Assembly: GCF_030323025.1 (NCBI RefSeq)
Contig: NZ_CP097329.1
Location: 713,001 to 777,000 of the forward strand
Direction: 5' to 3'
From: Pseudanabaena mucicola str. Chao 1806
GTDB taxonomy: Bacteria; Cyanobacteriota; Cyanobacteriia; Pseudanabaenales; Pseudanabaenaceae
Length of the DNA stretch: 64,000 bases
Shown here: positions 1 to 64,000 of the stretch, one piece after another
Layout of the letters: each line of letters begins with the position of its first letter
Numbering within the stretch: the first letter of the stretch is position 1
Notes under the pieces: generated by a model
The model's database searches: none
Told to the model about the DNA's origin: nothing
The model's input: only the letters and a program-made list of their open reading frames with translations
Translations under genes and position numbers: made by a program

Positions 1-129
1 ATCGATACCGACCATACTTAAATATTGTTGTAACTCTGCGGGGGTGAGATAGTCATCAAGATCAGGGCGATCGCGCGGATCAAGATTACAACAAGCGCCA
101 CAACCGCTAATACATTGCCAAGTTGCCAT
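1..129 (-). CDS. YkgJ-family cysteine-cluster protein (N-terminal part)
   Basis: Reading the minus strand from the ATG at 127-129 gives 43 codons that run off the left edge of the window. The first residues hold CISGCGACC, the close cysteine cluster typical of the YkgJ/UPF0153 family, followed by a DPRDRPDLDDYL-like segment seen in cyanobacterial members. These small proteins are thought to bind a metal or Fe-S centre; no reaction is established. It lies upstream of, and on the same strand as, the hydrolase that follows, with about 90 bases between stop and start. Only the N-terminus is visible, so length and the remaining cysteines cannot be judged. Confidence 0.75.
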   Translation of the reverse strand, partial: MATWQCISGCGACCNLDPRDRPDLDDYLTPAELQQYLSMVGID

Positions 130-222
130 TATTTCTACTTCTATTTGCCTGATTAATCCTGATTAATATACTAATCCTCAATGGTTTGTAGAAGAGCACC
201 CCGAAGGGATGCGCTTCCCAAT

Positions 223-1104
223 TTACAGAAAATAATCCCGAATTAAGCCATCGACAATTTCTGGGCATTCGTCGTGAGGGCAATGTCCTGCATTAATGTA
301 ATGCTCCGTCAGCGAAGGATAAAACTCACGGAATTTTGCTCCCCTCACACGGGAGTTCATCCAAGGATCACCCTCACCCCAAATAACCAATAAAGGGCAA
401 GTCATTGAGGTGAGTAGCTGATCGACCTTTTTGCCTTGGGGTGTACTAAATACTGAGGCAAAAACCTGTGCAGCGCCTTCATCACAGGATGGACGATAAA
501 TTTCTTCGACTAGTTGATCGGTTACGGCAGATTGATCGAGATATACCTTTTGCAAAGTGCTGCGAATCCGTGATTTTTGGCGCACAAATGCGAAGAGTAA
601 CTGATTTGCCCAAGGTTGCCGTAAAACGCCTTGCAGAGTTTTACTAATTGCCTTTTGAACAGGATTTACTTTTTGAGCTCCAAGAGGACTCGTATCGGTG
701 AAAGGACCTGCACTATTGAGCAATACAACGCCTGCTACGGATTGGGGATGGTCAGCCGCCACACATAAAGAGGCATAGCCGCCAAGGGAGTTACCAGCAA
801 TGATCGTTGGGCGTTGAATTTGCGCGCTAATAAAATCATGAAGCTGATCGCGCCATAGGTCTCCACTATATTGCCATGCAGGTTTTTGCGATCGCCCAAA
901 TCCCAAAAGATCGATCGCGTATACTTCAAAATCTTGGCTGAGGTCAGAAATATTTTTGCGCCAATGATCAGTTGACGCTCCAAAACCATGCACTAGCAAC
1001 AATGGTGGACGCTGTGAACTAGCCCCTGCTTTGACAAAATAAATTTTTTGATCACGCCAAAGCCAATATTGACCTGCGATCGATTCATTATTTGCTAAAA
1101 CCAT
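223..1104 (-). CDS. alpha/beta-fold hydrolase
   Basis: A 293-residue protein with a complete alpha/beta-hydrolase catalytic set. There is an oxyanion HG at residues 39-40 (LLVHGFGAS), a nucleophile elbow GNSLGG with Ser106, an acid Asp near 246 in GEGDPW, and His274 in the NAGHCPH segment near the C-terminus. The order and spacing match MhpC/haloperoxidase-like esterases found in cyanobacteria. The substrate cannot be told from sequence. No signal peptide is visible, so it is probably cytoplasmic. It is transcribed away from the asparaginase gene, from which it is separated by an 88-base divergent intergenic region. Confidence 0.85.
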   Translation of the reverse strand: MVLANNESIAGQYWLWRDQKIYFVKAGASSQRPPLLLVHGFGASTDHWRKNISDLSQDFEVYAIDLLGFGRSQKPAWQYSGDLWRDQLHDFISAQIQRPTIIAGNSLGGYASLCVAADHPQSVAGVVLLNSAGPFTDTSPLGAQKVNPVQKAISKTLQGVLRQPWANQLLFAFVRQKSRIRSTLQKVYLDQSAVTDQLVEEIYRPSCDEGAAQVFASVFSTPQGKKVDQLLTSMTCPLLVIWGEGDPWMNSRVRGAKFREFYPSLTEHYINAGHCPHDECPEIVDGLIRDYFL

Positions 1105-1192
1105 CTGTATTTACATCTACAATTGTTACATATCTTCATATATATCCTAGCCTTAGCGTAGGATTATGATGGCGATCTTCAAGCAATAATTT

Positions 1193-2152
1193 ATGAATCT
1201 CGGCAAGCGTAATCGTTTCTCCGCTAACAAAATAACCGTGCAGCTATTGCGCGAGGGCATTGTCGAATCGATCCATTCTTGTCAAGCTGCGGTAGTCGAT
1301 ACAAGAGGCAGAGTCCTTTCAGCCGCAGGTGATCCACAAACAACCACCTTTGCCCGTTCCTGTCTCAAACCAATTCAAGCTTTACCCGTCTCAATCTCTG
1401 GTGCACAGGAGCGATTTAACCTCTCTGAAAAAGATTTAGCGATTATTTGTGGCTCACACCAAGGCACGATCGCCCAAGCCAGACAGGTTTTTAGTATTCT
1501 TTGGCGTTGTGATGTTGAGCCTAGTGCCCTGCAATGTCCAATTCCTGAATGTTATCAAAGCAATCTCCAACATAATTGCTCTGGTAAGCATGCAGGGATG
1601 ATCGCCGTATGTCGGCAACAGGGTTGGGAAATTTCCTCCTATATGGATCGCAATCATCCTGTACAGCAACTAGCACTGAGTACGATGGCAGATCTGCTGC
1701 ATATGCCTGCGGCGGAGTTTATCTGTGCCCATGATGATTGTGGTGTACCAACTTATTTATTAGAACTGGATCAGTTAGCCCATCTCTATGCGTTGCTATC
1801 TGCTCATAATCAGTTACACCTAGAGCGCATTACTCGCGCCATGACCCGCAATCCTGACATGGTTTCAGGGGATGGTCAGTTTGATACAGAGCTAATGCGC
1901 TTAACGAATGGGGAAGTTGTCAGCAAGTCAGGTGCAGAAGGGGTGCAATGTATCGGCAGGATAGGTGAAGGCTTGGGTTTAGCCATTAAGGTAATGGATG
2001 GTTCTAAACGGGCTAAAACTGCGGTTTCGATCCATTTACTCAAACAATTGGGCTGGATTAGTCCGACAGTTGCTCAAAGTTTAGAAGAGTCTTTTCTCTC
2101 AGTGGGCAAATATAGCCGCTTAGAAGCTATTGGCGAATTGTCTCTTGCTTAA
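1193..2152 (+). CDS. asparaginase, bacterial L-asparaginase II family
   Basis: This 319-residue protein belongs to the asparaginase family typified by the Rhizobium thermolabile enzyme rather than the E. coli AnsA/AnsB fold. Such enzymes hydrolyse L-asparagine to aspartate and ammonia. Supporting motifs are the N-terminal REGIVESIHSC segment, the SCLKPIQALP block, a GSHQG block, the CSGKHAGM motif and a SGDGQFDTELM block. The C-terminus is the usual length. The gene stands alone between the divergently transcribed hydrolase and a convergent tRNA/deaminase segment, and ends in a long hairpin. No leader peptide is seen, which agrees with a cytosolic role in nitrogen salvage. Assignment to the family is firm; kinetics and true substrate are not shown. 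Confidence 0.85.
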   Translation: MNLGKRNRFSANKITVQLLREGIVESIHSCQAAVVDTRGRVLSAAGDPQTTTFARSCLKPIQALPVSISGAQERFNLSEKDLAIICGSHQGTIAQARQVFSILWRCDVEPSALQCPIPECYQSNLQHNCSGKHAGMIAVCRQQGWEISSYMDRNHPVQQLALSTMADLLHMPAAEFICAHDDCGVPTYLLELDQLAHLYALLSAHNQLHLERITRAMTRNPDMVSGDGQFDTELMRLTNGEVVSKSGAEGVQCIGRIGEGLGLAIKVMDGSKRAKTAVSIHLLKQLGWISPTVAQSLEESFLSVGKYSRLEAIGELSLA

Positions 2153-2193
2153 AATTATGAGTGGTGGCTCGAAACGACGCTACTCATAATTTT
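2151..2193 (+). terminator. hairpin after the asparaginase gene
   Basis: Perfect 12-base arms (2151-2162 and 2182-2193) enclose a partly self-complementary 19-base interior that extends the stem. The right arm ends in a short T run. The left arm overlaps the asparaginase stop codon, so this is the likely transcription end. Confidence 0.6.
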
Positions 2194-2292
2194 AATTATC
2201 AGAATTTTTGCTTACTTAACTTCTTGCTGTAAATAGATTGATATTTGTTAACACTTATATCGATTTATAGAGGTTATAAGAGTTAAAGTTAT

Positions 2293-2364
2293 GGGCGCTG
2301 AGGGACTCGAACCCCCGACATTCTCGGTGTAAACGAGACGCTCTACCAACTGAGCTAAGCGCCC
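2293..2364 (-). tRNA. tRNA-Val (anticodon UAC)
   Basis: The minus strand folds into a full 72-base cloverleaf. It has a 7-bp acceptor stem (GGGCGCU with AGCGCCC), a D stem GCUC/GAGC, an anticodon stem UCUCG/CGAGA with loop UUUACAC, and a T arm GGGGG-UUCGAGU-CCCUC. The loop places UAC at positions 34-36, reading GUA valine codons. CCA is not encoded, as is usual in cyanobacteria. A T-rich stretch follows the acceptor stem only weakly. Confidence 0.97.
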
Positions 2365-2498
2365 TTTTTTGTGGTTGTTTTTGACCTTAACTAATATAAC
2401 AGATTGCGATCGCATTTAGTTAAAAATTTTTTTAAAAAATTTGCTGGATTTTGCGACATTAATTTTGATTTATTGACAAAGGCTTATAGACTAGGGTT

Positions 2499-3857
2499 TC
2501 ACATAACTAGTTGACGCGCAATCTTATTAGTACGCTCAATTAACATTGGTAGATCGAGGGTGGTTAGCTGACCACGGTCTACGATTTTACGACCGTTGAT
2601 AAAGCTATAGTCCACCGAGGGCACTGGACAAAAAATTAACGCTGAGACAAGATCTTGCTGTGCACCTGCAAATTGAGATCGCTCAATATCAATAGCTATA
2701 AAATCAGCCGCCATATTGGGAGCGATCGCGCCAATATCATCTCGACCTAAGACCTTTGCGCCACCAAGGGTCGCCACTTCCAAAATATCCCGCGCAGTCA
2801 TCGATGTGGGATCGCACTCATTTACCCGTGCTAATAAAAAAGCAGTGCGAGCCTCTTGTAACAGATTACCTGTGTCATTAGAGGCTGAGCCATCTACACC
2901 TAAACCTACAGGAACTCGATGATTCAACATTTTCCGAATCGGGGCAATCCCACTGGCTAAACGCATATTGCTACAAGGACAATGCGCGACCCCTGTACCT
3001 GTAAGCCCAAACTTTAAAATGGCATCATCGCTAAGTTTCACACAATGGGCGTGCCAAACATCATCACCAAGCCAACCCACAGACTCAGCATAGTCTTCAG
3101 GCGTTTTACCAAATTTGCTTAGGCTATAGTCAAGATCGGGTTGGTTTTCAGCGAGGTGCGTATGTAGTCTGACACTGGTATACGATCGCGCCATATTTGC
3201 CGACTCACGCATTAAGTCCGTAGACACAGAAAAAGGTGAGCAGGGAGCTAAGGTTATCCGTAACATCGCATAGCGCGAAGAGTGATGATATTGCTCAATC
3301 AATCTTTGCGAGTCTTTGAGAATATCCGCTTCTTTTTCCACTAAGCGATCGGGGGGTAGACCTCCTTGACTTTCACCAAGGCTCATACTGCCGCGACTAG
3401 CATGAAATCTCAAGCCGATCGCTTGGATGGCAGCAATTTCATCATCTAGTTGGCAATCATTAGGGTAGATATAGAGATGATCGCTTGCGGTCGTACAACC
3501 AGAAAGAATTAATTCGGCAGCAGCCATCTGAGCGCTGACATAGATGCTTTCTGAGGTTAAATTTGCCCAAATGGGATACAGCGTCTTAAGCCAGTTAAAT
3601 AGATCGCAATTTTGAGCAGCAGGGATTACCTTAGTCAGGACTTGAAAAAAATGATGATGGGTATTCACCAAACCCGGTAAGACAATATGCTTGTCCTGTA
3701 GATCTAGAACTTCATCGGCTGTCTCAGGCAATTCCGATGTCAGCCCAACTTGCTCAATGACATGATCGCGCACAAATATGGCTGAATTACGGAGTTCACG
3801 GCGATCGCGATCCATGGTCACTAGAGTATGGATATTTTTGACTAGAAGAGTTGACAT
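2499..3857 (-). CDS. amidohydrolase, 8-oxoguanine deaminase-like
   Basis: The 452-residue protein is a member of the TrzA/AtzB/8-oxoguanine deaminase branch of the amidohydrolase superfamily, which deaminates or dechlorinates purine or triazine rings at a mononuclear metal site. Visible elements are the metal-binding THHHFFQ segment near residue 66, the DLFNWLKTLYPIW block characteristic of the branch, a THLAENQPD histidine, the AHCPCSNMRLASG block and the terminal GLGVDGSASND aspartate. A likely reaction is 8-oxoguanine to urate in purine salvage or repair, but related enzymes act on guanine, S-adenosylhomocysteine or triazines and the substrate is inferred only. The start ATG is preceded by a purine-rich stretch. 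It is convergent with the asparaginase gene across the tRNA. Confidence 0.8.
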   Translation of the reverse strand: MSTLLVKNIHTLVTMDRDRRELRNSAIFVRDHVIEQVGLTSELPETADEVLDLQDKHIVLPGLVNTHHHFFQVLTKVIPAAQNCDLFNWLKTLYPIWANLTSESIYVSAQMAAAELILSGCTTASDHLYIYPNDCQLDDEIAAIQAIGLRFHASRGSMSLGESQGGLPPDRLVEKEADILKDSQRLIEQYHHSSRYAMLRITLAPCSPFSVSTDLMRESANMARSYTSVRLHTHLAENQPDLDYSLSKFGKTPEDYAESVGWLGDDVWHAHCVKLSDDAILKFGLTGTGVAHCPCSNMRLASGIAPIRKMLNHRVPVGLGVDGSASNDTGNLLQEARTAFLLARVNECDPTSMTARDILEVATLGGAKVLGRDDIGAIAPNMAADFIAIDIERSQFAGAQQDLVSALIFCPVPSVDYSFINGRKIVDRGQLTTLDLPMLIERTNKIARQLVM

Positions 3858-4004
3858 TAGTTTCTATATAATTTTTTTAAATGCATTAGCTAATGACAAG
3901 ATTATTGTAGAAATTGCGTTAAAACCTTTCAGGAAAACGATAAAAGTTGGTAGTCGCCTCAGATTAGAACCACATACAGCTTATTAAGACTTTGAGTAGT
4001 AGAG

Positions 4005-4049
4005 AAATATTTTTAGAAGTGGCGCGAAGCGCCACTTCTAAAAATATTT
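4005..4049. repeat. perfect 21-bp inverted repeat
   Basis: Arms 4005-4025 and 4029-4049 are exact reverse complements around a 3-base loop, and the stem carries GTGGCGC at its tip. It sits immediately downstream of the ABC ATPase gene stop (minus strand) and could end that transcript. It is one of many short-loop palindromes in this window with unrelated stem sequences. Confidence 0.85.
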
Positions 4050-4064
4050 TTTGTGCATCTCTTT

Positions 4065-4967
4065 TTAAATTATTTCCAAACTACGAGTTACCTCAACATA
4101 GATATTTTCGAGGCGGACTGGTTGCCGCATGATCGAATCGATTACAATGCCATCAAAATATTCCAAAATCTCTTTTAGCTCAAGCGCTTTTGGTAGCCAA
4201 AAGCTTAGCTCACGACCGTAGTGACGATATTCAAAACCAAGCTCGATCGCTCTCGCGATCGCGAGATCTTCGTCGGGGGTACAGACCAAAACAATTTCCT
4301 TGGCAGGTACATATTTACGGAGTTCGTCTAGACTACCTTCAGCAAGCAAACTACCTTGTTTGATAATACCAATACGCTGACAGAGGCGTTCAGCCTCATC
4401 GAGCAAATGGGTGGTTAAAAGAATGGCGGTATCTTGACTACTTAAATTGCGAATTACTTCCCAAATTTCGTAACGAGCCTCAATATCTAGTCCCGTTGTT
4501 GGCTCATCTAACACCACTAACTGCGGCTGATGGACAAGGGCGATAGCCATACTGAGACGACGTTGCATTCCCCCACTGAGTGTATCGGCAATACTTTTAG
4601 CGCGCTCACCAAGTCCCACTAGTTCTAGACAATACTTGGCTTGCTTACGACATAGCTCATTATTCAATCCATAAAGTTGACCAAAAAATTGCAGATTTTC
4701 TTCACAGGTTAAACCCTTATAAAAGATATTTTCCTGTGGAGCAATCCCAATTAGAGATTGCATAGCCCCTGATGCAGTCTGACCATTCATCATTACACTA
4801 CCGCGATCAGCTTTAATCAAACCGCATAGAATGCTAATTGTGGTAGTCTTCCCAGCTCCATTCGGACCGAGTAATCCGTAAACTTCACCTGATTGTATAG
4901 CAAAGCTCAAGTCCTGCAAAACTCGCTTCTTTCCATAAGATTTACAGATTTTGCGAACTTCTAACAC
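4065..4967 (-). CDS. ABC transporter ATP-binding protein (ABC-2/DrrA type)
   Basis: A 300-residue nucleotide-binding subunit: Walker A GPNGAGKTT (residues 34-42), signature LSGGMQRR, Walker B LVVLDEPTTGLD and the switch histidine in LLTTHLLDEAE. A C-terminal extension of about 80 residues resembles the regulatory tail of DrrA/NatA/CcmA-type exporters, in which the ATPase drives a separate ABC-2 permease. No permease gene lies next to it here, so its partner must be elsewhere. The substrate cannot be predicted. The family call is firm. Confidence 0.9.
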   Translation of the reverse strand: MLEVRKICKSYGKKRVLQDLSFAIQSGEVYGLLGPNGAGKTTTISILCGLIKADRGSVMMNGQTASGAMQSLIGIAPQENIFYKGLTCEENLQFFGQLYGLNNELCRKQAKYCLELVGLGERAKSIADTLSGGMQRRLSMAIALVHQPQLVVLDEPTTGLDIEARYEIWEVIRNLSSQDTAILLTTHLLDEAERLCQRIGIIKQGSLLAEGSLDELRKYVPAKEIVLVCTPDEDLAIARAIELGFEYRHYGRELSFWLPKALELKEILEYFDGIVIDSIMRQPVRLENIYVEVTRSLEII

Positions 4968-5142
4968 AAATATATTTATCTCTCTTCAATGTATTGTTTA
5001 AAGTATAGCAATCCCTATTACACAATCCTAAAGGTTACAGTTCATTAAAACCCAGAGAAATCTTTGAAAGAATTCTATAAGTCTATGAGCAAAAGGCTGT
5101 GGCACAGCGTGGGTTAATGATTTATGGTTTTAATTCTGCAAT

Positions 5143-5232
5143 ATAGCTTTTACAAGTCTGGTGAAGTACAGGTTTTCCCCGCATTTGGCGGGGAAACACA
5201 CCTATGTGCCTCGCTTGCTTGAAAAACGCTAT
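5143..5232. repeat. MITE-like repeat family 2, copy A
   Basis: About 90 bp with ends ATAGC(G)T inverted, a conserved GTCTGGTGAAGTACAGG block and a central CCCCGC/GCGGGG hairpin. It matches the copy at 7566-7657 over its length. The right end overlaps the last bases of the NACHT pseudogene and supplies its TAG stop codon. Confidence 0.75.
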
Positions 5233-7416
5233 GTAGTATATTTCTCTTGAGGTGACAGCAAAGTAGATTCGATTTGATTTTTAACTAAGGGGCTGACATA
5301 CTCGGCATTATTAAGGCATTCCACCAACAGCTTATTTGCATCATGATATGTCCGTAAGATTTTAAGCTGGTTTTCATTGAATTGCCATTCCTGTGAGCTC
5401 TTGCGATGTTGCATTATTAGACTGCGTAAATTTTTTGACCAGTCCAGTCCCTTAGCTTGCCACCATTTAGAAAACTTCTCGCTATCCTTATAAGGATCTG
5501 GAAACTTCTGGCGTAAACTCTGTAATCCCTTATGCAGATCTGGTTCAAGGAGGCAGGCTAATTCTAAAATGCAATGATTAGCAAAATACAACGCGATGTC
5601 GAGGTTGAGAGCGAGATTAATCGTGTAATCAATATCCATTTCTGTTTCCATCGTGTTATCAAATCCTAAGGCTTTAGTTTGCGCTCGCTCTAAAGAACGT
5701 GAATGGGCAATATCTAAAGCACGTGCTCGATCAAGTGATCGCGTATTCTCTAAATCAATATCTAAATACAGCGCCCGAATTGTCACTGCCTTGTAAGGAG
5801 TTTTCATTTGAATTGATTGCTGATTTACCCATGACAAAAATGATTGGAGATAGGGATCTTTAATCACAATTTCATCAATTTTGCGTTTCATCATCTGCAA
5901 TATGTGATCGGCTTTTGGGGAAATACTAACCGTCATCACAATTACACGATGCCAACGATTTGTATATATCCGCTCTAGCAAATATTTTTGAGCAGACGCA
6001 GGGTTGCTATTGGCAATGCGATAAGCTGCAAGATAGTCATGCAAAGTGGTATGACAGAGTCTATACACTCCTTTGGCACATTCAAGTAATAAGCTATGTT
6101 GCCACTTCAGAACTTGAAAAAACTGATCGCGATCAATCACTACATTCGCTAAATTAAGACTAGCTTTAATGCAATCCTGAAAGTCATCATCTAGTTCATT
6201 GTTCTGCCAAACATAGCCATGGCGATCAAGCGATACGAGCGCAACATAGGAAAGCAAATCCTGTTTTTTGGCAACTGATAGGGATTGATTTGCTAAGTTA
6301 GGTAAGCATTTTGTCTGTTCCCATTTGCTAAATAACAAATTGAGAATTCCTTGATAAAAGTTAGGATTAAAATATTCACAACTATTAAAAGCTGTACAAA
6401 TATGCGTCAATAGCAGAGGACTTTTAGCAACTTCGGCTAAGGGTTGATTAGTATTGAGTAATTGTTGGAATTTATCTAACTTTCTCGGCAATTGTGGACA
6501 TGTGGTTTGAAACCATTTACCTGCAAATTTAACTATTTGTGATCTTTGGAAAGGAGCAATTTCTACAGTTTTAAAAGACTCCAAAATATGACTGTAGATT
6601 GGGTTACGGGTAGCCACCACCATCCGATTTTTGGGATAGAGAACACTAAAGCTCAAGATTTTATAAGCAATTTCAGCTCGATAATTATCTGGTATTTCAT
6701 CAAGTCCATCCCAAAGCAAGAGCAGATTTCCTGCATTTAATAATTGCTCTAGTAAATTGTTAATTGATAATCCGTCTAATATTTCATTGGTTAATCCATA
6801 GCTGATAAATTGCGATCGCAGCCATGTAAATGGATTACCAATGGAATTAGTCCCATCAAAGTTACCTGTATCTACTAGTGATCGCAATGGCAAAAGTATT
6901 GGTAAATAATCGTAAATACAGGGGAGTATTGATATCAATGACTCTGAGGCGATCGCATTGACGAATTAGGATAGAAGAAATGTGGCGACGGATTTTCTGA
7001 ATAAACTGATTAGGTTCCGAGCAATTAACTTCATCATCAATTGAGGTGGCATTTTCTGAATTGACGGATACATTGCTGAAGTTAGCAATTACTTGCGGTT
7101 CCTTATCAGCGATGGCATGACCATCTGTCAAATCATTCCTCGCGGGATTAGAATCTGCTACATCTTGATCAATTAAATTATCTAATTTTTTGGGCAGATG
7201 CTCTTCATGGGAATTAATTGGAATATTTAGCTTGTCACAGACTAAGTTATAGGTATTGCAGTCAACAATTTCTCCATTCAAAAAGTTGTCAACTAGTTGC
7301 ACTGAGATACCAAGCTCACTTGCCAACTGCAAGGAAGTATAGCCATTACTTGAGAGATCTTCCTTAGCTTTTAGAATGGCTTCTGACGGTGCTCTAAACA
7401 TTAATTCTGCAACCAT
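5229..7416 (-). pseudogene. NACHT NTPase (NLR-like) gene, P-loop segment deleted and frame broken
   Basis: Two overlapping reading frames together look like one cyanobacterial NACHT protein. The first (7416-6862) has an N-terminal helix-turn-helix (YTSLQLASELGISV) and the pre-NACHT block IQKIRRHISSI...CDRLRVIDI. The second (read from about 6938 to 5229) resumes at LPILLPLRSL and contains the Walker B-like block LLLLWDGLDEIPD, the RNP sensor segment and a helical C-terminus. The expected stretch in between, about 100 residues including the GxxGxGKT P-loop, is absent, and the halves are in different frames. Intact relatives are STAND ATPases, some of which are antiphage NLR-like sensors. This copy lacks nucleotide binding as it stands. 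The C-terminus ends inside a MITE-like repeat. Confidence 0.7.
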
Positions 7417-7565
7417 AGCTCTAATTCCTCATGTTTCTATCATCTTGCTACATCAGTTTACAAATGAGTATGCCCCCAGTTGTAAACAAAAAATCAATTC
7501 TAGTAAGAGTTTTGTGCTTAAAATTTTTTAGGCAAGATCAAAACTGCCATACCTGTAAAAGCGTG

Positions 7566-7657
7566 ATAGCGTCTACCTGTCTGGTGAAGTACAGGTTTGT
7601 TTCCCCGCCTGTGGCGGGGAAACAAACCTATGTACCTCGCTTACTTGAAAACGCTAT
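7566..7657. repeat. MITE-like repeat family 2, copy B
   Basis: The better preserved copy, 92 bp. Terminal ATAGCGT is repeated inverted at the right end, and the inner stem GTTTCCCCGCC pairs with GGCGGGGAAAC. It lies in the 294-bp gap between the NACHT pseudogene and the ROK kinase gene, which otherwise shows only AT-rich sequence. Confidence 0.8.
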
Positions 7658-7710
7658 ATAACTCAATCGCAACTTGATTTAATTAATAATATTACTTTTA
7701 TTAAGAGAAT

Positions 7711-8427
7711 TTGACTGAAGTGAATTTATTGACATTAGCAATTGATGTAGGTGGCAGTAGTATTAAAGCGATCATATTGAGAGAAGATGGAACTGTAGCC
7801 TCAGGGCGATCGCAAATTCCCACACCTTATCCTGCGACCCCCAAGGTCGTAGTGTCAGCATTGCTAGATTTGATTGCTGAGCAAGGGACATATGACCGAT
7901 TAGCGATTGGATTTCCTAGCGTTGTTGAGCATGGGTTCACTAGAGGCGCAATTAATTTACATCCTGACTGGGATGGATTTCCCCTAGTACAGGTATTACA
8001 GGATCAGCTAGGCAAACCATTACGCATTGCCAATGATGCCGATGTCCAAGGAAGTGGGGCGATCGAGGGTAAGGGGGTAGAGCTAGTCATTACTCTTGGT
8101 ACTGGGTTTGGATCAGCACTATTTCTCAATGGTCAGCTTTTGCCAAATTTAGAATTAGGTCAGCATATTTTTCGAGGTAATGATACCTATGAAGACTTTT
8201 TGGGGCAATCGGCTTTGGATCGCATTGGTGTTGAACTATGGAATGTCAAATTAGCGGAGGCGATCGCTTCACTCTATAAGTTATTTAATTTCGACAAAAT
8301 ATATCTTGGTGGTGGCAATTCTCGCTTGGTGCAAGTAGATTTACCGCTAAATTTATCTAACAAAGTAGCGATCGTTTCTAACGATTTGGGATTAATTGGG
8401 GGGCTTGCCTTGTGGCGCTCTAGTTGA
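7711..8427 (+). CDS. ppgK: ROK-family kinase, polyphosphate glucokinase type
   Basis: The 238-residue protein opens with LAIDVGGSSIKAIIL, the phosphate-binding ATPase fold of ROK sugar kinases. It continues with GFPSVV, the catalytic block IANDADVQGSGA and the glycine-rich TLGTGFGSALF. It lacks the zinc-binding cysteine motif of classical ROK hexokinases and has the short length of polyphosphate glucokinases, which phosphorylate glucose using polyphosphate. There is no ATG: translation starts at TTG 7711, with AAGAG five bases upstream, or at the in-frame GTG 7720. The gene is monocistronic. Polyphosphate versus ATP as donor is family-level inference. Confidence 0.8.
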   Translation: MTEVNLLTLAIDVGGSSIKAIILREDGTVASGRSQIPTPYPATPKVVVSALLDLIAEQGTYDRLAIGFPSVVEHGFTRGAINLHPDWDGFPLVQVLQDQLGKPLRIANDADVQGSGAIEGKGVELVITLGTGFGSALFLNGQLLPNLELGQHIFRGNDTYEDFLGQSALDRIGVELWNVKLAEAIASLYKLFNFDKIYLGGGNSRLVQVDLPLNLSNKVAIVSNDLGLIGGLALWRSS

Positions 8428-8433
8428 AACAGT

Positions 8434-8555
8434 CCAGTAGGGTGCGCCATTCGATAGCGTAACGCACCAATTTAATAATCAAGTTGGTGCGTTACGGAGG
8501 ATTATTAATTTATTTTTTTTGTCAGAAATTATCGCCGCCTAACGCACTCTACTGG
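8434..8555. repeat. MITE-like repeat family 4, copy A
   Basis: A 122-bp element with ends CCAGTAGGGTGCG and its near-inverse CGCACTCTACTGG, plus an internal GTAACGCACC/GGTGCGTTAC stem. The right end overlaps the 3' end of the neighbouring minus-strand gene and gives that gene its last codons and TAG stop. Confidence 0.8.
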
Positions 8556-8967
8556 ATTGACTGACTCTAGAGATAAATTCTTTGATCCATTTTCCCAAAG
8601 TCATTTCTTTATCAGTCCAATTAGGAACTTGTTCTTCACCAATATCAATACCTAAAGTTTCTTCAAGAGCAAGTACAAGTTCTAACATATCCCAGTCTGA
8701 ATTTGGAAGATTAATAATATCTAGAAAGCTATCATTTGGATAAAACTTATTAGTAGGAACTTGATAAGCTTTTTCTAATTGCCTTCGACAACATTCTACT
8801 GTTTTTTGTGCTAACGCAAACTCATTCTCAGTTGATAGATACAGTCCCTCAAGAAACTCATCATTAGTTAGATCAGGACGTTGGGGAAATTGATCTGGAT
8901 TTATCGGTTGATTTACCCACATTTTTAAAAAAAGCTCTTTAATTATCTGTAGAAAAATATTGATCAT
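8539..8967 (-). CDS. hypothetical membrane-anchored protein with acyl-carrier-protein-like C-terminus
   Basis: From the ATG at 8967 the product has 142 residues; an upstream TTG at 9015 would add 16 hydrophobic ones. Residues 1-15 are hydrophobic, consistent with a membrane anchor. The last ~70 residues have the pattern DSFLDIINLPNSDWDMLELVLALEETLGIDI, which resembles helix II of acyl carrier proteins (DSLDxVELxxALEE). The phosphopantetheine serine is not in its canonical place, so carrier function is doubtful. The final residues SSRVR and the stop lie within the flanking repeat. I do not recognise a named family. Confidence 0.5.
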   Translation of the reverse strand: MINIFLQIIKELFLKMWVNQPINPDQFPQRPDLTNDEFLEGLYLSTENEFALAQKTVECCRRQLEKAYQVPTNKFYPNDSFLDIINLPNSDWDMLELVLALEETLGIDIGEEQVPNWTDKEMTLGKWIKEFISRVSQSSRVR

Positions 8968-9103
8968 AAGAATTTCGAATAAAAGAGCCAGAAGTGTAGC
9001 CAACAGTAAATCCAAAGAGAAAGAGAAAATGTAATGTCAAAAATATAGCGTAATGTACCAATTTAATGATGAAGTTGGTGCGTTACGGCGGATTGTTAAT
9101 TTT

Positions 9104-10108
9104 AACGTGAGTTCGACGGAGTAGACAAAAGCAAAAGAAAAGCTGAGACTAGGTTTGAAGAACTAAAAGCCTCAGCAATATGGACAATATCGTATCGCAC
9201 TTGGATATCACCCAAATCTTCTGTGAAGTCGATGATTTCTGCCAAAGTTTTGAAAAACACTGGCAAGAGCAACCAATGTTACCGTCAATGATAGGAGAAA
9301 GGAAAAGCCAGTCACGAATGAGACTAAGTGAAGTGATGACCATCGTGATTGGCTTTCATGGGTCAGGATACAAGACATTCAAAGAGTTCTACACGATGAC
9401 CGTATTACCATTTTGGCGAAAGGCTTTCCCACACTTGGTAAGTTATACAAGATTTGTGGAGTTAATGCCATGGACATTGATGTTGTTATGTTGCTTCCTG
9501 CATACACGCAAAGGGGAAGTGACAGGTATATCGTTCATTGACTCAACCCCAATCGATGTCTGTGTAAACTGTCGCGCCCATGCCCACAAAGTATTCAAAG
9601 GAATGGTCAATTGGGGTAAAAACTCCGTTGGTTGGCACTTTGGTTTCAAACTCCATGTGATTGTCAATGACAAGGGAGAATTGCTAGCTTTTAAACTTAC
9701 TCCCGCCAATGTCGATGACCGTGAACCTGTACCTGACATGACTCAGGATCTATTTGGAAAGCTATTTGGCGACCGTGGTTATATCTCCCAAAAACTATTT
9801 GAGCAGTTGTATCAGCAAGGGTTAGAACTGATTACCAAGCGTAAGAAAAAAATGAAAAACTGTCTAGTCAAGCTAATCGATAAGATTTTGCTCCGCAAAC
9901 GAGCAATTATTGAGGCGGTCAATGACCAACTGAAAAACATTTCTCAGATTGAGCATTCAAGACATCGCAGCTTTTTCAATTTCCTAGTTAACCTTTTGGC
10001 TGGGTTAGTTGCTTATTCCTATCGCGAGACTAAACCTGCTTTGGATCTTCAAGTCAAAGGCTTGCCTGCTCTACCTCCTGCTTGCTTTTAGTTCGTCGAA
10101 CTCACGTT
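9104..10108 (+). mobile_element. IS982-family insertion sequence, apparently complete
   Basis: Ends 9104-9118 and 10094-10108 are perfect 15-bp inverted repeats (AACGTGAGTTCGACG). They are flanked by AATTTT direct repeats at 9098-9103 and 10109-10114, a likely target duplication. One full-length transposase gene lies inside. The identical ends and intact ORF suggest recent insertion. Confidence 0.9.
9180..10091 (+). CDS. IS982-family transposase
   Basis: A 303-residue DDE transposase with the IS982 block order. An N-terminal VDDFCQSFEKHW segment is followed by SEVMTIVIGFHGSGYKTFKEFY, the first catalytic aspartate in GISFIDSTPIDVC, and the GWHFGFKLHVIVN block. The second aspartate is in FGDRGYIS, and the glutamate region is KRAIIEAVNDQLKN followed by QIEHSRHRSFFNF. 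Full length for the family, no frameshift, start ATG just inside the left terminal repeat. It catalyses movement of the surrounding element. Confidence 0.92.
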   Translation: MDNIVSHLDITQIFCEVDDFCQSFEKHWQEQPMLPSMIGERKSQSRMRLSEVMTIVIGFHGSGYKTFKEFYTMTVLPFWRKAFPHLVSYTRFVELMPWTLMLLCCFLHTRKGEVTGISFIDSTPIDVCVNCRAHAHKVFKGMVNWGKNSVGWHFGFKLHVIVNDKGELLAFKLTPANVDDREPVPDMTQDLFGKLFGDRGYISQKLFEQLYQQGLELITKRKKKMKNCLVKLIDKILLRKRAIIEAVNDQLKNISQIEHSRHRSFFNFLVNLLAGLVAYSYRETKPALDLQVKGLPALPPACF

Positions 10109-10248
10109 AATTTTAGTTTTTTAACAGAGATTATCGCCGCCTAACGCACCCTACAAGATCGGCTAAACGAAGTGCCACCCAACCCATAACATGAAGAATA
10201 ATCGGGGGATGATGTTGGGTTTCTGTTGTCAACCCAACCTACAAGATC

Positions 10249-10360
10249 TATTGATTTCTGTAGCACGTTGACCCGTAAGCGTATAAGTATAGGTAACTTG
10301 GTTATTATTGGGTAAGGTTTTCTTAATCAGTCGGTTGCGTTCATCATAATTTCTGTAAGG
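10249..10360 (-). pseudogene. RHS/YD-repeat fragment
   Basis: About 37 codons on the minus strand read YDERNRLIKKTLPNNNQ followed by VTYTYTLTGQRATEI. This is one and a half YD repeats of the kind found in RHS polymorphic toxins and wall-associated proteins. No start, signal or further repeats are present. The fragment stops abruptly where the ankyrin gene begins on the other strand. It is debris from a larger gene. Confidence 0.6.
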
Positions 10361-10361
10361 A

Positions 10362-11789
10362 ATGGTAGAATTGGTAACTGGAAAAATATTTACAATTCTG
10401 AGAGTGGGTACTTTCTTTGTCAATTACCAAGTGCGAGAAACTAAAACTGCTAAGATCATCAAAACCTTACAAAATCTTATAGAATCTCGTGCTTATGTAT
10501 CCTCTTTTAAACAAGGCTGGGTAAGTGTTTACGATGAATTTTCCGACCAACAAAATGAACAAGAATTGCATCGCCTAGCCAAAGATTTATCTGATCACTT
10601 AGCTACCGATGTTTTAGCTTTTTTAGTTCATGACAGTGATATATTAATTTATTTAATCTATAAACAAGGGAAATTAGTGGATGAATATAATTCTCGGCCA
10701 GATTATTGGGAAAAGGTAAGCTCAACTACTAGAAATCGACTTAAAGGAAAACCTGAAGCGTTATTACCCTATTGTAAGCTTGGGACTTCTTCTCAAGAAA
10801 TTGTTGACATTCTTAATAAAAAATACACTTTTGAGGAGGATAAATTAATTGAATTAGCAGCCTTATTAAACATAGATCAGGAGCGTATCTGTTTAGACTT
10901 TGCCTCCATTGAGCAAGGTATTTTAGAGGAAGAAGAACCAGAGAATTTTAAGTTAGTTTCTCGTTTTGGACTCGCATCCATCGAGCAAAAATCTCAGCCA
11001 CTTGTTGAAATAGCTGACATTTATCAGCCATTCTTTGGTTGCAATTTAGAAGCACTACAAAAAATCTTAACTGAGGGGACAGATGTGGGATCACGAAGTG
11101 AATTTCAAAATAATCAAAGCTTGATGGATTCTTCTTTGATTCACTCTGTAACTGACGGTAATCTTCAACGAGTTGAAGAATGGCTGATAGCTGGAGCAAA
11201 TGTAAATGCAACCAATAAGCAGGGACACGCAACTGCGCTTGCTATTGCCGCATCTAGGGGAGATTTAGCTATGGTAGAGATTTTGCTACAGGCAGAGGCT
11301 CAAGTTAATCCTCATGTAGAAACAACAACAATTAATGTTTCTGAAAGTATGCCTCAAAACTTTGTTGAAGGATTTCTAGGCACATTAGCTGAAAATATCA
11401 TGAGTGGATTAGTTGCTCAATTTACTGTTAAAATTTCGCCTCTATGGTGTGCGGCTGAAGCTGGACATTTAGCCGTGGTTGAACGATTACTCAAAGCCGG
11501 AGCTAAGGTTAATTGTGATCAGCAAAGTGCCTTAAATCCTGCGGTTTCAGGAGGACATTTAGACGTTGTTAGAGCGTTGATTAAAGCAGGTGCTAATGTT
11601 GATCAAGATTTAGGGGGAGGATTTACGTTGTTAATGCTTGCTGCTTCAATGGGATATCTTGGAATTGTTCAAGTTTTAATGGAAGCAGGGGCAGATGTTA
11701 AAAAACAAGATATTCGAGGATGGACAGCACTAGATTATGCTGAACAAAATAATCATAAGCAAGTTGTAGGCATTTTATGCTCTTCTTAG
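10362..11789 (+). CDS. ankyrin-repeat protein with conserved cyanobacterial N-terminal domain
   Basis: The 475-residue protein has an N-terminal domain of about 200 residues (YVSSFKQGWVSVYDE, then LAFLVHDSDILIYLIY and YNSRPDYWEKV) of unknown function. Ankyrin repeats occupy residues 255-475. Recognisable repeat cores are SVTDGNLQRVEEWLIAGANV, RGDLAMVEILLQAEAQV, AGHLAVVERLLKAGAKV, GGHLDVVRALIKAGANV, MGYLGIVQVLMEAGADV and a final RGWTALDYA. Ankyrin arrays mediate protein binding. The ATG used here sits exactly where an RHS scrap ends on the other strand, so the first ~15 residues may be foreign or the natural N-terminus lost. No partner gene is adjacent. Confidence 0.8.
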   Translation: MVELVTGKIFTILRVGTFFVNYQVRETKTAKIIKTLQNLIESRAYVSSFKQGWVSVYDEFSDQQNEQELHRLAKDLSDHLATDVLAFLVHDSDILIYLIYKQGKLVDEYNSRPDYWEKVSSTTRNRLKGKPEALLPYCKLGTSSQEIVDILNKKYTFEEDKLIELAALLNIDQERICLDFASIEQGILEEEEPENFKLVSRFGLASIEQKSQPLVEIADIYQPFFGCNLEALQKILTEGTDVGSRSEFQNNQSLMDSSLIHSVTDGNLQRVEEWLIAGANVNATNKQGHATALAIAASRGDLAMVEILLQAEAQVNPHVETTTINVSESMPQNFVEGFLGTLAENIMSGLVAQFTVKISPLWCAAEAGHLAVVERLLKAGAKVNCDQQSALNPAVSGGHLDVVRALIKAGANVDQDLGGGFTLLMLAASMGYLGIVQVLMEAGADVKKQDIRGWTALDYAEQNNHKQVVGILCSS

Positions 11790-11848
11790 TATCAAAGATT
11801 TAGATAAAATTAAGCAAAAACCAAACCGCCCAAAGCTAAAGGAAAAGC

Positions 11849-11953
11849 TATAGCGGTTTTCATTTTGCCTACGGCAAAATGAAAACTCAAAACTCTTAAT
11901 GGGAATGATTTTTTGTTTTCAAATGAGTACACACTCATTTGAAAACCGCTATA
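11849..11953. repeat. MITE-like repeat family 3, copy A
   Basis: A 105-bp element whose TATAGCGGTTTTCA end is repeated inverted at the other end. It contains a CATTTTGCC/GGCAAAATG hairpin and a second hairpin around AAATGAGT/ACTCATTT. Other copies are at 53428-53533 and 57729-57834. The right end contributes the TAG stop of the minus-strand ORF next to it. Confidence 0.85.
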
Positions 11954-12179
11954 AGTAGAGTCGATATAAACCGAAGCCTAAGAGCGCAGCACCTAATATA
12001 ACAGTAGTATAGTCGGTAATATCATAAGTAATTACTCCCTGATTTGGTGGATTAATGGTAACAATTTTAATCGGTGGGATAACCAATGTAGCGGGTGGAG
12101 TATAATTAACGGCGGCATCTGGGGAGAATCGAGGCTCGGCAGGTTTAGCGAGTTCGTGCGATCGCCCCAAGGACAACAA
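11949..12179 (-). CDS. hypothetical protein remnant with C-terminal membrane segment
   Basis: An open frame of 76 codons without an ATG (first usable codon TTG). It is proline-rich in the middle and has one C-terminal hydrophobic stretch (TTVILGAALLGFGLYRLYL). An in-frame stop shortly upstream closes it. The stop codon comes from the end of a repeat of family 3. It is probably the tail of a larger gene truncated on both sides; I recognise no family. Confidence 0.3.
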   Translation of the reverse strand: MLSLGRSHELAKPAEPRFSPDAAVNYTPPATLVIPPIKIVTINPPNQGVITYDITDYTTVILGAALLGFGLYRLYL

Positions 12180-12275
12180 CTTGTTGAAAAAGCCGAGTTT
12201 ATCTCAATTTTTTAAAGATTGCAAAATTGGGTGGATTTCGTGTTTGTGGGGTTGTGCTTTTGGGAGATCTCAAAA

Positions 12276-13079
12276 CTAAATTGCATCAGGATCAACGCCG
12301 ATCGACCTTAAATAATTCGCTAATTTTTCTTTTTGTTGCCGCTCTTGATCGGCGATCGTCCGTTGTTGATCAGCGATCGCTTCAGCTTGTGCTGCTCGTT
12401 CATCACCAGTTAACAACAAATTCCCCGACTCATCCCACCAGCGCAACCAAGATACACCATTCTCTAATTTCAGCCCAAGTTCCACGCCCATCGGTGCGAT
12501 CGCAAAATGTCCGCGATCATTGGGCTGTACTTTGATATAGCGTCCATCAACTAAGTGATAGACTTCCAGACTGTCTCGCCATGTATCAAAAATGGCATAA
12601 AAAGGAATGCGAATTGCCTGCTCATAAACCCAGAATTTTCCTGCTTTGTCGGTTTCACTGGGCGGCGTTGTGTCTCTTTCTTCATCCCCATTACCAGATA
12701 CAAATTCAATTGCGATTAAAGGTGCAACAAACTCTTTCCACAAAACATAGGAACGCCGATACTCACCATCAAGCAGTGGCGATACATTAGGAACATAAAA
12801 CCAGTCGGGGGCTTCAGCTCCTTTTTCGGGTGGTTCTATTAGTCGCCAGTAAATGCCACTGTCTTGACCAATGCAGTAACGTCCATCGGGATGTAATTTT
12901 TCTAGGATTGGAGTGATGGAGCTAGTTAAAACAATACTTTGTGGGTGTTCCTGAAAATTTTTCACAAAGGTTCCGTCTGATTCTGGCAGTTGCTTATGAT
13001 CGGGAATATTGATGGGTGTGGAGGGAATGTTAGGAGGTGGTGAGGCGTTAGTTTTAATGGGTGTTTGCGTGGTTTGCAT
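12276..13079 (-). CDS. Uma2-family putative restriction endonuclease
   Basis: A 267-residue member of the Uma2 (DUF820) family, a PD-(D/E)XK nuclease fold hugely expanded in cyanobacteria. Characteristic parts are WRLIEPPEKGAEAPDWFYVPNV, the acidic pair in LIAIEFVSGNGDEERD, a YEQAIRIPFYAIFD block and VYHLVDGRYI. A glutamine- and lysine-rich coiled C-terminal tail (residues 225-255) is typical of the longer Uma2 subtype. The biological role is not known; proposals include mobile-element or defence nucleases. It is adjacent to a second, shorter Uma2 gene on the same strand. Confidence 0.85.
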   Translation of the reverse strand: MQTTQTPIKTNASPPPNIPSTPINIPDHKQLPESDGTFVKNFQEHPQSIVLTSSITPILEKLHPDGRYCIGQDSGIYWRLIEPPEKGAEAPDWFYVPNVSPLLDGEYRRSYVLWKEFVAPLIAIEFVSGNGDEERDTTPPSETDKAGKFWVYEQAIRIPFYAIFDTWRDSLEVYHLVDGRYIKVQPNDRGHFAIAPMGVELGLKLENGVSWLRWWDESGNLLLTGDERAAQAEAIADQQRTIADQERQQKEKLANYLRSIGVDPDAI

Positions 13080-13150
13080 AGTAACTCTGGGAGATACATT
13101 AGCGCGATTCTAACATGAATTTTTAGGTGAGGACGATCACCGTAAAGGCT

Positions 13151-13735
13151 CTAGCCCCAGCCAAATATACTACTAACATCTAAAACAAAATTTGGTAACA
13201 CTTCTTCCCCTGAAAGAGTTTGAGGATTTTCTAAAATCTCAACGGGTTGTCCTTGGCGATAGATAGCAACACGCTTATGTTTTGGATCGATCAACCAAGC
13301 TAAAAGACAGCCATTGTCCATATATTCTTCCATTTTTACTTGCCCCTGTTTCCATGAGTCACTAGGAGACAAAAGCTCAATTAGGAATTCAGGACAGACG
13401 GGTAAAAAGCCTTTGCGCTGCTCAGGAGTAAGTGATTCCCATTTTGCTAACGAAATCCATGCCGCATCAGGTGAGCGATCGCTACCCTTCGGTAAACTAA
13501 AACCCGTCGATGAATCAAAGGTTTTACCTTGTTTGCATGAGTGATTCCATATATATAGTTCACCGTTGAGGTCAGAGTTAAAACTACCAGTTTCACCACC
13601 CGTCGGGGACATAACGATTAATTCTCCTTTAGCCGAACGCTCTAGCTTCATTTCAGGATTTGCCGCACAAAGCTTAATAAACTCTTCACGAGTCAGCATA
13701 ATGACTGGACTGAGATCTAGGGTGTGAAAGTTCAT
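13151..13735 (-). CDS. Uma2-family putative restriction endonuclease
   Basis: This 194-residue Uma2 protein shows the standard order. There is a LTREEFIKLCAANPEMKLE start, MSPTGGETGSFNSDL, the first acid in GSDRSPDAAWIS, the PEFLIELLSPSDS motif with the catalytic-type ELxSPSD, and the AWLIDPKHKRVAIYR segment. It is separated by 71 bases from the larger Uma2 gene; the two differ too much to be a recent duplication. Function is unknown; the nuclease fold is family knowledge. Confidence 0.88.
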   Translation of the reverse strand: MNFHTLDLSPVIMLTREEFIKLCAANPEMKLERSAKGELIVMSPTGGETGSFNSDLNGELYIWNHSCKQGKTFDSSTGFSLPKGSDRSPDAAWISLAKWESLTPEQRKGFLPVCPEFLIELLSPSDSWKQGQVKMEEYMDNGCLLAWLIDPKHKRVAIYRQGQPVEILENPQTLSGEEVLPNFVLDVSSIFGWG

Positions 13736-13810
13736 GATTGGTTAATCCCATAAAATAGTTCAAGCGAAGATTTTCCTGATTCAGATGAGAGAGCAAGAAA
13801 TTCTCTCGAC

Positions 13811-16096
13811 TTACTCAGTAACTAGGCGAGAAACCGAAAGGATATCTGACATTTTTTTGATTTGATTGCAGACACGATCAAATTGGTGGCGATCACCAAT
13901 ATCAATACTTAAATCAATAATTGCAGCTTTACCTTTTTTAGTTTGCACATTAGCACGACGCACATTAATCCTATTGTCCGAAAGCCTCGTCAAAATATCA
14001 CGCAAAACACCCACACGATCTATGGTTTCCACGCGAATATCAATTGGATAGGTGACCACTTGATCATGCTCTTTACGCTGATTCCAAGCTACATGTAAGA
14101 GGCGATCGCTAGGAATATTTGCCAAATTATTGCAATCATTACGATGAATCGTGATGCCCCGATTGCTACCTAAGGCAACTATACCCGTAATGGCTTCACC
14201 AGGGAGAGGCGCACAACAACCTGCGATCGAATACACCATACCCTCTAAGCCCAAAATTGGCGACTTAGAGTTATGACTATGACTAGGTTCATGACGAGCT
14301 TCAAATTTTTGTGGATTAACTTGATGATTAAAATAGCGATCGCTATGTTGATGCTCCCGTAATTTATTGACAACCGCATTAATTGAGGTTTCACCATAGC
14401 CAATGCCTGCCAGCAAATCATCAACAGTATGGTAGTTACAGCGCTCAGCAAGCTTGAGCATCTGATCGGATTTGAGCAAGGCATCTAAACCATTTTTGCC
14501 CAATTCCCTTTCTAAGGCACTGCGACCAAGGGCAAGATTTTCCTCTCGACGCGATCGCTTAAACCATTGCCGAATTCTCGATTTTGCGGAGTTTGTGGCA
14601 ACAAAGTTAATCCAGTCCGTGCTGGGGTGGGCATTATTTTGCGTGAGAATCGTGACAATATCGCCATGCTTCAGGGGACGATGCAGTGGAACCATGACGC
14701 TATTGACTAAAGCACCTGAGCAATGATTACCCACTTCCGTATGTACCCGATAGGCAAAATCTACAGGAGTTGCACCCCTTGGTAAACAATAGACATCGCC
14801 CTTGGGACTAAAGACATAAACTTCACTATCAAATAAATCTTCCTTAACGCTGTCTAAATATTCCTGAGGATCTTTCAGTTCACGCTGCCATTCTACCAAC
14901 TGACGCAACCAAGTAAATTTCTGATCATCGCCCTTGAGAGGCTTGCTGTTAGAGTTGCTCTCTTTATATTTCCAATGAGCCGCAATCCCATAATCCGCGA
15001 TGTGATGCATTTCCCATGTGCGAATCTGTACTTCTACAGGTTGACCCTTCGGACCAATTACCGCCGTATGGAGCGATTGATAGCGATTTGGTTTCGGTAA
15101 GCCAATGTAATCTTTAAAACGTCCGGGAATTGGACAAAAATGATCATGGACGACAGCGAGAACGCGGTAACATTCCTCTTTACTATTGACAATCACGCGC
15201 ACCGCTTGGATATCGTAAATCTCGTTATACTGTTTCTGTTGGCGTTCCATTTTGCGGAAAATACCATACAGATGCTTGGGTCTACCGCTAATTTCAAAAT
15301 CTTCTAACCCCATTGACTTTAAGCGATCGCCCAAAATCTTTGTCACTTCCACGAGTTGCTCTTGACGACTCTCGCGAGTTTCCGTAACTAGAGACTCCAT
15401 CATTTGATATTGCTCTGGTTCAATATATTTAAAAGCAATATCTTCAAGTTCCCACTTGATTTGTCCTAAGCCAAGACGATTGGCTAAAGGTGCAAAAATT
15501 TCTCTAGTTTCTCTAGAAATTAAAACTTGTTTCTCAGGGCGCAGATGCTCTAGTGTTCGCATATTGTGGAGTCGATCAGCAAGCTTCACGATAATTACAC
15601 GGATGTCCTGAGCCATCGCTAGAAACATGCGTCGGAAGTTTTCAGCTTGACTTTCAGTTTTACTCTCAAAACTCAGCTTCGATAATTTTGTGACCCCTTC
15701 AACTAACTGCCTGACTTCCTTGCCAAACTTTTCTTCAATTTGTTCACAAGTTACATCAGTATCCTCAACCACATCATGCAGGAAACCTGCGGCGATCATC
15801 GCATTGCTTCCCCCTAGATCCTTCAAAATCGAAGCCACAGCGATCGGATGCAAAATATATGGCTCACCTGAAGCACGACATTGCCCATCATGTAGCCGAT
15901 AGGCAAATTCTAAAGCTCGACAAACAACATCCTCATCCTCTAAGCTCTCTCCCCTTTGTGACTTTTCCCAACAACACTGCAACCATTCTGGTATCCATGC
16001 ACCCACTAGTTCATTGCAATTTCGTGCTTTTTCATAGTCTAGAGACTGACCTAGACGTTCTACTGGAGCCTCAGCTAATAATGTCATCGGAGTCAT
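13811..16096 (-). CDS. rsh: bifunctional (p)ppGpp synthetase/hydrolase (long Rsh)
   Basis: The 761-residue protein has all four long-RSH parts in order. The HD hydrolase is at about residues 65-200 (HPIAVASILKDLGG, FLHDVVEDT). The synthetase lies at about 250-380 (YDIQAVRVIV, GLPKPNRYQSLHTAVIG, EVQIRTWEMH). A TGS domain follows at about 425-485 (VYVFSPKGDVYCLPRGATPVDFAY), and a C-terminal ACT domain lies from about 685. HD-pair and synthetase motifs look intact, so both making and degrading the alarmone (p)ppGpp is expected. It controls the stringent response and survival in darkness in cyanobacteria. It is monocistronic and transcribed toward the Uma2 genes. Confidence 0.95.
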   Translation of the reverse strand: MTPMTLLAEAPVERLGQSLDYEKARNCNELVGAWIPEWLQCCWEKSQRGESLEDEDVVCRALEFAYRLHDGQCRASGEPYILHPIAVASILKDLGGSNAMIAAGFLHDVVEDTDVTCEQIEEKFGKEVRQLVEGVTKLSKLSFESKTESQAENFRRMFLAMAQDIRVIIVKLADRLHNMRTLEHLRPEKQVLISRETREIFAPLANRLGLGQIKWELEDIAFKYIEPEQYQMMESLVTETRESRQEQLVEVTKILGDRLKSMGLEDFEISGRPKHLYGIFRKMERQQKQYNEIYDIQAVRVIVNSKEECYRVLAVVHDHFCPIPGRFKDYIGLPKPNRYQSLHTAVIGPKGQPVEVQIRTWEMHHIADYGIAAHWKYKESNSNSKPLKGDDQKFTWLRQLVEWQRELKDPQEYLDSVKEDLFDSEVYVFSPKGDVYCLPRGATPVDFAYRVHTEVGNHCSGALVNSVMVPLHRPLKHGDIVTILTQNNAHPSTDWINFVATNSAKSRIRQWFKRSRREENLALGRSALERELGKNGLDALLKSDQMLKLAERCNYHTVDDLLAGIGYGETSINAVVNKLREHQHSDRYFNHQVNPQKFEARHEPSHSHNSKSPILGLEGMVYSIAGCCAPLPGEAITGIVALGSNRGITIHRNDCNNLANIPSDRLLHVAWNQRKEHDQVVTYPIDIRVETIDRVGVLRDILTRLSDNRINVRRANVQTKKGKAAIIDLSIDIGDRHQFDRVCNQIKKMSDILSVSRLVTE

Positions 16097-16287
16097 TGGT
16101 TCAAGTTACCCTTAGTAGAGATGTTTACATAAGATTTCCATAACCTTATTTTAAACTTTATGTCAAATATGCTACTTTGTCTGTAGATTTGCATTAATAT
16201 CGCAAAATTATTAAAAAATTATAAAACCCTAGCATTAAACATCCAGAAATCATGGCAAGACTTTTTAAAATGCCAAAGTTATCAATC

Positions 16288-16725
16288 TTAAACAATCACT
16301 GGTTTACTGGAGCGAGCAATCTTTTTACATAGAGTTAACCGATGGATATCGCTATCCCACTGCACATGGTCAAAAATTTTGCGGAGTATATAAAAGCCTC
16401 TACCACGTTCCAAGTCATGACATGGTGTTGGTTCTTCATTACCAACTTCAAATAATTGAGGTTCAAGCCCTTGATCAGTAATGACCCAGCAGTATATTTG
16501 CGAAATGATCGAAAATTTCACAGTGATATGCTTACATGGGTCTAGAGAATTTCCATGTTTTGCCGCATTTACCAAAGCCTCTTGTAAACCTAGCCTTAAT
16601 TCCGCTTGCCATTCTGACGGCACTTCGTTAAGTAGCAAGTCTAGTACTGGGGCAAGGTAGAGGGTTGAAGTAAAACTAAGGTTACTCCACTTATGCCCTA
16701 CGGGACGCACAGGTGTCACAATCAC
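16288..16725 (-). CDS. anti-sigma regulatory factor-type ATP-binding protein (HATPase_c)
   Basis: A small 145-residue GHKL ATPase. The N box ALVNAAKHGNSL, the G1 box VITDQGLEP and the G2 box ERGRGFYILRKIFD are all present. This is the RsbW/SpoIIAB-like stand-alone serine kinase class that binds or phosphorylates anti-sigma-factor antagonists. No partner (STAS protein or PP2C phosphatase) is next to it. The cyanobacterial members often act in partner-switching cascades; the target here is unknown. Confidence 0.82.
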   Translation of the reverse strand: MIVTPVRPVGHKWSNLSFTSTLYLAPVLDLLLNEVPSEWQAELRLGLQEALVNAAKHGNSLDPCKHITVKFSIISQIYCWVITDQGLEPQLFEVGNEEPTPCHDLERGRGFYILRKIFDHVQWDSDIHRLTLCKKIARSSKPVIV

Positions 16726-16888
16726 GTCCTCTTAGCTCCTCTGAGAAAACTGTTACAGCTATCGTCTTATGGGGTTCTAGTCGCAAAGATTTACTTTGTA
16801 ACCAGTCCACAATGGAATCAACTAAATTCACGTCCACCATACAATAGTAATAGTTCCTATTCTAGCGAAAAAATCTTTCCCAAGAAGT

Positions 16889-18718
16889 ATGACCTTTACG
16901 CAACGCAAAAATTCTCCCTTTGATCCCACTGAAAACATGCGTACTATGGGCAAGGGGATGCGATCTGCAATTTTATTTTTGCTGGGCGTATTGATGCTGC
17001 TAGGAATTTTGGGGGGACGACTATTTTATTTACAGCTAATTGAGGGCGATCTTAATCAACAACTTGCTGAAAATAATCGGATTCGACTCATTGCGAAACC
17101 ACCTGAGCGTGGTCGTCTATTTGATCGCAAAGGCAATATTCTTGCTTCTAGCAGACTAGCCCATGTGGTGTATCTCTGGCCGATCGCACAATCTAAGGAG
17201 AAATGGCAACCAATCATCGAGCGCTTAGCAGAGTTCATGGGTGTCTCTGCTCAAACTATTGCTGACAAACTAGAACAGGAGGGATATAACTCGCCGAATT
17301 TAGTCAGAATCTCTACAGCGATTAGTCCCAAATTGGCTACAGCACTCTCAGAGCATAGCCTTGAGTTATCGGGAGTCAAGGTGGAGCCAGAAGCGGTACG
17401 TTACTATCCTAATGGTGATGTCGCCGCCCATTTACTAGGATATACAGGAGAGCTAACCGCTGAAGAGTTACCTAAATTGCGTGAAAAAGGTTATCGTCCC
17501 GGGGATGTGATTGGTAAAGCAGGTGTAGAGTATGCCTTTGAAAAAATGTTGCGTGGTGAATGGGGCGGTCAACAGGTAGAAGTTGATGCCTTTGGTAAGG
17601 TATTGCGAATTTTAGGACAAAAGCCTCCAAAAGCAGGAAATGCTGTCAAGCTAACCATTGATCTCGATCTAGAAAAAGCAGTTGAGAAGATTTTAGGTGA
17701 GCAGAAAGGCGGCATCGTGGCAATGAATCCAAATAATGGTGAAATTTTGGCGATGGTCAGTCATCCAGCTTTTGATCCTAATTTATTCTCTGGCAAAATT
17801 TCCGATGCAACATGGAAACGTCTCCAAGAAAAAGATCACCCATTTGTCAATCGTACTCTACAGGTCTATCCTCCCGCGAGTACCTTCAAGGTGGTGACTA
17901 TGACTGCGGGACTAGAAAGTAAAGCCTTTAGCCCGAGTGATGTATTGCCCACATATCCATATCTTGATGTGGGTGGTTTCCAGTTTTGGGATCACAACAA
18001 AGCAGGTTTTGGCACAATTGGCTTCTATGAAGCAATGGCTTTTAGCAGTAATACTTTCTTTGGTCAGGTTGGGATGCGTGTGGGTGAACGTAATCTTGCT
18101 GAATGGTCACACAAGTATGGTTATGGTGAATATTCAGGCATTGAAATTAAGGAGGAAGAGACTAAAGGTACAGTTCCCGATCCAGAGTGGAAGCAAAAAG
18201 TGGTGGGTGAACCTTGGTATGTGGGCAATACCCTGAATATGTCGATTGGTCAGGGTGATGTCCAAGCTAATCTGGTGCAGGTTTCGATGATGACCTCTAG
18301 TGTCGCCAATGGCGGCTTTAAGATCAGACCGCATTTGCTCCTCGAAGATAATGATGCTAGGGAATGGAAACAATCTCTAAATATATCGCCAACTAATTTG
18401 GCAGCCCTGCAAAAATCGCTCAAATCAGTATTTGAGTTTGGAACTGCTTCATCTCTGAGTTCTGCGGAATTTGCCATGGCTGGGAAATCTGGTACAGCAC
18501 AAGATCCGCCACGTCCTAACCATGCATGGTTTACTTTGTATGCGCCCTTCGAGAAACCTGAATTTGTGGTAACGGTCTTTGCAGAAAATGCTGGTGGTGG
18601 TGGTGGTAGCGCGATCGCAGCACCTCTCGCAGTCAAAACCGTAGAAGCCTACATGCAAATCAAAAAGCAAGGCAATTCACCCAATAATCCCCCAGTTCCT
18701 GTACCAGCCCAAAACTAA
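16889..18718 (+). CDS. mrdA: penicillin-binding protein 2 (elongasome transpeptidase)
   Basis: The 609-residue class B PBP has a short cytoplasmic N-terminus, one membrane anchor at about residues 26-48 (AILFLLGVLMLLGILGG), a dimerisation domain with RGRLFDRKG, and a transpeptidase domain. Its catalytic motifs are STFK (Ser331), SSNTFF (SxN) and KSGT (Lys533). It cross-links peptidoglycan in the periplasm during cell elongation together with RodA. The C-terminus ends in a proline/asparagine-rich tail. The gene is followed by a 130-base gap before the Septu operon and appears monocistronic. Confidence 0.93.
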   Translation: MTFTQRKNSPFDPTENMRTMGKGMRSAILFLLGVLMLLGILGGRLFYLQLIEGDLNQQLAENNRIRLIAKPPERGRLFDRKGNILASSRLAHVVYLWPIAQSKEKWQPIIERLAEFMGVSAQTIADKLEQEGYNSPNLVRISTAISPKLATALSEHSLELSGVKVEPEAVRYYPNGDVAAHLLGYTGELTAEELPKLREKGYRPGDVIGKAGVEYAFEKMLRGEWGGQQVEVDAFGKVLRILGQKPPKAGNAVKLTIDLDLEKAVEKILGEQKGGIVAMNPNNGEILAMVSHPAFDPNLFSGKISDATWKRLQEKDHPFVNRTLQVYPPASTFKVVTMTAGLESKAFSPSDVLPTYPYLDVGGFQFWDHNKAGFGTIGFYEAMAFSSNTFFGQVGMRVGERNLAEWSHKYGYGEYSGIEIKEEETKGTVPDPEWKQKVVGEPWYVGNTLNMSIGQGDVQANLVQVSMMTSSVANGGFKIRPHLLLEDNDAREWKQSLNISPTNLAALQKSLKSVFEFGTASSLSSAEFAMAGKSGTAQDPPRPNHAWFTLYAPFEKPEFVVTVFAENAGGGGGSAIAAPLAVKTVEAYMQIKKQGNSPNNPPVPVPAQN

Positions 18719-18850
18719 AAAGAAGTGATTTATGGATACATTAAAATTAATTGAGCATGAATTAGTTAATTAAATTTCCAACTTTATTTAGCTCATTACA
18801 TAGACAGTCTCATACTTCATATTCACAATAAATTACACCAATAAGTAAGT

Positions 18851-20122
18851 ATGAAAATCAAACAATTAAGAATACAATCATTTCGTGGAATCAGCGATCT
18901 CACTTTAGATTTTGATGATCGTCTTAATGTACTGATTGGTAATAATGGCTCAGGAAAATCTAGTATTCTTGATTCCTTGGGTGCTCTCCTCAATAGCATT
19001 TCCGATCTAGTTTATACATTATATGTAGATTCAAACAATATAATTGATTTGAAAAAGCAACGAGTTAAAAATATCTTTTTAGATGATGACATTTCTGTCA
19101 AAAACGAAAAAATTGTAGTCCAATCAGAAGCTAATATCAATCTTTTAGACTTTAAGTTGATCATACAAAAAAACAAAAAAAGAAAAGAGTCTATAATTCA
19201 AATAGTAAATAGTTCCTCTCACTCCGAGCTGCAAAAATTTGTTAATTCTGACAACATACCTGTTCTAATTTATTACTCAGTTAAGCGTAATCTTGTATTT
19301 GAAGAGTGCCAAGCTTCTCAGGAAGCAAAGAGTAATACTCCTTTTGATGCTTATATTCGTGCATTTACAGGCGGGAAAGTTGTTTTTCAAGAGTTTTTTG
19401 AGTGGTTTAAATTACTTGAAGAATTAGAAAATGAACTGATTAGAGACAACCCAAATTATCGAGACAAACAATTAGAATCTGTACGCCAAGCAATTTATAC
19501 TTTTCTACCAGAATTTAAAGATCTCAGAATTCGTCGTCGTCCTGAACTACGCATGACTGTTACAAAAAATGACGCTGAACTTACGATCAACCAATTGTCT
19601 GATGGCGAAAAAAACTTATTAGCGATGGTGGGAGATTTGGCGAGAAGATTGGCGATCGCTAATCCTGATATGGAAAAACCTGAACATGGTAGCGGTGCGG
19701 TCTTAATTGACGAGATCGAACTACATCTGTATCCTAAATGGCAACGCATGGTTATACCTGCATTACTCAGAACCTTTCCCAATTGTCAATTTATAATTAC
19801 AACCCACTCACCACAGGTATTAGGCGAAGTTAAGGACGGTAAAATCTATCGACTTGCTAATACACAATCAGGTGTTACTGCGGAAATAGTTAGAACCTAT
19901 GGCAGAGATAGCAACCGCATTCTCGAAGATGAAATGGGAGTTCCCAAACGAAATCAAAAAATTAAAGATGATTTATTGAATTTATTCAGACTAATTGATG
20001 ACGGTAATTTAACTCAAGCAAAAGAGCTACAAACATCCCTAAAAGAGGAAATTGGCTTTGATGAGCCAGAATTTGCTCGGGCAGATGTATTAATTCATCG
20101 AAAAGAAGTCTTGGGAAGATGA
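18851..20122 (+). CDS. ptuA: PtuA-like AAA ATPase of a Septu defence system
   Basis: A 423-residue SMC/Rad50-like (OLD-type ABC) ATPase. It has Walker A NNGSGKSS (about residue 33), a helical insertion in the middle, the signature LSDGEKNLLAMV, Walker B AVLIDEIELHLYPKWQ and the TTHSPQVL histidine switch. Its stop overlaps the start of an HNH nuclease gene by four bases (ATGA), which is the PtuA-PtuB arrangement of Septu antiphage systems. PtuA senses infection and controls the PtuB nuclease. The middle is AT-rich compared with neighbouring core genes, in line with horizontal transfer. No reverse transcriptase is near, so this is not a retron. Confidence 0.85.
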   Translation: MKIKQLRIQSFRGISDLTLDFDDRLNVLIGNNGSGKSSILDSLGALLNSISDLVYTLYVDSNNIIDLKKQRVKNIFLDDDISVKNEKIVVQSEANINLLDFKLIIQKNKKRKESIIQIVNSSSHSELQKFVNSDNIPVLIYYSVKRNLVFEECQASQEAKSNTPFDAYIRAFTGGKVVFQEFFEWFKLLEELENELIRDNPNYRDKQLESVRQAIYTFLPEFKDLRIRRRPELRMTVTKNDAELTINQLSDGEKNLLAMVGDLARRLAIANPDMEKPEHGSGAVLIDEIELHLYPKWQRMVIPALLRTFPNCQFIITTHSPQVLGEVKDGKIYRLANTQSGVTAEIVRTYGRDSNRILEDEMGVPKRNQKIKDDLLNLFRLIDDGNLTQAKELQTSLKEEIGFDEPEFARADVLIHRKEVLGR

Positions 20123-20814
20123 GATATATCAAAAAGGGGCAAGAACCGCAAAGTTTCACCGACTGGAAATCTCAAGAAAATGATGATTGGAAACAAACCT
20201 ACAGTGATTTGCGCGGTCAAATTAAAGCTGAAGTACATAAGGCTTTACTAAAAGAGCAAGGATATACCTGCTGTTATTGCGGCATGAAAATTGACAGTGA
20301 TATCAGTCATATTGAACATTTGCAACCACAGAATGAGAAAGATCTAGCACAGCCCAAAAATCTAGCCTTAGCAATAGATTTCTCAAACCTTTTAGCATCA
20401 TGCGGTTTTTCAGATAAATATAAAATCTCTGATCCTGAGCAAAAATATGAGATGGTTCTACACTGCCTACAGCATTGTGGATGTAAAAGAGGCAATAATC
20501 CGCTTTCAGTCTCACCATTGCAAGTAGATTGCGCTGATTTTTTTCGATACACAGGTTCTGGAGAAATACGTCCTGCCGAAGATCACGATAAGCATCAAGC
20601 CGCCTTAGAAACTATCCAAACGCTCAATCTCAAGCATGAAAATCTAACGGCTATGAGAGAAGCTGCAATTATTGGTGCTTTACAAGGATTAGAAGAATTA
20701 ACGACAGCAGACTTAGAAATGCTGATTAAATCCTATGAACAGCCAAATAAACAAGCTTTTAGCTTTGCGATCGCCTATATCCTCAAACAATTTTTAGACC
20801 CAAAATCAATATGA
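20119..20814 (+). CDS. ptuB: PtuB-like HNH nuclease of a Septu defence system
   Basis: A 231-residue protein of the TIGR02646 family. The zinc/HNH region reads YTCCYCGMKI, DISHIEHLQPQ and NLLASC, with a further HCGCKRGN cysteine group. The His-Glu-His of the second motif and the downstream Asn match the HNH catalytic layout. Translationally coupled to ptuA through the ATGA overlap. Expected to cleave DNA or RNA when released by PtuA during phage attack; that role is from studied Septu systems. The operon ends at a strong bidirectional terminator shared with ilvC. Confidence 0.87.
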   Translation: MRYIKKGQEPQSFTDWKSQENDDWKQTYSDLRGQIKAEVHKALLKEQGYTCCYCGMKIDSDISHIEHLQPQNEKDLAQPKNLALAIDFSNLLASCGFSDKYKISDPEQKYEMVLHCLQHCGCKRGNNPLSVSPLQVDCADFFRYTGSGEIRPAEDHDKHQAALETIQTLNLKHENLTAMREAAIIGALQGLEELTTADLEMLIKSYEQPNKQAFSFAIAYILKQFLDPKSI

Positions 20815-20842
20815 TCTCAATGCCTGATGGGTAAGTGATCGC

Positions 20843-20881
20843 AATAAAAAAGTGAGGCACATAGTGCCTCACTTTTTTATT
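20843..20881. terminator. bidirectional intrinsic terminator
   Basis: A perfect 18-bp stem (20843-20860 with 20864-20881), loop of three bases. An A run on the left and a T run on the right serve both ptuB (plus) and ilvC (minus). Confidence 0.92.
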
Positions 20882-20889
20882 AGCTGAGA

Positions 20890-21951
<1,062 letters not shown>

Positions 21952-22013
21952 TTATTGTCAATTGGCTTCAAACACTTTGCCTAGTCTAACAAAAATCGTC
22001 CCTCTAAAGAAAT

Positions 22014-22172
22014 AAATTTAACGTCAGTTCGGGTTAAGCTAGCAAATTTTAAAAGCCCAAAAGTAAAAGCATTGCTTAGCAATGCTTTTACTTTTGGGCT
22101 TTGAGAGAGGGTTTGCATAGCAAACCCTCTCTCAAAGCCCGTTTCAAATCATTCTGAACTCGCGCTAAATTT
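22014..22172. repeat. MITE-like repeat family 6 with IS982-like ends
   Basis: The ends AAATTTAACGTCAGTTCGGG and, inverted, AAATTTAGCGCGAGTTCAGA are imperfect 20-bp repeats. They share the AACGTnAGTTCG core with the IS982 terminal repeat at 9104. Inside are two near-perfect hairpins (22052-22073 with 22081-22102, and 22103-22116 with 22120-22133). It occupies most of the gap upstream of ilvC. The family may be a non-autonomous IS982 derivative. Confidence 0.7.
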
Positions 22173-22225
22173 ATAGTTTTGTTCAGGTAAAGGCAGAGCT
22201 TTGCACTGTCTTTACCTATGGGCTA

Positions 22226-23635
22226 TTAATGCTGCGATTGCCATACTTCTAAAAAATCATTAATTTCTTGCATGAGCCATTCTTTTTCTACGCGACTTAA
22301 TCCCGAACCAAATTTGTGAGAATAGACACCTTGATTGAGGCATAGTTGCATGACAGGTTGATTGTTGACTTCGTAAAAACTCTTGAGTTCTAAAGGTCGT
22401 AAATCTTGAGTTTTACCCTGTATGCGTCGCTTTGCACCGAGAATATCCCATTCAAGACTGAAACTGCGATCGCCAATGACAAGACGGACTTTGCCAAATA
22501 CTGTTGATAAAGCGGCATAAGCCATGCCAATACCCACCAACCAAAACGGAATGGAGAACAATGCGAAAAATCCTGCTCTCGCAGCTAGGGATGTCCAAAA
22601 TATGAGAAAGACATTCCAGAAAATCGCAAAGATTAATAAACTGATACCTTCGCCTCGCCAACCTGTCGGGGGAATATTAATCTCTAAAAAGCTATCAGTC
22701 TTTTTCAGATCAATGCGACTACCTAGGGGTTTCTCATAGCGGCGTTGAGAAACTAGGCGATCGCCTGTTTGATTGAATAAATGCTGAATATCAGGAGCAT
22801 TAATGCGTTGTTCGATGGATGGTAATGGGGGGGTTTGTAAAGATCTGAGCGCTTGTCTAGCACTACTAAAACGATCTTCGATCGCTGGTTCGATCATTTT
22901 TTCGAGCCAATCAGCAAAGTGTGGTGAAATATCAACAGCATCTCGGAAGTTAATTTTGAATCTAACCTCAGGCAAGTCCGAAGGCGATCGCCCTGTCAGT
23001 AAAAATAAAACTGTTGCACCGAGGGCATAAAGATCAGTAGCAGGGACAGCCTTACCGCGAAACTGTTCGGGGGGCATATAGCCATAAGTTCCAACAACGG
23101 TACTACCACCGATTTGGGTATTGCGATAGGTATCTTGTACTGCGCCAAAATCAACGAGGGCAATTTTGCCATTAGGTTGGCGAATGAGATTTTGTGGTTT
23201 GATATCGCGATGGACTACAGGTGGCTTCAATTCATGAAGATAGATCAATACATCAAGCACCTGTGCCGCAATTTGTTGAATTTCGGATTCGCTACCATGC
23301 CAACCATTGGCAATTTCCTGAGCCAGCGATCGCCCTTCTACTAATTGCTGCACGATGTAAAAATCGCGATCATTTTCATGGTCAATCTGAAAATAGTCTA
23401 GATAACGGGGAATCGCAGGATGAGTGAGTTGGGCTAAGACTTTGGCTTCCCGTTCAAAGAGTTCTAACACTTTCCATTCCGTCATCCGCCGCAGCGATAA
23501 AGCCTTAAGTGCAACGCGAACGCCTTTTTGTAAATCCTCAGCAGCATAAGTAATACCAATTCCTCCCTGTCCCAAAACATGAGAAATACGGTAACGGTCT
23601 TGAACTATTTCCCCAGTTTGATGTAGTTCTGTCAC
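22226..23635 (-). CDS. membrane-anchored serine/threonine protein kinase
   Basis: The 469-residue protein has an N-terminal Hanks-type kinase. The glycine loop is LGQGGIGITYAA, the VALKAL lysine is present, the catalytic loop is VVHRDIKPQNLI, DFGAVQ follows, and GTYGYMPPEQF is the APE-type segment. Two hydrophobic stretches at about residues 330-375 form a membrane hairpin, followed by a ~90-residue domain of the kind seen in cyanobacterial kinases. It phosphorylates unknown targets in signalling. All catalytic residues are present, so it should be active. Confidence 0.92.
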   Translation of the reverse strand: MTELHQTGEIVQDRYRISHVLGQGGIGITYAAEDLQKGVRVALKALSLRRMTEWKVLELFEREAKVLAQLTHPAIPRYLDYFQIDHENDRDFYIVQQLVEGRSLAQEIANGWHGSESEIQQIAAQVLDVLIYLHELKPPVVHRDIKPQNLIRQPNGKIALVDFGAVQDTYRNTQIGGSTVVGTYGYMPPEQFRGKAVPATDLYALGATVLFLLTGRSPSDLPEVRFKINFRDAVDISPHFADWLEKMIEPAIEDRFSSARQALRSLQTPPLPSIEQRINAPDIQHLFNQTGDRLVSQRRYEKPLGSRIDLKKTDSFLEINIPPTGWRGEGISLLIFAIFWNVFLIFWTSLAARAGFFALFSIPFWLVGIGMAYAALSTVFGKVRLVIGDRSFSLEWDILGAKRRIQGKTQDLRPLELKSFYEVNNQPVMQLCLNQGVYSHKFGSGLSRVEKEWLMQEINDFLEVWQSQH

Positions 23636-23670
23636 AAAATTTCCCTAAACTAACCCTAAATCAATATTAT

Positions 23671-24252
23671 TTATACAAAAACACAAGGTTTAGTTAATGC
23701 TTTTTGTAAGAGATTTTGATAACTTTGATCATCAATTTCATAGGCTCCAAATCTCGCTAAATGGGGGTTCATTAACTGAGCATCAAATAAACTATAACCT
23801 CGCGATCGCAAATGCTCTACCAACTTCACCATTGCCACCTTTGAGCCTTCGGGAATTTTAAAAAACATCGACTCACCAATAAATACACCACGAATAGCGA
23901 TCCCCAGAATTCCACCTGCTAATTTGTCACCTTGCCATGTCTCAAAACTATGCGCCCAACCTGCTTGATGCAAATTAAAATACAGTGTTCGTAGTTCGTT
24001 GGAGATCCATGTTGTTTCGCGATCGGCACAGCCTTCTACAACTTGCTCAAATGCGCTATCAATCCTAACTTCAAATCGATTTTGATTGATTGCACGCTGC
24101 AAAGATTTGGGATAGCGAAAGTGATCGTCAAGTGGGATCAAGGTGCGTTCATTAGTGTAGTACCACTCAATCGGCTGCCCATCACCTTCGGACATCAAAA
24201 AATAGCCTTGGCTATAACCGTCAATAATGCTGCGGATGTCAAACCTTTCCAC
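23671..24252 (-). CDS. aat: leucyl/phenylalanyl-tRNA--protein transferase
   Basis: A 193-residue protein that transfers Leu or Phe from tRNA to proteins with N-terminal Lys or Arg, making N-degrons for ClpS/ClpAP. Family blocks are [19 protein letters not shown] near the start, [16 protein letters not shown], the [25 protein letters not shown] core, GESMFF and [15 protein letters not shown]. The usual length for cyanobacteria. It lies 35 bases upstream of the kinase gene on the same strand, so the two may be cotranscribed. Confidence 0.92.
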
Positions 24253-24447
24253 AAATAGATTTCCAACTCACTAGTAGAGAACTTAGTTTTGTAATCTATT
24301 TTAAAGTCTCTTCATAAATTGAAATACTTTTTCATTTAGTTTTAGTCTTTTAAATCAGATAGTTAAATGAAAAATCATTCAGTAATTAAACTTGTTTAGC
24401 TTTAAAAAACTGAAAATTTTGAAATACATAAACAGACTAAAATGATA

Positions 24448-24640
24448 AATGGTTTGCTCTCTTTAAGTATAAATACTTATATCAAGCAAACCATCTATGC
24501 ATAAGAGTTATTATTAAATTGGGTATTAAAATTCAGAATCTTTAAATAAGCCGATTCCGTTTGAATGTTTATATTCTGCAAGATATTGATAAAAAACTGG
24601 GATCGCTTAATATTTTCTTTATAATTTAACTCAAAAATCT
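24448..24640 (-). ncRNA. candidate structured non-coding element, copy 1
   Basis: The element has a stem of ten bases (ATGGTTTGCT, about 24448, with AGCAAACCAT, about 24485). After a spacer comes a block containing ATTCAGAATC, CCGATTCCGTTT, TATTCTG and GATCGCTTAATA-TTTCTTTA. A diverged copy lies 340 bases downstream with the same order. No ORF fits. Read on the minus strand the hairpin would be terminal and followed by a T-rich run, like an intrinsic terminator; the strand is inferred from this only. Confidence 0.4.
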
Positions 24641-24789
24641 AGCCTAAGTTGAATTACTCATCTCAAAAGTCTTGATCTCTGTGGATCCCCGTATTTCTAC
24701 TCATAAAGATTGGCTTTTACAGCTAAGAAGCATAAATTAAAGAAGTAAATTATCACACAAAATGAAAATTTAAAGAGGCAACATAAAAT

Positions 24790-24985
24790 AAGTGGCTCTT
24801 AAAAGGTAGGTAGAAATTACCATTGACCTTTTAAAAACCACTCTCTTTTCTAGTAGTTTATTAAGTTTGTATTTAAATTCAGAGCCTATATATAAGCTGG
24901 CTCCGTTTTAATGATCATATTCTGATAGAAAATTTGCCACTTTTGAGATCGCTTAATACTTTCTTTACAGTCAAACTTAGGAAAC
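24790..24985 (-). ncRNA. candidate structured non-coding element, copy 2
   Basis: Same architecture as copy 1. A different stem (AGTGG..TTAAAAGGT with ACCTTTTAA..CCACT) occupies the same position. It is followed by ATTCAGAGCC, GCTGGCTCCGTTTT, TATTCTG and GATCGCTTAATACTTTCTTTA. The conserved block plus a hairpin whose sequence changed while pairing stayed suggests an RNA. The rest of the 1.1-kb gap (24253-25345) is AT-rich with nothing else I recognise. Confidence 0.4.
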
Positions 24986-25330
24986 AATATAGTGAGTATT
25001 TATACTTATACAGCATATTTCTTTTAAATGTATTTTTGATAATGTTTAATAAGAAAATATGTTAGTTGTTGCTTAGTTTTTTTCAAGACTTTAAATTAAT
25101 TTAATAAATTTTAAATTATTAACTTCAATATAAATTTATTGCCTTTTGTAATGATATGTATCGTCTACTTAACATAATTTTTAGAGGTACATCTCACTTG
25201 GCTGTGCTTCTAAAATTTATTTACCAAAATATTGTGACAGGTACGGAAACACACACTCTTTAGTAAGGTAGAACCGATCCCCCCTAAAAATCTAGACAGA
25301 CTAATATATTTACAGTTGTCTAAATGCCAC

Positions 25331-25337
25331 AGGAGGT
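25331..25337 (+). promoter_or_regulatory. strong ribosome-binding site of clpB
   Basis: AGGAGGT, a full anti-Shine-Dalgarno match, eight bases before the ATG at 25346. It confirms that start; most genes in this window have much weaker sites. Confidence 0.8.
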
Positions 25338-25345
25338 AACTCGCG

Positions 25346-27964
25346 ATGCAACCAACTAATCCTAATCAATTTACTGAAAAAGCATGGGCGGCAATCGCAA
25401 GGACACCCGACGTGGTGAAAGCAGCCCAACAGCAACAAATTGAGCCAGAGCATTTACTCAAATCCTTGCTAGAGGAAGAGGGGCTAGCATCTAGCATTTT
25501 CAGTAAAGCGGGGATCAATATTCATCGTTTGCGCGATCGCATCGATGAGTTTATTAATCGGCAGCCCAAAGTCTCTAGCTCCAATACATCAGTGTACTTA
25601 GGCAAAAATTTAGATGTATTGCTAGATCATGCCGAAAAGGAACGTAAAAGTTTTGGCGATGATTTTATTTCCATTGAGCATATCCTCTTGGCTTACTGCA
25701 AAGATGATCGCTTCGGTAAGCCTCTCTATCGAGAAATGGGGCTTGATGAAGCAAAGCTTCGTAACATTATTCAGCAAGTGCGCGGTAGTCAAAAAGTGAG
25801 TGATCAAAACCCCGAAAACAAGTACGAGGCTTTAACTAAATATGGTCGAGATCTGACGGAATTAGCCCGTGCAGGTAAGCTTGATCCCGTTATTGGTCGT
25901 GATGATGAAATTCGCCGCACGATCCAGATTTTGTCACGCCGCACTAAGAATAATCCTGTCTTAATTGGTGAACCTGGTGTAGGTAAAACGGCGATCGCTG
26001 AGGGTTTAGCCCAACGCATTCTTAGTGGTGATGTGCCTGAGTCTCTGAAAGATCGCAAGCTAATTGCCTTGGATATGGGTGGCTTGATTGCAGGGGCAAA
26101 ATATCGGGGTGAATTTGAGGAACGTCTCAAAGCGGTTCTCAAGGAAGTTATGGACTCAAACGGGCATATCATTCTATTTATTGATGAAATTCATACGGTT
26201 GTTGGTGCAGGTGCGACCCAAGGCGCGATGGATGCAGGTAACTTACTCAAGCCAATGTTAGCAAGAGGTGAGTTGCGTTGTATTGGCGCGACAACCTTGG
26301 ATGAATATCGAAAATATATCGAAAAAGATGCTGCCCTTGAACGTCGGTTCCAGCAAGTTTATGTCGATCAGCCCAATGTCGAAGATACGATCTCGATCTT
26401 GCGGGGATTGCGCGATCGCTACGAATTGCATCATGGCGTAAAGATTTCCGACACAGCACTAGTTGCTGCTGCTACCCTGTCTAATCGCTATATTAGTGAT
26501 CGCTTCCTACCAGATAAAGCGATCGATCTCGTTGATGAGTCGGCAGCGAAATTAAAAATGGAAATCACCTCTCAGCCTGAGGCTCTTGATGAAATTAATC
26601 GGAAGGTGATTCAGCTAGAGATGGAATGCCTCTCTCTCAAAAAAGAAACTGATCGCGAGTCCCTAGATCGTCTCGAAAAATTAAATAAAGAATTGGGTGA
26701 TCTCAAGCAAGAGCAAACAACTCTCAAAGCCCAATGGGAAGCAGAGAAACAGGTAATTGATAATATTCGCAAACTCAAGGAAGATATTGATCATGTCAAT
26801 GTCGAAATTCAGCAAGCAGAGCGCAATTACGACCTGAATAAGGCGGCGGAGTTGAAGTATGGCAAATTAACTGATTTGCAACGTCAGTTAGAAATTGCCG
26901 AGGTCAACCTCGATGAAGCCAAAACTTCAGGGCGCTCTCTCTTACGTCAAGAGGTAATGGAAGAAGACATTGCCGAAATCATTTCTAAATGGTCAGGTAT
27001 TCCCGTTAGTAAGTTAGTGGAATCGGAAAAAGAAAAGCTCTTGCAATTGGAAGATGTACTGCATGATCGCGTAGTTGGTCAAGAGGAAGCGGTTACAGCG
27101 ATCGCCGATGCCATTCAAAGATCCAGAGCAGGACTCGCCGATCCTAATCGTCCGATTGCTAGCTTTATTTTCCTTGGTCCTACAGGTGTCGGCAAAACGG
27201 AACTTGCTAAAGCTCTAGCAGCCTATCTCTTTGATACTGAAGATTCGATGGTGCGGATTGATATGTCCGAATATATGGAGAAGCATAGTGTTTCCCGCCT
27301 AGTCGGCGCACCTCCTGGCTATGTTGGCTATGAAGAAGGCGGACAACTGACTGAAGCCGTGCGTCGTCGTCCCTATGCTGTGATTCTCTTTGATGAAATC
27401 GAGAAAGCACATCCCGATGTCTTTAACATCATGCTACAAATCCTTGATGATGGTCGCGTTACCGATTCTCAAGGTCGCACCGTTGACTTTAAGAATTCGA
27501 TTATCATCATGACCAGCAACGTTGGTTCGCAATATATTCTCGATATTGCAGGAGATGATTCTCGCCATGAAGAAATGCGGGCAAGGGTAATGGAATCGAT
27601 GCAAGCCAGTTTCCGTCCTGAATTCCTCAACCGTATCGATGAAATTGTGATCTTCCACGCTCTCCGCCGTGAACAATTGCGCCGTATCGTCAAGCTCCAA
27701 GTCCAGCGTTTAGAAAAACGTTTAGCAGATCGCCGCATGACTTTAAAACTAGCGGAAGCCGCTCTTGATTTCATAGCTGAAGTTGGCTATGACCCTGTGT
27801 ACGGAGCACGTCCACTCAAACGCATCATTCAGCGTCAGTTAGAAACCCAAATTGCTAAAGGAATTTTGCGTGGTGATTTCTCTGACGGTGACACTATTTT
27901 TGTGGATATCGAAAATGAGCGTCTCGCCTTTAAGCGGCTTCACTCAGGTTTAATCACTGTCTAA
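25346..27964 (+). CDS. clpB: ClpB disaggregase chaperone
   Basis: The 872-residue Hsp100 protein carries an N-domain (two Clp-N repeats, residues 1-145) and AAA1 with Walker [10 protein letters not shown] and Walker [12 protein letters not shown] coiled-coil middle domain covers about residues 405-525, and AAA2 has GPTGVGKTE and [12 protein letters not shown]. The pore tyrosine blocks [11 protein letters not shown] and GYVGYEEGG are present. With DnaK it pulls aggregated proteins apart after heat stress. The middle domain separates it from ClpC. Preceded by a long AT-rich region with two candidate RNAs; followed by a terminator. Confidence 0.96.
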
Positions 27965-27970
27965 TGCTAA

Positions 27971-28003
27971 TAGGAGAGGTAGTGCTAAGCGCCGCCTCTC
28001 CTA
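27971..28003 (+). terminator. clpB terminator hairpin
   Basis: Stem TAGGAGAGG (27971-27979) pairs with CCTCTCCTA (27995-28003). It starts just after the clpB stop; no long T run follows because an IS630-type end begins at 28002. Confidence 0.6.
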
Positions 28004-28460
28004 TAGCGGTTTTCAAATGAGCATGAGCAAAGTAAAATGGAGAGAAAAAGCAAACAGGAAAAGCGTATTCACAGGATTTGAGAGAACGAGTAATTGCAAG
28101 CTATCAAAAAGGGAAAACCACGATGAAAGAGGTAGCAGATAGGTTTGCAGTAAGTCGAAGCTGGGTCAATAATCTGGTGCAAAGACAAAAACAAACAGGG
28201 AGTGTGGCGGCAAAACCCCATGGAGGATGAGCAGTAGCCAAAGTCAACGCAACCCATTATCCAATCCTAGAAGCGATCATTGATGGTCAAAATGACTTAA
28301 CCTTGCTAGAAATCAGGCAAAAGTTTGCGGCAAAGACAGAGATATTGGTAAGTCAGTCCACGATTTGTCGAGCCTTACAGGAAATCGAGTTAACCCGCAA
28401 AAAAAAACTTTTCATGCCGACAAACAAGAAAGTGAAGCAGTCAAACAGAAGCTAGATATA
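28002..28460 (+). pseudogene. IS630-family element remnant (left end and N-terminal transposase)
   Basis: The sequence starts with TATAGCGGTTTTCAAATGAG, the same end as the family-3 MITEs. It then encodes a typical IS630 N-terminus (AYSQDLRERVIASYQKGKTT, an HTH segment MKEVADRFAVSRSWVNNLV). An in-frame TGA follows at HGG. The frame resumes (YPILEAIIDGQNDLTLLEIR ... STICRALQEIELTRKKK), then shifts in an A run before FHADKQE-type sequence. The catalytic domain is missing; the piece runs into IS256 debris at about 28460. The start codon is not recognisable. Confidence 0.8.
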
Positions 28461-28462
28461 GA

Positions 28463-29034
28463 GACTATCCTCTAAGAGGATAGCAATTCGATTGAGCGCA
28501 GGTTTCCAGTCACGAATAGAGCCTCGTTTACTTCTTCGAGATATTCCACAATGCCAAGTGAACTAATTTGAAAGCAGCCTCATCGGAAGGAAAAATCTGT
28601 TGAGATTTAATCACTTTTCGCAAACTGCTATCCATCGACTCAATCGCATTAGTGGTAAGTAGCTAGACATAAGTAAACTAAAAACCGAGAGTTTTGTTCC
28701 GCCCGCTATGCGGGCGGAACAAAACTCTGGTTTGGGTTTTAATTAAGTTGAGCTACTTATAAATCGCCCTACGAATCTCGGACGGGAAAGCAAAGAATGG
28801 GATAATGTTCGCCCAATGACTGCGCCAAGACTTAGAGATCGACGGATATTGTTTGTCCCATTTTTCAGCAAAGAGTTCGAGATTAAACTCTGCTTCTGAT
28901 TCGGTCGCAGCAGCATAAATTGCCTTGAGATCATCACAAACTTGCTTGCATTGTTGCCATGGCACAAAAGCGACCGAATTTCTGAGCATGTGGACAATGC
29001 ATAACTGTACCTGAGTTTTTAGAAATTCAGTCGA
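28463..29034 (-). pseudogene. IS256-family transposase remnant (C-terminal part)
   Basis: Minus-strand sequence corresponding to residues from about [10 protein letters not shown] to the C-terminus of the intact copy next door, with many substitutions and stops. It is interrupted by a 100-bp MITE at 28658-28757 and cut at 29034 by the terminal repeat of the complete IS256 copy. It is an older element into which newer ones have landed. Confidence 0.85.
28658..28757. mobile_element. MITE family 1, copy A (100 bp, TA target)
   Basis: The ends AGTAGCT...AGCTACT are flanked by TA on both sides. Removing the element and one TA restores the IS256 coding sequence. It has a central hairpin GTTTTGTTCCGCCCGC/GCGGGCGGAACAAAAC. 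Confidence 0.9.
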
Positions 29035-30357
29035 GACTGTCAAGCAAAGTGTGTAAAGTCTAGAAGCTAGAGATGGAGCCGATCCTCGAAGAGGATCGCA
29101 AAGCGATTGAGAGCAGGTTTCCAATCGCGAATGGGCATAGTCCATTTCTTAGAAATATTCCGCATAGCCAAGTAAACCAGCTTGAAAGCAGCCTCATCGG
29201 TCGGAAAAATCTGCTGAGACTTAATCACCTTCCGCAAACTGCTATTCATCGACTCAATCGCATTAGTCGTATAAATTGCTTTGCGAATCTCAAGAGGAAA
29301 CGCAAAGAAGGGGATAATGTTCGCCCAATGACTGCGCCAAGATTTGGAGATCGAGGGATATAGTTTGTCCCATTTTTCAGCAAAGAGTTCAAGGTTAAAC
29401 TCCGCCTCCGATTCCGTCGTCGCCGCATAAATCGCCTTGAGGTCGGCACAAACCTGCTTACGCTGTTGCCAAGGTACAAAAGCAACCGAGTTTCTGACCA
29501 TGTGGACAATGCACAACTGCACCTGCGTTTTAGGAAATACCGTTTCGATAGCATTGGGAAAACCAGTCAAACCGTCAACGCAAGCAATCAAAATATCTTT
29601 GACCCCACGGTTACGAATTTCGGTGAGTACCGATAACCAGAATTTTGCACCCTCATTCGGTGAAATCCACATACCCAATAATTCCTTGTATCCGTCCATA
29701 TTCACCGCCAAGGCAAAGTACAGGGACTTGTTAATCACCCTGCCATTGTCTCGCACTTTGATGACTAGACAGTCCAGAAATACAATTGGATAAACCGCAT
29801 CAAGGGGACGGTTTTGCCATTGTTTCACCTCATCGATCACTTCATCAGTGACATTGGAAATCAGGGTCGGTGATACCTCGACACCATACATTTCTTGCAA
29901 CTGGGACTGGATATCCCTGACACTCATCCCTCTGGCATATAGGGCAATGATCTTCTCGTCTAGTCCTGACAAGCGGCTTTGCCCTTTCTTTACCATCTGT
30001 GGTTCAAACTCGCCTTGGCGATCGCGTGGTACTGCAATTTCGGCTATGCCAAGGTCGCCTTGGACTTTTTTCTGGCTATAGCCGTTGCGACTGTTGCTTT
30101 GTCCTTCTGGTCTGGATTCGTGCTTCTTGTACCCTAGATGCGTTGATAATTCTGCTTCTAATGCTCGTTCCACCAGTGCGGTGGTTAGTTGTTTCAGGAT
30201 TCCTCCTTCTCCGAATAGGTCGGGTGGTGTTTTACATTCTTGCAGCAATTCATCTAGCAATTCTTTGCGGATATTCATCGGTTTTATTGTTGGTAATTGT
30301 GTGTCTTGATCATCTCTCTATATATATCCCAGACTTTACACACTTTAATTTACACTC
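29035..30357 (-). mobile_element. IS256-family insertion sequence, complete
   Basis: The ends are imperfect 27-bp inverted repeats (outer GACTGTCAAGC... at 29035 and ...TTTACACTC ending 30357, sharing AGACTTTACACACTTT). One intact transposase gene lies inside. No target duplication is visible: the left flank is a decayed IS256 copy and the right flank the 3' end of a relE-type gene. This suggests the element moved by, or was followed by, recombination or deletion. Confidence 0.85.
29067..30278 (-). CDS. IS256-family transposase
   Basis: A 403-residue DDE transposase with the family's typical [12 protein letters not shown] start, the [10 protein letters not shown] block, a conserved [22 protein letters not shown] helix-turn-helix region, catalytic aspartates in [15 protein letters not shown] and [11 protein letters not shown], and the glutamate in [14 protein letters not shown]. 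Full length with no stops, so probably functional. The related remnants at 28463-29034 and 51651-52591 share its sequence but are broken. Confidence 0.93.
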
Positions 30358-30360
30358 TCT

Positions 30361-30397
30361 TTTGCATCGTAAAGATATTTACAAGTTTTTTCCATAA
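30361..30397 (+). pseudogene. 3' end of a RelE/ParE-type toxin gene
   Basis: The last 11 codons plus stop read LHRKDIYKFFP, identical at the protein level to the C-terminus of the toxin gene at 33249-33515, and run into the same repeat unit. The rest of the gene is replaced by the right end of the IS256 element. Confidence 0.85.
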
Positions 30398-30540
30398 ACC
30401 CGATCACCTATTCCCTCATCAAACAGCGATCGTTCCTCACCACCCAAAACCTGATCGCCTATTTCCCCACATCAAACAGCGATCGCACCTCACACACACA
30501 AACCCGATCGCCTATTCCGTCAAATGAAACAGCGATCGCC
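30393..30540 (+). repeat. HIP1-type tandem array 1 (about 3 units)
   Basis: Unit core: AACCCGATCGCCTATTCC then CATCAAACAGCGATCGCC, period about 50 bases. It begins at the stop of the relE remnant and ends just upstream of the nuclease gene. Confidence 0.85.
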
Positions 30541-30610
30541 ATTTACTAAGATTCAATGCAATTGTTCAGATGTTAAGATAGAAAATATTGCTAATTTTAA
30601 AGAGGTCAAG

Positions 30611-31246
30611 ATGGTTACACTGGCCGCAAAAAATTTAAATTTTGAAGATGTACATCATCTGTTAGGCTTTCACGAGTCTGGAGAGATGGGTATTTTTTCT
30701 GATTATCTTGATCTAGAATCTATTTCTGATTTTGAGCAAACAGAACTAACTGAGATTTGTACTAATTTTCGTCGATACCTTCTATCAGGTAGAGTTTCCG
30801 AAGGGCAAATTAAGTTTCTTGCGCTTGCACCTCTAATGAATTTGACAGGTTACTATAATCAAGCGATCGAGTTACTTTTAGAAGAAAACATTCAGCGTAT
30901 TGACATTCTCGAAGCGGATACTAGCATTACAGGTAGATATGATATTTTGGCAGTTAAAAAATCTGGAGTTCCAAATTTAACCAAGCTTTGGGTGCTGATA
31001 GTTGAAGCAAAGAGAGCAGGGATTGAACCTTTTACAGGGATTCCGCAATTATTAACTTATGCTCATGAGTCTTTGCAGTCTCAGTCTTCAGTTTGGGGTT
31101 TAGCAACAAATGGTTTGCATTTTCAGTTTATCCGCATCTTTGCAGGAGAATCACCAAGCTATCAGCTATTTCCTTCTCTATCGTTGATCGAATCTGAGCC
31201 TTCTATACAGATTCTTAAAGTTCTTAAAGCTATTTGTAAATCATAG
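30611..31246 (+). CDS. PD-(D/E)XK nuclease-like protein, type I restriction R-subunit N-terminal type
   Basis: The ATG at 30611 has AGAGG nine bases upstream and gives 211 residues; an earlier in-frame ATG at 30524 lies inside the tandem repeat and is unlikely. The motif series TGRYDILAVKK...LWVLIVEAKRAG gives the D...ExK pair of the nuclease core, with GIPQLLTYA following. Small stand-alone proteins of this type are common in cyanobacteria and are annotated as restriction subunit R although no methylase or helicase accompanies them. Helicase motifs are absent here. It sits alone between two tandem arrays, like a cassette. Function unknown; nuclease activity is inferred. Confidence 0.7.
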   Translation: MVTLAAKNLNFEDVHHLLGFHESGEMGIFSDYLDLESISDFEQTELTEICTNFRRYLLSGRVSEGQIKFLALAPLMNLTGYYNQAIELLLEENIQRIDILEADTSITGRYDILAVKKSGVPNLTKLWVLIVEAKRAGIEPFTGIPQLLTYAHESLQSQSSVWGLATNGLHFQFIRIFAGESPSYQLFPSLSLIESEPSIQILKVLKAICKS

Positions 31247-31249
31247 GAG

Positions 31250-31437
31250 TTGCATAGCGATCGCCCCTCATCTCCCATAAACCCCGATCTCCTATTCCCT
31301 CAAATCAAATAGCGATCGCCCCTCATCTCCCACAAAACCCGATCGCCTATTCCCCACATCAAACAGCGATCGCATCCTCAAAACCCAATACCCGATCGCC
31401 TATTCCCCACATCAAACAGCGATCGCCCCTCAATCTC
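31250..31437 (+). repeat. HIP1-type tandem array 2 (about 3.5 units)
   Basis: Same unit as array 1 in the same orientation (CCCGATCGCCTATTCCCCAC, ATCAAACAGCGATCGCCCCT). It fills the gap between the nuclease gene and the DUF433 antitoxin gene. Confidence 0.88.
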
Positions 31438-31492
31438 TAAATTCTTGTAAGGACGCTGTTATTATGAAATTAGTTATGTGCAAATCTTGGTT

Positions 31493-31732
31493 ATGAAAAA
31501 ATATCGTGATCGCATATGCATCAGTCCGAATATTCGTAGTGGTAAGCCATGTATAGTTAATACACGCATTGCAGTATCAGATGTGTTTGACTATCTAGGC
31601 GGTGGGATGACTGTTGACGAAGTATTAGATGATTTTCCTGATTTAACTCTTGCGGATATACAGGCTTGTTTTGCGTTTGCTGCCGATCGTGATCGCCGTT
31701 TAACAGTTGTTCCCTATGAAGCTGCTGTTTGA
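31493..31732 (+). CDS. DUF433-family antitoxin
   Basis: A 79-residue protein, MKKYRDRICISPNIRSGKPC to the C-terminal VVPYEAAV. It has the DUF433 core ISPNIRSGKPCIVNTRIAV and a helical DVFDYLGGGMTVDEVLDDFPDLT region, a winged-helix-like DNA-binding antitoxin. An upstream GTG at 31478 is possible, but the ATG at 31493 is the common family start. Its end overlaps the start of a PIN-like toxin by 17 bases, the usual antitoxin-first arrangement. It should repress its own promoter and neutralise the toxin. Confidence 0.85.
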   Translation: MKKYRDRICISPNIRSGKPCIVNTRIAVSDVFDYLGGGMTVDEVLDDFPDLTLADIQACFAFAADRDRRLTVVPYEAAV

Positions 31733-32051
31733 TGAGAATTTATCTCCAAAGTTGCCGCGTATATTATCTGTAGATTTTCCAGATAGTATGCATGTTCGTG
31801 ATTGCGGATTGAAGGGATTTCCCGATGAAGATGTTTGGGAGTATGCTCGAAACAATGGATTTACAATAGTTTCCAAGGATTCAGATTTTTATCAACGGAG
31901 TTTGCTTTATGGGCATCCGCCGAAGCTTGTCTGGTTGAGAATTGGCAATTGTAATCGTGATATTTTGGTAGCACTAATCACTAAACATAAGGAACAAATT
32001 TATTTGCTAGACAGCAATCCATCTGAGTCGATATTAGTAATTTTAAGTTGA
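31716..32051 (+). CDS. DUF5615 PIN-like toxin
   Basis: A 111-residue protein starting MKLLFDENLSPKLPRIL. The opening FDEN acid pair, the VRDCGLKGFPDEDVWEYA block and the VSKDSDFYQRSL block carry the acidic residues of PIN-like nucleases (DUF5615, Mut7-C related). It probably cleaves RNA when not bound by the DUF433 protein that overlaps it upstream. The alternative start at 31707 is a TTG and is less likely. Confidence 0.85.
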   Translation: MKLLFDENLSPKLPRILSVDFPDSMHVRDCGLKGFPDEDVWEYARNNGFTIVSKDSDFYQRSLLYGHPPKLVWLRIGNCNRDILVALITKHKEQIYLLDSNPSESILVILS

Positions 32052-32059
32052 ATCGCACC

Positions 32060-32247
32060 TACATAAAGATCAAACAATGATCGCCAATCACCACCCATAA
32101 ACGTGATCGCCTATTCCTCAAATCAAACAGCGATCGCCCCTCACCACCCACAAAGCCCGATCTCCTAAATCTCAACATCAACAAACGATCGCCCCTTCAC
32201 CACCCATAAAACCCAATCCCCTATGTCCACATCAAACAGCGATGTCA
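32060..32247 (+). repeat. HIP1-type tandem array 3 (about 3.5 units)
   Basis: Degenerate copies of the same unit, same orientation, filling the gap between the DUF5615 toxin and brnT. Several units have lost the second GATCGCC. Confidence 0.8.
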
Positions 32248-32333
32248 CACCAAAAAGCTAAAAGTGGTTGTAAAATTTAAATGTCTCCAAGCAGTTGTAA
32301 ATTGTCGATTAAAATGCTTATGGTTTATATGAT

Positions 32334-32612
32334 ATGAGTACCACTTTCGAGTGGGATGAGCAAAAAGAGGCTGATAACAAGGCAAAGCATGGCTTAGATT
32401 TTGAAACTGCTCAATATGCTTTTTTCGATCCAGACCGTTTGATTGTTCATGATTCGGAACATAGTGAGTTAGAGGAACGTTGGTTTTGTATCGGTAAAGC
32501 AGATGATCTTGTATTGACAGTGCGTTTTACTTATCGAGATGGAGTGATTCGGATATTTGGGGCTGCTCAATGGCGTAAATGGAGGAAGTTTTATGAACAA
32601 CACAATTCCTGA
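32334..32612 (+). CDS. brnT: BrnT-family toxin
   Basis: A 92-residue RelE-fold ribonuclease toxin. The family start FEWDEQKEADNKAKHGLDFE is followed by a DPDRLIVHDSEHSELEERW acidic block and a C-terminal RIFGAAQWRKWRKFYEQ. It is the first gene of the brnTA order (toxin before antitoxin) and overlaps brnA by 20 bases. It should arrest translation by RNA cleavage when free. Confidence 0.9.
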   Translation: MSTTFEWDEQKEADNKAKHGLDFETAQYAFFDPDRLIVHDSEHSELEERWFCIGKADDLVLTVRFTYRDGVIRIFGAAQWRKWRKFYEQHNS

Positions 32613-32826
32613 TCCTGCTGAACCAATTGGTAATGTCACTATTGTCGAAGATTTTTTGCCTCCAGTGAATCAGTTAGTTCCAAGGCAAAAAACGGTAACT
32701 GTTACGATGGAATTTACTCAAGAAAGTATTGAGTTTTTTAAGCGCGAGGCTAAACGTCGTAATTCTTCATATCAAGAGATGATTTCCAATCTTGTGGATG
32801 CTTATGCAAAACAGGGTAAGGTGTGA
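32593..32826 (+). CDS. brnA: BrnA-family antitoxin
   Basis: From the ATG at 32593, with GGAGGA at 32581-32586, the product has 77 residues. The C-terminal half (TVTVTMEFTQESIEFFKREAKRRNSSYQEMISNLVDAYAK) is a ribbon-helix-helix domain expected to bind DNA and the BrnT toxin. The longer reading from 32557 would lie within brnT and lacks a ribosome site. Confidence 0.85.
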   Translation: MNNTIPDPAEPIGNVTIVEDFLPPVNQLVPRQKTVTVTMEFTQESIEFFKREAKRRNSSYQEMISNLVDAYAKQGKV

Positions 32827-32837
32827 ATAATTGAGCG

Positions 32838-32973
32838 CGATCGCCCCCCACAAAACCCGATCGCCTAAATCTCAAATCAAACAGCGATCGCCCCTTCACC
32901 AGCCACAACCCCGATCGCCTATTTCCCGCATCAAACAGCGATCGCCCCTCTCCACCCATAAACCTGATCGCCT
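32838..32973 (+). repeat. HIP1-type tandem array 4 (about 2.5 units)
   Basis: Same unit and orientation as the other arrays. It starts 11 bases after the brnA stop and runs to the promoter region of the next toxin-antitoxin pair. Confidence 0.85.
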
Positions 32974-33042
32974 ATACTTGTCTGGCTTCATTTGAGTTAG
33001 AATTAGGAAATGTAGACTTGTTTTATGATTTAGAGATTAAAT

Positions 33043-33252
33043 ATGCAAGTATTCCTTAATGATGAAAAGACTAGAGAAATGCTAACTGAAGTCTTGATTG
33101 ATTTGATTAGGACAAGAAAAGAGCTTTTTGCAGAAATATTTCGAGATGCTTTGGAAGAGGTTGGTTTAGCTAATGCGATCACAGAGGGTAGAAAAAATGA
33201 GTTTGTTTCTGAAGAGACGATCTTTACTATTCTTGATGGTGATGTTGCATGA
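33043..33252 (+). CDS. small antitoxin paired with RelE-type toxin
   Basis: A 69-residue acidic helical protein (LTEVLIDLIRTRKELFAEIFRDALEEVGLANAI, then a flexible C-terminal EETIFTILDGDVA). Its ATGA overlap with the downstream RelE-type toxin identifies it as the antitoxin. Similar short proteins precede relE genes in many cyanobacteria, but no named DNA-binding fold is obvious. Confidence 0.75.
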   Translation: MQVFLNDEKTREMLTEVLIDLIRTRKELFAEIFRDALEEVGLANAITEGRKNEFVSEETIFTILDGDVA

Positions 33253-33515
33253 ATGTTAAGTTTGAGTCTAGGTTTGAGAAGGATTTGAAGTTAGTCAAGG
33301 ATCGCAATCTATTAACAAGGTTGAAACAAATAATTTTGACCTGTAAGCAGTCTGAATCTTTGGGGGAAATCAATAATCTAAAAAAGATGCAGGGATATGA
33401 AAGTTTCTATCGTATTCGTTTGGGTGATTACAGGTTAGGGATAGAAGTTTTTGAAAATGAAATAATCTTTGTCAGATTTTTGCATCGTAAAGATATTTAC
33501 AAGTTTTTCCCATAA
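33249..33515 (+). CDS. RelE/ParE-family toxin
   Basis: An 88-residue RelE-fold protein. It has FESRFEKDLKLVKDRNLLTRL at the N-terminus, a KMQGYESFYRIRLGDYRLGIEV core and the terminal VRFLHRKDIYKFFP, the C-terminal HRxDxY being the mRNA-interferase signature. Start overlaps the antitoxin stop. The last codons and stop (CCCATAA) are the first bases of the adjoining tandem repeat unit. A second copy of this gene's 3' end survives at 30361-30397. Confidence 0.9.
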   Translation: MNVKFESRFEKDLKLVKDRNLLTRLKQIILTCKQSESLGEINNLKKMQGYESFYRIRLGDYRLGIEVFENEIIFVRFLHRKDIYKFFP

Positions 33516-33964
33516 ACCCGATCGCCTATTTCCCACATCAAACAGCGATCGCCCCTAATCACTCAAAAACCCGATCGCCTATTCCCTCAACTCAAACAAC
33601 GATCGCCCCTCACTACCCACAAAACCCGATCGCCTTTTTCCACATCAAACAGCGATCGCACCCTCAACACCCACAAAAAACGATCGCCTTTTCCCCACAT
33701 TAAACAGCGATCGCCCCCCACAAAACCCGATCGCCTAAATCTCAAATCAAACAGTGATCGTCCTCCTCAACACCCATAAACCCGATCGCCTATTTCCCAC
33801 ATCAAACAGCGATCGCCCCTCATCACCCGCAAACCTGATTGCCTATTTCCACATCAAACAGCGATCGCCTATCACCACCACAAACCCGATCGCCTATCCC
33901 CTCAAATCAAATAGCGATCGCCCCTTTCATCACCCACATAACCTGATTGCCTATTTTCCAAACA
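33511..33964 (+). repeat. HIP1-type tandem array 5 (about 8.5 units)
   Basis: The longest array. Units of 47-56 bases each carry CCGATCGCC, a TATT(T/C)CC-CACATCAAACA linker, AGCGATCGCC and a CCCTCA-CACCC tail. Both halves recur in every unit, so there are no unique spacers as in CRISPR. It separates the RelE pair from the RecQ-PRTase gene; the last ~110 bases before 34074 are ordinary AT-rich leader. Confidence 0.9.
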
Positions 33965-34073
33965 GAGATAATTTAACATTGAACGCAAAAGACAAAGAAT
34001 ACTGATAATTATCTCTAAGAATTTGAAAGCCAAGCAGTTTTTAAGCTACTATCAAGAAAAATACACATAGCAT

Positions 34074-36362
34074 ATGTCTCAGATCATTCAAGATAAGTTT
34101 CCTCTAAATTATGGTTATATAACAAGGAAAGGGACACTAGTGAAAATTACTGGATACAATAGTGATGGGTCGATAATTGTAAAGAGACTCGATACAGGCG
34201 AGGAGAATCAGATATTTAGGGTGGAATGGATTGATAGTCTAAGACCCATATCAGAATTGTCTTCTGAAGAACTAAAAAAGTTAGCATTACAACCTCTCCG
34301 ACTAGCTACTGGCAAAAATAATGCCGAATTTCAAGATGATCAATGGGAAGCGATCGAAGGACTAGTTAGGGATAAATCGAGACAACTAGTTGTTCAGAGA
34401 ACAGGTTGGGGGAAAAGTATGGTTTATTTCCTTACAACTTTACTGCTCAGATTGCAGGGGCGTGGATGTACTTTACTAATTTCACCACTTTTGGCTTTGA
34501 TGCGAAACCAGATTGAATCTGCGGAGAAAATTGGAGTTAAAGCTGATGCAATTAATACTGCAAACCAAAACGACTGGGATAATATCCAGACAAGACTATT
34601 AGACAATCAAGTGGATGTACTACTAATTTCTCCTGAGAGGTTAGCGAATGATGATTTTTTAAACAACGTTTTACGTCATATTTCTAACAATGTTGGACTT
34701 TTTGTAGTTGATGAAGCTCATTGTATTTCTGATTGGGGACATGATTTTCGTCCCGACTATCAAAGAATTGTTCGTATTTTGCAAGCATTACCACAAAATA
34801 TTCCCATTCTTGCAACAACTGCGACAGCAAATAATCGGGTTATAGATGATATTAAAACTCAACTAGGTCAAAACCTACGAATTTCCAGAGGTGTACTAGC
34901 AAGAGATAGTCTAAATCTACAAAATATATGGCTTCCTAATCAAGCTGCTAGACTAGCTTGGCTTTCTGAGAACATCAATAAATTTACAGGTAATGGAATT
35001 ATCTATGCTCTTACAATTAAGGATGCGGAAGTAGTTTCTGATTGGCTTAAGTCAGAAGGAATAAATGCTGTTCCCTATCATGGCAAGTTAAATACGGAGA
35101 CTAGACAACAACTAGAGGAGCAACTACTCAAAAATGAATTAACAGCTTTAGTTGCTACTAATGCTCTGGGTATGGGGTTTGACAAACCTGATTTAGGCTT
35201 TGTAGTTCATTATCAGCGCCCCAGTTCAATTGTTCATTATTATCAACAGGTCGGGAGAGCGGGAAGAGGTATTTCTAGGGCTTATGGTATTTTGCTTAGT
35301 GGACAGGAAGACCAAAAAATCACAGATTATTTTATTGAGGCTGCATTTCCACCAGAAGGTCATACAAAAATAGTTTTAAGAGCGTTAAGAAATTCGATTA
35401 ATGGACTTTCTAAATCTGATTTGGAGCGAGAAATTAATCTTTCCAAAGGACAAATTGATAAGGTCATAAAACTTTTGTCCATTTTATCTCCATCTCCCAT
35501 AATCAAGCAGGAAAATCGATGGAAAGCAACTGCTATTCGCTATCAACCAGACACTGCAAAAATTGAAAGACTGACGACAATTCGGAAAATAGAACAAAAG
35601 CAAATGCTGAAATATATGCAGAGCGATCGCGATTGCTTAATGATGTTTCTAGCAAAAGAATTAGATGATCCTTATGCTTCTCCATGTGGTCGTTGTGCGG
35701 TTTGTATTGGTGAACCTCTATTTCCTGAAACTTATTCTCAAGCAACTGCTAATCGTGCTGTGCAGTACCTTCGACGATCGGAGCAGATTATCGAGCCACG
35801 AAAGCAGATACCCTATAAATCAATGCCTATTTATAAATTCACGGGTAATTTACCAAGGAATTTACAAGCAGAGCAAGGTCGTGCGCTAGCAATTTGGGGT
35901 GATGCTGGTTGGGGTGAGCTTGTTAAATCGGGTAAATATCAAAATAATCACTTTGACGATGCTCTTGTAGATGCTACAGTAAATATGATTAAGCGCTGGA
36001 AGCCTAAGCCATTCCCGATTTGGATTACTTGTGTACCATCACTGAATCGTCCCACACTTGTACCTGACTTCGCTCGTAGATTAGCTGCTAAACTAGGTTT
36101 GCCGTTCATTGATTGTATTAAAAAGACTCATTCCAGACACCCACAAAAACAGATGAGTAATAGCTATCAACAAGCACATAACCTAGATGGAGCTTTTGCC
36201 ATAGATCAGTCATTGATTAGACATGATGCCGTGTTTTTGGTAGATGATATGGTGGATTCACGATGGACATTTACAATTACTGCAGCTTTACTAAAAAGTC
36301 TAGGATGTGGTGCTGTTTTCCCTGTAGCTTTGTCAGTCACATCTCTAAGTGCGGAGAATTAA
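34074..36362 (+). CDS. RecQ-family helicase fused to a phosphoribosyltransferase domain
   Basis: A 762-residue protein with four parts. First comes an N-terminal ~70-residue domain, then a RecQ-type helicase: Q-motif-like DQWEAI, Walker A QRTGWGKS 108-115, DEAH 213-216, TTATANN, and motif VI HYYQQVGRAGRG. A RecQ zinc cluster follows (Cys521, Cys538, Cys541, Cys544), and last a C-terminal PRTase domain. The PRPP-binding motif of the PRTase is FLVDDMVDS (Asp724-Asp725). The helicase is expected to unwind DNA. The PRTase is not a biosynthetic enzyme I recognise, and its fusion suggests a nucleotide- or base-modifying effector or a PRPP sensor. Gene composition is AT-rich. A DprA homologue follows after 19 bases. 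I infer a defence role. Confidence 0.85.
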   Translation: MSQIIQDKFPLNYGYITRKGTLVKITGYNSDGSIIVKRLDTGEENQIFRVEWIDSLRPISELSSEELKKLALQPLRLATGKNNAEFQDDQWEAIEGLVRDKSRQLVVQRTGWGKSMVYFLTTLLLRLQGRGCTLLISPLLALMRNQIESAEKIGVKADAINTANQNDWDNIQTRLLDNQVDVLLISPERLANDDFLNNVLRHISNNVGLFVVDEAHCISDWGHDFRPDYQRIVRILQALPQNIPILATTATANNRVIDDIKTQLGQNLRISRGVLARDSLNLQNIWLPNQAARLAWLSENINKFTGNGIIYALTIKDAEVVSDWLKSEGINAVPYHGKLNTETRQQLEEQLLKNELTALVATNALGMGFDKPDLGFVVHYQRPSSIVHYYQQVGRAGRGISRAYGILLSGQEDQKITDYFIEAAFPPEGHTKIVLRALRNSINGLSKSDLEREINLSKGQIDKVIKLLSILSPSPIIKQENRWKATAIRYQPDTAKIERLTTIRKIEQKQMLKYMQSDRDCLMMFLAKELDDPYASPCGRCAVCIGEPLFPETYSQATANRAVQYLRRSEQIIEPRKQIPYKSMPIYKFTGNLPRNLQAEQGRALAIWGDAGWGELVKSGKYQNNHFDDALVDATVNMIKRWKPKPFPIWITCVPSLNRPTLVPDFARRLAAKLGLPFIDCIKKTHSRHPQKQMSNSYQQAHNLDGAFAIDQSLIRHDAVFLVDDMVDSRWTFTITAALLKSLGCGAVFPVALSVTSLSAEN

Positions 36363-36381
36363 AACAGGAGATATAAATAAC

Positions 36382-37821
36382 ATGATGCCAGACTTTACAA
36401 TATCTTCAGATACACAAGCTATTTTATTACTATGTGCTAGTTTTGGACAGTCACGAGATTCTGAAGTTAAGCCGCTAAGTATATCAGAATATAATCATGT
36501 AGCGGATTGGCTAAAAAGCCAGAAAATGCGTCCATCTTCTCTAATAGATGAAGATGCGGAACTCAGATGGAATGAATTATTAAAGATTAGTGCAGAGAGG
36601 ATTAAGAATCTTTTAAGGCGAGGTGTAACTATGGCTCTTGCACTAGAAAAATGGAAAAGTCAAGGCATATGGATTCTCAGTCGTGCTGACAAAAGCTATC
36701 CTGAAAAATTCAGAAAACATCTACGTCATATGTCCCCACCAATTCTTTATGGAGTTGGCAATTGTTCTATCTTGTCTTCTGGAGGTCTCGCAATTGTTGG
36801 CTCACGAAATGTGGACGAAGAAGGACTTGAGTATACGAGAAGAGTATCACAATCTTGTGTTGAATCAGGGATACAAGTCATATCTGGTGCAGCAAGAGGA
36901 GTAGATCGTGAAGCAATGCTATCTGCGTTAGGTGCGGGTGGTTCAGTAATAGGAGTGATGGCTGATAGCCTCTCAAAAGAAGCAGTTTCCGCTAAATATC
37001 GAGAAGGATTAGAATCGGAACAATTAACTCTGATCTCAACTTATGATCCTGATGCAAGATTTAATGTGGGAAATGCTATGGGCAGGAATAAGTATATTTA
37101 TTCCCTTGCAGATTATGGGCTTGTTATATGTTCTGATTTTAATAAAGGTGGAACTTGGGAAGGAGCTACAGAAGTTTTAAAAAGATATACATCAATTCCA
37201 GTATTCATCAAAATGGAAGGTACTGTTTCAGAAGGTAATATCAAATTATTGGAAAGAGGAGCTAATCGTTTTCCTGATTCTCCTTGGAAGTCAAATCTAA
37301 AAAATTTGCTTGTTAATTCCTTACATAATATTTCTGAAAGTATCACGTCACAGTCATTACTGGTTATGGATTCCTTGAACAAAAATGGACAAAGCGAATC
37401 TCTCTTGTTAAATTTAGATAATGCTTACTTAAATTCAGTCAATCAAGATTTAGCTCACATTAGTAATGAAATAGAATCACATACATCAGAGATTGATTGC
37501 GATCCTATATCTGATGCAACATCTGATGCAACAGATATCGAGGATAACGTTTATAACGCACAAGAAAAATTAATCCTAGAAACACAAATAATTAATACGC
37601 CTACAAGCTTTTATGAATTTTTCTTGCAGATAATTCCCAAATATCTGGAGCAGCCAAAAACATCGAGTGCTATTCTTGAGGATGTAAATTCTAAATCTTC
37701 TAATGATTTAAAAAAAGGGCAATTAGAAGAATATTTGAAGCGAGCTGTCGCAGAGAAGAAATTGAAAAAAGACAAAAGTGGAAAATACTTTTATTCTATG
37801 AATCAACTCTCAATACTGTAG
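36382..37821 (+). CDS. DprA/Smf-like DNA-processing protein linked to the RecQ-PRTase
   Basis: Start ATG 36382 with AGGAG at 36366-36370 gives 479 residues; an earlier in-frame start at 36349 would overlap the helicase gene. It has a Rossmann-like DprA core, with GSRNVDEEG near 140, VISGAARGVDREA near 168, GRNKYIYSLADYG near 234 and NKGGTWEGA. An acidic, low-complexity linker follows (residues about 330-395), then a C-terminal winged-helix-like segment (EEYLKRAVAEKKLKKDKSGKYFY). Canonical DprA loads RecA on incoming DNA. This diverged copy in an operon with a helicase-PRTase is more likely a regulator or antitoxin-like partner, as in ShosTA-type modules. A housekeeping dprA would be elsewhere. 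Confidence 0.8.
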   Translation: MMPDFTISSDTQAILLLCASFGQSRDSEVKPLSISEYNHVADWLKSQKMRPSSLIDEDAELRWNELLKISAERIKNLLRRGVTMALALEKWKSQGIWILSRADKSYPEKFRKHLRHMSPPILYGVGNCSILSSGGLAIVGSRNVDEEGLEYTRRVSQSCVESGIQVISGAARGVDREAMLSALGAGGSVIGVMADSLSKEAVSAKYREGLESEQLTLISTYDPDARFNVGNAMGRNKYIYSLADYGLVICSDFNKGGTWEGATEVLKRYTSIPVFIKMEGTVSEGNIKLLERGANRFPDSPWKSNLKNLLVNSLHNISESITSQSLLVMDSLNKNGQSESLLLNLDNAYLNSVNQDLAHISNEIESHTSEIDCDPISDATSDATDIEDNVYNAQEKLILETQIINTPTSFYEFFLQIIPKYLEQPKTSSAILEDVNSKSSNDLKKGQLEEYLKRAVAEKKLKKDKSGKYFYSMNQLSIL

Positions 37822-38119
37822 TTTTTTGGGGAATGAAGTTGAAAACTTTTAAAAATTAGATAAACAGGCAAGAGATATATTACTTTTGCTTTTATTCTCT
37901 GATGACATAATTTAAAAACCTTCAGCACGATCACTAATGCCTTTGCGATGCACCAAAAACTGATGCTCTATGGCATCCGCTATCGTCCCAATTACAAAAT
38001 TGCGATCGCCAAAAGCATTAACAAATGATCGCTTCCTTTACATCAACGCGACCAAGCCATTAATCTCTCTAATTTGAAAAAATTGATTGCTCTCATAACT
38101 TGTTGAAATAGAGCTAAGT
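37822..38119. other. intergenic stretch without recognisable gene
   Basis: AT-rich sequence downstream of the DprA gene. It holds one 21-codon minus-strand stretch (GCCATAGAGCATCAGTTTTT region, near 37965) that could be a gene scrap, and one GCGATCGC. No hairpin of note. Confidence 0.3.
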
Positions 38120-40180
38120 TTAAGTTTCTCGAACTGATGAAATAACTTGATTGGTTAATTTCTCAGGGACTTCTTGCAAGCGATCAAAGGTCTTGCTGAA
38201 AAAGCCTACACCCATCGTTAGCGATCGCAGTTCTAAGATTAAACTTTGCATCTCTACTTCAGGAATATATGCCGAGACATTATCCCAGCGCTGCCAGCCA
38301 TCTTTTGCATCGTAGCCGAGAATCTGTCCACGTCTACCACTGACCAAGCGCAAAATGCTAGAGGTATATTCATTGGGAATCGAAATTTCCACTAGATTGA
38401 TCGGTTCTAGCAAAACTGGTTCACATTGAGGAATCCCTTCCTGCATTGCTAGTCTTGCCGCCTGTTTAAAAGCCTGTTCAGAACTGTCAACGGAATGATA
38501 GGAACCGTTGGTGAGGGTGACGACAATATCGACTACGGGAAATCCTAAGGCTCCTTTAGTCAAATATTCGCGCACACCTGTTTCTACTCCCGGAATATAT
38601 TGCTTTGGCACAACCCCGCCCACAATGGTTTCCGTAAACTTAAAGCCTTCGCCACGAGTCAGGGGTTGAATGTTCAGATAGACATCGCCAAACTGTCCAT
38701 GCCCACCTGATTGGTGCTTATAGCGTCCGTGGGAATTGGTGGCTTTACGAATTGTTTCTTTGTAGAGAACCTGTGGAATATTTTTAGTCATTGGTAGATT
38801 GTACTTACGGCGCATCCGATCCAGTGCCACTTGCAAATGGATTTCGCCCTGTCCCCACAACACTACTTCATGGGTTTCATGATGTTGTTCCCAACGTAGC
38901 GCAGGATCTTCTTCACAGAGCTTATTGAGAACGCTACTGAGTTTGACTTCATCGTTACGCTTTTCAGGTGCGATCGCCCAAGCAAATACTGGCTCTAAGG
39001 ATGGCGCGATCGCTAAGGGTTCAATACTAGTTTGGGCATTAGTTAAGGTGTCACCTGTTTTAACGCCTTCCATTCTGGCGATCGCGACAATATCCCCTGC
39101 CGCTGCCTCAGAAATCGGTTGTTGCTGCCCACCTGTGAGCCGATACAAGCCGCCAATTCGCACACCATTCAGCACAGTGCCATCGGTGAGTTTGCCGAGC
39201 CATAAACGGATGAGCGAGAGTTTACCGCCTTGGAGGGTGTAATAGGTTTTGAGAACTTGAGCGACAGTTGCGTCGGTGGACTGATTCGCATTTACCAATT
39301 GCGGACGATGGGCAATAGTGGCTTCAGGTTGAGGGGCTTCGTTGAGTAGAGCCTTGAGCAAGGGACGCACACCATAGTCTTGGTCGGCAACTCCAAAGAA
39401 GACAGGTACAATTTGGTCAGCGCTCAATTCCTTTTGTAGATCTTCGATGACTTCCTCTTGAGGTGGATTAATTTCTTCGAGCAATTCCTCGAGGAGATGA
39501 TCATCGAAATTAGCGATCGCTTCCAGCATTTCCTCCCGTTCCACTTTTTCCTGTGAGGCTAACTCATCGGATAAAGCGATCGCCTGTGGTGCAGAATTAG
39601 GACGATATTGATAGCCCTGCTCAGTGACGAGATCGATAAAGCCAGTTAAGTCTGAGCCTGTGCTGATGGGGTATTGCTGCGCGACAAGAGGACGATTGGA
39701 GACTGTCCTCAGAGCCTGCATGAGCGTGCGGAAAGCTTGAGCATGGGCAACTTCCCCAGAGCCAGCGCGATCCATCTTGTTCACAAAAATGACATGGGGA
39801 ATTTCCCAATCATCTAAAAACTTGAGTAGGGGGGCAAGGGTATTCACGCGATCGCTATTCGGTTCACAGACCACAATCACCATATCTACACCCATCAGGG
39901 CATGATAGGTTTCTTGCAGAAATTCTACGGAACCTGGACAATCGAGAAAGTTAAAGCGGATTCCTTCATATTCAGTACTAGCACAATTGATTTCCACGCT
40001 CATAGAGCGATCGCGAGCTTCAGTAGCACTATCACCCACCGTATTTTTATCAGTTACTTTCCCCTTTCGTGAGATTGCACCTGTAACAAATAAAAAACTT
40101 TCTAAAAGTGTAGTTTTACCACTCAGATAAGCCCCAACTAGAGCGATGTTGCGAGTACTCAGTGTTTGCTTACCATACAT
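38120..40180 (-). CDS. elongation factor G-like GTPase (EF-G paralogue)
   Basis: The 686-residue protein has the five-domain EF-G layout, but its GTPase motifs differ from canonical EF-G. The P-loop is GAYLSGKTTL rather than GHxDxGKTT, switch I has ARDRSMSVEI instead of RGITI, and G3 is DCPGSVEF instead of DTPGHVDF; NKMD is kept. Domain IV blocks (SGGHGQFGDVYL) and the C-terminal EIPNEYTSSILRLVSGRRGQI region are present. Cyanobacteria carry several EF-G-like proteins, and this divergent class is probably not the main translocase. The role may be ribosome recycling or stress translation; it is not established. Stands alone. Confidence 0.85.
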   Translation of the reverse strand: MYGKQTLSTRNIALVGAYLSGKTTLLESFLFVTGAISRKGKVTDKNTVGDSATEARDRSMSVEINCASTEYEGIRFNFLDCPGSVEFLQETYHALMGVDMVIVVCEPNSDRVNTLAPLLKFLDDWEIPHVIFVNKMDRAGSGEVAHAQAFRTLMQALRTVSNRPLVAQQYPISTGSDLTGFIDLVTEQGYQYRPNSAPQAIALSDELASQEKVEREEMLEAIANFDDHLLEELLEEINPPQEEVIEDLQKELSADQIVPVFFGVADQDYGVRPLLKALLNEAPQPEATIAHRPQLVNANQSTDATVAQVLKTYYTLQGGKLSLIRLWLGKLTDGTVLNGVRIGGLYRLTGGQQQPISEAAAGDIVAIARMEGVKTGDTLTNAQTSIEPLAIAPSLEPVFAWAIAPEKRNDEVKLSSVLNKLCEEDPALRWEQHHETHEVVLWGQGEIHLQVALDRMRRKYNLPMTKNIPQVLYKETIRKATNSHGRYKHQSGGHGQFGDVYLNIQPLTRGEGFKFTETIVGGVVPKQYIPGVETGVREYLTKGALGFPVVDIVVTLTNGSYHSVDSSEQAFKQAARLAMQEGIPQCEPVLLEPINLVEISIPNEYTSSILRLVSGRRGQILGYDAKDGWQRWDNVSAYIPEVEMQSLILELRSLTMGVGFFSKTFDRLQEVPEKLTNQVISSVRET

Positions 40181-40391
40181 AATTTATACGCCTCTTATCT
40201 TCTCTTTCACAAAGATTTTGATTGATAGAGATTATATAGTGTTTTGCATTGCTCTATTCACTAGATTAACTTATATTTCTAGATGTTTCTAAGTGTTAAT
40301 AAATAGCCTTGATACTGGATTTATTTATTAATTTCTCTGAAAGAAACTAACTGATTGCCGATCTATAAAGAGAGAATAAATATATTCTCTT

Positions 40392-40928
40392 TTGAATAAT
40401 AAAATTAAAAAATTGGCTACTTCTAATTTTGGCTCAATTCTGGTGATTGGTTATGGAAATTCCCTCAGAAGTGATGACGGGGCAGGGTGTCGAGTGTCTG
40501 ATATTGTCGCTAGCTGGGACTTGCCCTATGTGCGATCGCTGACCGTGCATCAACTTACCCCCGAACTCGCAGAACCGATCGCCCAGTCGGAGTTAGCGAT
40601 CTTTATTGATGCTTGGGTTGGTGGCAATGGGTCGGCAATCAAGCGCAAAAAATCAAGCCCCGTACTGCAAGTTCAAAAAATTGATGTGTCCAAGCAACTC
40701 AATGCTGCTCCAATAACCGAGCTTGGACATCTCTCCGATCCGCGATCGCTACTTCTATTAGCAAAACAGGTTTATGGCGAAGTGCCTGTAGCCTATTCAC
40801 TGTTACTGCCTGCGGTAAATTGGGAATTTGGAGAGCAAGTCTCTGCCGTGACCCGCAAAAGCATTGAACAAGCTGCAGATTTTCTTCAAAAACTATGCAC
40901 GAAGTTAGTATCATCCAATCAATGCTAG
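40392..40928 (+). CDS. [NiFe]-hydrogenase maturation protease
   Basis: A 178-residue peptidase of the HyaD/HoxW/HupW family that trims the large subunit after nickel insertion. The IGYGNSLRSDDGAG motif contains the nickel-sensing acid, and SELAIFIDAW and ELGHLSDPRSLL follow. No ATG is available near the N-terminus: the frame starts at TTG 40392, with a second TTG at 40410. It opens the hyp cluster and overlaps hypA by 34 bases. Whether it serves the bidirectional Hox or the uptake Hup enzyme cannot be told, as no structural genes are in the window. Confidence 0.85.
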   Translation: MNNKIKKLATSNFGSILVIGYGNSLRSDDGAGCRVSDIVASWDLPYVRSLTVHQLTPELAEPIAQSELAIFIDAWVGGNGSAIKRKKSSPVLQVQKIDVSKQLNAAPITELGHLSDPRSLLLLAKQVYGEVPVAYSLLLPAVNWEFGEQVSAVTRKSIEQAADFLQKLCTKLVSSNQC

Positions 40929-41236
40929 ACCTTGCCTTTGAGCAAGCTGAATCCCAAGGCGCAAACCAAATCCATCAGCTAAATTTGCGGATAGGGGCAA
41001 TTTCAGGTGTTGTTCCCGATGCGCTACAATTTGCGTTTGACTCATGCATTGAGGGAACGATCGCCTCAGATGCGAAGTTAGAAATAGAATGGGTCAAGGC
41101 TGTCTGTTACTGTCCCCAATGCCATGCGGAATTTACGCCCCATGATTGGGTTTATGTTTGTCCCCGATGCGAACGGTTGACCCATGAAATTCGCCAAGGT
41201 CGAGAATTACAACTAGTCTCTTTAGAGGTTTCCTGA
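40895..41236 (+). CDS. hypA: hydrogenase/urease nickel incorporation protein HypA
   Basis: The 113-residue zinc protein starts [11 protein letters not shown], with the nickel-binding His2. It has the zinc site CYCPQC followed after about 12 residues by CPRC. HypA hands nickel to HypB and the hydrogenase large subunit, and may also feed the urease encoded 13 kb downstream. Next to hypB with one base between them. Confidence 0.96.
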
Positions 41237-41237
41237 G

Positions 41238-42056
41238 ATGTGTCAAGATTGTGGCTGTAGTGATATTCCTGAAGGTATGGTCAAGATTTACGCTCATGAT
41301 CATTCGCATGATCACGATCATCCTCATACCCATGATCATGCTCATGATCACGAACATCACCATCATCATGAGCATAATACTGTAGATAGCGATCGCCGCA
41401 CGATTTCCGTTAGTCAATCAATTCTGTCGCAAAATGATCGCCTTGCCGAGCGAAATCGTGGCTACTTCATGGCAAAGGGCATCAGTGTTTTAAATGTGTT
41501 ATCTTCCCCAGGGGCAGGCAAAACGGCGCTATTAGAACGCACGATGACGGAATTGCACGATCGCCTCAAATCAGCGATTATCGTTGGCGATCTCGCGACA
41601 GATAATGATGCTCAAAGATTAAGGCGATCGGGCGCAGAGGTCATTCAAATTACCACAGGTTCGGTGTGTCATCTCGAAGCAGAAATGATTGCTAAAGCCT
41701 TGCAGCAAATGCTCCTTGATGGTGTGCAATTATTAGCGATCGAGAATGTTGGTAATCTCGTCTGTCCTGCGGCTTACGACCTCGGTGAGAATCTGCGAGT
41801 GGTGGTATTTTCTGTCACCGAAGGCGAAGATAAGCCTCTCAAATATCCCGTAATGTTCAAGACTGCGGATATTGTTCTCATCAGCAAAATCGATCTCGCG
41901 GAAGTGGTGGAGTTTAATCGTGAGCTAGCTTTGCACAATATTCATCAAATTGCGCCACAGGCTAAGATCTTAGAGGTTTCTGCGAAAACAGGATTAGGGA
42001 TGCAAGATTGGTGTCAATTCATTGAGCAATCATTACAAAAATCTCTTACTGTATAA
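41238..42056 (+). CDS. hypB: hydrogenase nickel incorporation GTPase HypB
   Basis: A 272-residue SIMIBI GTPase. An N-terminal CxDCGCSD cysteine motif precedes a histidine/aspartate-rich tract at residues 18-46 (about 18 His, nickel storage). The GTPase core then has [12 protein letters not shown], the [13 protein letters not shown] switch and [10 protein letters not shown], with SKIDLAE as the specificity motif. Energises nickel insertion together with HypA. Short Asn-Thr linker after the His tract. Follows hypA directly. Confidence 0.96.
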
Positions 42057-42086
42057 TCAAATCAAGAAATTACAATAAAAATCAAA

Positions 42087-42335
42087 ATGGATTGCCTACT
42101 ACTTCAAGAAGCCACTGCCAACTTTGATACCCTCATCAACCAAGTTACCGAAAATCATAAGCCAGTACTGATTAAAGGTACAGAAAATGATGTGGTTATG
42201 ATTTCTAAAGAGGATTGGGCAGCGATCGAAGAGACTATTTATCTTAACTCCATACATGGATATATTGATTCACTTAATGAAGTCATGTCTAGTCCTAGAA
42301 ACGAATGGGTTAATGCTCAGGATCTAGGCTTATAA
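42087..42335 (+). CDS. yefM: YefM/Phd-family antitoxin
   Basis: An 82-residue Phd/YefM antitoxin. The N-terminal EATANFDTLINQVTENHKPVLIKG DNA-binding fold is followed by VVMISKEDWAAIEETIYL and an acidic helical toxin-binding tail. It is inserted between hypB and hypF on the same strand. The downstream toxin gene carries an early stop codon. Confidence 0.9.
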   Translation: MDCLLLQEATANFDTLINQVTENHKPVLIKGTENDVVMISKEDWAAIEETIYLNSIHGYIDSLNEVMSSPRNEWVNAQDLGL

Positions 42336-42337
42336 AA

Positions 42338-42598
42338 ATGTGGGAAGTTATTCTTAGTAAATAAGCTCAGGAAGATCTAAACAAACTAAAAAGTATCGGA
42401 CTTTTTGATAAAGCGAAAGAACTTGTTGCAGTTCTAAAAGAAAATCCTTTTCTAAATCCCCCACCCTATGAAAAGCTCGTCGGTAATCTGCAAGGTCTTT
42501 ACTCGCGTCGTATCAATATTAAACATCGCCTAGTCTATCGTGTAGTCAAAGAGACTAACACTGTCGAGATTTTAAGAATGTGGTCACATTACGAATGA
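42338..42598 (+). pseudogene. yoeB: YoeB-family toxin gene with an early stop codon
   Basis: Starting at ATG 42338, three bases after the yefM stop, the frame encodes MWEVILSK, then TAA at 42362-42364, then AQEDLNKLKSIGLFDKAKEL, NPPPYEKLVGNLQGLYSRRI and NIKHRLVYRV up to MWSHYE. This is the complete YoeB sequence of 86 codons otherwise. The stop stands where relatives have a glutamine or lysine (CAA to TAA is one change). No frameshift is seen. Unless translation restarts downstream, the toxin is not made while its antitoxin remains intact. Confidence 0.85.
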
Positions 42599-42617
42599 AG
42601 CCCAATTAATTCAAGCA

Positions 42618-44909
42618 ATGGACTCACAAAATAATCTTCTGATCAAATGCTTAAATTTGCATATATCTGGCTCAGTGCAAGGTATTGGATTTCGTCCTTT
42701 TGTCTATCGCCTTGCGAAGGAATTAGAGCTTAAAGGATGGGTGAATAATAATGCTCAAGGTGTAGCGATCGCAGTTGAAGGCAATCAACAACAATTAGAT
42801 TTATTTATCGAACGATTGCAATCAGAAAAACCTGCGCGATCGCAAATTCAGCAAATCACTCAGGAATGGTGCGAACCTGTTCATTATCAGACTTTTGAGA
42901 TTCATGAATCAACGGATAATACATCCACTAAAACCGCAGTAATTCTGCCTGATCTGGCAACCTGTGATGATTGTTTACGAGATATATTTAATCCGAAAAA
43001 TCGGCGATATCGCTATCCATTTACCAACTGTACTAACTGCGGAACTCGCTACAGCATTATCAGAGCCGTGCCATACGATCGCCACAATACGACGATGCAC
43101 AAGTTTCAAATGTGTGCTGATTGCCAAGCGGAATATGATCAGCCCCTAGATCGGCGCTTCCATGCTCAGCCCAATGCCTGTCCGCAGTGTGGACCTCATT
43201 TAGAACTTTGGGATCGCGATGGTCGAGTCTTAGCCATCGGTGAACAGTCTCTATTAGAAACTGTCCAAGGCATTAGAGAGGGTAAAATTTTAGCAATTAA
43301 GGGTTTAGGTGGATTTCAGTTGGTGGTGGATGCAAATCATGCAGCAGCGATCTCCAAACTGCGATCGCGCAAACATCGTCCCCATAAACCTTTGGCTTTG
43401 ATGTATCCCAATTTGGCAAGTATTCACCAAGATTGCCAAGTATCAGATCTAGAAGCACAGTTATTAAAATCAACGGAAGCACCGATTGTGCTTTTACAAA
43501 AATTTAACAAGGGAATTAAGCCCCTTGTCTCTAACAATGATTACATCGGGGTCATGCTGCCCTATACACCGCTTCATCATTTGCTAATGGCAGAATTGCA
43601 ATCGCCCATTGTGGCGACAAGTGGCAACCTTTCCGATGAGCCAATTTGCATTGACAATCAAGAGGCGATCGCCTGTTTAGGAAATATTGCGGATTTATTT
43701 TTAGTTCACAATCGTGATATTGCTCAGCCTGTGGATGATTCAGTGGTGAGGATGATTGGCGATCACCCTGTGATTTTGCGGAGAGCAAGAGGTTATGCAC
43801 CCTCACCCCTAGCCCCTCTTCCAGAGGGAGAGGGGAATAAGAGGATTTTAGCTTTAGGCGGACATTTAAAAAATGCGATCGCTCTATCAATCAATAGCTC
43901 AATTATTCTCAGTCAACATATTGGTGATTTAGAAACGAAGAAGGCTTTTGAGCATTTTCAACGAATTGTTCAAGGCTTGTGTGCAGCTTATGAGTTCCAA
44001 CCTGAAGTGATCACCTGTGATGCTCATCCCGATTATCTCTCTAGTCAATATGCACAGCATTTATCCCAATCTTTGCAGATTCCTTTAATTCCTGTGCAGC
44101 ATCATTACGCCCATGTACTTGCTGGCATGATAGACAATCAGATTTTTGCGCCAGTTTTGGGAATTGCTTGGGATGGCACAGGTTATGGTCTCGATGGCAC
44201 GATCTGGGGTGGAGAATTTCTAAAGATTACCGATTCAGGATTTGCAAGAGTTGCTCATTTACGCCAGTTTTCCATACTAGGTGGTGACAAAGCGGCAAAA
44301 GAGCCTCGTCGGGTGGCTTTGGGTATACTTTGGAAAATATTTGGCGATCGCCTTTGGGATTTAGAGGTATATCCTTTACAATCCTTCACAAACTTTGAAC
44401 TAAACATCTACAAAACCCTGCTAGCTAAACAAGGGAATCTCATACAAACTTCAAGTATGGGTAGATTATTTGATGCTGTTGCTGCGCTGTTAGGAATTTG
44501 TCAGGTTGCGAGTTTTGAGGGGCAAGCAGCGATCGCCTTAGAGCAAATAAGCGATGCTACCACTAATGACTTTTATGGAATGGATGTTAAGAATGACGGT
44601 GAAATTGACTGGACAAACCTGATTCAATCTATCTTAGAAGATATCCAAAATCAAACTGCGATCACAATAATTGCGGCTAAATTCCATAATTCCTTAGTGG
44701 CAGTAATGGTGGCGATCGCTAGGCAATTTGGGATAAAACAGATTGTGTTAACAGGAGGCTGTTTTCAAAATCGATATTTAACTGAAAGAGCAATCGAAAG
44801 ATTAACGCAAGCAGGATTTCAAGTTTATTGTCATCAAAATATTCCACCCAATGATGGAGGAATTGCCGCAGGACAAATTATGGCAGCCTTACGAGAAATA
44901 TCTGATTGA
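42618..44909 (+). CDS. hypF: carbamoyltransferase HypF
   Basis: The 763-residue protein makes the thiocarbamate precursor of the cyanide ligands. An acylphosphatase domain comes first (GSVQGIGFRPFVYRLA), followed by two zinc-finger pairs (CDDCLRD ... CTNCGTRY and CADCQAEYD ... CPQCGPH). A YrdC-like domain (AIKGLGGFQLVVDA, VATSGNLSDEPI) and a Kae1-like carbamoyltransferase domain (VQHHYAHVLAGM, GTGYGLDGTIWGGEFL, LTGGCFQN) complete it. Between RRARGYAP and ILALGGHLKN it carries about 14 extra residues (SPLAPLPEGEGNKR) that are the in-frame translation of a common cyanobacterial palindromic repeat. Follows the toxin pseudogene by 19 bases. Confidence 0.95.
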   Translation: MDSQNNLLIKCLNLHISGSVQGIGFRPFVYRLAKELELKGWVNNNAQGVAIAVEGNQQQLDLFIERLQSEKPARSQIQQITQEWCEPVHYQTFEIHESTDNTSTKTAVILPDLATCDDCLRDIFNPKNRRYRYPFTNCTNCGTRYSIIRAVPYDRHNTTMHKFQMCADCQAEYDQPLDRRFHAQPNACPQCGPHLELWDRDGRVLAIGEQSLLETVQGIREGKILAIKGLGGFQLVVDANHAAAISKLRSRKHRPHKPLALMYPNLASIHQDCQVSDLEAQLLKSTEAPIVLLQKFNKGIKPLVSNNDYIGVMLPYTPLHHLLMAELQSPIVATSGNLSDEPICIDNQEAIACLGNIADLFLVHNRDIAQPVDDSVVRMIGDHPVILRRARGYAPSPLAPLPEGEGNKRILALGGHLKNAIALSINSSIILSQHIGDLETKKAFEHFQRIVQGLCAAYEFQPEVITCDAHPDYLSSQYAQHLSQSLQIPLIPVQHHYAHVLAGMIDNQIFAPVLGIAWDGTGYGLDGTIWGGEFLKITDSGFARVAHLRQFSILGGDKAAKEPRRVALGILWKIFGDRLWDLEVYPLQSFTNFELNIYKTLLAKQGNLIQTSSMGRLFDAVAALLGICQVASFEGQAAIALEQISDATTNDFYGMDVKNDGEIDWTNLIQSILEDIQNQTAITIIAAKFHNSLVAVMVAIARQFGIKQIVLTGGCFQNRYLTERAIERLTQAGFQVYCHQNIPPNDGGIAAGQIMAALREISD
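43798..43848 (+). repeat. palindromic repeat embedded in frame in hypF
   Basis: CCCTCACCCCTAGCCCCTCT followed by the near-inverse AGAGGGAGAGGGG: a dispersed cyanobacterial intergenic palindrome, here inside coding sequence and a multiple of three long. It lies between the YrdC and Kae1-like domains. Confidence 0.7.
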
Positions 44910-44977
44910 AGAATCGAGCAAAGCACGATTCTTCAATCGAAACAAAAAAACAAAATGGCATAGCCATTTTGTTTTTT
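44905..44977 (+). terminator. two consecutive hairpins after hypF
   Basis: The first stem 44905-44916 with 44926-44937 overlaps the hypF stop. The second, 44945-44959 with 44963-44977, is a perfect 15-bp stem beginning with A6 and ending with T6. They separate hypF from hypC transcriptionally. Confidence 0.75.
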
Positions 44978-45063
44978 GAAACTTCTTAAGTGGATGTGTT
45001 TTTTGATTCAAAAAAGTATTGACACACTTTTCTGAATGGTTATAAATCAAGGAGTTTAAAATT

Positions 45064-45282
45064 ATGTGTTTAGCAGTACCAGCAAAAATCCTCTCCATTC
45101 AAGGAGAAGACTTAATGCGAGTGGGGAAAGTGAGTTTTAGTGGTGTTGTCAAAGAAGTCAATCTTGCATATTTGCCAGAAGCAGAGATTGGGGACTATGC
45201 AATTATTCATGCGGGGGTGGCTATTTCCATCGTTGATCCCGCCGAAGCCGCACAAACATTACGTGATTTGCAAAAAATCTAG
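45064..45282 (+). CDS. hypC: hydrogenase assembly chaperone HypC
   Basis: The 72-residue protein starts [12 protein letters not shown] with the essential Cys2. With HypD it carries the Fe(CN)2CO unit and docks on the hydrogenase large subunit. An AAGGAG ribosome site lies upstream (45048-45053). Ten bases separate its stop from hypD. Confidence 0.95.
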
Positions 45283-45292
45283 AGCAACTGCG

Positions 45293-46384
45293 ATGAAATA
45301 TATTGACGAATACCGCGATCGCCAACTTGCCCATGAATATGCCTCAGCGATCAATGCCATTACTACTCGTCCTTGGACATTGATGGAAATTTGCGGCGGT
45401 CAGACCCATACCATTGTTAAATATGGAATTGATCGCCTGCTCCCCCCAGAAATCACACTCATTCATGGACCTGGTTGCCCCGTCTGTGTTACGCCTGTGC
45501 ATCTAATCAACCAAGCAATTATGATCGCATCCCAAGCCAATGTCACCTTATGCTCCTTTGGCGATATGATGCGCGTTCCTGGAAGTAGTACCGATTTGTT
45601 AAGCGCCAAGGCATCAGGGGCAGAGGTACGGATGGTCTATTCCCCCCTTGATGCAGTTAAAATCGCTCAACAAGATCCTCAGAGACAAGTCGTGTTTTTT
45701 GCGGTAGGCTTTGAAACGACTGCGCCGATTACGGCTCTTGCGATCGCCCAAGCTGCCCAATTAGGCTTAGATAATTTCTCTGTTCTTTGTGCCCATGTAC
45801 TTGTACCACCTGCAATGGAGGCAATTCTGGGCAACCCTGAGCATACGATGCAGGGATTTTTGGCGGCTGGGCATGTTTGCACAGTAATGGGTTACAGCGA
45901 ATATGAGGCGATCGCCCAGCGATATCAAGTCCCTATCGTTGTGACAGGTTTTGAACCGATTGATATTTTACAAGGTATTTATCTATGTATCAGGCAATTG
46001 GAAACTGGTAAAGCAGAAGTGGAAAATCAATATACGCGATCAGTCAAAAAAGAGGGTAACCAACAGGCGATCGCGATGATGCAAGAAATCTTTGAACCCA
46101 CCGCAAGGCAATGGCGTGGCTTAGAAAGCATTCCTGACAGTGGGCTGAAGCTTAAAGAGAAATATATCAGGTTTGACGCTCAGCAACGCTTTTCCATAAC
46201 ATCTTTTCCCTCACAAGTACCAGAATCATCGCTATGTATTAGTGGTTTAATTTTACAAGGCATCCGCAAGCCCCATCAATGCTCTAGTTTCGGTACAGCT
46301 TGTAATCCTGAACATCCCCTCGGCGCACCGATGGTTTCGTCGGAAGGAGCCTGTGCCGCCTATTATCAACATGCAGTAATATAA
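45293..46384 (+). CDS. hypD: hydrogenase formation protein HypD
   Basis: The ATG at 45293 gives a 363-residue protein; the longer open frame beginning inside hypC is not used. HypD assembles the iron cyanide/CO cofactor. Conserved blocks are [48 protein letters not shown] and the C-terminal cysteines that bind the [4Fe-4S] cluster ([31 protein letters not shown]). Last hyp gene of the cluster; hypE is not present in this window. Confidence 0.96.
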
Positions 46385-46436
46385 AGAACCAATTTTTACA
46401 GGGTGGCTTTGCCACCCTGTAAAAATCGGTTCTTTA
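46382..46436 (+). terminator. long hairpin after hypD
   Basis: Arms 46382-46407 and 46411-46436 pair over 26 bases with one mismatch around a TTT loop. The left arm includes the hypD stop codon. Confidence 0.75.
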
Positions 46437-46457
46437 TTGAATAACTTCTAAAATTCC

Positions 46458-47303
46458 ATGCTCACTCGACATAACCTCCATTTACCTAATCTTGAACTGT
46501 CTTACCTAGATAGCGGTAATGGCTCAGAAGCTTTATTGCTAATCCATGGGATGGCAGATTCAGCGATGGTGTGGACAAATTTATCAGAGTATTTAGGCAA
46601 TGTGGCAGGTGATTGCTATCGGATTATTGCCCCTGATCTGCGGGGACATGGGGAGAGCAGCAAAGGCATTACCGATTATTCCTTTGCAAGTATTATTACG
46701 GATTTAGAATCCTTAATGTCACATCTAGGAATCACTAGCGCCCATGTACTGGCTCATTCATGGAGTGCCAAAACTGTCACGATTTGGGCTACTCAGAAAA
46801 GCGATCGCTTTCGCAGTCTGATTTTAGTCGATCCCTTCTTTATGGGTAAATTTCCGAGTTGGGTCAGGATGATCTTCCCATTGATGTACCGTGTCTTACC
46901 ATTTCTCAAGTTAGTCGGAACCTTTCCAAATTACGAAACTGTAGAAACGATTGCACGGAGCCTCAAGCAATATCAAGGATGGTCAGATTTCCAGCAAACA
47001 GTCTTCCAATCCAGTATCGAATCCAAACCTGATGGTACATGGCATAGCAAATTTCCCGTTCATGCTCGTGATTTAATCTTTGATGAGATCATGGATGTTG
47101 AAGGCTTAACTAAGTCCATTGAAATCCCTACATTGTTTGTAAAACCTAAGCAAGGACTGAATCGCCAAACATGGCAGTTACGCCCCTATCAGCAATATTT
47201 CTCCAATTTGCAAATTTGTGAAATATTAGGGAATCATTGGACTTTTTTAGTGCAACCTGAAGCTTTTAATCAAGCGATCGCTAATTTTTTACAATGCAGA
47301 TAG
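46458..47303 (+). CDS. alpha/beta-fold hydrolase
   Basis: A 281-residue hydrolase with LLLIHGMADSAMVW (oxyanion), APDLRGHGESS, the nucleophile elbow LAHSWSAK with serine, and a C-terminal histidine in ILGNHWTFL. The elbow S-W-S-A-K departs from the usual GxSxG, so substrate or even activity is uncertain. It follows hypD by 73 bases across a hairpin, so it is probably separately transcribed. Unrelated in detail to the hydrolase at 223-1104. Confidence 0.8.
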   Translation: MLTRHNLHLPNLELSYLDSGNGSEALLLIHGMADSAMVWTNLSEYLGNVAGDCYRIIAPDLRGHGESSKGITDYSFASIITDLESLMSHLGITSAHVLAHSWSAKTVTIWATQKSDRFRSLILVDPFFMGKFPSWVRMIFPLMYRVLPFLKLVGTFPNYETVETIARSLKQYQGWSDFQQTVFQSSIESKPDGTWHSKFPVHARDLIFDEIMDVEGLTKSIEIPTLFVKPKQGLNRQTWQLRPYQQYFSNLQICEILGNHWTFLVQPEAFNQAIANFLQCR

Positions 47304-47456
47304 TTCCAGTTACGCTGAGTTATTTAAAAATTCGCCAGCTTAACCCGAACTGACGTTTTTTACGTAGAAGTAAGGAATAAGTATTAATGCTAGGGAGTAA
47401 ATAAAGGGGTATAATTATAGCATATAAAATAAAATATTCATGGAGGTAAGTCCAAA

Positions 47457-47744
47457 ATGAATGCTATTGAACTCAAGGAAACAATGACCTCTGATAATAC
47501 AAAACTAAGTAGCGATAACTCCTCTGCGAAGATTCCTCAAGACTCCTCTAATAGTTCGAACGAAGAAGTAAGATCTGTCAGAAGCTATACCGTTGATGAT
47601 CGCGGCATTCTAAATAATTTCGCTGTTATGCCTAAGATGTATATTGAAGAAGATACTAGCAACCCCAAAAGCTTCAAGTTTCAAATCATCGGATTGATTG
47701 TCTTGGTTATCGCCACGATCGGAATTGCGATCGCTGTTAGTTAA
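47457..47744 (+). CDS. psb34: Psb34/ssl1498-type photosystem II assembly protein
   Basis: A 95-residue protein with a polar Ser/Asn-rich N-terminal half. A conserved block YTVDDRGILNNFAVMPKMYIEED follows, and then one C-terminal transmembrane helix (FQIIGLIVLVIATIGIAIAV). The LNNFAVMPKMY block is shared with high-light-inducible proteins and with Psb34, which binds CP47 during photosystem II assembly and repair in thylakoids. A GGAGG site precedes the ATG. The N-terminal region is longer than in the Synechocystis protein. Single gene with an AT-rich upstream region (TATAAAATAAAAT). Confidence 0.75.
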   Translation: MNAIELKETMTSDNTKLSSDNSSAKIPQDSSNSSNEEVRSVRSYTVDDRGILNNFAVMPKMYIEEDTSNPKSFKFQIIGLIVLVIATIGIAIAVS

Positions 47745-47777
47745 GTCATTCCAGTGTATTACTTATAGAGAGATGTA

Positions 47778-47877
47778 AGTAGCTAGACCTAAGTAAACTA
47801 AAAATCGGGAGTTTTATTTCGCCCGCGTAGCGGGCGAAATAAAACCCTGGTTTGGGTTTTAATTAAGTTGAGCTACT
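47778..47877. mobile_element. MITE family 1, copy B (100 bp, TA target)
   Basis: Same ends and TA flanks as copy A. The central stem differs from the other copies at paired positions (TTTCGCCCGC/GCGGGCGAAA in place of TTCCGCCCGC/GCGGGCGGAA). Located in the psb34 downstream gap. Confidence 0.9.
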
Positions 47878-47982
47878 TACTTAGATTTAATTAGATTAAA
47901 TTTTGCTGCTATCTTTTGGATAAAGAGTTAATCTGGAAGTTACTACACCACATAGCTTGGTGTCTCATATCAGGAGGTTAGT

Positions 47983-50727
47983 ATGGAAAAATTTCTAACA
48001 AATCAAGTATGTGCTAGCGATCCCGCCCATGATATTTGGAAAAAGCAGCGTCATCCTCTTGATTGTATTTTTCGCCCTCGTTCCGTTGCTGTGATTGGTG
48101 CAAGCGAAAGGGAAGGAAGTGTCGGACGCACATTATTGTGGAATTTAATTCGTAGTCCTTTCGGTGGAACCGTCTTTCCCGTTAATCCCCAACGGCATAG
48201 TGTCTTAGGAATTAAGTCTTATCGTGATATTGCAAGCGTACCTGAAATAGTTGATCTTGTCATAATTGCCACACCTGCGGCGACTGTTCCACAGGTAATT
48301 CGTGAGTGCGTAGCAGTAGGAGTTAAGGGCGCAATTATTATTTCCGCAGGATTTAAAGAAATTGGCGAACAGGGTGCTGCTTTAGAACAGGAAGTTTTAG
48401 CTGAAGCGCGTAAAGGAGGAATGCGAATTATTGGTCCTAATTGCTTAGGTTTAATGAATCCGTTAGCAGGGCTAAATGCTACTTTTGCAGGTACAAGTGC
48501 CCGTTCTGGTAATGTCGCGTTCATCAGTCAAAGTGGAGCGCTTTGTACTTCGATTTTAGATTGGAGCTTAGGTGAGAATGTTGGCTTTAGTGCCTTTGTC
48601 TCCATTGGTTCCATGCTGGATGTGGGTTGGGGCGATTTGATTGAATATCTTGGTGATGATCCCCATACTCACAGCATCGTTCTATATATGGAATCCATCG
48701 GTAATGCTCATGCCTTTCTCTCAGCAGCCCGTGAGGTCGCCATGGATAAACCGATTATTGTCTTGAAAGTCGGACATACGGAGGCTGCAGCAAAGGCGGC
48801 GGCTTCGCATACGGGAGCTTTAACTGGTAGTGATGAAGTTTTAAATGCAGCTTTTCGGCGCTGTGGGGTATTGCGAGTACATACCATATCGGATCTATTT
48901 GATATGGCGGAAACTCTGGCAAAACAACCGAGACCCAAGGGCAATCGTCTCTCGATCGTTACCAATGCGGGAGGTCCTGGGGCGATCGCTACCGATGCGC
49001 TGATTAGTGGTGGAGGCACATTGTCGGAACTCGCACCAGAAACGATCCAAAAATTAAATCAGTTTTTACCTGCACAATGGAGTCATCATAATCCCATTGA
49101 TATTCTCGGCGATGCCAGTAGTGATCGCTATGCTCAAACCCTTGAAGTAGTTGCTGATGATCCCAATAGTGACGCGATGTTGGTGATTTTGACTCCACAG
49201 GCGATGACCAATCCCACCCAAACCGCTGAGAAACTCAAGTCTTATAGCAAATTAGGAAAACCCATTTTATCGAGTTGGATGGGGGGAGCGGAAATTGCCG
49301 CAGGTACTGAAATTCTCAATCAAGCGAATATTCCTACATTTCCCTATCCTGACACGGCTGTGCGCTTGTTTAACTATATGTGGCGGTATACCTATAATCT
49401 GAAGGGAATCTACGAAACGCCTTCCTTGCCTGTAGATTCGGATTTACATGCACCCGATCGCCAGTTAGCTGAACGCATTCTCACCCAAGCCACAAAAAGC
49501 GATCGCTATCTATTAACTGAATACGAATCGAAAAATTTGCTCGCCGCCTATGGCATTCCGACAGTACCGACCGAAATTGCCACTAGTGATATTGAAGCCG
49601 TAGAAATTGCTGATCGCTTTGGCTATCCCGTCGTACTCAAACTGCATTCCGAAAAGATCACCCATAAAACCGATGTGGGGGGTGTGCGGTTGAACCTTGA
49701 AGATGCAGCAGCAGTTACCCGTGCTTTTATGGCGATCGCTGCCAAGGTTCGCACTATTGATCCCGAAGCCTTTTTGGGTGTCACGGTGCAGCCAATGGTA
49801 AAAATGGAAGGTTATGAACTGATTCTCGGCAGTAGCCTTGATCCACAATTTGGGGAAGTGATGCTGTTTGGCATGGGGGGGCAGTTGGTAGAAGTATTTA
49901 AAGATCGGGCGCTGGCTTTACCACCACTCAATACCACCCTTGCAAAGCGGATGATGGAACAAACCCGCATTTACGAAGCCTTGCAGGGAGTCAGAGGTCG
50001 CAAAGCGATCGATCTGGCAAAACTTGAGCAATTACTTGTTAACTTCAGTCAGCTAGTAGTTGAGCAGCCCCAAATTCGAGAAGTAGATATTAACCCTTTG
50101 CTCGTTTCGGAGGATGGGATGATTGCCCTTGATGCCAGAGTTGTCTTACATACGGATGATGACATCGCGCAACGTCCAATTCCTGCAATTACGCCCTATC
50201 CCACCAAATATGTGCAATGTTGGCAATCACGTAAGGGTGATCGCGTTACCATTCGTCCGATTCGCCCTGAAGATGAGCCATTAATGGTGCAGTTCCATCA
50301 GAATCTCTCAGAAGAGAGTGTCTATTTGCGTTACGCTCATACCGTTAAATTAACTAAGCGAATCGCCCATGAACGTTTGACCCGCATCTGTTTTATTGAT
50401 TATGATCGCGAAATGGTCTTAGCCGCCGATTACAAAAATCCTGAAACCTGCGAACATGAGATTTTAGGTGTTGCAAGGCTAAGTAAGTCACATGGCATGA
50501 ATGAAGCCGAATTTGCACTGATTGTCAGCGATCGTTACCATCATCAGGGGCTAGGCACTGAGCTACTACGCCGTATTTTAGAAATTGGCAAGGAACAAAA
50601 TCTAGAAGCGATCGTAGGCTATATCCTCAATAGCAATGAACCGATGCAAAGCATTTGTCGCAAATTAGGCTTCAAACTCCAACCCGATCCCAGTGAAGGC
50701 ATGTTGAAAGCTACCTTTGTCATGTAA
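47983..50727 (+). CDS. acetate-CoA ligase (ADP-forming)-like / GNAT acetyltransferase fusion
   Basis: A 914-residue protein. Order: CoA-binding domain ([20 protein letters not shown], residues about 30-130), succinyl-CoA-synthetase-like flavodoxin fold ([19 protein letters not shown]-type [17 protein letters not shown] with the phosphohistidine), an ATP-grasp domain (about 500-715, [24 protein letters not shown]) and a GNAT domain (about 740-914, [28 protein letters not shown]). This architecture matches bacterial Pat/YfiQ-type lysine acetyltransferases, which regulate acyl-CoA synthetases. Unlike Pat, the phosphohistidine seems kept, so real acyl-CoA synthesis is also possible. GGAGG ribosome site at 47971-47975. 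Confidence 0.88.
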
Positions 50728-50965
50728 TGCATGATCCAATTCTCCAATTCAAAGATTGTCTATATCCCCCTCAATTCCCCCGAAAAGGGAGAAGAAGAAA
50801 AATTCTCTTCGCCTATTTAAGGGGGTGCTAGGGGATCTCTTAGAGCTTTTGTCCATAGAAAGTATGGCAATTTTAACAATTTACAAGAGGCTTTGGCTTC
50901 GCTCAGCTAATGTATATTGCTGGCTGAGCGAAGTCGAAACCTTAGGTATTATTTGAAACAGCGGT

Positions 50966-51117
50966 AGTCCTAAACTAGTAAGGATGAGTTGTAGTGATGA
51001 ATAAAGAACTAGATAGCAGCAATGTGATTTTCTAGTTTTTTAGAGAAGGAGAGAGTTTTACGAACTAATCGGGAGACACGTGACCGCATCGTACAGTTAA
51101 ACCGCTCAATATAATTG
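50966..51117 (-). pseudogene. IS1-family transposase C-terminal remnant
   Basis: The minus strand reads [35 protein letters not shown], then a TAG where IS1 transposases have tryptophan, then FFIHHYNSSL. The rest of the element is missing. The 240 bases between the GNAT gene and this remnant hold only a CCCCCTCAATTCCCCC-type palindromic repeat. Confidence 0.8.
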
Positions 51118-51182
51118 GAATGAAGTTTAGACTAAAAAAGGAAAGAAAGGCAGAATAAAAGAGATACAAACTGTCTAAAGTA

Positions 51183-51282
51183 AGTAGCTCAACTTAATTA
51201 AAACCCAAACCAGAGTTTTGTTCCGCCCGCTACGCGGGCGGAACAAAACTCTCGGTTTTTAGTTTACTTATGTCTAGCTACT
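51183..51282. mobile_element. MITE family 1, copy C (100 bp, inverted orientation)
   Basis: Reverse orientation relative to copies A, B and D, with TA on both sides and a perfect inner stem GTTTTGTTCCGCCCGC/GCGGGCGGAACAAAAC. Confidence 0.9.
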
Positions 51283-51313
51283 TAAATGAAAAGTAAATAG
51301 ACATCTACAGCCA

Positions 51314-51647
51314 TGATTATTGATAAACTACAGGACTTTCGTCAACAGGCATATAGATTTTTAGGGAACGGACGGGATGCAATATTTGACCTGATGGATG
51401 CAGTATTAACCAGTCCAAGTGTGAAAATCATTTGTGGAATAATCATTGTCAGCAGTGTATCGGCAGAAATAGTCAAGCTTGCATGAATCACTAAAAGACA
51501 GTCGTCCCAACCGAGGAAAACTCAGACGGTTATGTGTGGAACAAATACCTAAAGACATCAGCCCCTTACTAGCAGGAGCCCATACAGGATGGGGAAGCCT
51601 CCATACCAAAACGCTAAAAGATAGGAGTTTTGTGCATCAACCGAATT
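51314..51647 (+). pseudogene. IS701-like transposase N-terminal remnant
   Basis: It begins MIIDKLQDFRQQAYRFLGNG, then RDAIFDLMDAVLTSPSV, followed by a frameshift and several stops. It then reads HESLKDSRPNRGKLRRLCVE and LLAGAHTGWGSLHTKTLKDR. These blocks match the start of IS701/IS4-like DDE transposases that have a HTxWxRP..KTL motif. The remainder is absent; an IS256 end follows directly. Confidence 0.6.
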
Positions 51648-51650
51648 GAG

Positions 51651-52591
51651 AGTGTAAAGTATTTTGTGTAAAGCCCAAGAAGCAAACAGAGAGACAATCA
51701 AGCTATCCAATAACTAACAGAAAAAAACGATGAATATCCGCAAAGAATTGCTAGATGAATTACTGCAAGAATGTAAAACACCACCCGACCTATTCGGAGA
51801 AGGAGGAATTCTGAAACGCATTGGTAGAGAGAGCCTTAGAAACAGAACTATCAACCCATCTAGGCTACGGAAAGCATGAACTGAGACCAGAAGGACAAAG
51901 CAACAGTCGCAACGGTTATAGCCAGAAAAAAGTCCAAGGCGACTTTGGCATAGCAGAAATCGCCGTTCCCCGCGATCGCCAAGGTGAGTTTGAACCGCAG
52001 ATGGTGAAGAAAGGACAAAGTCGTCTGTCAGGAATCGATGAAAAGATTATTGCTTTGTATGCGCGAGGGATCTTACTTTTCACGGCATCTCTGAAATGCT
52101 GTGTATACAAGGGTTTCAAAAATAAGCTCATTTGCAATAAGTGTTACTTAATGACAATATGCAACGCTAGAATAAGGATTGTGGCGGTATGCATATTGAC
52201 GGTTACGCTGGAATAAATAGATAACGGGAAAAGTAAGGAAAAGTAAGGGGGCAGGGGGGTGAGGGTGATATTTGTTCCACGTAACATCAGATAAGTAAAC
52301 TAAAAACCGAGAAGTTTGTTCCGCCCGCTACGCGGGCGGAACAAACTCTCGTTTTGGGTTTTAATTAAGTTGAGCTACTTAGCAGTTTGCGTAAGGTGAT
52401 TAAATCTCAGCAGATTTTTCCTTCCGACGAGGCTGCTTTCAAGCTAGTCTATTTGGCAATGCGGAATATTTCTAAGAAATGGACTATGCCCATTCGTGAC
52501 TGGAAACATGCTCTCAATCGATTTGCTATCCTCTTCGAGGATCGCCTCCATCTCTAGCTTCTAGACTTTACACACTTTGCTTGACAGTCTA
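51651..52591 (+). pseudogene. IS256-family relic, middle replaced by foreign DNA and a MITE
   Basis: Both terminal repeats are recognisable (GAGTGTAAAG... at 51651 and AGACTTTACACACTTTGC ending about 52591). The transposase start [20 protein letters not shown] at 51730 is followed by a frameshift, then about 85 residues matching the intact copy up to KIIALYARG (52068). Unrelated sequence runs from 52075 to 52290, then a MITE, then the last ~55 codons ([19 protein letters not shown] ... EDRLHL). About 600 bp of transposase is missing. The foreign 215 bases start GATCTTACTTTTCACGGC and are not recognised. Confidence 0.85.
52291..52379. mobile_element. MITE family 1, copy D (left end lost)
   Basis: Right end AGCTACT followed by TA and the IS256 coding sequence. 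The left 11 bases are missing, replaced by foreign DNA, so the rearrangement that removed the transposase middle also clipped the MITE. Confidence 0.85.
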
Positions 52592-52766
52592 AATTTTCAT
52601 AGGTTTATGCTCCTTATTAATTAAAGAACACAACATAGGTTTGCCTACTTATAGTCTAACTCAATACCTAGGTATAGCGGGAACGGTTACAGTGAACTGT
52701 ATCCCCAGCTATTCCATGCATTCTCAGATACAGCTAAGATTGTGAAGTTATCTAGCAATTACCCCT

Positions 52767-53288
52767 ATGGACTTTAAAAGCATCATTCGCGATATTCCTG
52801 ATTTCCCTCAACAAGGCATCACTTTTCGAGATATTACCCCCTTGTTAGCCCATCCTCACGGTTTAACCTCAATTATCCAAGGCTTTCAAACAAAATTTAC
52901 CGAACTGCATATTGGGGAAGTTGATGCAGTAATCGGTATTGAGTCAAGAGGATTTATCCTCGGTGCAGCCTTAGCTATTAGCCTAGGAGCTAGTTTTGTA
53001 CCTGTACGTAAGCCGAAAAAATTGCCATCAGCAGTATATCGGGTTGAATATTCTCTTGAGTATGGAACTGATACTTTAGAAATGCATCAAGACGCTCTAG
53101 AAAAGGGTGAACGGGTAGTAATTATCGATGATGTAATCGCTACGGGAGGTACTGCGGCAGCAACTGCAAAGCTAGTTCAGCAAATTGGTGCAGAATTGCT
53201 TGGATATGGATTTTTAATCGAGCTAGATTTTCTTCAAGGTAGACAGGCTTTGCCCGAAGTTCCCATTATTTCCTTAGTGAATTATTAA
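52767..53288 (+). CDS. apt: adenine phosphoribosyltransferase
   Basis: The 173-residue enzyme converts adenine and PRPP to AMP in purine salvage. Typical blocks are [36 protein letters not shown], the RKPKKLP loop and the PRPP motif [16 protein letters not shown]. Usual length. It follows the IS graveyard and is followed by a 19-bp terminator hairpin. Confidence 0.95.
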
Positions 53289-53376
53289 TGTCTGAAATAA
53301 TGTCTCAGACAAAGCGATTGGGAAGACGAACACTTAAACAATCGCAACATATTAATCAACTATAGCAATCCTAAAT

Positions 53377-53419
53377 GGTTGGTGAAATTGCACCCCTTTA
53401 GGGTGCAATTTCACCAACC
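53377..53419 (+). terminator. hairpin downstream of apt
   Basis: Perfect 19-bp stem (53377-53395 with 53401-53419) and five-base loop; no long T run, so it could instead be another palindromic repeat. Confidence 0.6.
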
Positions 53420-53427
53420 TTAAAAAC

Positions 53428-53533
53428 TATAGCGGTTTTCATTTTGCCGTAGGCAAAATGAAAACTCAAAGCTCTTAATGGGACTGATTTTTTGTTTTCA
53501 AATGAGTACACACTCATTTGAAAACCGCTATAC
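53428..53533. repeat. MITE-like repeat family 3, copy B
   Basis: Near-identical to the copy at 11849-11953 (same ends, CATTTTGCCGTAGGCAAAATG stem), nested among other palindromes in the apt-ureC gap. Confidence 0.88.
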
Positions 53534-53567
53534 AAATGATTTAGGACTATCGAATTAGCCAATTATA

Positions 53568-53661
53568 TAGGACTTACGCAAACCGAACGAATTTATTAGG
53601 CTTGAGGTAGATGTGGTGCGGGCGAAGCCCGCACCACATCTACCCAATGCGTAAGTCCTAT
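53568..53661. repeat. MITE-like repeat family 5, copy A
   Basis: The ends ATAGGACTTACGCA and TGCGTAAGTCCTAT are perfect inverted repeats. The stem GTAGATGTGGTGCGGGC with its complement has loop GAA. Ends five bases before the ureC stop. Other copies at 58920-59016 and 59108-59202. Confidence 0.85.
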
Positions 53662-53666
53662 TATAT

Positions 53667-55379
53667 TTAGAACAAGAAATATCGCTGTGCCATTGGCAAT
53701 ACTGATGCAGGCTCACAGGTCAGTAATTCGCCATCAGCACGAACTTCATAGGTTTCTGGATCTACTTCCATCACTGGCAAAGCATCATTGAGCTTTAGGT
53801 CACGTTTGCTAATATTCCGAGTTCCTTTAACCGTGAGTACTTGCTTTTTCAAGCCTAGTTGATTAGGAATATCTCTCGCCATCGCTGCTTGAGAAATAAA
53901 GGTAAAGGATGTGGTTGCGATCGCGCCGCCATAACTGCCAAACATCGGACGCATATAGACGGGTTGCGGTGTGGGAATACTAGCATTGGCATCACCCATC
54001 TGTGACCATGCAATAAATCCTCCTTTCAACACCATTTCGGGCTTGACTCCAAAAAATGCAGGATGCCAGAGAACAAGATCGGCGATTTTGCCAACTTCAA
54101 TGGAACCAACATATTCAGAAATCCCGTGGGTGATCGCAGGATTAATCGTGTATTTTGCTACATAGCGCTGAGCGCGAAAATTGTCAGCTCTCGTGGTTTC
54201 AGGACTCACTAGCACTCCTCGCTGTACCTTCATTTTATGAGCAGTCTGCCAAGTGCGGATAATTACTTCGCCAACCCTTCCCATTGCTTGTGAATCGGAG
54301 GAGAGCATACTAAATGCACCAATGTCATGGAGAATATCTTCGGCAGCGATCGTTTCGCGACGGATTCTTGATTCGGCAAAGGAGACATCCTCAGGAATGC
54401 TAGGATCGAGATGGTGACAGACCATCAGCATATCCAAGTGTTCATCGAGTGTATTTAAGGTATAGGGACGAGTGGGATTTGTGGAAGAAGGTAGCACATT
54501 CGCTTCACCGCAAATTTTAATAATGTCGGGAGCGTGACCGCCTCCTGCACCTTCGGTGTGATAGGTATGGATCACGCGATTTTTAAAAGCAGCGATCGTA
54601 TCTTCTACAAATCCTGCTTCGTTGAGCGTGTCCGTATGGATGGCAACCTGCACATCATACTCATCAGCAACACCCAAACAAGTATCAATCGTGGCAGGTG
54701 TGGTTCCCCAATCTTCATGGAGTTTTAACCCAATTACCCCAGCTTCTACTTGTTCAATTAGTCCTTCGGGCTTGCTGCTATTGCCCTTACCTGAAAAACC
54801 TATATTCATCGGAAAAGCATCGGCGGATTGCAACATTCGATAAATATTCCAAGGACCAGGGGTGCAGGTGGTGGCGTTTGTACCTACAGCAGGACCAGTT
54901 CCACCACCGATCATCGTCGTGATTCCAGATGCGATCGCTACTTCAATTTGCTGTGGACAGATGAAATGGATATGGGTATCAATGCCTCCTGCGGTGAGAA
55001 TCCTGCCTTCGCCTGCAATTATTTCCGTACCAGCACCAATAATGATATTCACATTGTCCTGAATGTAAGGATTGCCTGCCTTACCGATTGCGACAATCTT
55101 GCCATCTTTAATCCCAACATCTGCCTTCACCACGCCCCACCAATCGAGAACTAAAGCATTGGTAATCGCGACATCAACGGCTCCATTGGCATTAGTAATT
55201 GGCGATTGTCCCATGCCATCACGAATCACCTTACCACCACCAAATTTCACTTCGTCACCATAGGTGGTGTAGTCACGTTCCACTTCAATAAATAATTCAG
55301 TATCAGCTAAGCGAACTTTATCACCAACGGTTGCGCCATAGGTTTCTGCGTAGGCACGGCGCGACATTCTATAACTCAT
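53667..55379 (-). CDS. ureC: urease subunit alpha
   Basis: The 570-residue catalytic subunit hydrolyses urea at a dinickel site. The metal ligands appear in GGIDTHIHF and in the GLKLHEDWG motif with the carbamylated lysine. Further ligands are in [13 protein letters not shown] and [15 protein letters not shown], and the flap [21 protein letters not shown] carries the general acid histidine. Last gene of the cluster; starts four bases after the ureB stop. The end of a family-5 repeat abuts its 3' end. Nickel insertion genes ureE, ureF and ureG are not here. Confidence 0.97.
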
Positions 55380-55383
55380 TTGT

Positions 55384-55695
55384 TTAATTCTCCAATTTGC
55401 CTTCTACTAAAGCATTAAATCCATAGATCTCGCGAGTACCCACATAGGGAACTAGATTTACTTCCTTCTCATCCCCTGGTTCAAAGCGGATGGAAGTTCC
55501 TGCAGGGATATCAAGGTGTGTGCCTTTAGCGCGATCGCGTTCAAAGATCAGCGCTCGATTAGTTTCGTAGAAATGAAAATGGGAACCAACTTGGATCGGG
55601 CGATCGCCTGAATTAGCAACCTTAAGTGTAATCACTTCGCGCCCAGCGTTTAATTCAATATCACCTTCTTGAGTAATGATCTCACCAACAATCAT
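55384..55695 (-). CDS. ureB: urease subunit beta
   Basis: A 103-residue structural subunit. [20 protein letters not shown], the [19 protein letters not shown] core, and [20 protein letters not shown] are all typical. Full length. Coupled to ureC with a four-base gap; separated from ureA by an intervening Uma2 gene. Confidence 0.96.
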
Positions 55696-55739
55696 AGATT
55701 TATCTCCATTGTTATTTAATTGCGATGCAAAGCTACTTT

Positions 55740-56384
55740 CTAGATGTTGAGAATTTGAGTAGCAGTTAAGTCTAATTCAGGAAAAGTCTGCGAATTAATT
55801 TTGTCATCTCCTGTAAATCTAGTTGTTTGATATTTACCATTTTCATCTAGCAAATTCACAAACACCGTGGGGACTTTGGGATTACCTAAAAATTCACGAC
55901 TAGCGATCGCTGAATAATCCACAATCCAATATTCAGTAATACCCAAGCGTTGATATTCTTCAAACTTGTCAATATAATCATCTTCCCAGTTTGTAGAAAC
56001 TACTTCAACAGCTAACTGAATTTTGTCGCGAAATCCTTTATAGTCACTACGATTAGAGCGCCAAGATGTCGCATCAATCACACTTAAGTCAGGTACACGC
56101 CCACACTCATTTCCGTTTTGGTCGATGCTTCTTATGGGAACTGCTCTCTTAATAACATAGTTAAGAGCTAATCGTTCGACTTCACGATAAAAACGTCTAT
56201 CGATAAACTCTCTAACATCGTCATGATTGCGTGTAAATGCCATTTCAAAAATCTCAACTAGCTCACCATCAATAAGTTCATAATGTCCATATTCAGGATA
56301 AATTTTCAGAAACTGCTCAAAGGTTAGTTTCTGTGCTACCTCTGTTTCTTTTTGTTGTTTTTGGGGCGTTGCGATCGCAATCAT
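55740..56384 (-). CDS. Uma2-family putative endonuclease inside the urease cluster
   Basis: A 214-residue Uma2 protein: [36 protein letters not shown], the core [19 protein letters not shown] with ExxS-type acids, and the [11 protein letters not shown] block. It lies between ureA and ureB in the same direction, 32 bases after ureA and 44 before ureB, so it is likely cotranscribed. Urease genes usually run ureA-ureB without a break, so this is an inserted gene. Confidence 0.88.
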
Positions 56385-56416
56385 CTCAGACCTCCATAAA
56401 GTATTTGGATTGACAG

Positions 56417-56719
56417 CTAACGAATAGGATTATGGACTGTCACCAGTTTAGTTCCATCGGGAAAAGTCGCTTCTACTTGCACATCATGAATCATTTCGGG
56501 AATGCCTTCCATCACATCATCACGGGTGAGCAAAGTTGCACCATAGGACATTAAATCTGCAACTGTGCGACCTTCCCTTGCTCCCTCCAAAATCTCCGCA
56601 GTGATAAAGGCAATCGCTTCAGGATAATTTAACTTCAAACCTTTAGCTTTACGACGCTCTGCTAATAATGCAGCCGTAAAGATCAATAATTTATCTTTTT
56701 CTTGAGGCGTAAGTTGCAT
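56417..56719 (-). CDS. ureA: urease subunit gamma
   Basis: The 100-residue subunit starts [20 protein letters not shown], with the [21 protein letters not shown] core and the [21 protein letters not shown] ending. Full length. Upstream lie two hairpins and ureD. Confidence 0.96.
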
Positions 56720-56745
56720 GGATATCTACCAAACTCATTTACTTG

Positions 56746-56840
56746 GTTTGTGATTTTGGTTGCGCCAAAATCACAAACTTACCAAACTCTAGGTATGTAT
56801 TTATTGAGTTTTTAGTTTTGGCTTAGCCAAAACTAAAAAC
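56746..56840. repeat. two tandem hairpins with duplicated ureD tail
   Basis: Stems 56746-56759/56765-56778 and 56808-56822/56826-56840 share TTTTGG/CCAAAA tips but have different bases, each paired. The 16 bases TACCAAACTCTAGGTA (56780) repeat TACCAGACTCTAGGTA at the end of ureD (56842), so hairpin and gene tail were duplicated together. Confidence 0.7.
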
Positions 56841-57665
56841 TTACCAGACTCTAGGTACGCATATTGCTCTATCCCTATAGGATACACGTAAAAGCTGCCA
56901 AATTTGTTGAAACCATTTACGCGCATCACTAGAGGAGTTACCGAAATAACGACATACTAAACCCGATAGAGATCGCGTCACTCCAGACATCCCTTGATAA
57001 TTTCCTTGCTCCCATGTAGAGCGCATCTGTGTAATTAATTCAGTCTCTACAACAGCACCAACGAAAATGAAATTAGCAGCGATCACATAATTATTTAATC
57101 CATTAGGACTTCCTAACATTTCTGAATTCCCATTGAGATATTGTCGATCAATCCATAACGGACTTTGGTCACGCCATACCTCTGTATGCGATCGCCAATT
57201 ACCATCTAGAAATTTCTCTCCCCTAGCTGTACGCCCAAACCTAATAATTTCCCACATTGTTAAAGTAGCATTTGATGCGAGTTCGATTTTAGTTTGTTGG
57301 CGATACTGCGCTTCGGAAAATATAATGGTTTCCTGTGGGAACCATTCCAAACTAGCTCCCTCATCAAGACGGATCTGGATATTCTGTAAAGATTCTGCAC
57401 CTTTGCTGCGATAGATTTTGCTAGCTGCAGCCGTAGTAATCAGCGCTTGAGCTTGCGGTTGTAAATAAATTTTTGCTGATAAGCGATCGCCACCGACTAA
57501 ACCACCTGCAGTATGCAAGAGAATGCAATGACAAACTTCTTCACCTTCGGGATATAGCGATCGCTGAGTTTTCCAAGGTGCGACGGTGTAATTACGTGCT
57601 AATACGGTTTGTTGATTCCGTTTCGCAAATTCTAATTCTAATTCTCCCGCCCAAGATGAAACCAT
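56841..57665 (-). CDS. ureD: urease accessory protein UreD (UreH)
   Basis: The 274-residue scaffold protein binds apo-urease and helps deliver nickel with UreF and UreG. Blocks seen: LYPEGEEVCHCILLHTAGGLVGGDRL, TTAAASKIYRS, LEWFPQETIIFSEAQYRQQT and GRTARGEKF. The last codons (VPRVW) are duplicated downstream with a hairpin. First gene of the cluster, upstream of ureA. Confidence 0.95.
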   Translation of the reverse strand: MVSSWAGELELEFAKRNQQTVLARNYTVAPWKTQRSLYPEGEEVCHCILLHTAGGLVGGDRLSAKIYLQPQAQALITTAAASKIYRSKGAESLQNIQIRLDEGASLEWFPQETIIFSEAQYRQQTKIELASNATLTMWEIIRFGRTARGEKFLDGNWRSHTEVWRDQSPLWIDRQYLNGNSEMLGSPNGLNNYVIAANFIFVGAVVETELITQMRSTWEQGNYQGMSGVTRSLSGLVCRYFGNSSSDARKWFQQIWQLLRVSYRDRAICVPRVW

Positions 57666-57728
57666 AGCATTATCTAGTTAATTTTGTAAATTCTCTGCAA
57701 TAGGAAACATAGCATCTAATGCGATCAA

Positions 57729-57834
57729 TATAGCGGTTTTCAAACGAGTGTGTACTCATTTGAAAACAAAAAATCAGTCCCATTAAAAGTTTTGAGTTTT
57801 CATTCTTGCCGTATGCTAAATGAAAACCGCTATA
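57729..57834. repeat. MITE-like repeat family 3, copy C
   Basis: Inverted orientation relative to copies A and B. Ends TATAGCGGTTTTCA intact; the inner stem is degenerate (CATTCTTGCCGTATGCTAAATG). Between ureD and fmt, in a 246-base gap. Confidence 0.85.
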
Positions 57835-57911
57835 CATCAGAAAAAGCTTGCATAGCGATACTATCGTTGCTATGCAAAACAAATTCTTCGGATTCTTGTG
57901 ATACCCATCTG

Positions 57912-58847
57912 TTAGGTTAATGATTCCCCAATCGCAATTCTTGCACCATTAACAAAATCCCAACCCGATTGTAGTTTCTTGCCCGCAGGTTGCACCTCTG
58001 TAATGAGTAATAAGCCTTTACCAGTTTGCAATCCAAAGCCTTTGCCCTTGAGAATCTCGACAATTTTCCCAATATTATCTAAGTTATCAGCCGATTCAAT
58101 AACTTCAGATTTTGTAATTTTTAACCTCTGTCCCCGAAAATCTGTATAGCAATTGGGATAGAAAGCTCGAATGCGATTATGTAAAGTGATCGATTCTTTG
58201 CTCCAATCTAGTTGCCAATCCTCGCGCCCAATCATTGGTGAATAGCAAGACAAAGCATCGTCTTGAGGTTCAGGCTTGATCGTATCTAGGCTGCTCAAAG
58301 TATCAATTAATAAATCTGCACCTAAATTTGCCAATTTCGTACTTAAGGTATCCGTATTGTCTTCAGGCAAAATTTCTAACTCCGCTTTGAGTAACATTGC
58401 ACCTGTATCAATGCCTGCATCCATTTGCATAGTTGTAACGCCAGTCATACTCTCTCCATTAGCGATCGCCCATTGAATCGGTGCAGCCCCACGATATTTA
58501 GGCAGTAATGAGCCATGCACATTGATACAGCCATATCTAGGCATATTCAAAATCTTTTTGGAGAGAATCTGTCCGTAAGCAACTACGACAAATACATCGG
58601 CATTTGTGGCGACTAGTTCCTCAAGTACCTGTTGATCTTTTTTCAGGCGATCGGGCTGCCAAATTCGCAGTTTAGGATTTTTAGCGATCGTGGCTGCTTT
58701 GACAGGTGATGGCGTAACTTGATTCCCCCGCCCGCGCCTAGTATCTGGTTGAGATACCACACCCACCACTTCAAAATCTGGTTCAGATAAAAGTTTCTCT
58801 AATGAAGGAACTGCAAAGTCTGGAGTTCCAAAAAATACAACACGCAT
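57912..58847 (-). CDS. fmt: methionyl-tRNA formyltransferase
   Basis: The 311-residue enzyme formylates initiator Met-tRNA using 10-formyl-THF. Seen: VVFFGTPDFAVPSLEKLL, the catalytic NVHGSLLPKYRGAAPIQWAI (Asn, His, SLLPxxRG), MDAGIDTGAML with the aspartate, and a C-terminal OB-like domain ending near the GxxxLxitevqPaGKK motif. Slightly short but complete. Confidence 0.95.
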   Translation of the reverse strand: MRVVFFGTPDFAVPSLEKLLSEPDFEVVGVVSQPDTRRGRGNQVTPSPVKAATIAKNPKLRIWQPDRLKKDQQVLEELVATNADVFVVVAYGQILSKKILNMPRYGCINVHGSLLPKYRGAAPIQWAIANGESMTGVTTMQMDAGIDTGAMLLKAELEILPEDNTDTLSTKLANLGADLLIDTLSSLDTIKPEPQDDALSCYSPMIGREDWQLDWSKESITLHNRIRAFYPNCYTDFRGQRLKITKSEVIESADNLDNIGKIVEILKGKGFGLQTGKGLLLITEVQPAGKKLQSGWDFVNGARIAIGESLT

Positions 58848-58919
58848 AATTATTCAGCCATAGTAAATGAGCAATCATGTAACCTATTTCTAGACAACAT
58901 TTTCTAATTCTTCCATTAA

Positions 58920-59016
58920 GTTAGAAATTACGCATTGAGTGGATGTGGCGCAGGCTTTGCCTGCGCCACATCCACTCAAAAACCAATAAATTAGTTAGCA
59001 TTGGGTAAGACCTATA
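58920..59016. repeat. MITE-like repeat family 5, copy B
   Basis: Shares TTACGCATTGAG..., CCAATAAATTAG and AAGACCTATA with the family. Its stem GTGGATGTGGCGCAGGC pairs perfectly with the other arm although three positions differ from copy A. Confidence 0.75.
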
Positions 59017-59107
59017 AATCTGTAATCTACACAAGTGCTGTATTAACTGTCAATGCTTGAAATGGACTAGATAAAATATCGATTCATTTCCCAATTCCCT
59101 TACTAAA

Positions 59108-59202
59108 ATATGACTTACGCATTGAGTAGATGTTATGCAAGCGAAACTGACACAACATCCTCCTCAAACCTAATAAATTCCTTCGGTTTGCATAAGTCCG
59201 AT
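59108..59202. repeat. MITE-like repeat family 5, copy C
   Basis: Ends GACTTACGCATTGAG and TTTGCATAAGTC kept; the hairpin has decayed on one arm. With copy B and two further hairpins it fills the 944-base gap 58848-59791, in which I see no gene. Confidence 0.75.
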
Positions 59203-59227
59203 CTCTTGTATAGCAGTATCCAGTTAT

Positions 59228-59282
59228 GTTAAGACAAAAACAAAACCCAGAAGAGAGTTGTGGGTTTTGTTTTTGTCTTAAC
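59228..59282. repeat. perfect 22-bp inverted repeat
   Basis: Arms 59228-59249 and 59261-59282, loop of 11 bases; stem carries GACAAAAACAAAACCC. A second smaller palindrome lies at about 59533-59558 (GGATGGGC...GCCCATCC). Confidence 0.85.
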
Positions 59283-59624
59283 TTATTTGGCTATAGCTAT
59301 AATATTTTCAATTTTTGCTTTCACAAGAGTAATCACAAGACAATCAATTTCATAGATTTCACTATTAAAATCTATTCCAGAAAAGAAGGTCACTCTTTTC
59401 TTTGGTCATTTGGCAGATTTCCAGCAAAATGGGGGCTATCAGTAGTTCTGTTCACCCTTTTTCTGTTATGTCATGGTTGATCATGCTTATCATTCTGACC
59501 AGCAAATCTCAGTAGTGCTAAATAGTTAAGGATGGGCGGTGCAGCGCTGCCCATCCTTAGATAATGCTAATGCCAGAATTCAACTTTGCTTTATTAACAA
59601 GAATTCGGCATAATTTACAACAGG

Positions 59625-59712
59625 ATTTGAGAGAGGGTTTGTAATGCACACCCTCTCTCAAATCTCAGAATCAAAAGCCTTGCCAAGAAAGGCTTTTGAT
59701 TCTGAACTTATA
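59625..59712. repeat. double palindrome related to family 6
   Basis: Two hairpins in series (59625-59638/59650-59663 and 59666-59681/59689-59704). They share the GAGAGAGGGT and ATTCTGAACT blocks with the element at 22014-22172. Terminal repeats are not clear. Confidence 0.55.
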
Positions 59713-59791
59713 AAATTTGCAGGCTTAATCAGTCCTGACATTAATCAACTTAGTCTAAACCCCAGTCAACAAACTATCTCATTATTGACCT

Positions 59792-60244
59792 ATGCTCCAA
59801 TTTTTTCAGTTTGAAGCCGAATTTGTAGTCTCCTTGCGATGTATCCCAATGCAAGTACGCTACAAACTTGATACCTGTGGCATCAAACTAAAACTTCAGC
59901 ATTGGCTCAGTTTTTCAACTGGCGATCGCCAAAAATTAATAGCCCTGCCCTGTACTACTGCCGTAGAAATTCAAAACTATCGGGACTACTTGCGATCGCT
60001 AGTTTGTCAACATTTCCAGATATATCCTAATGATTTACTCATTGAAGAAAATCCTGCATGGTTGCAAGGTGAATTTATCCCGCTCAGTGTTTTGCAGCAT
60101 CTAGAAGAATTAAAAGTATCGCTAGAACTATCGCAATGGCAAAATCTCACCCCTTTACAAAGATTTGCCCTAATCAAGCTCAGCATATCCCATCACGAGA
60201 ACAGTAATTTTTTGCCTGCTTTAAAAGAATTTGACTTAATTTGA
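59792..60244 (+). CDS. narM: nitrate reductase maturation protein NarM (nitrate reductase associated protein)
   Basis: A 150-residue protein with the family blocks FQFEAEFVVSLRCIPMQVRYK, LDTCGIKLKLQHW and the ALPCTTAVEIQNYRDYL cysteine segment. In Synechococcus NarM is needed to assemble active ferredoxin-nitrate reductase NarB. narB and transport genes are not adjacent. Convergent with the response regulator across a shared terminator. Confidence 0.8.
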   Translation: MLQFFQFEAEFVVSLRCIPMQVRYKLDTCGIKLKLQHWLSFSTGDRQKLIALPCTTAVEIQNYRDYLRSLVCQHFQIYPNDLLIEENPAWLQGEFIPLSVLQHLEELKVSLELSQWQNLTPLQRFALIKLSISHHENSNFLPALKEFDLI

Positions 60245-60250
60245 GATGTT

Positions 60251-60286
60251 ATAAAAAAAGGGAGTGCAATGCACTCCCTTTTTTTA
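60251..60286. terminator. bidirectional terminator, perfect palindrome
   Basis: 36 bases fully self-complementary (60251-60268 with 60269-60286), GGGAGTGCA core with A7 and T7 flanks. The response regulator stop codon lies inside it. Confidence 0.9.
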
Positions 60287-60961
60287 TGACAGTTGACTTA
60301 AGCGATAGCCAACACCGTGAATTGTCTCAATCAGGTTGTGGGGAGCACCTGCTCCTTTCAATTTGTTCCGTAGACTCTTAATCGTGGCATTGATCGTATC
60401 TTCTCTAGGTGGATCAGTCAGCGACCAGACATGCTCGACAATTGTGATCCGCTTCAATACTTGGCGACCGTGATGGAGCAACAATTCTAGGATGTTGTAC
60501 TCCTTAGGTGTTAAATGCACAGATTGACCTGTATAGGAAACCTCATGCATTCCTGGATCAAGCTGCAACTCCCCCCAACGTAAAACAGTGGGTTCTGCAA
60601 CCTGAGCACGACGTGACAACGCACGGATACGAGCCATCAGCTCTGGTGGATCGATAGGTTTGACGAGATAATCGTCAGCACCAGCGTCTAGACCCTGAAC
60701 CTTGTCAGAACTCATATCAAGAGCTGTGACCATCAAAATTGGGATATTATTGCCATGAGCCCGAAGACGACGACATAGATTAATGCCGTCTAGCTTTGGC
60801 AACATTACATCTAGCAGAATGAGGTTGTAATCATCAGCTTGAGATTTCTCCCAGCCTTCTTCCCCATCTCTAGCAATGTCTACAACACAATGCTGACTTG
60901 TTAACACTTCGGCTAAAGTGTCAGCTAAATTGGCATCATCTTCTACAAGGAGAATTCTCAT
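60284..60961 (-). CDS. OmpR/PhoB-family response regulator
   Basis: From the ATG at 60961 the product has 225 residues; the four codons upstream would need a TTG start. The receiver domain has the acid pocket VEDD, phospho-acceptor aspartate in LILLDVMLPKLDG, MVTALD and the lysine in YLVKPID. A winged-helix output domain follows (LTPKEYNILELLL, LKRITIVEHVWSL, TIKSLRNKLKGAGAPHNLIETIHGVGYRL). Close to the RppA/ManR-like cyanobacterial group; the cognate histidine kinase is not adjacent, so the signal is unknown. Confidence 0.9.
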   Translation of the reverse strand: MRILLVEDDANLADTLAEVLTSQHCVVDIARDGEEGWEKSQADDYNLILLDVMLPKLDGINLCRRLRAHGNNIPILMVTALDMSSDKVQGLDAGADDYLVKPIDPPELMARIRALSRRAQVAEPTVLRWGELQLDPGMHEVSYTGQSVHLTPKEYNILELLLHHGRQVLKRITIVEHVWSLTDPPREDTINATIKSLRNKLKGAGAPHNLIETIHGVGYRLSQLS

Positions 60962-61083
60962 TGGATCTAACAATTTTTAATTATTTTAAGCTGGGATAGG
61001 TGATTAATTATATGCTAACGACTACCTTTGCAGGTTTATGAAGAATATGAACTTTATAAATCTCGTTAACACGATTCGTCACT

Positions 61084-61129
61084 ATCTATTTGCATCATAT
61101 ACGAAAATCTATTTGCATCATATACGAAA
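61084..61129. repeat. 23-bp direct tandem repeat upstream of the response regulator
   Basis: Two exact 23-base copies (61084-61106, 61107-61129) containing TTTGCATCATATACG. Located about 120 bases upstream of the regulator's ATG in the 500-base gap to hemL; candidate operator. The rest of the gap is AT-rich without further features. Confidence 0.7.
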
Positions 61130-61464
61130 CGTCGAATGGTTTTTCAGAAATACAAAAATTTTAAGTATTATTGCGATAAGAATGTTTGTTATTAGCTATA
61201 AATCATTATTTTTTATAGAAATGTTTAGTATTAATACTTATTGATCAATTTTTGGTTGCAAAAAGGATACAAAAATATTTTTAACGCACTGATAAATCCT
61301 TGAAGTGATCGCTTTGAACAATTTCTGCAAAATCTAAGGTAAAAATCATGACAAAACTAAAAACAGTTGCAACTTTTATGCTAAGTGCGTGACGCTTGCA
61401 GCGTTGCTAAGTTAAATTGAGGTGAGAAAGAGTTACAAAACCTAAAAAAAATCTTTGTTATAAA

Positions 61465-62775
61465 ATGATTGCTAATTTATCTACTTTTAAAACAACAGCA
61501 TCACAAGAAATTTTCGCTAAAGCCAAGGAACTCATGCCTGGCGGAGTCAGTTCCCCCGTTCGCGCATTTAAATCCGTTGGTGGGGAACCCATCGTCTTCG
61601 ATCGCGTTAATGGTGCATACGCATGGGATATCGATGGCAATAAGTATATTGACTATGTTGGCTCATGGGGACCAGCGATCGTTGGACATTCACACCCCGA
61701 AGTCATCGAAGCCCTTCATAAAGCATTAGAAAAAGGCACAAGCTTTGGTGCACCCTGCGTTCTCGAAAACCAACTCGCCGAAATGGTGATCGAAGCCGTA
61801 CCTAGTGTGGAAATGGTACGTTTTGTGAACTCTGGTACAGAAGCCTGTATGTCAGTATTGCGCCTGATGAGAGCCTTTACAGGTCGCGACAAAATTATTA
61901 AGTTTGAAGGCTGCTATCACGGTCACGCCGATATGTTCCTTGTCAAGGCAGGTTCAGGCGTAGCGACCCTCGGCTTACCCGATTCCCCTGGAGTTCCTAA
62001 ATCTACAACTGCCAATACCCTCACGGCTCCCTACAATGACCTTGAAACAGTCAAACAGTTATTCGCGGAAAATCCCGATCAAATTTCTGGTGTGATCATC
62101 GAGCCAGTGGTCGGTAATGCGGGATGTATCGTACCTAAGGACGGATTCTTGCAAGGCTTAAAGGATCTCTGTCATGCCAATGGCGCATTATTAGTATTTG
62201 ATGAAGTGATGACAGGCTTCCGTCTTTCCTATGGTGGTGCACAGGCGCGTTTCGGCATTACGCCCGACTTGACGACAATGGGTAAAGTCATCGGTGGGGG
62301 GCTACCTGTGGGCGCATATGGTGGTCGCAAAGAGATTATGTCCCTAGTTGCTCCTGCGGGTCCTATGTATCAGGCTGGCACATTATCAGGGAATCCTTTG
62401 GCAATGACAGCAGGAATCAAGACGATGGAAATCCTCAAGCGCGCTGGCTCCTATGAATATCTTGAGCAGATCACGAAAAAACTCGCCGACGGTATGTTGG
62501 CGATCGCCCATGAAACTGGTCATGCTGCTACAGGCAACATTGTTGGTGCGATGTTCTGTATGTTCTTTACCAATCAAAAGGTGTACAGCTACGAAGACGC
62601 AAAAACTAGCGATACTGCCAAGTTTGCTAAATTCCATCGTGCCATGTTAGAGCATGGTGTTTACCTTGCTCCATCACAGTTTGAGGCTGGTTTTACCTCT
62701 CTTGCCCATACTGATGCTGATATTGAGGCAACCCTCACTGCAGCCCGTACTGTATTGTCACAAATCTCTGCCTAG
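61465..62775 (+). CDS. hemL: glutamate-1-semialdehyde 2,1-aminomutase
   Basis: The 436-residue PLP enzyme makes 5-aminolevulinate, the first committed tetrapyrrole for haem, chlorophyll and bilins. Seen: [31 protein letters not shown], the [13 protein letters not shown] phosphate-binding block, [11 protein letters not shown], the FDEVMTGFR acid, and the cofactor lysine in [18 protein letters not shown]. Full length. Ends before a terminator hairpin. Confidence 0.97.
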
Positions 62776-62782
62776 ACTAGGT

Positions 62783-62813
62783 TTGATGAGATGAGCAATG
62801 CTCATCTCATCAA
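62783..62813 (+). terminator. hemL terminator
   Basis: 15-bp stem (62783-62797 with 62799-62813) with essentially no loop, followed by A8 on the plus strand rather than T; may act mainly as a block to read-through. Confidence 0.6.
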
Positions 62814-62957
62814 AAAAAATACATTCAGTGGCGGCTTTCGCAAAAATTCATTTACAATATTCATTAAACTTTCTAAGTTTGTCTGCTAGCGAACTACGCC
62901 AGTTTGATTTATATCCTTAGAATATCGAGGCATTGAACTTTCCCTTAACTAAACCCG

Positions 62958-63584
62958 ATGCTGACAGAAAATTCAACTGCTAGTACAAAATCTAATAATG
63001 GTAATTACAACAGCTCGATCGCACCTGTACAAAGGGCTGATTATTATATGAGCTTGCACAAAGAATTAGACCATCTTGAAGAAATGGTGCTAGAGAGCGG
63101 TCCCCGTGTGATGGGTCATACAGTTATAGATGAAGAAAAGTTATGTCAGCAAATTGATCGCGTTAGGTTATCAGTACCTGAATCGATCGCGAAGGCAGAA
63201 GAGATCCTCCTATACAAACAAGATCTCATTGCGGAAGCGCAACAATATGCTGAAGATTTGATTAAATCTGCTGAGCTTCGAGCTAGTCAACTACTCGAAG
63301 AATCATTGATTATCCGTCAAGCTGAGCAAGAGGCAAGTCAAATCCGCCGCGAAACACAAGAAGAATGTGAACAAATGCGATTGCAAGCCCTAAATGAGGT
63401 TAACCAAATGCGTCGGCAAGCCCAAAAAGATCTTGATAATCTACATCAAATCGTATCTAGCGAAGTCCAAGACATGCAACGTGGAGCAGATGAATATAGC
63501 GATCGCGTATTAGGCAATCTTGAATCACAGCTCATTGACATGATCAAGATTGTTCAAAACGGCCGCAAAGAGTTACGACTTTAA
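62958..63584 (+). CDS. coiled-coil (DivIVA-like) protein
   Basis: A 208-residue protein. A disordered Ser/Asn-rich start is followed by a conserved YYMSLHKELDHLEEMVLESG, PRVMGHTVIDEEKLCQQIDR block and then an uninterrupted charged coiled coil from about residue 80 to 205. Proteins of this pattern in cyanobacteria are annotated as DivIVA-domain or ATP-synthase-B-like coiled coils; involvement in division or envelope scaffolding is possible but unproven. Monocistronic between hemL and the RRM gene. Confidence 0.7.
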   Translation: MLTENSTASTKSNNGNYNSSIAPVQRADYYMSLHKELDHLEEMVLESGPRVMGHTVIDEEKLCQQIDRVRLSVPESIAKAEEILLYKQDLIAEAQQYAEDLIKSAELRASQLLEESLIIRQAEQEASQIRRETQEECEQMRLQALNEVNQMRRQAQKDLDNLHQIVSSEVQDMQRGADEYSDRVLGNLESQLIDMIKIVQNGRKELRL

Positions 63585-63957
63585 AGATTTTTCTGTCTTA
63601 CACCAAAACATCCAAAGTAAATGCAGGTTAAGACATAGATGACTATTTTTTCTCATCTTGAACGTCATAAAAAAGCTTATGTCTAGACCTTAGGTAACTG
63701 TAAAATCAATGTAAATTGATCAAGTTTTGATACTTTCATTACATTTCATTTGGAAGATGAGCATTTTGTATGCTATGTTTTTACATGGCGCAAGAGTGCC
63801 ACTTCAAACATTAAATTAAACTGATCGCAGGTAGCACGTAATCAATAGCTCCAATTTAAGCTAGCAAGTAGCAAACAAGTTTTTTAAACAAGTTTTTTTG
63901 TAGCGGATGCTCTAGTCACCTGCTGAAGATTTCATAGCGTAGAGGTTTTCTATTATC
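63585..63957 (+). promoter_or_regulatory. long untranslated region upstream of the RRM gene
   Basis: 373 bases without an ORF, between the coiled-coil gene and the RRM start. It contains TTGTATGCTATGTTTTTACATGG and CACCTGCTGAAG segments but no clear terminator. Long leaders are usual for cold-induced cyanobacterial RRM genes. Confidence 0.35.
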
Positions 63958-64000
63958 ATGTCCATCCGCCTTTATGTTGGCAACCTGCCAGCAGAATTAG
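63958..64000 (+). CDS. RRM RNA-binding protein (N-terminal part)
   Basis: The first 14 residues MSIRLYVGNLPAEL contain the RNP2 motif LYVGNLP of cyanobacterial Rbp proteins, small RNA-binding proteins often induced by cold and needed for mRNA localisation to thylakoids. The rest lies beyond the window. Confidence 0.85.
   Translation, partial: MSIRLYVGNLPAEL

Follow-up and report, generated by a model that had tools for sequence, protein, structure and literature searches.

Between aat and clpB of Pseudanabaena mucicola str. Chao 1806 lie two similar stretches of DNA. Are they RNA genes, and if so, which strand encodes them and how might they act? We studied them within a window of 64,000 nucleotides (the whole stretch of DNA that was analysed; unless noted, positions refer to it). 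Comparing the window with itself gave two copies of one unit, alike in order and direction, at 24506-24631 (copy A) and 24852-24977 (copy B), with a spacing of exactly 346 bp. The copies are 73% identical across 78 nt (24506-24583 versus 24852-24929) and 82% identical across 34 nt (24598-24631 versus 24944-24977). Each unit adjoins an outer hairpin, in which 24445-24470 pairs with 24473-24498 (copy A) or 24791-24807 pairs with 24826-24842 (copy B). A sequence-only reading had described two elements in a common order about 340 bases apart, whose end hairpins differ in sequence yet pair and which no open reading frame covers. These descriptions held up: the outer hairpins of A and B are unlike in sequence with good pairing in both, there is no ORF of at least 50 amino acids across 24260-25345, and a DNA search across the genus gave E values down to 1e-161. 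Downstream, in the direction of the RNA, the next gene is aat (leucyl/phenylalanyl-tRNA-protein transferase; 23671-24252, minus strand; Pfam PF03588, E = 1.6e-62), and the upstream gene is the divergent clpB (25346-27964, plus strand; AAA_2, Clp_N, and ClpB_D2-small domains). Beyond clpB, a 403-amino-acid ORF (28743-30278) resembles an IS256-type transposase, going by its sequence only, and is adjoined by a partial second copy (28753-29145); several tandem arrays with a repeat of about 54 bp, made of CGATCGCC (HIP1-like) units, lie at 30396-33960.

The earlier reading took the conservation of shape as a sign of an RNA, and both covariation and strand-specific folding bear this out. On a MAFFT alignment, RNAalifold identified a 7-bp 5' hairpin with compensatory changes at six of its seven pairs. 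Across 115 distinct sequences, 99.8% of the cells in this helix pair, and 152 double changes were observed versus 45 in shuffles; if the partner is slid by one column, pairing falls to 46-52%. Because the 115-sequence alignment was fitted to the covariance model, the covariation in the MAFFT alignment is the unbiased test. The one pair that does not covary, the second of the helix, is a G-U wobble in 112 of the 115 sequences, which would be an A-C mismatch on the opposite strand. In the downstream hairpins, G-U pairs exceed A-C pairs by 178 to 69 if they are read on the minus strand. Folding z-scores are -5.79 (minus) versus -2.53 (plus) for copy A and -5.43 versus -1.58 for copy B. The near-invariant G-U pair, the excess of G-U over A-C, and the stronger folding of the minus strand settle, as far as sequence comparison goes, that the predicted RNA is encoded on that strand, and they rule out a plus-strand RNA. 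We also rejected a small peptide as the product since there is no conserved coding frame: no frame is open in both copies, and a complete ORF of at least 20 amino acids is present in just 41 of 141 transcripts.

Read 5' to 3' on the minus strand, the unit consists of a promoter block, a -10 element, the 5' hairpin (7 bp with a 12-nt loop), an AU-rich linker, and a strong putative terminator hairpin whose sequence varies. The predicted transcript of copy A is about 128 nt long (24440-24567), with its start placed from the -10 element and its end from the terminator. Its parts are a promoter block (TATAAAGAAAATATTAAG, 24606-24623, at about -40 to -60, with an 11-bp direct repeat), recognised by conservation; a -10 element (CAGAAT, 24573-24578), in which the A and the T are nearly invariant and the middle three bases vary; the covarying 5' hairpin (CGGAAUC-GGCUUAUUUAAA-GAUUCUG, 24534-24559); and a putative intrinsic terminator, recognised by pairing and folding (24445-24498), followed by a weak U tract. 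The covariance model matches copy A at 24512-24627 (E = 5e-17) and copy B at 24858-24973 (E = 3e-18), both on the minus strand. For copy B, the transcript is predicted in the same way and from minus-strand folding to be about 133 nt (24781-24913); the corresponding parts are the conserved promoter block TGTAAAGAAAGTATTAAG (24952-24969), the conserved -10 element CAGAAT (24919-24924), the covarying 5' hairpin CGGAGCC-AGCUUAUAUAUA-GGCUCUG (24880-24905), and the hairpin of the putative terminator (24791-24842), which is followed by UAUUUUAU. Across 144 loci, 116 have a strong hairpin within 140 nt downstream; the U tracts that follow are short, and under strict criteria a terminator scan finds none in the window. 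Conservation is far stronger in the stem and loop than in the linker; of the conserved parts, the loop (ARC-NN-AUAUAAA) and the AU-rich linker are the most exposed. In its blocks ATTCAGA and GGCTCCG, the sequence-only reading had not recognised the opposite arms of a single internal hairpin. Its TATTCTG block is the complement of the -10 element, and its GATCGCTTAATA..TTTCTTTA block lies outside the RNA because it complements the upstream promoter block.

Outside Pseudanabaena, 78 of 102 copies have an extended -10 element (TGnNAnnnT) upstream of the hairpin, as compared to 11 expected from shuffles; inside the genus the form is CAnnnT. From its position, transcription should start about 5-10 nt ahead of the hairpin. 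No recognisable -35 element was found. At about -40 to -60 lies an upstream block (AAATATAAAGAAAATATTAGGAAA) that is kept in 43 Pseudanabaenaceae-centred copies and in 139 anchored copies. The block contains an 11-bp direct repeat (AAATATAAAGA/AAATATTAGGA): its self-identity at a lag of 11 is 0.61 versus 0.41 (p = 0.0015 for lag 11; p = 0.022 when all lags are considered). Response regulators of the PhoB/OmpR family use tandem 11-bp half-sites, and we infer that the block may be a site for a regulator of this type. Elsewhere in the genome, the block pattern has 15 matches versus 10 in the control, which is no enrichment, so no regulon backs a specific activator. Upstream of the 141 copies, the NtcA box (GTAN8TAC) occurs twice (2.5 expected by chance), the Pho box does not occur beyond chance, and HLR1 occurs 38 times versus 27, which is not a clear excess. 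A predicted promoter of its own thus lies directly upstream of each RNA, as an independent sRNA gene should have.

How widespread is this RNA? The earlier reading had proposed a covariance search for matching pairs in related genomes, and such pairs were found across the genus. A plain DNA search of 58 relatives located both copies or one of them in nearly all Pseudanabaena genomes, and lone copies in further genera of the family; 43 copies were then aligned. A first covariance model (R1) matched 181 of 390 genomes of the class. A second model (R2), with 116 diverse copies and a threshold of E <= 0.001, matched 225 of the 390 cyanobacterial genomes, from 115 of the 160 genera; every match listed spans the model from end to end. 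Among the genomes listed for this second search, the small ones of family f2 (1.7-1.9 Mb, Prochlorococcus-like in size) had no match. In a phylum-wide draw, the matches were only inside the class, among those listed. We also scanned GTDB species genomes with the bare hairpin pattern RGGTCAGCNNATATAAAGACCYT, which occurs in at least 116 stretches; by their titles, among the matches listed, all of these are cyanobacterial except for one short contig from a "Gracilibacteria" bin. That contig (L108, JAAUUT010000238.1; Candidatus Gracilibacteria) carries this RNA along with a cyanobacterial-type yqeG and is probably a mis-binned cyanobacterial contig. All 80 loci retrieved with the hairpin-only scan match the whole model, including the promoter block (E < 0.01 for 79 of them and 0.018 for the remaining one). 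Viral contigs had no match to RGGTCAGCNNATATAAAGACCYT, which describes the hairpin outside Pseudanabaena (the Pseudanabaena form falls outside the pattern), and on the absence of this non-Pseudanabaena form we ruled out a phage or mobile origin. Taken as predicted from sequence, the RNA family is found across most cyanobacterial lineages.

Within Pseudanabaena, copies A and B fall into two distinct clades (support 97/93 and 97/90), so that the duplication of the gene is at least as old as the genus. Its depth is inexact because two sequences from other genera fall inside the B side, on long branches. Some Pseudanabaena species have lost one copy. The P. mucicola genome has two copies: the next match to the covariance model has E = 1.5, and a candidate third copy at genome position 2429303 was rejected because the BLAST match is just 41 bp and the hairpin is missing. 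Many lineages have two genes per genome, and most have a single gene with a single hairpin. In 27 of 144 loci, mostly from Nostocales, the hairpin is instead doubled inside the RNA, with the ends of the loop and the stem kept; in these loci (L069, L073, L080, L102, and 23 more), another GGGTC..GACCC hairpin, its loop related to that of the first, lies 23-42 nt further on. Doubling of the gene and doubling of the hairpin both increase the number of hairpins.

The neighbours of the RNA vary. Outside the genus, one setting places it after yqeG (HAD phosphatase), often with proB next; in another setting, it lies after a DUF3493 gene (Low PSII accumulation 1/Rep27, LPA1) and before a convergent gene; and in L083 it lies between a divergent rubredoxin gene and sfsA. 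Of 93 loci outside the genus, 50 have a convergent gene after the RNA and 43 a co-directional one; of 101 such loci, 81 have a gene with the same direction before it, and this gene often stops no more than 50 bp from the promoter block. Comparison of these settings shows a predicted RNA that is independent of its neighbouring genes. The mixed orientation of the next gene makes a leader of one gene unlikely and a trans-acting RNA likely. A cis-acting, riboswitch-like leader or attenuator, in which the 5' hairpin senses and the terminator decides on read-through (into aat here or proB elsewhere), would account for a conserved structured domain followed by a terminator and for the 43 co-directional loci, many of them with proB. 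It would not account for the 50 convergent ones, nor for the unrelated genes downstream (aat, proB, sfsA); furthermore, in the window copy B precedes copy A, which has its own promoter, and the folding reveals no anti-terminator pairing as an alternative to the terminator. We consider a leader quite improbable. Derivation of the RNA from the 3' UTR of the upstream gene's mRNA (yqeG or LPA1) would fit the 81 loci with a co-directional gene that often ends close to the block, and is just as improbable, given that the extended -10 element and the upstream block stand between that gene and the hairpin and that the upstream gene is divergent in the window and its relatives (clpB) and in L083 (rubredoxin).

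The sequence-only reading had also raised a protein-binding array. This idea survives just for the upstream block of each unit, a probable transcription-factor site, and fails for the rest. That both units are untranscribed DNA-level elements, whether a protein-binding array or a mobile repeat, is hardly credible: the block does resemble a protein-binding site, but the compensatory changes and strand-specific G-U pairs run against this account, as do the restriction to two copies per genome with no spread and the absence from viral contigs (for the non-Pseudanabaena pattern). The option that the reading preferred, small RNAs possibly transcribed from the minus strand and terminated by the hairpin, is the one that the comparative evidence supports. 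In our view, the locus very probably encodes an sRNA that has been duplicated, is transcribed independently from an activator-dependent promoter, and acts in trans.

As a trans-acting sRNA, it might work as follows. RNA polymerase would start at the -10 element without a recognisable -35 element, probably aided by an activator bound at the block about 40-60 bp upstream. The product would be about 130 nt long: a hairpin at the 5' end with a conserved, A/U-rich loop of 12 nt, then a single-stranded, AU-rich linker, and finally an intrinsic terminator. Since no particular neighbouring gene goes with the RNA, it would act in trans, most likely by base pairing between mRNAs and its exposed loop and linker. 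Having two genes in tandem could give higher dosage or split roles; after the duplication, the two copies have come to differ in stem and loop. Targets of such pairing are hard to predict from a conserved unpaired stretch that is this short and A/U-rich.

By default, an RNA of this kind would be expected to base-pair with mRNAs; the main rival to this view is protein capture. The hairpin might be a multivalent decoy that titrates an RNA-binding protein, with the effect set by the number of hairpins, and lineages would then raise that number in different ways: by two genes in Pseudanabaena and by two hairpins per RNA in Nostocales. The doubled hairpins with their retained stems and loop ends, the much better conservation of stem and loop than of linker, the retained G-U pair, and the two genes in many genomes are all consistent with a decoy. 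On the other hand, there is no known protein partner, most lineages make do with a single hairpin in a single gene, and doubled hairpins would serve base pairing equally well. We regard a decoy as possible and rather unlikely. A broader proposal, which we put forward tentatively and think doubtful, is of an ancient and near phylum-wide RNA whose unit is one hairpin (GGGUC-ARC..AUAUAAA-GACCC, with its kept G-U pair) that captures a protein, with copy number tuned by doubling either the gene or the hairpin. If this were true, protein capture by the hairpin would be the cyanobacteria's own CsrB-like titration system.

Besides Yfr1 and Yfr2, only a handful of sRNAs are known to be conserved across cyanobacteria. 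That stem, loop, and promoter are kept from Pseudanabaenaceae to Nostocales implies that this RNA must do something worth keeping. The doubling of the gene in one group versus the hairpin in another hints at which part matters, and the covariance model along with the list of named strains makes the RNA directly testable in tractable organisms.

Does the RNA belong to a known family? It has no assigned function and is absent from Rfam 15: neither at gathering nor at permissive thresholds did we find a family for it in the window or in relatives. Elsewhere in the window, 54942-55225 (plus strand) matches the Rfam family 5_ureB_sRNA (RF02514); because this match is antisense inside the 5' part of the gene for the urease alpha subunit (53667-55379, minus strand), it most likely reflects plain conservation of the coding sequence. 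In the open literature, we found no paper that names this RNA, and the supplement of a catalogue of Nostoc sRNAs (PMC4734099) may list it by coordinate. 6S RNA (RF00013) is of similar length and is also widespread in cyanobacteria, but its architecture differs; we rejected it, as the genome's only match to RF00013 is at another locus (genome positions 2441227-2441414). PsrR1, NsiR4, and IsaR1 are short, trans-acting, stress-controlled cyanobacterial RNAs with their own promoters and terminators. We liken our RNA to these three in its mode of working; by their description it is set apart from them, with no NtcA site and no clear excess of HLR1. PsrR1 also differs in that it maps to fabF-hoxH in Synechocystis (PMC2662882), a neighbour that was not identified around this RNA. 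Yfr1 and Yfr2 are short, stand-alone, structured cyanobacterial sRNAs (Axmann 2005, PMC1242208; Voss 2009, PMC2662882), Yfr2 to Yfr5 are multicopy, and yfr2 genes have been described with -10 elements (PMC1242208; PMC2662882). Our RNA is similar in being short, stand-alone, structured, and spread over cyanobacteria; the core motif of Yfr1 (CACUCCUCACACC, sought as CACUCCUCAC) and the repeated or paired GGAAACA motif of Yfr2 are each present in 0 of 141 transcripts. Finally, Yfr103 is a multicopy, structured RNA of 290-328 nt from marine Synechococcus and Prochlorococcus, with a conserved promoter-upstream sequence at -29 to -58 (PMC5069720). By this description it is set apart by its length (versus about 130 nt here) and its marine picocyanobacterial range, and, having likewise no assigned function, it resembles our RNA in being multicopy and structured and in its conserved upstream sequence.
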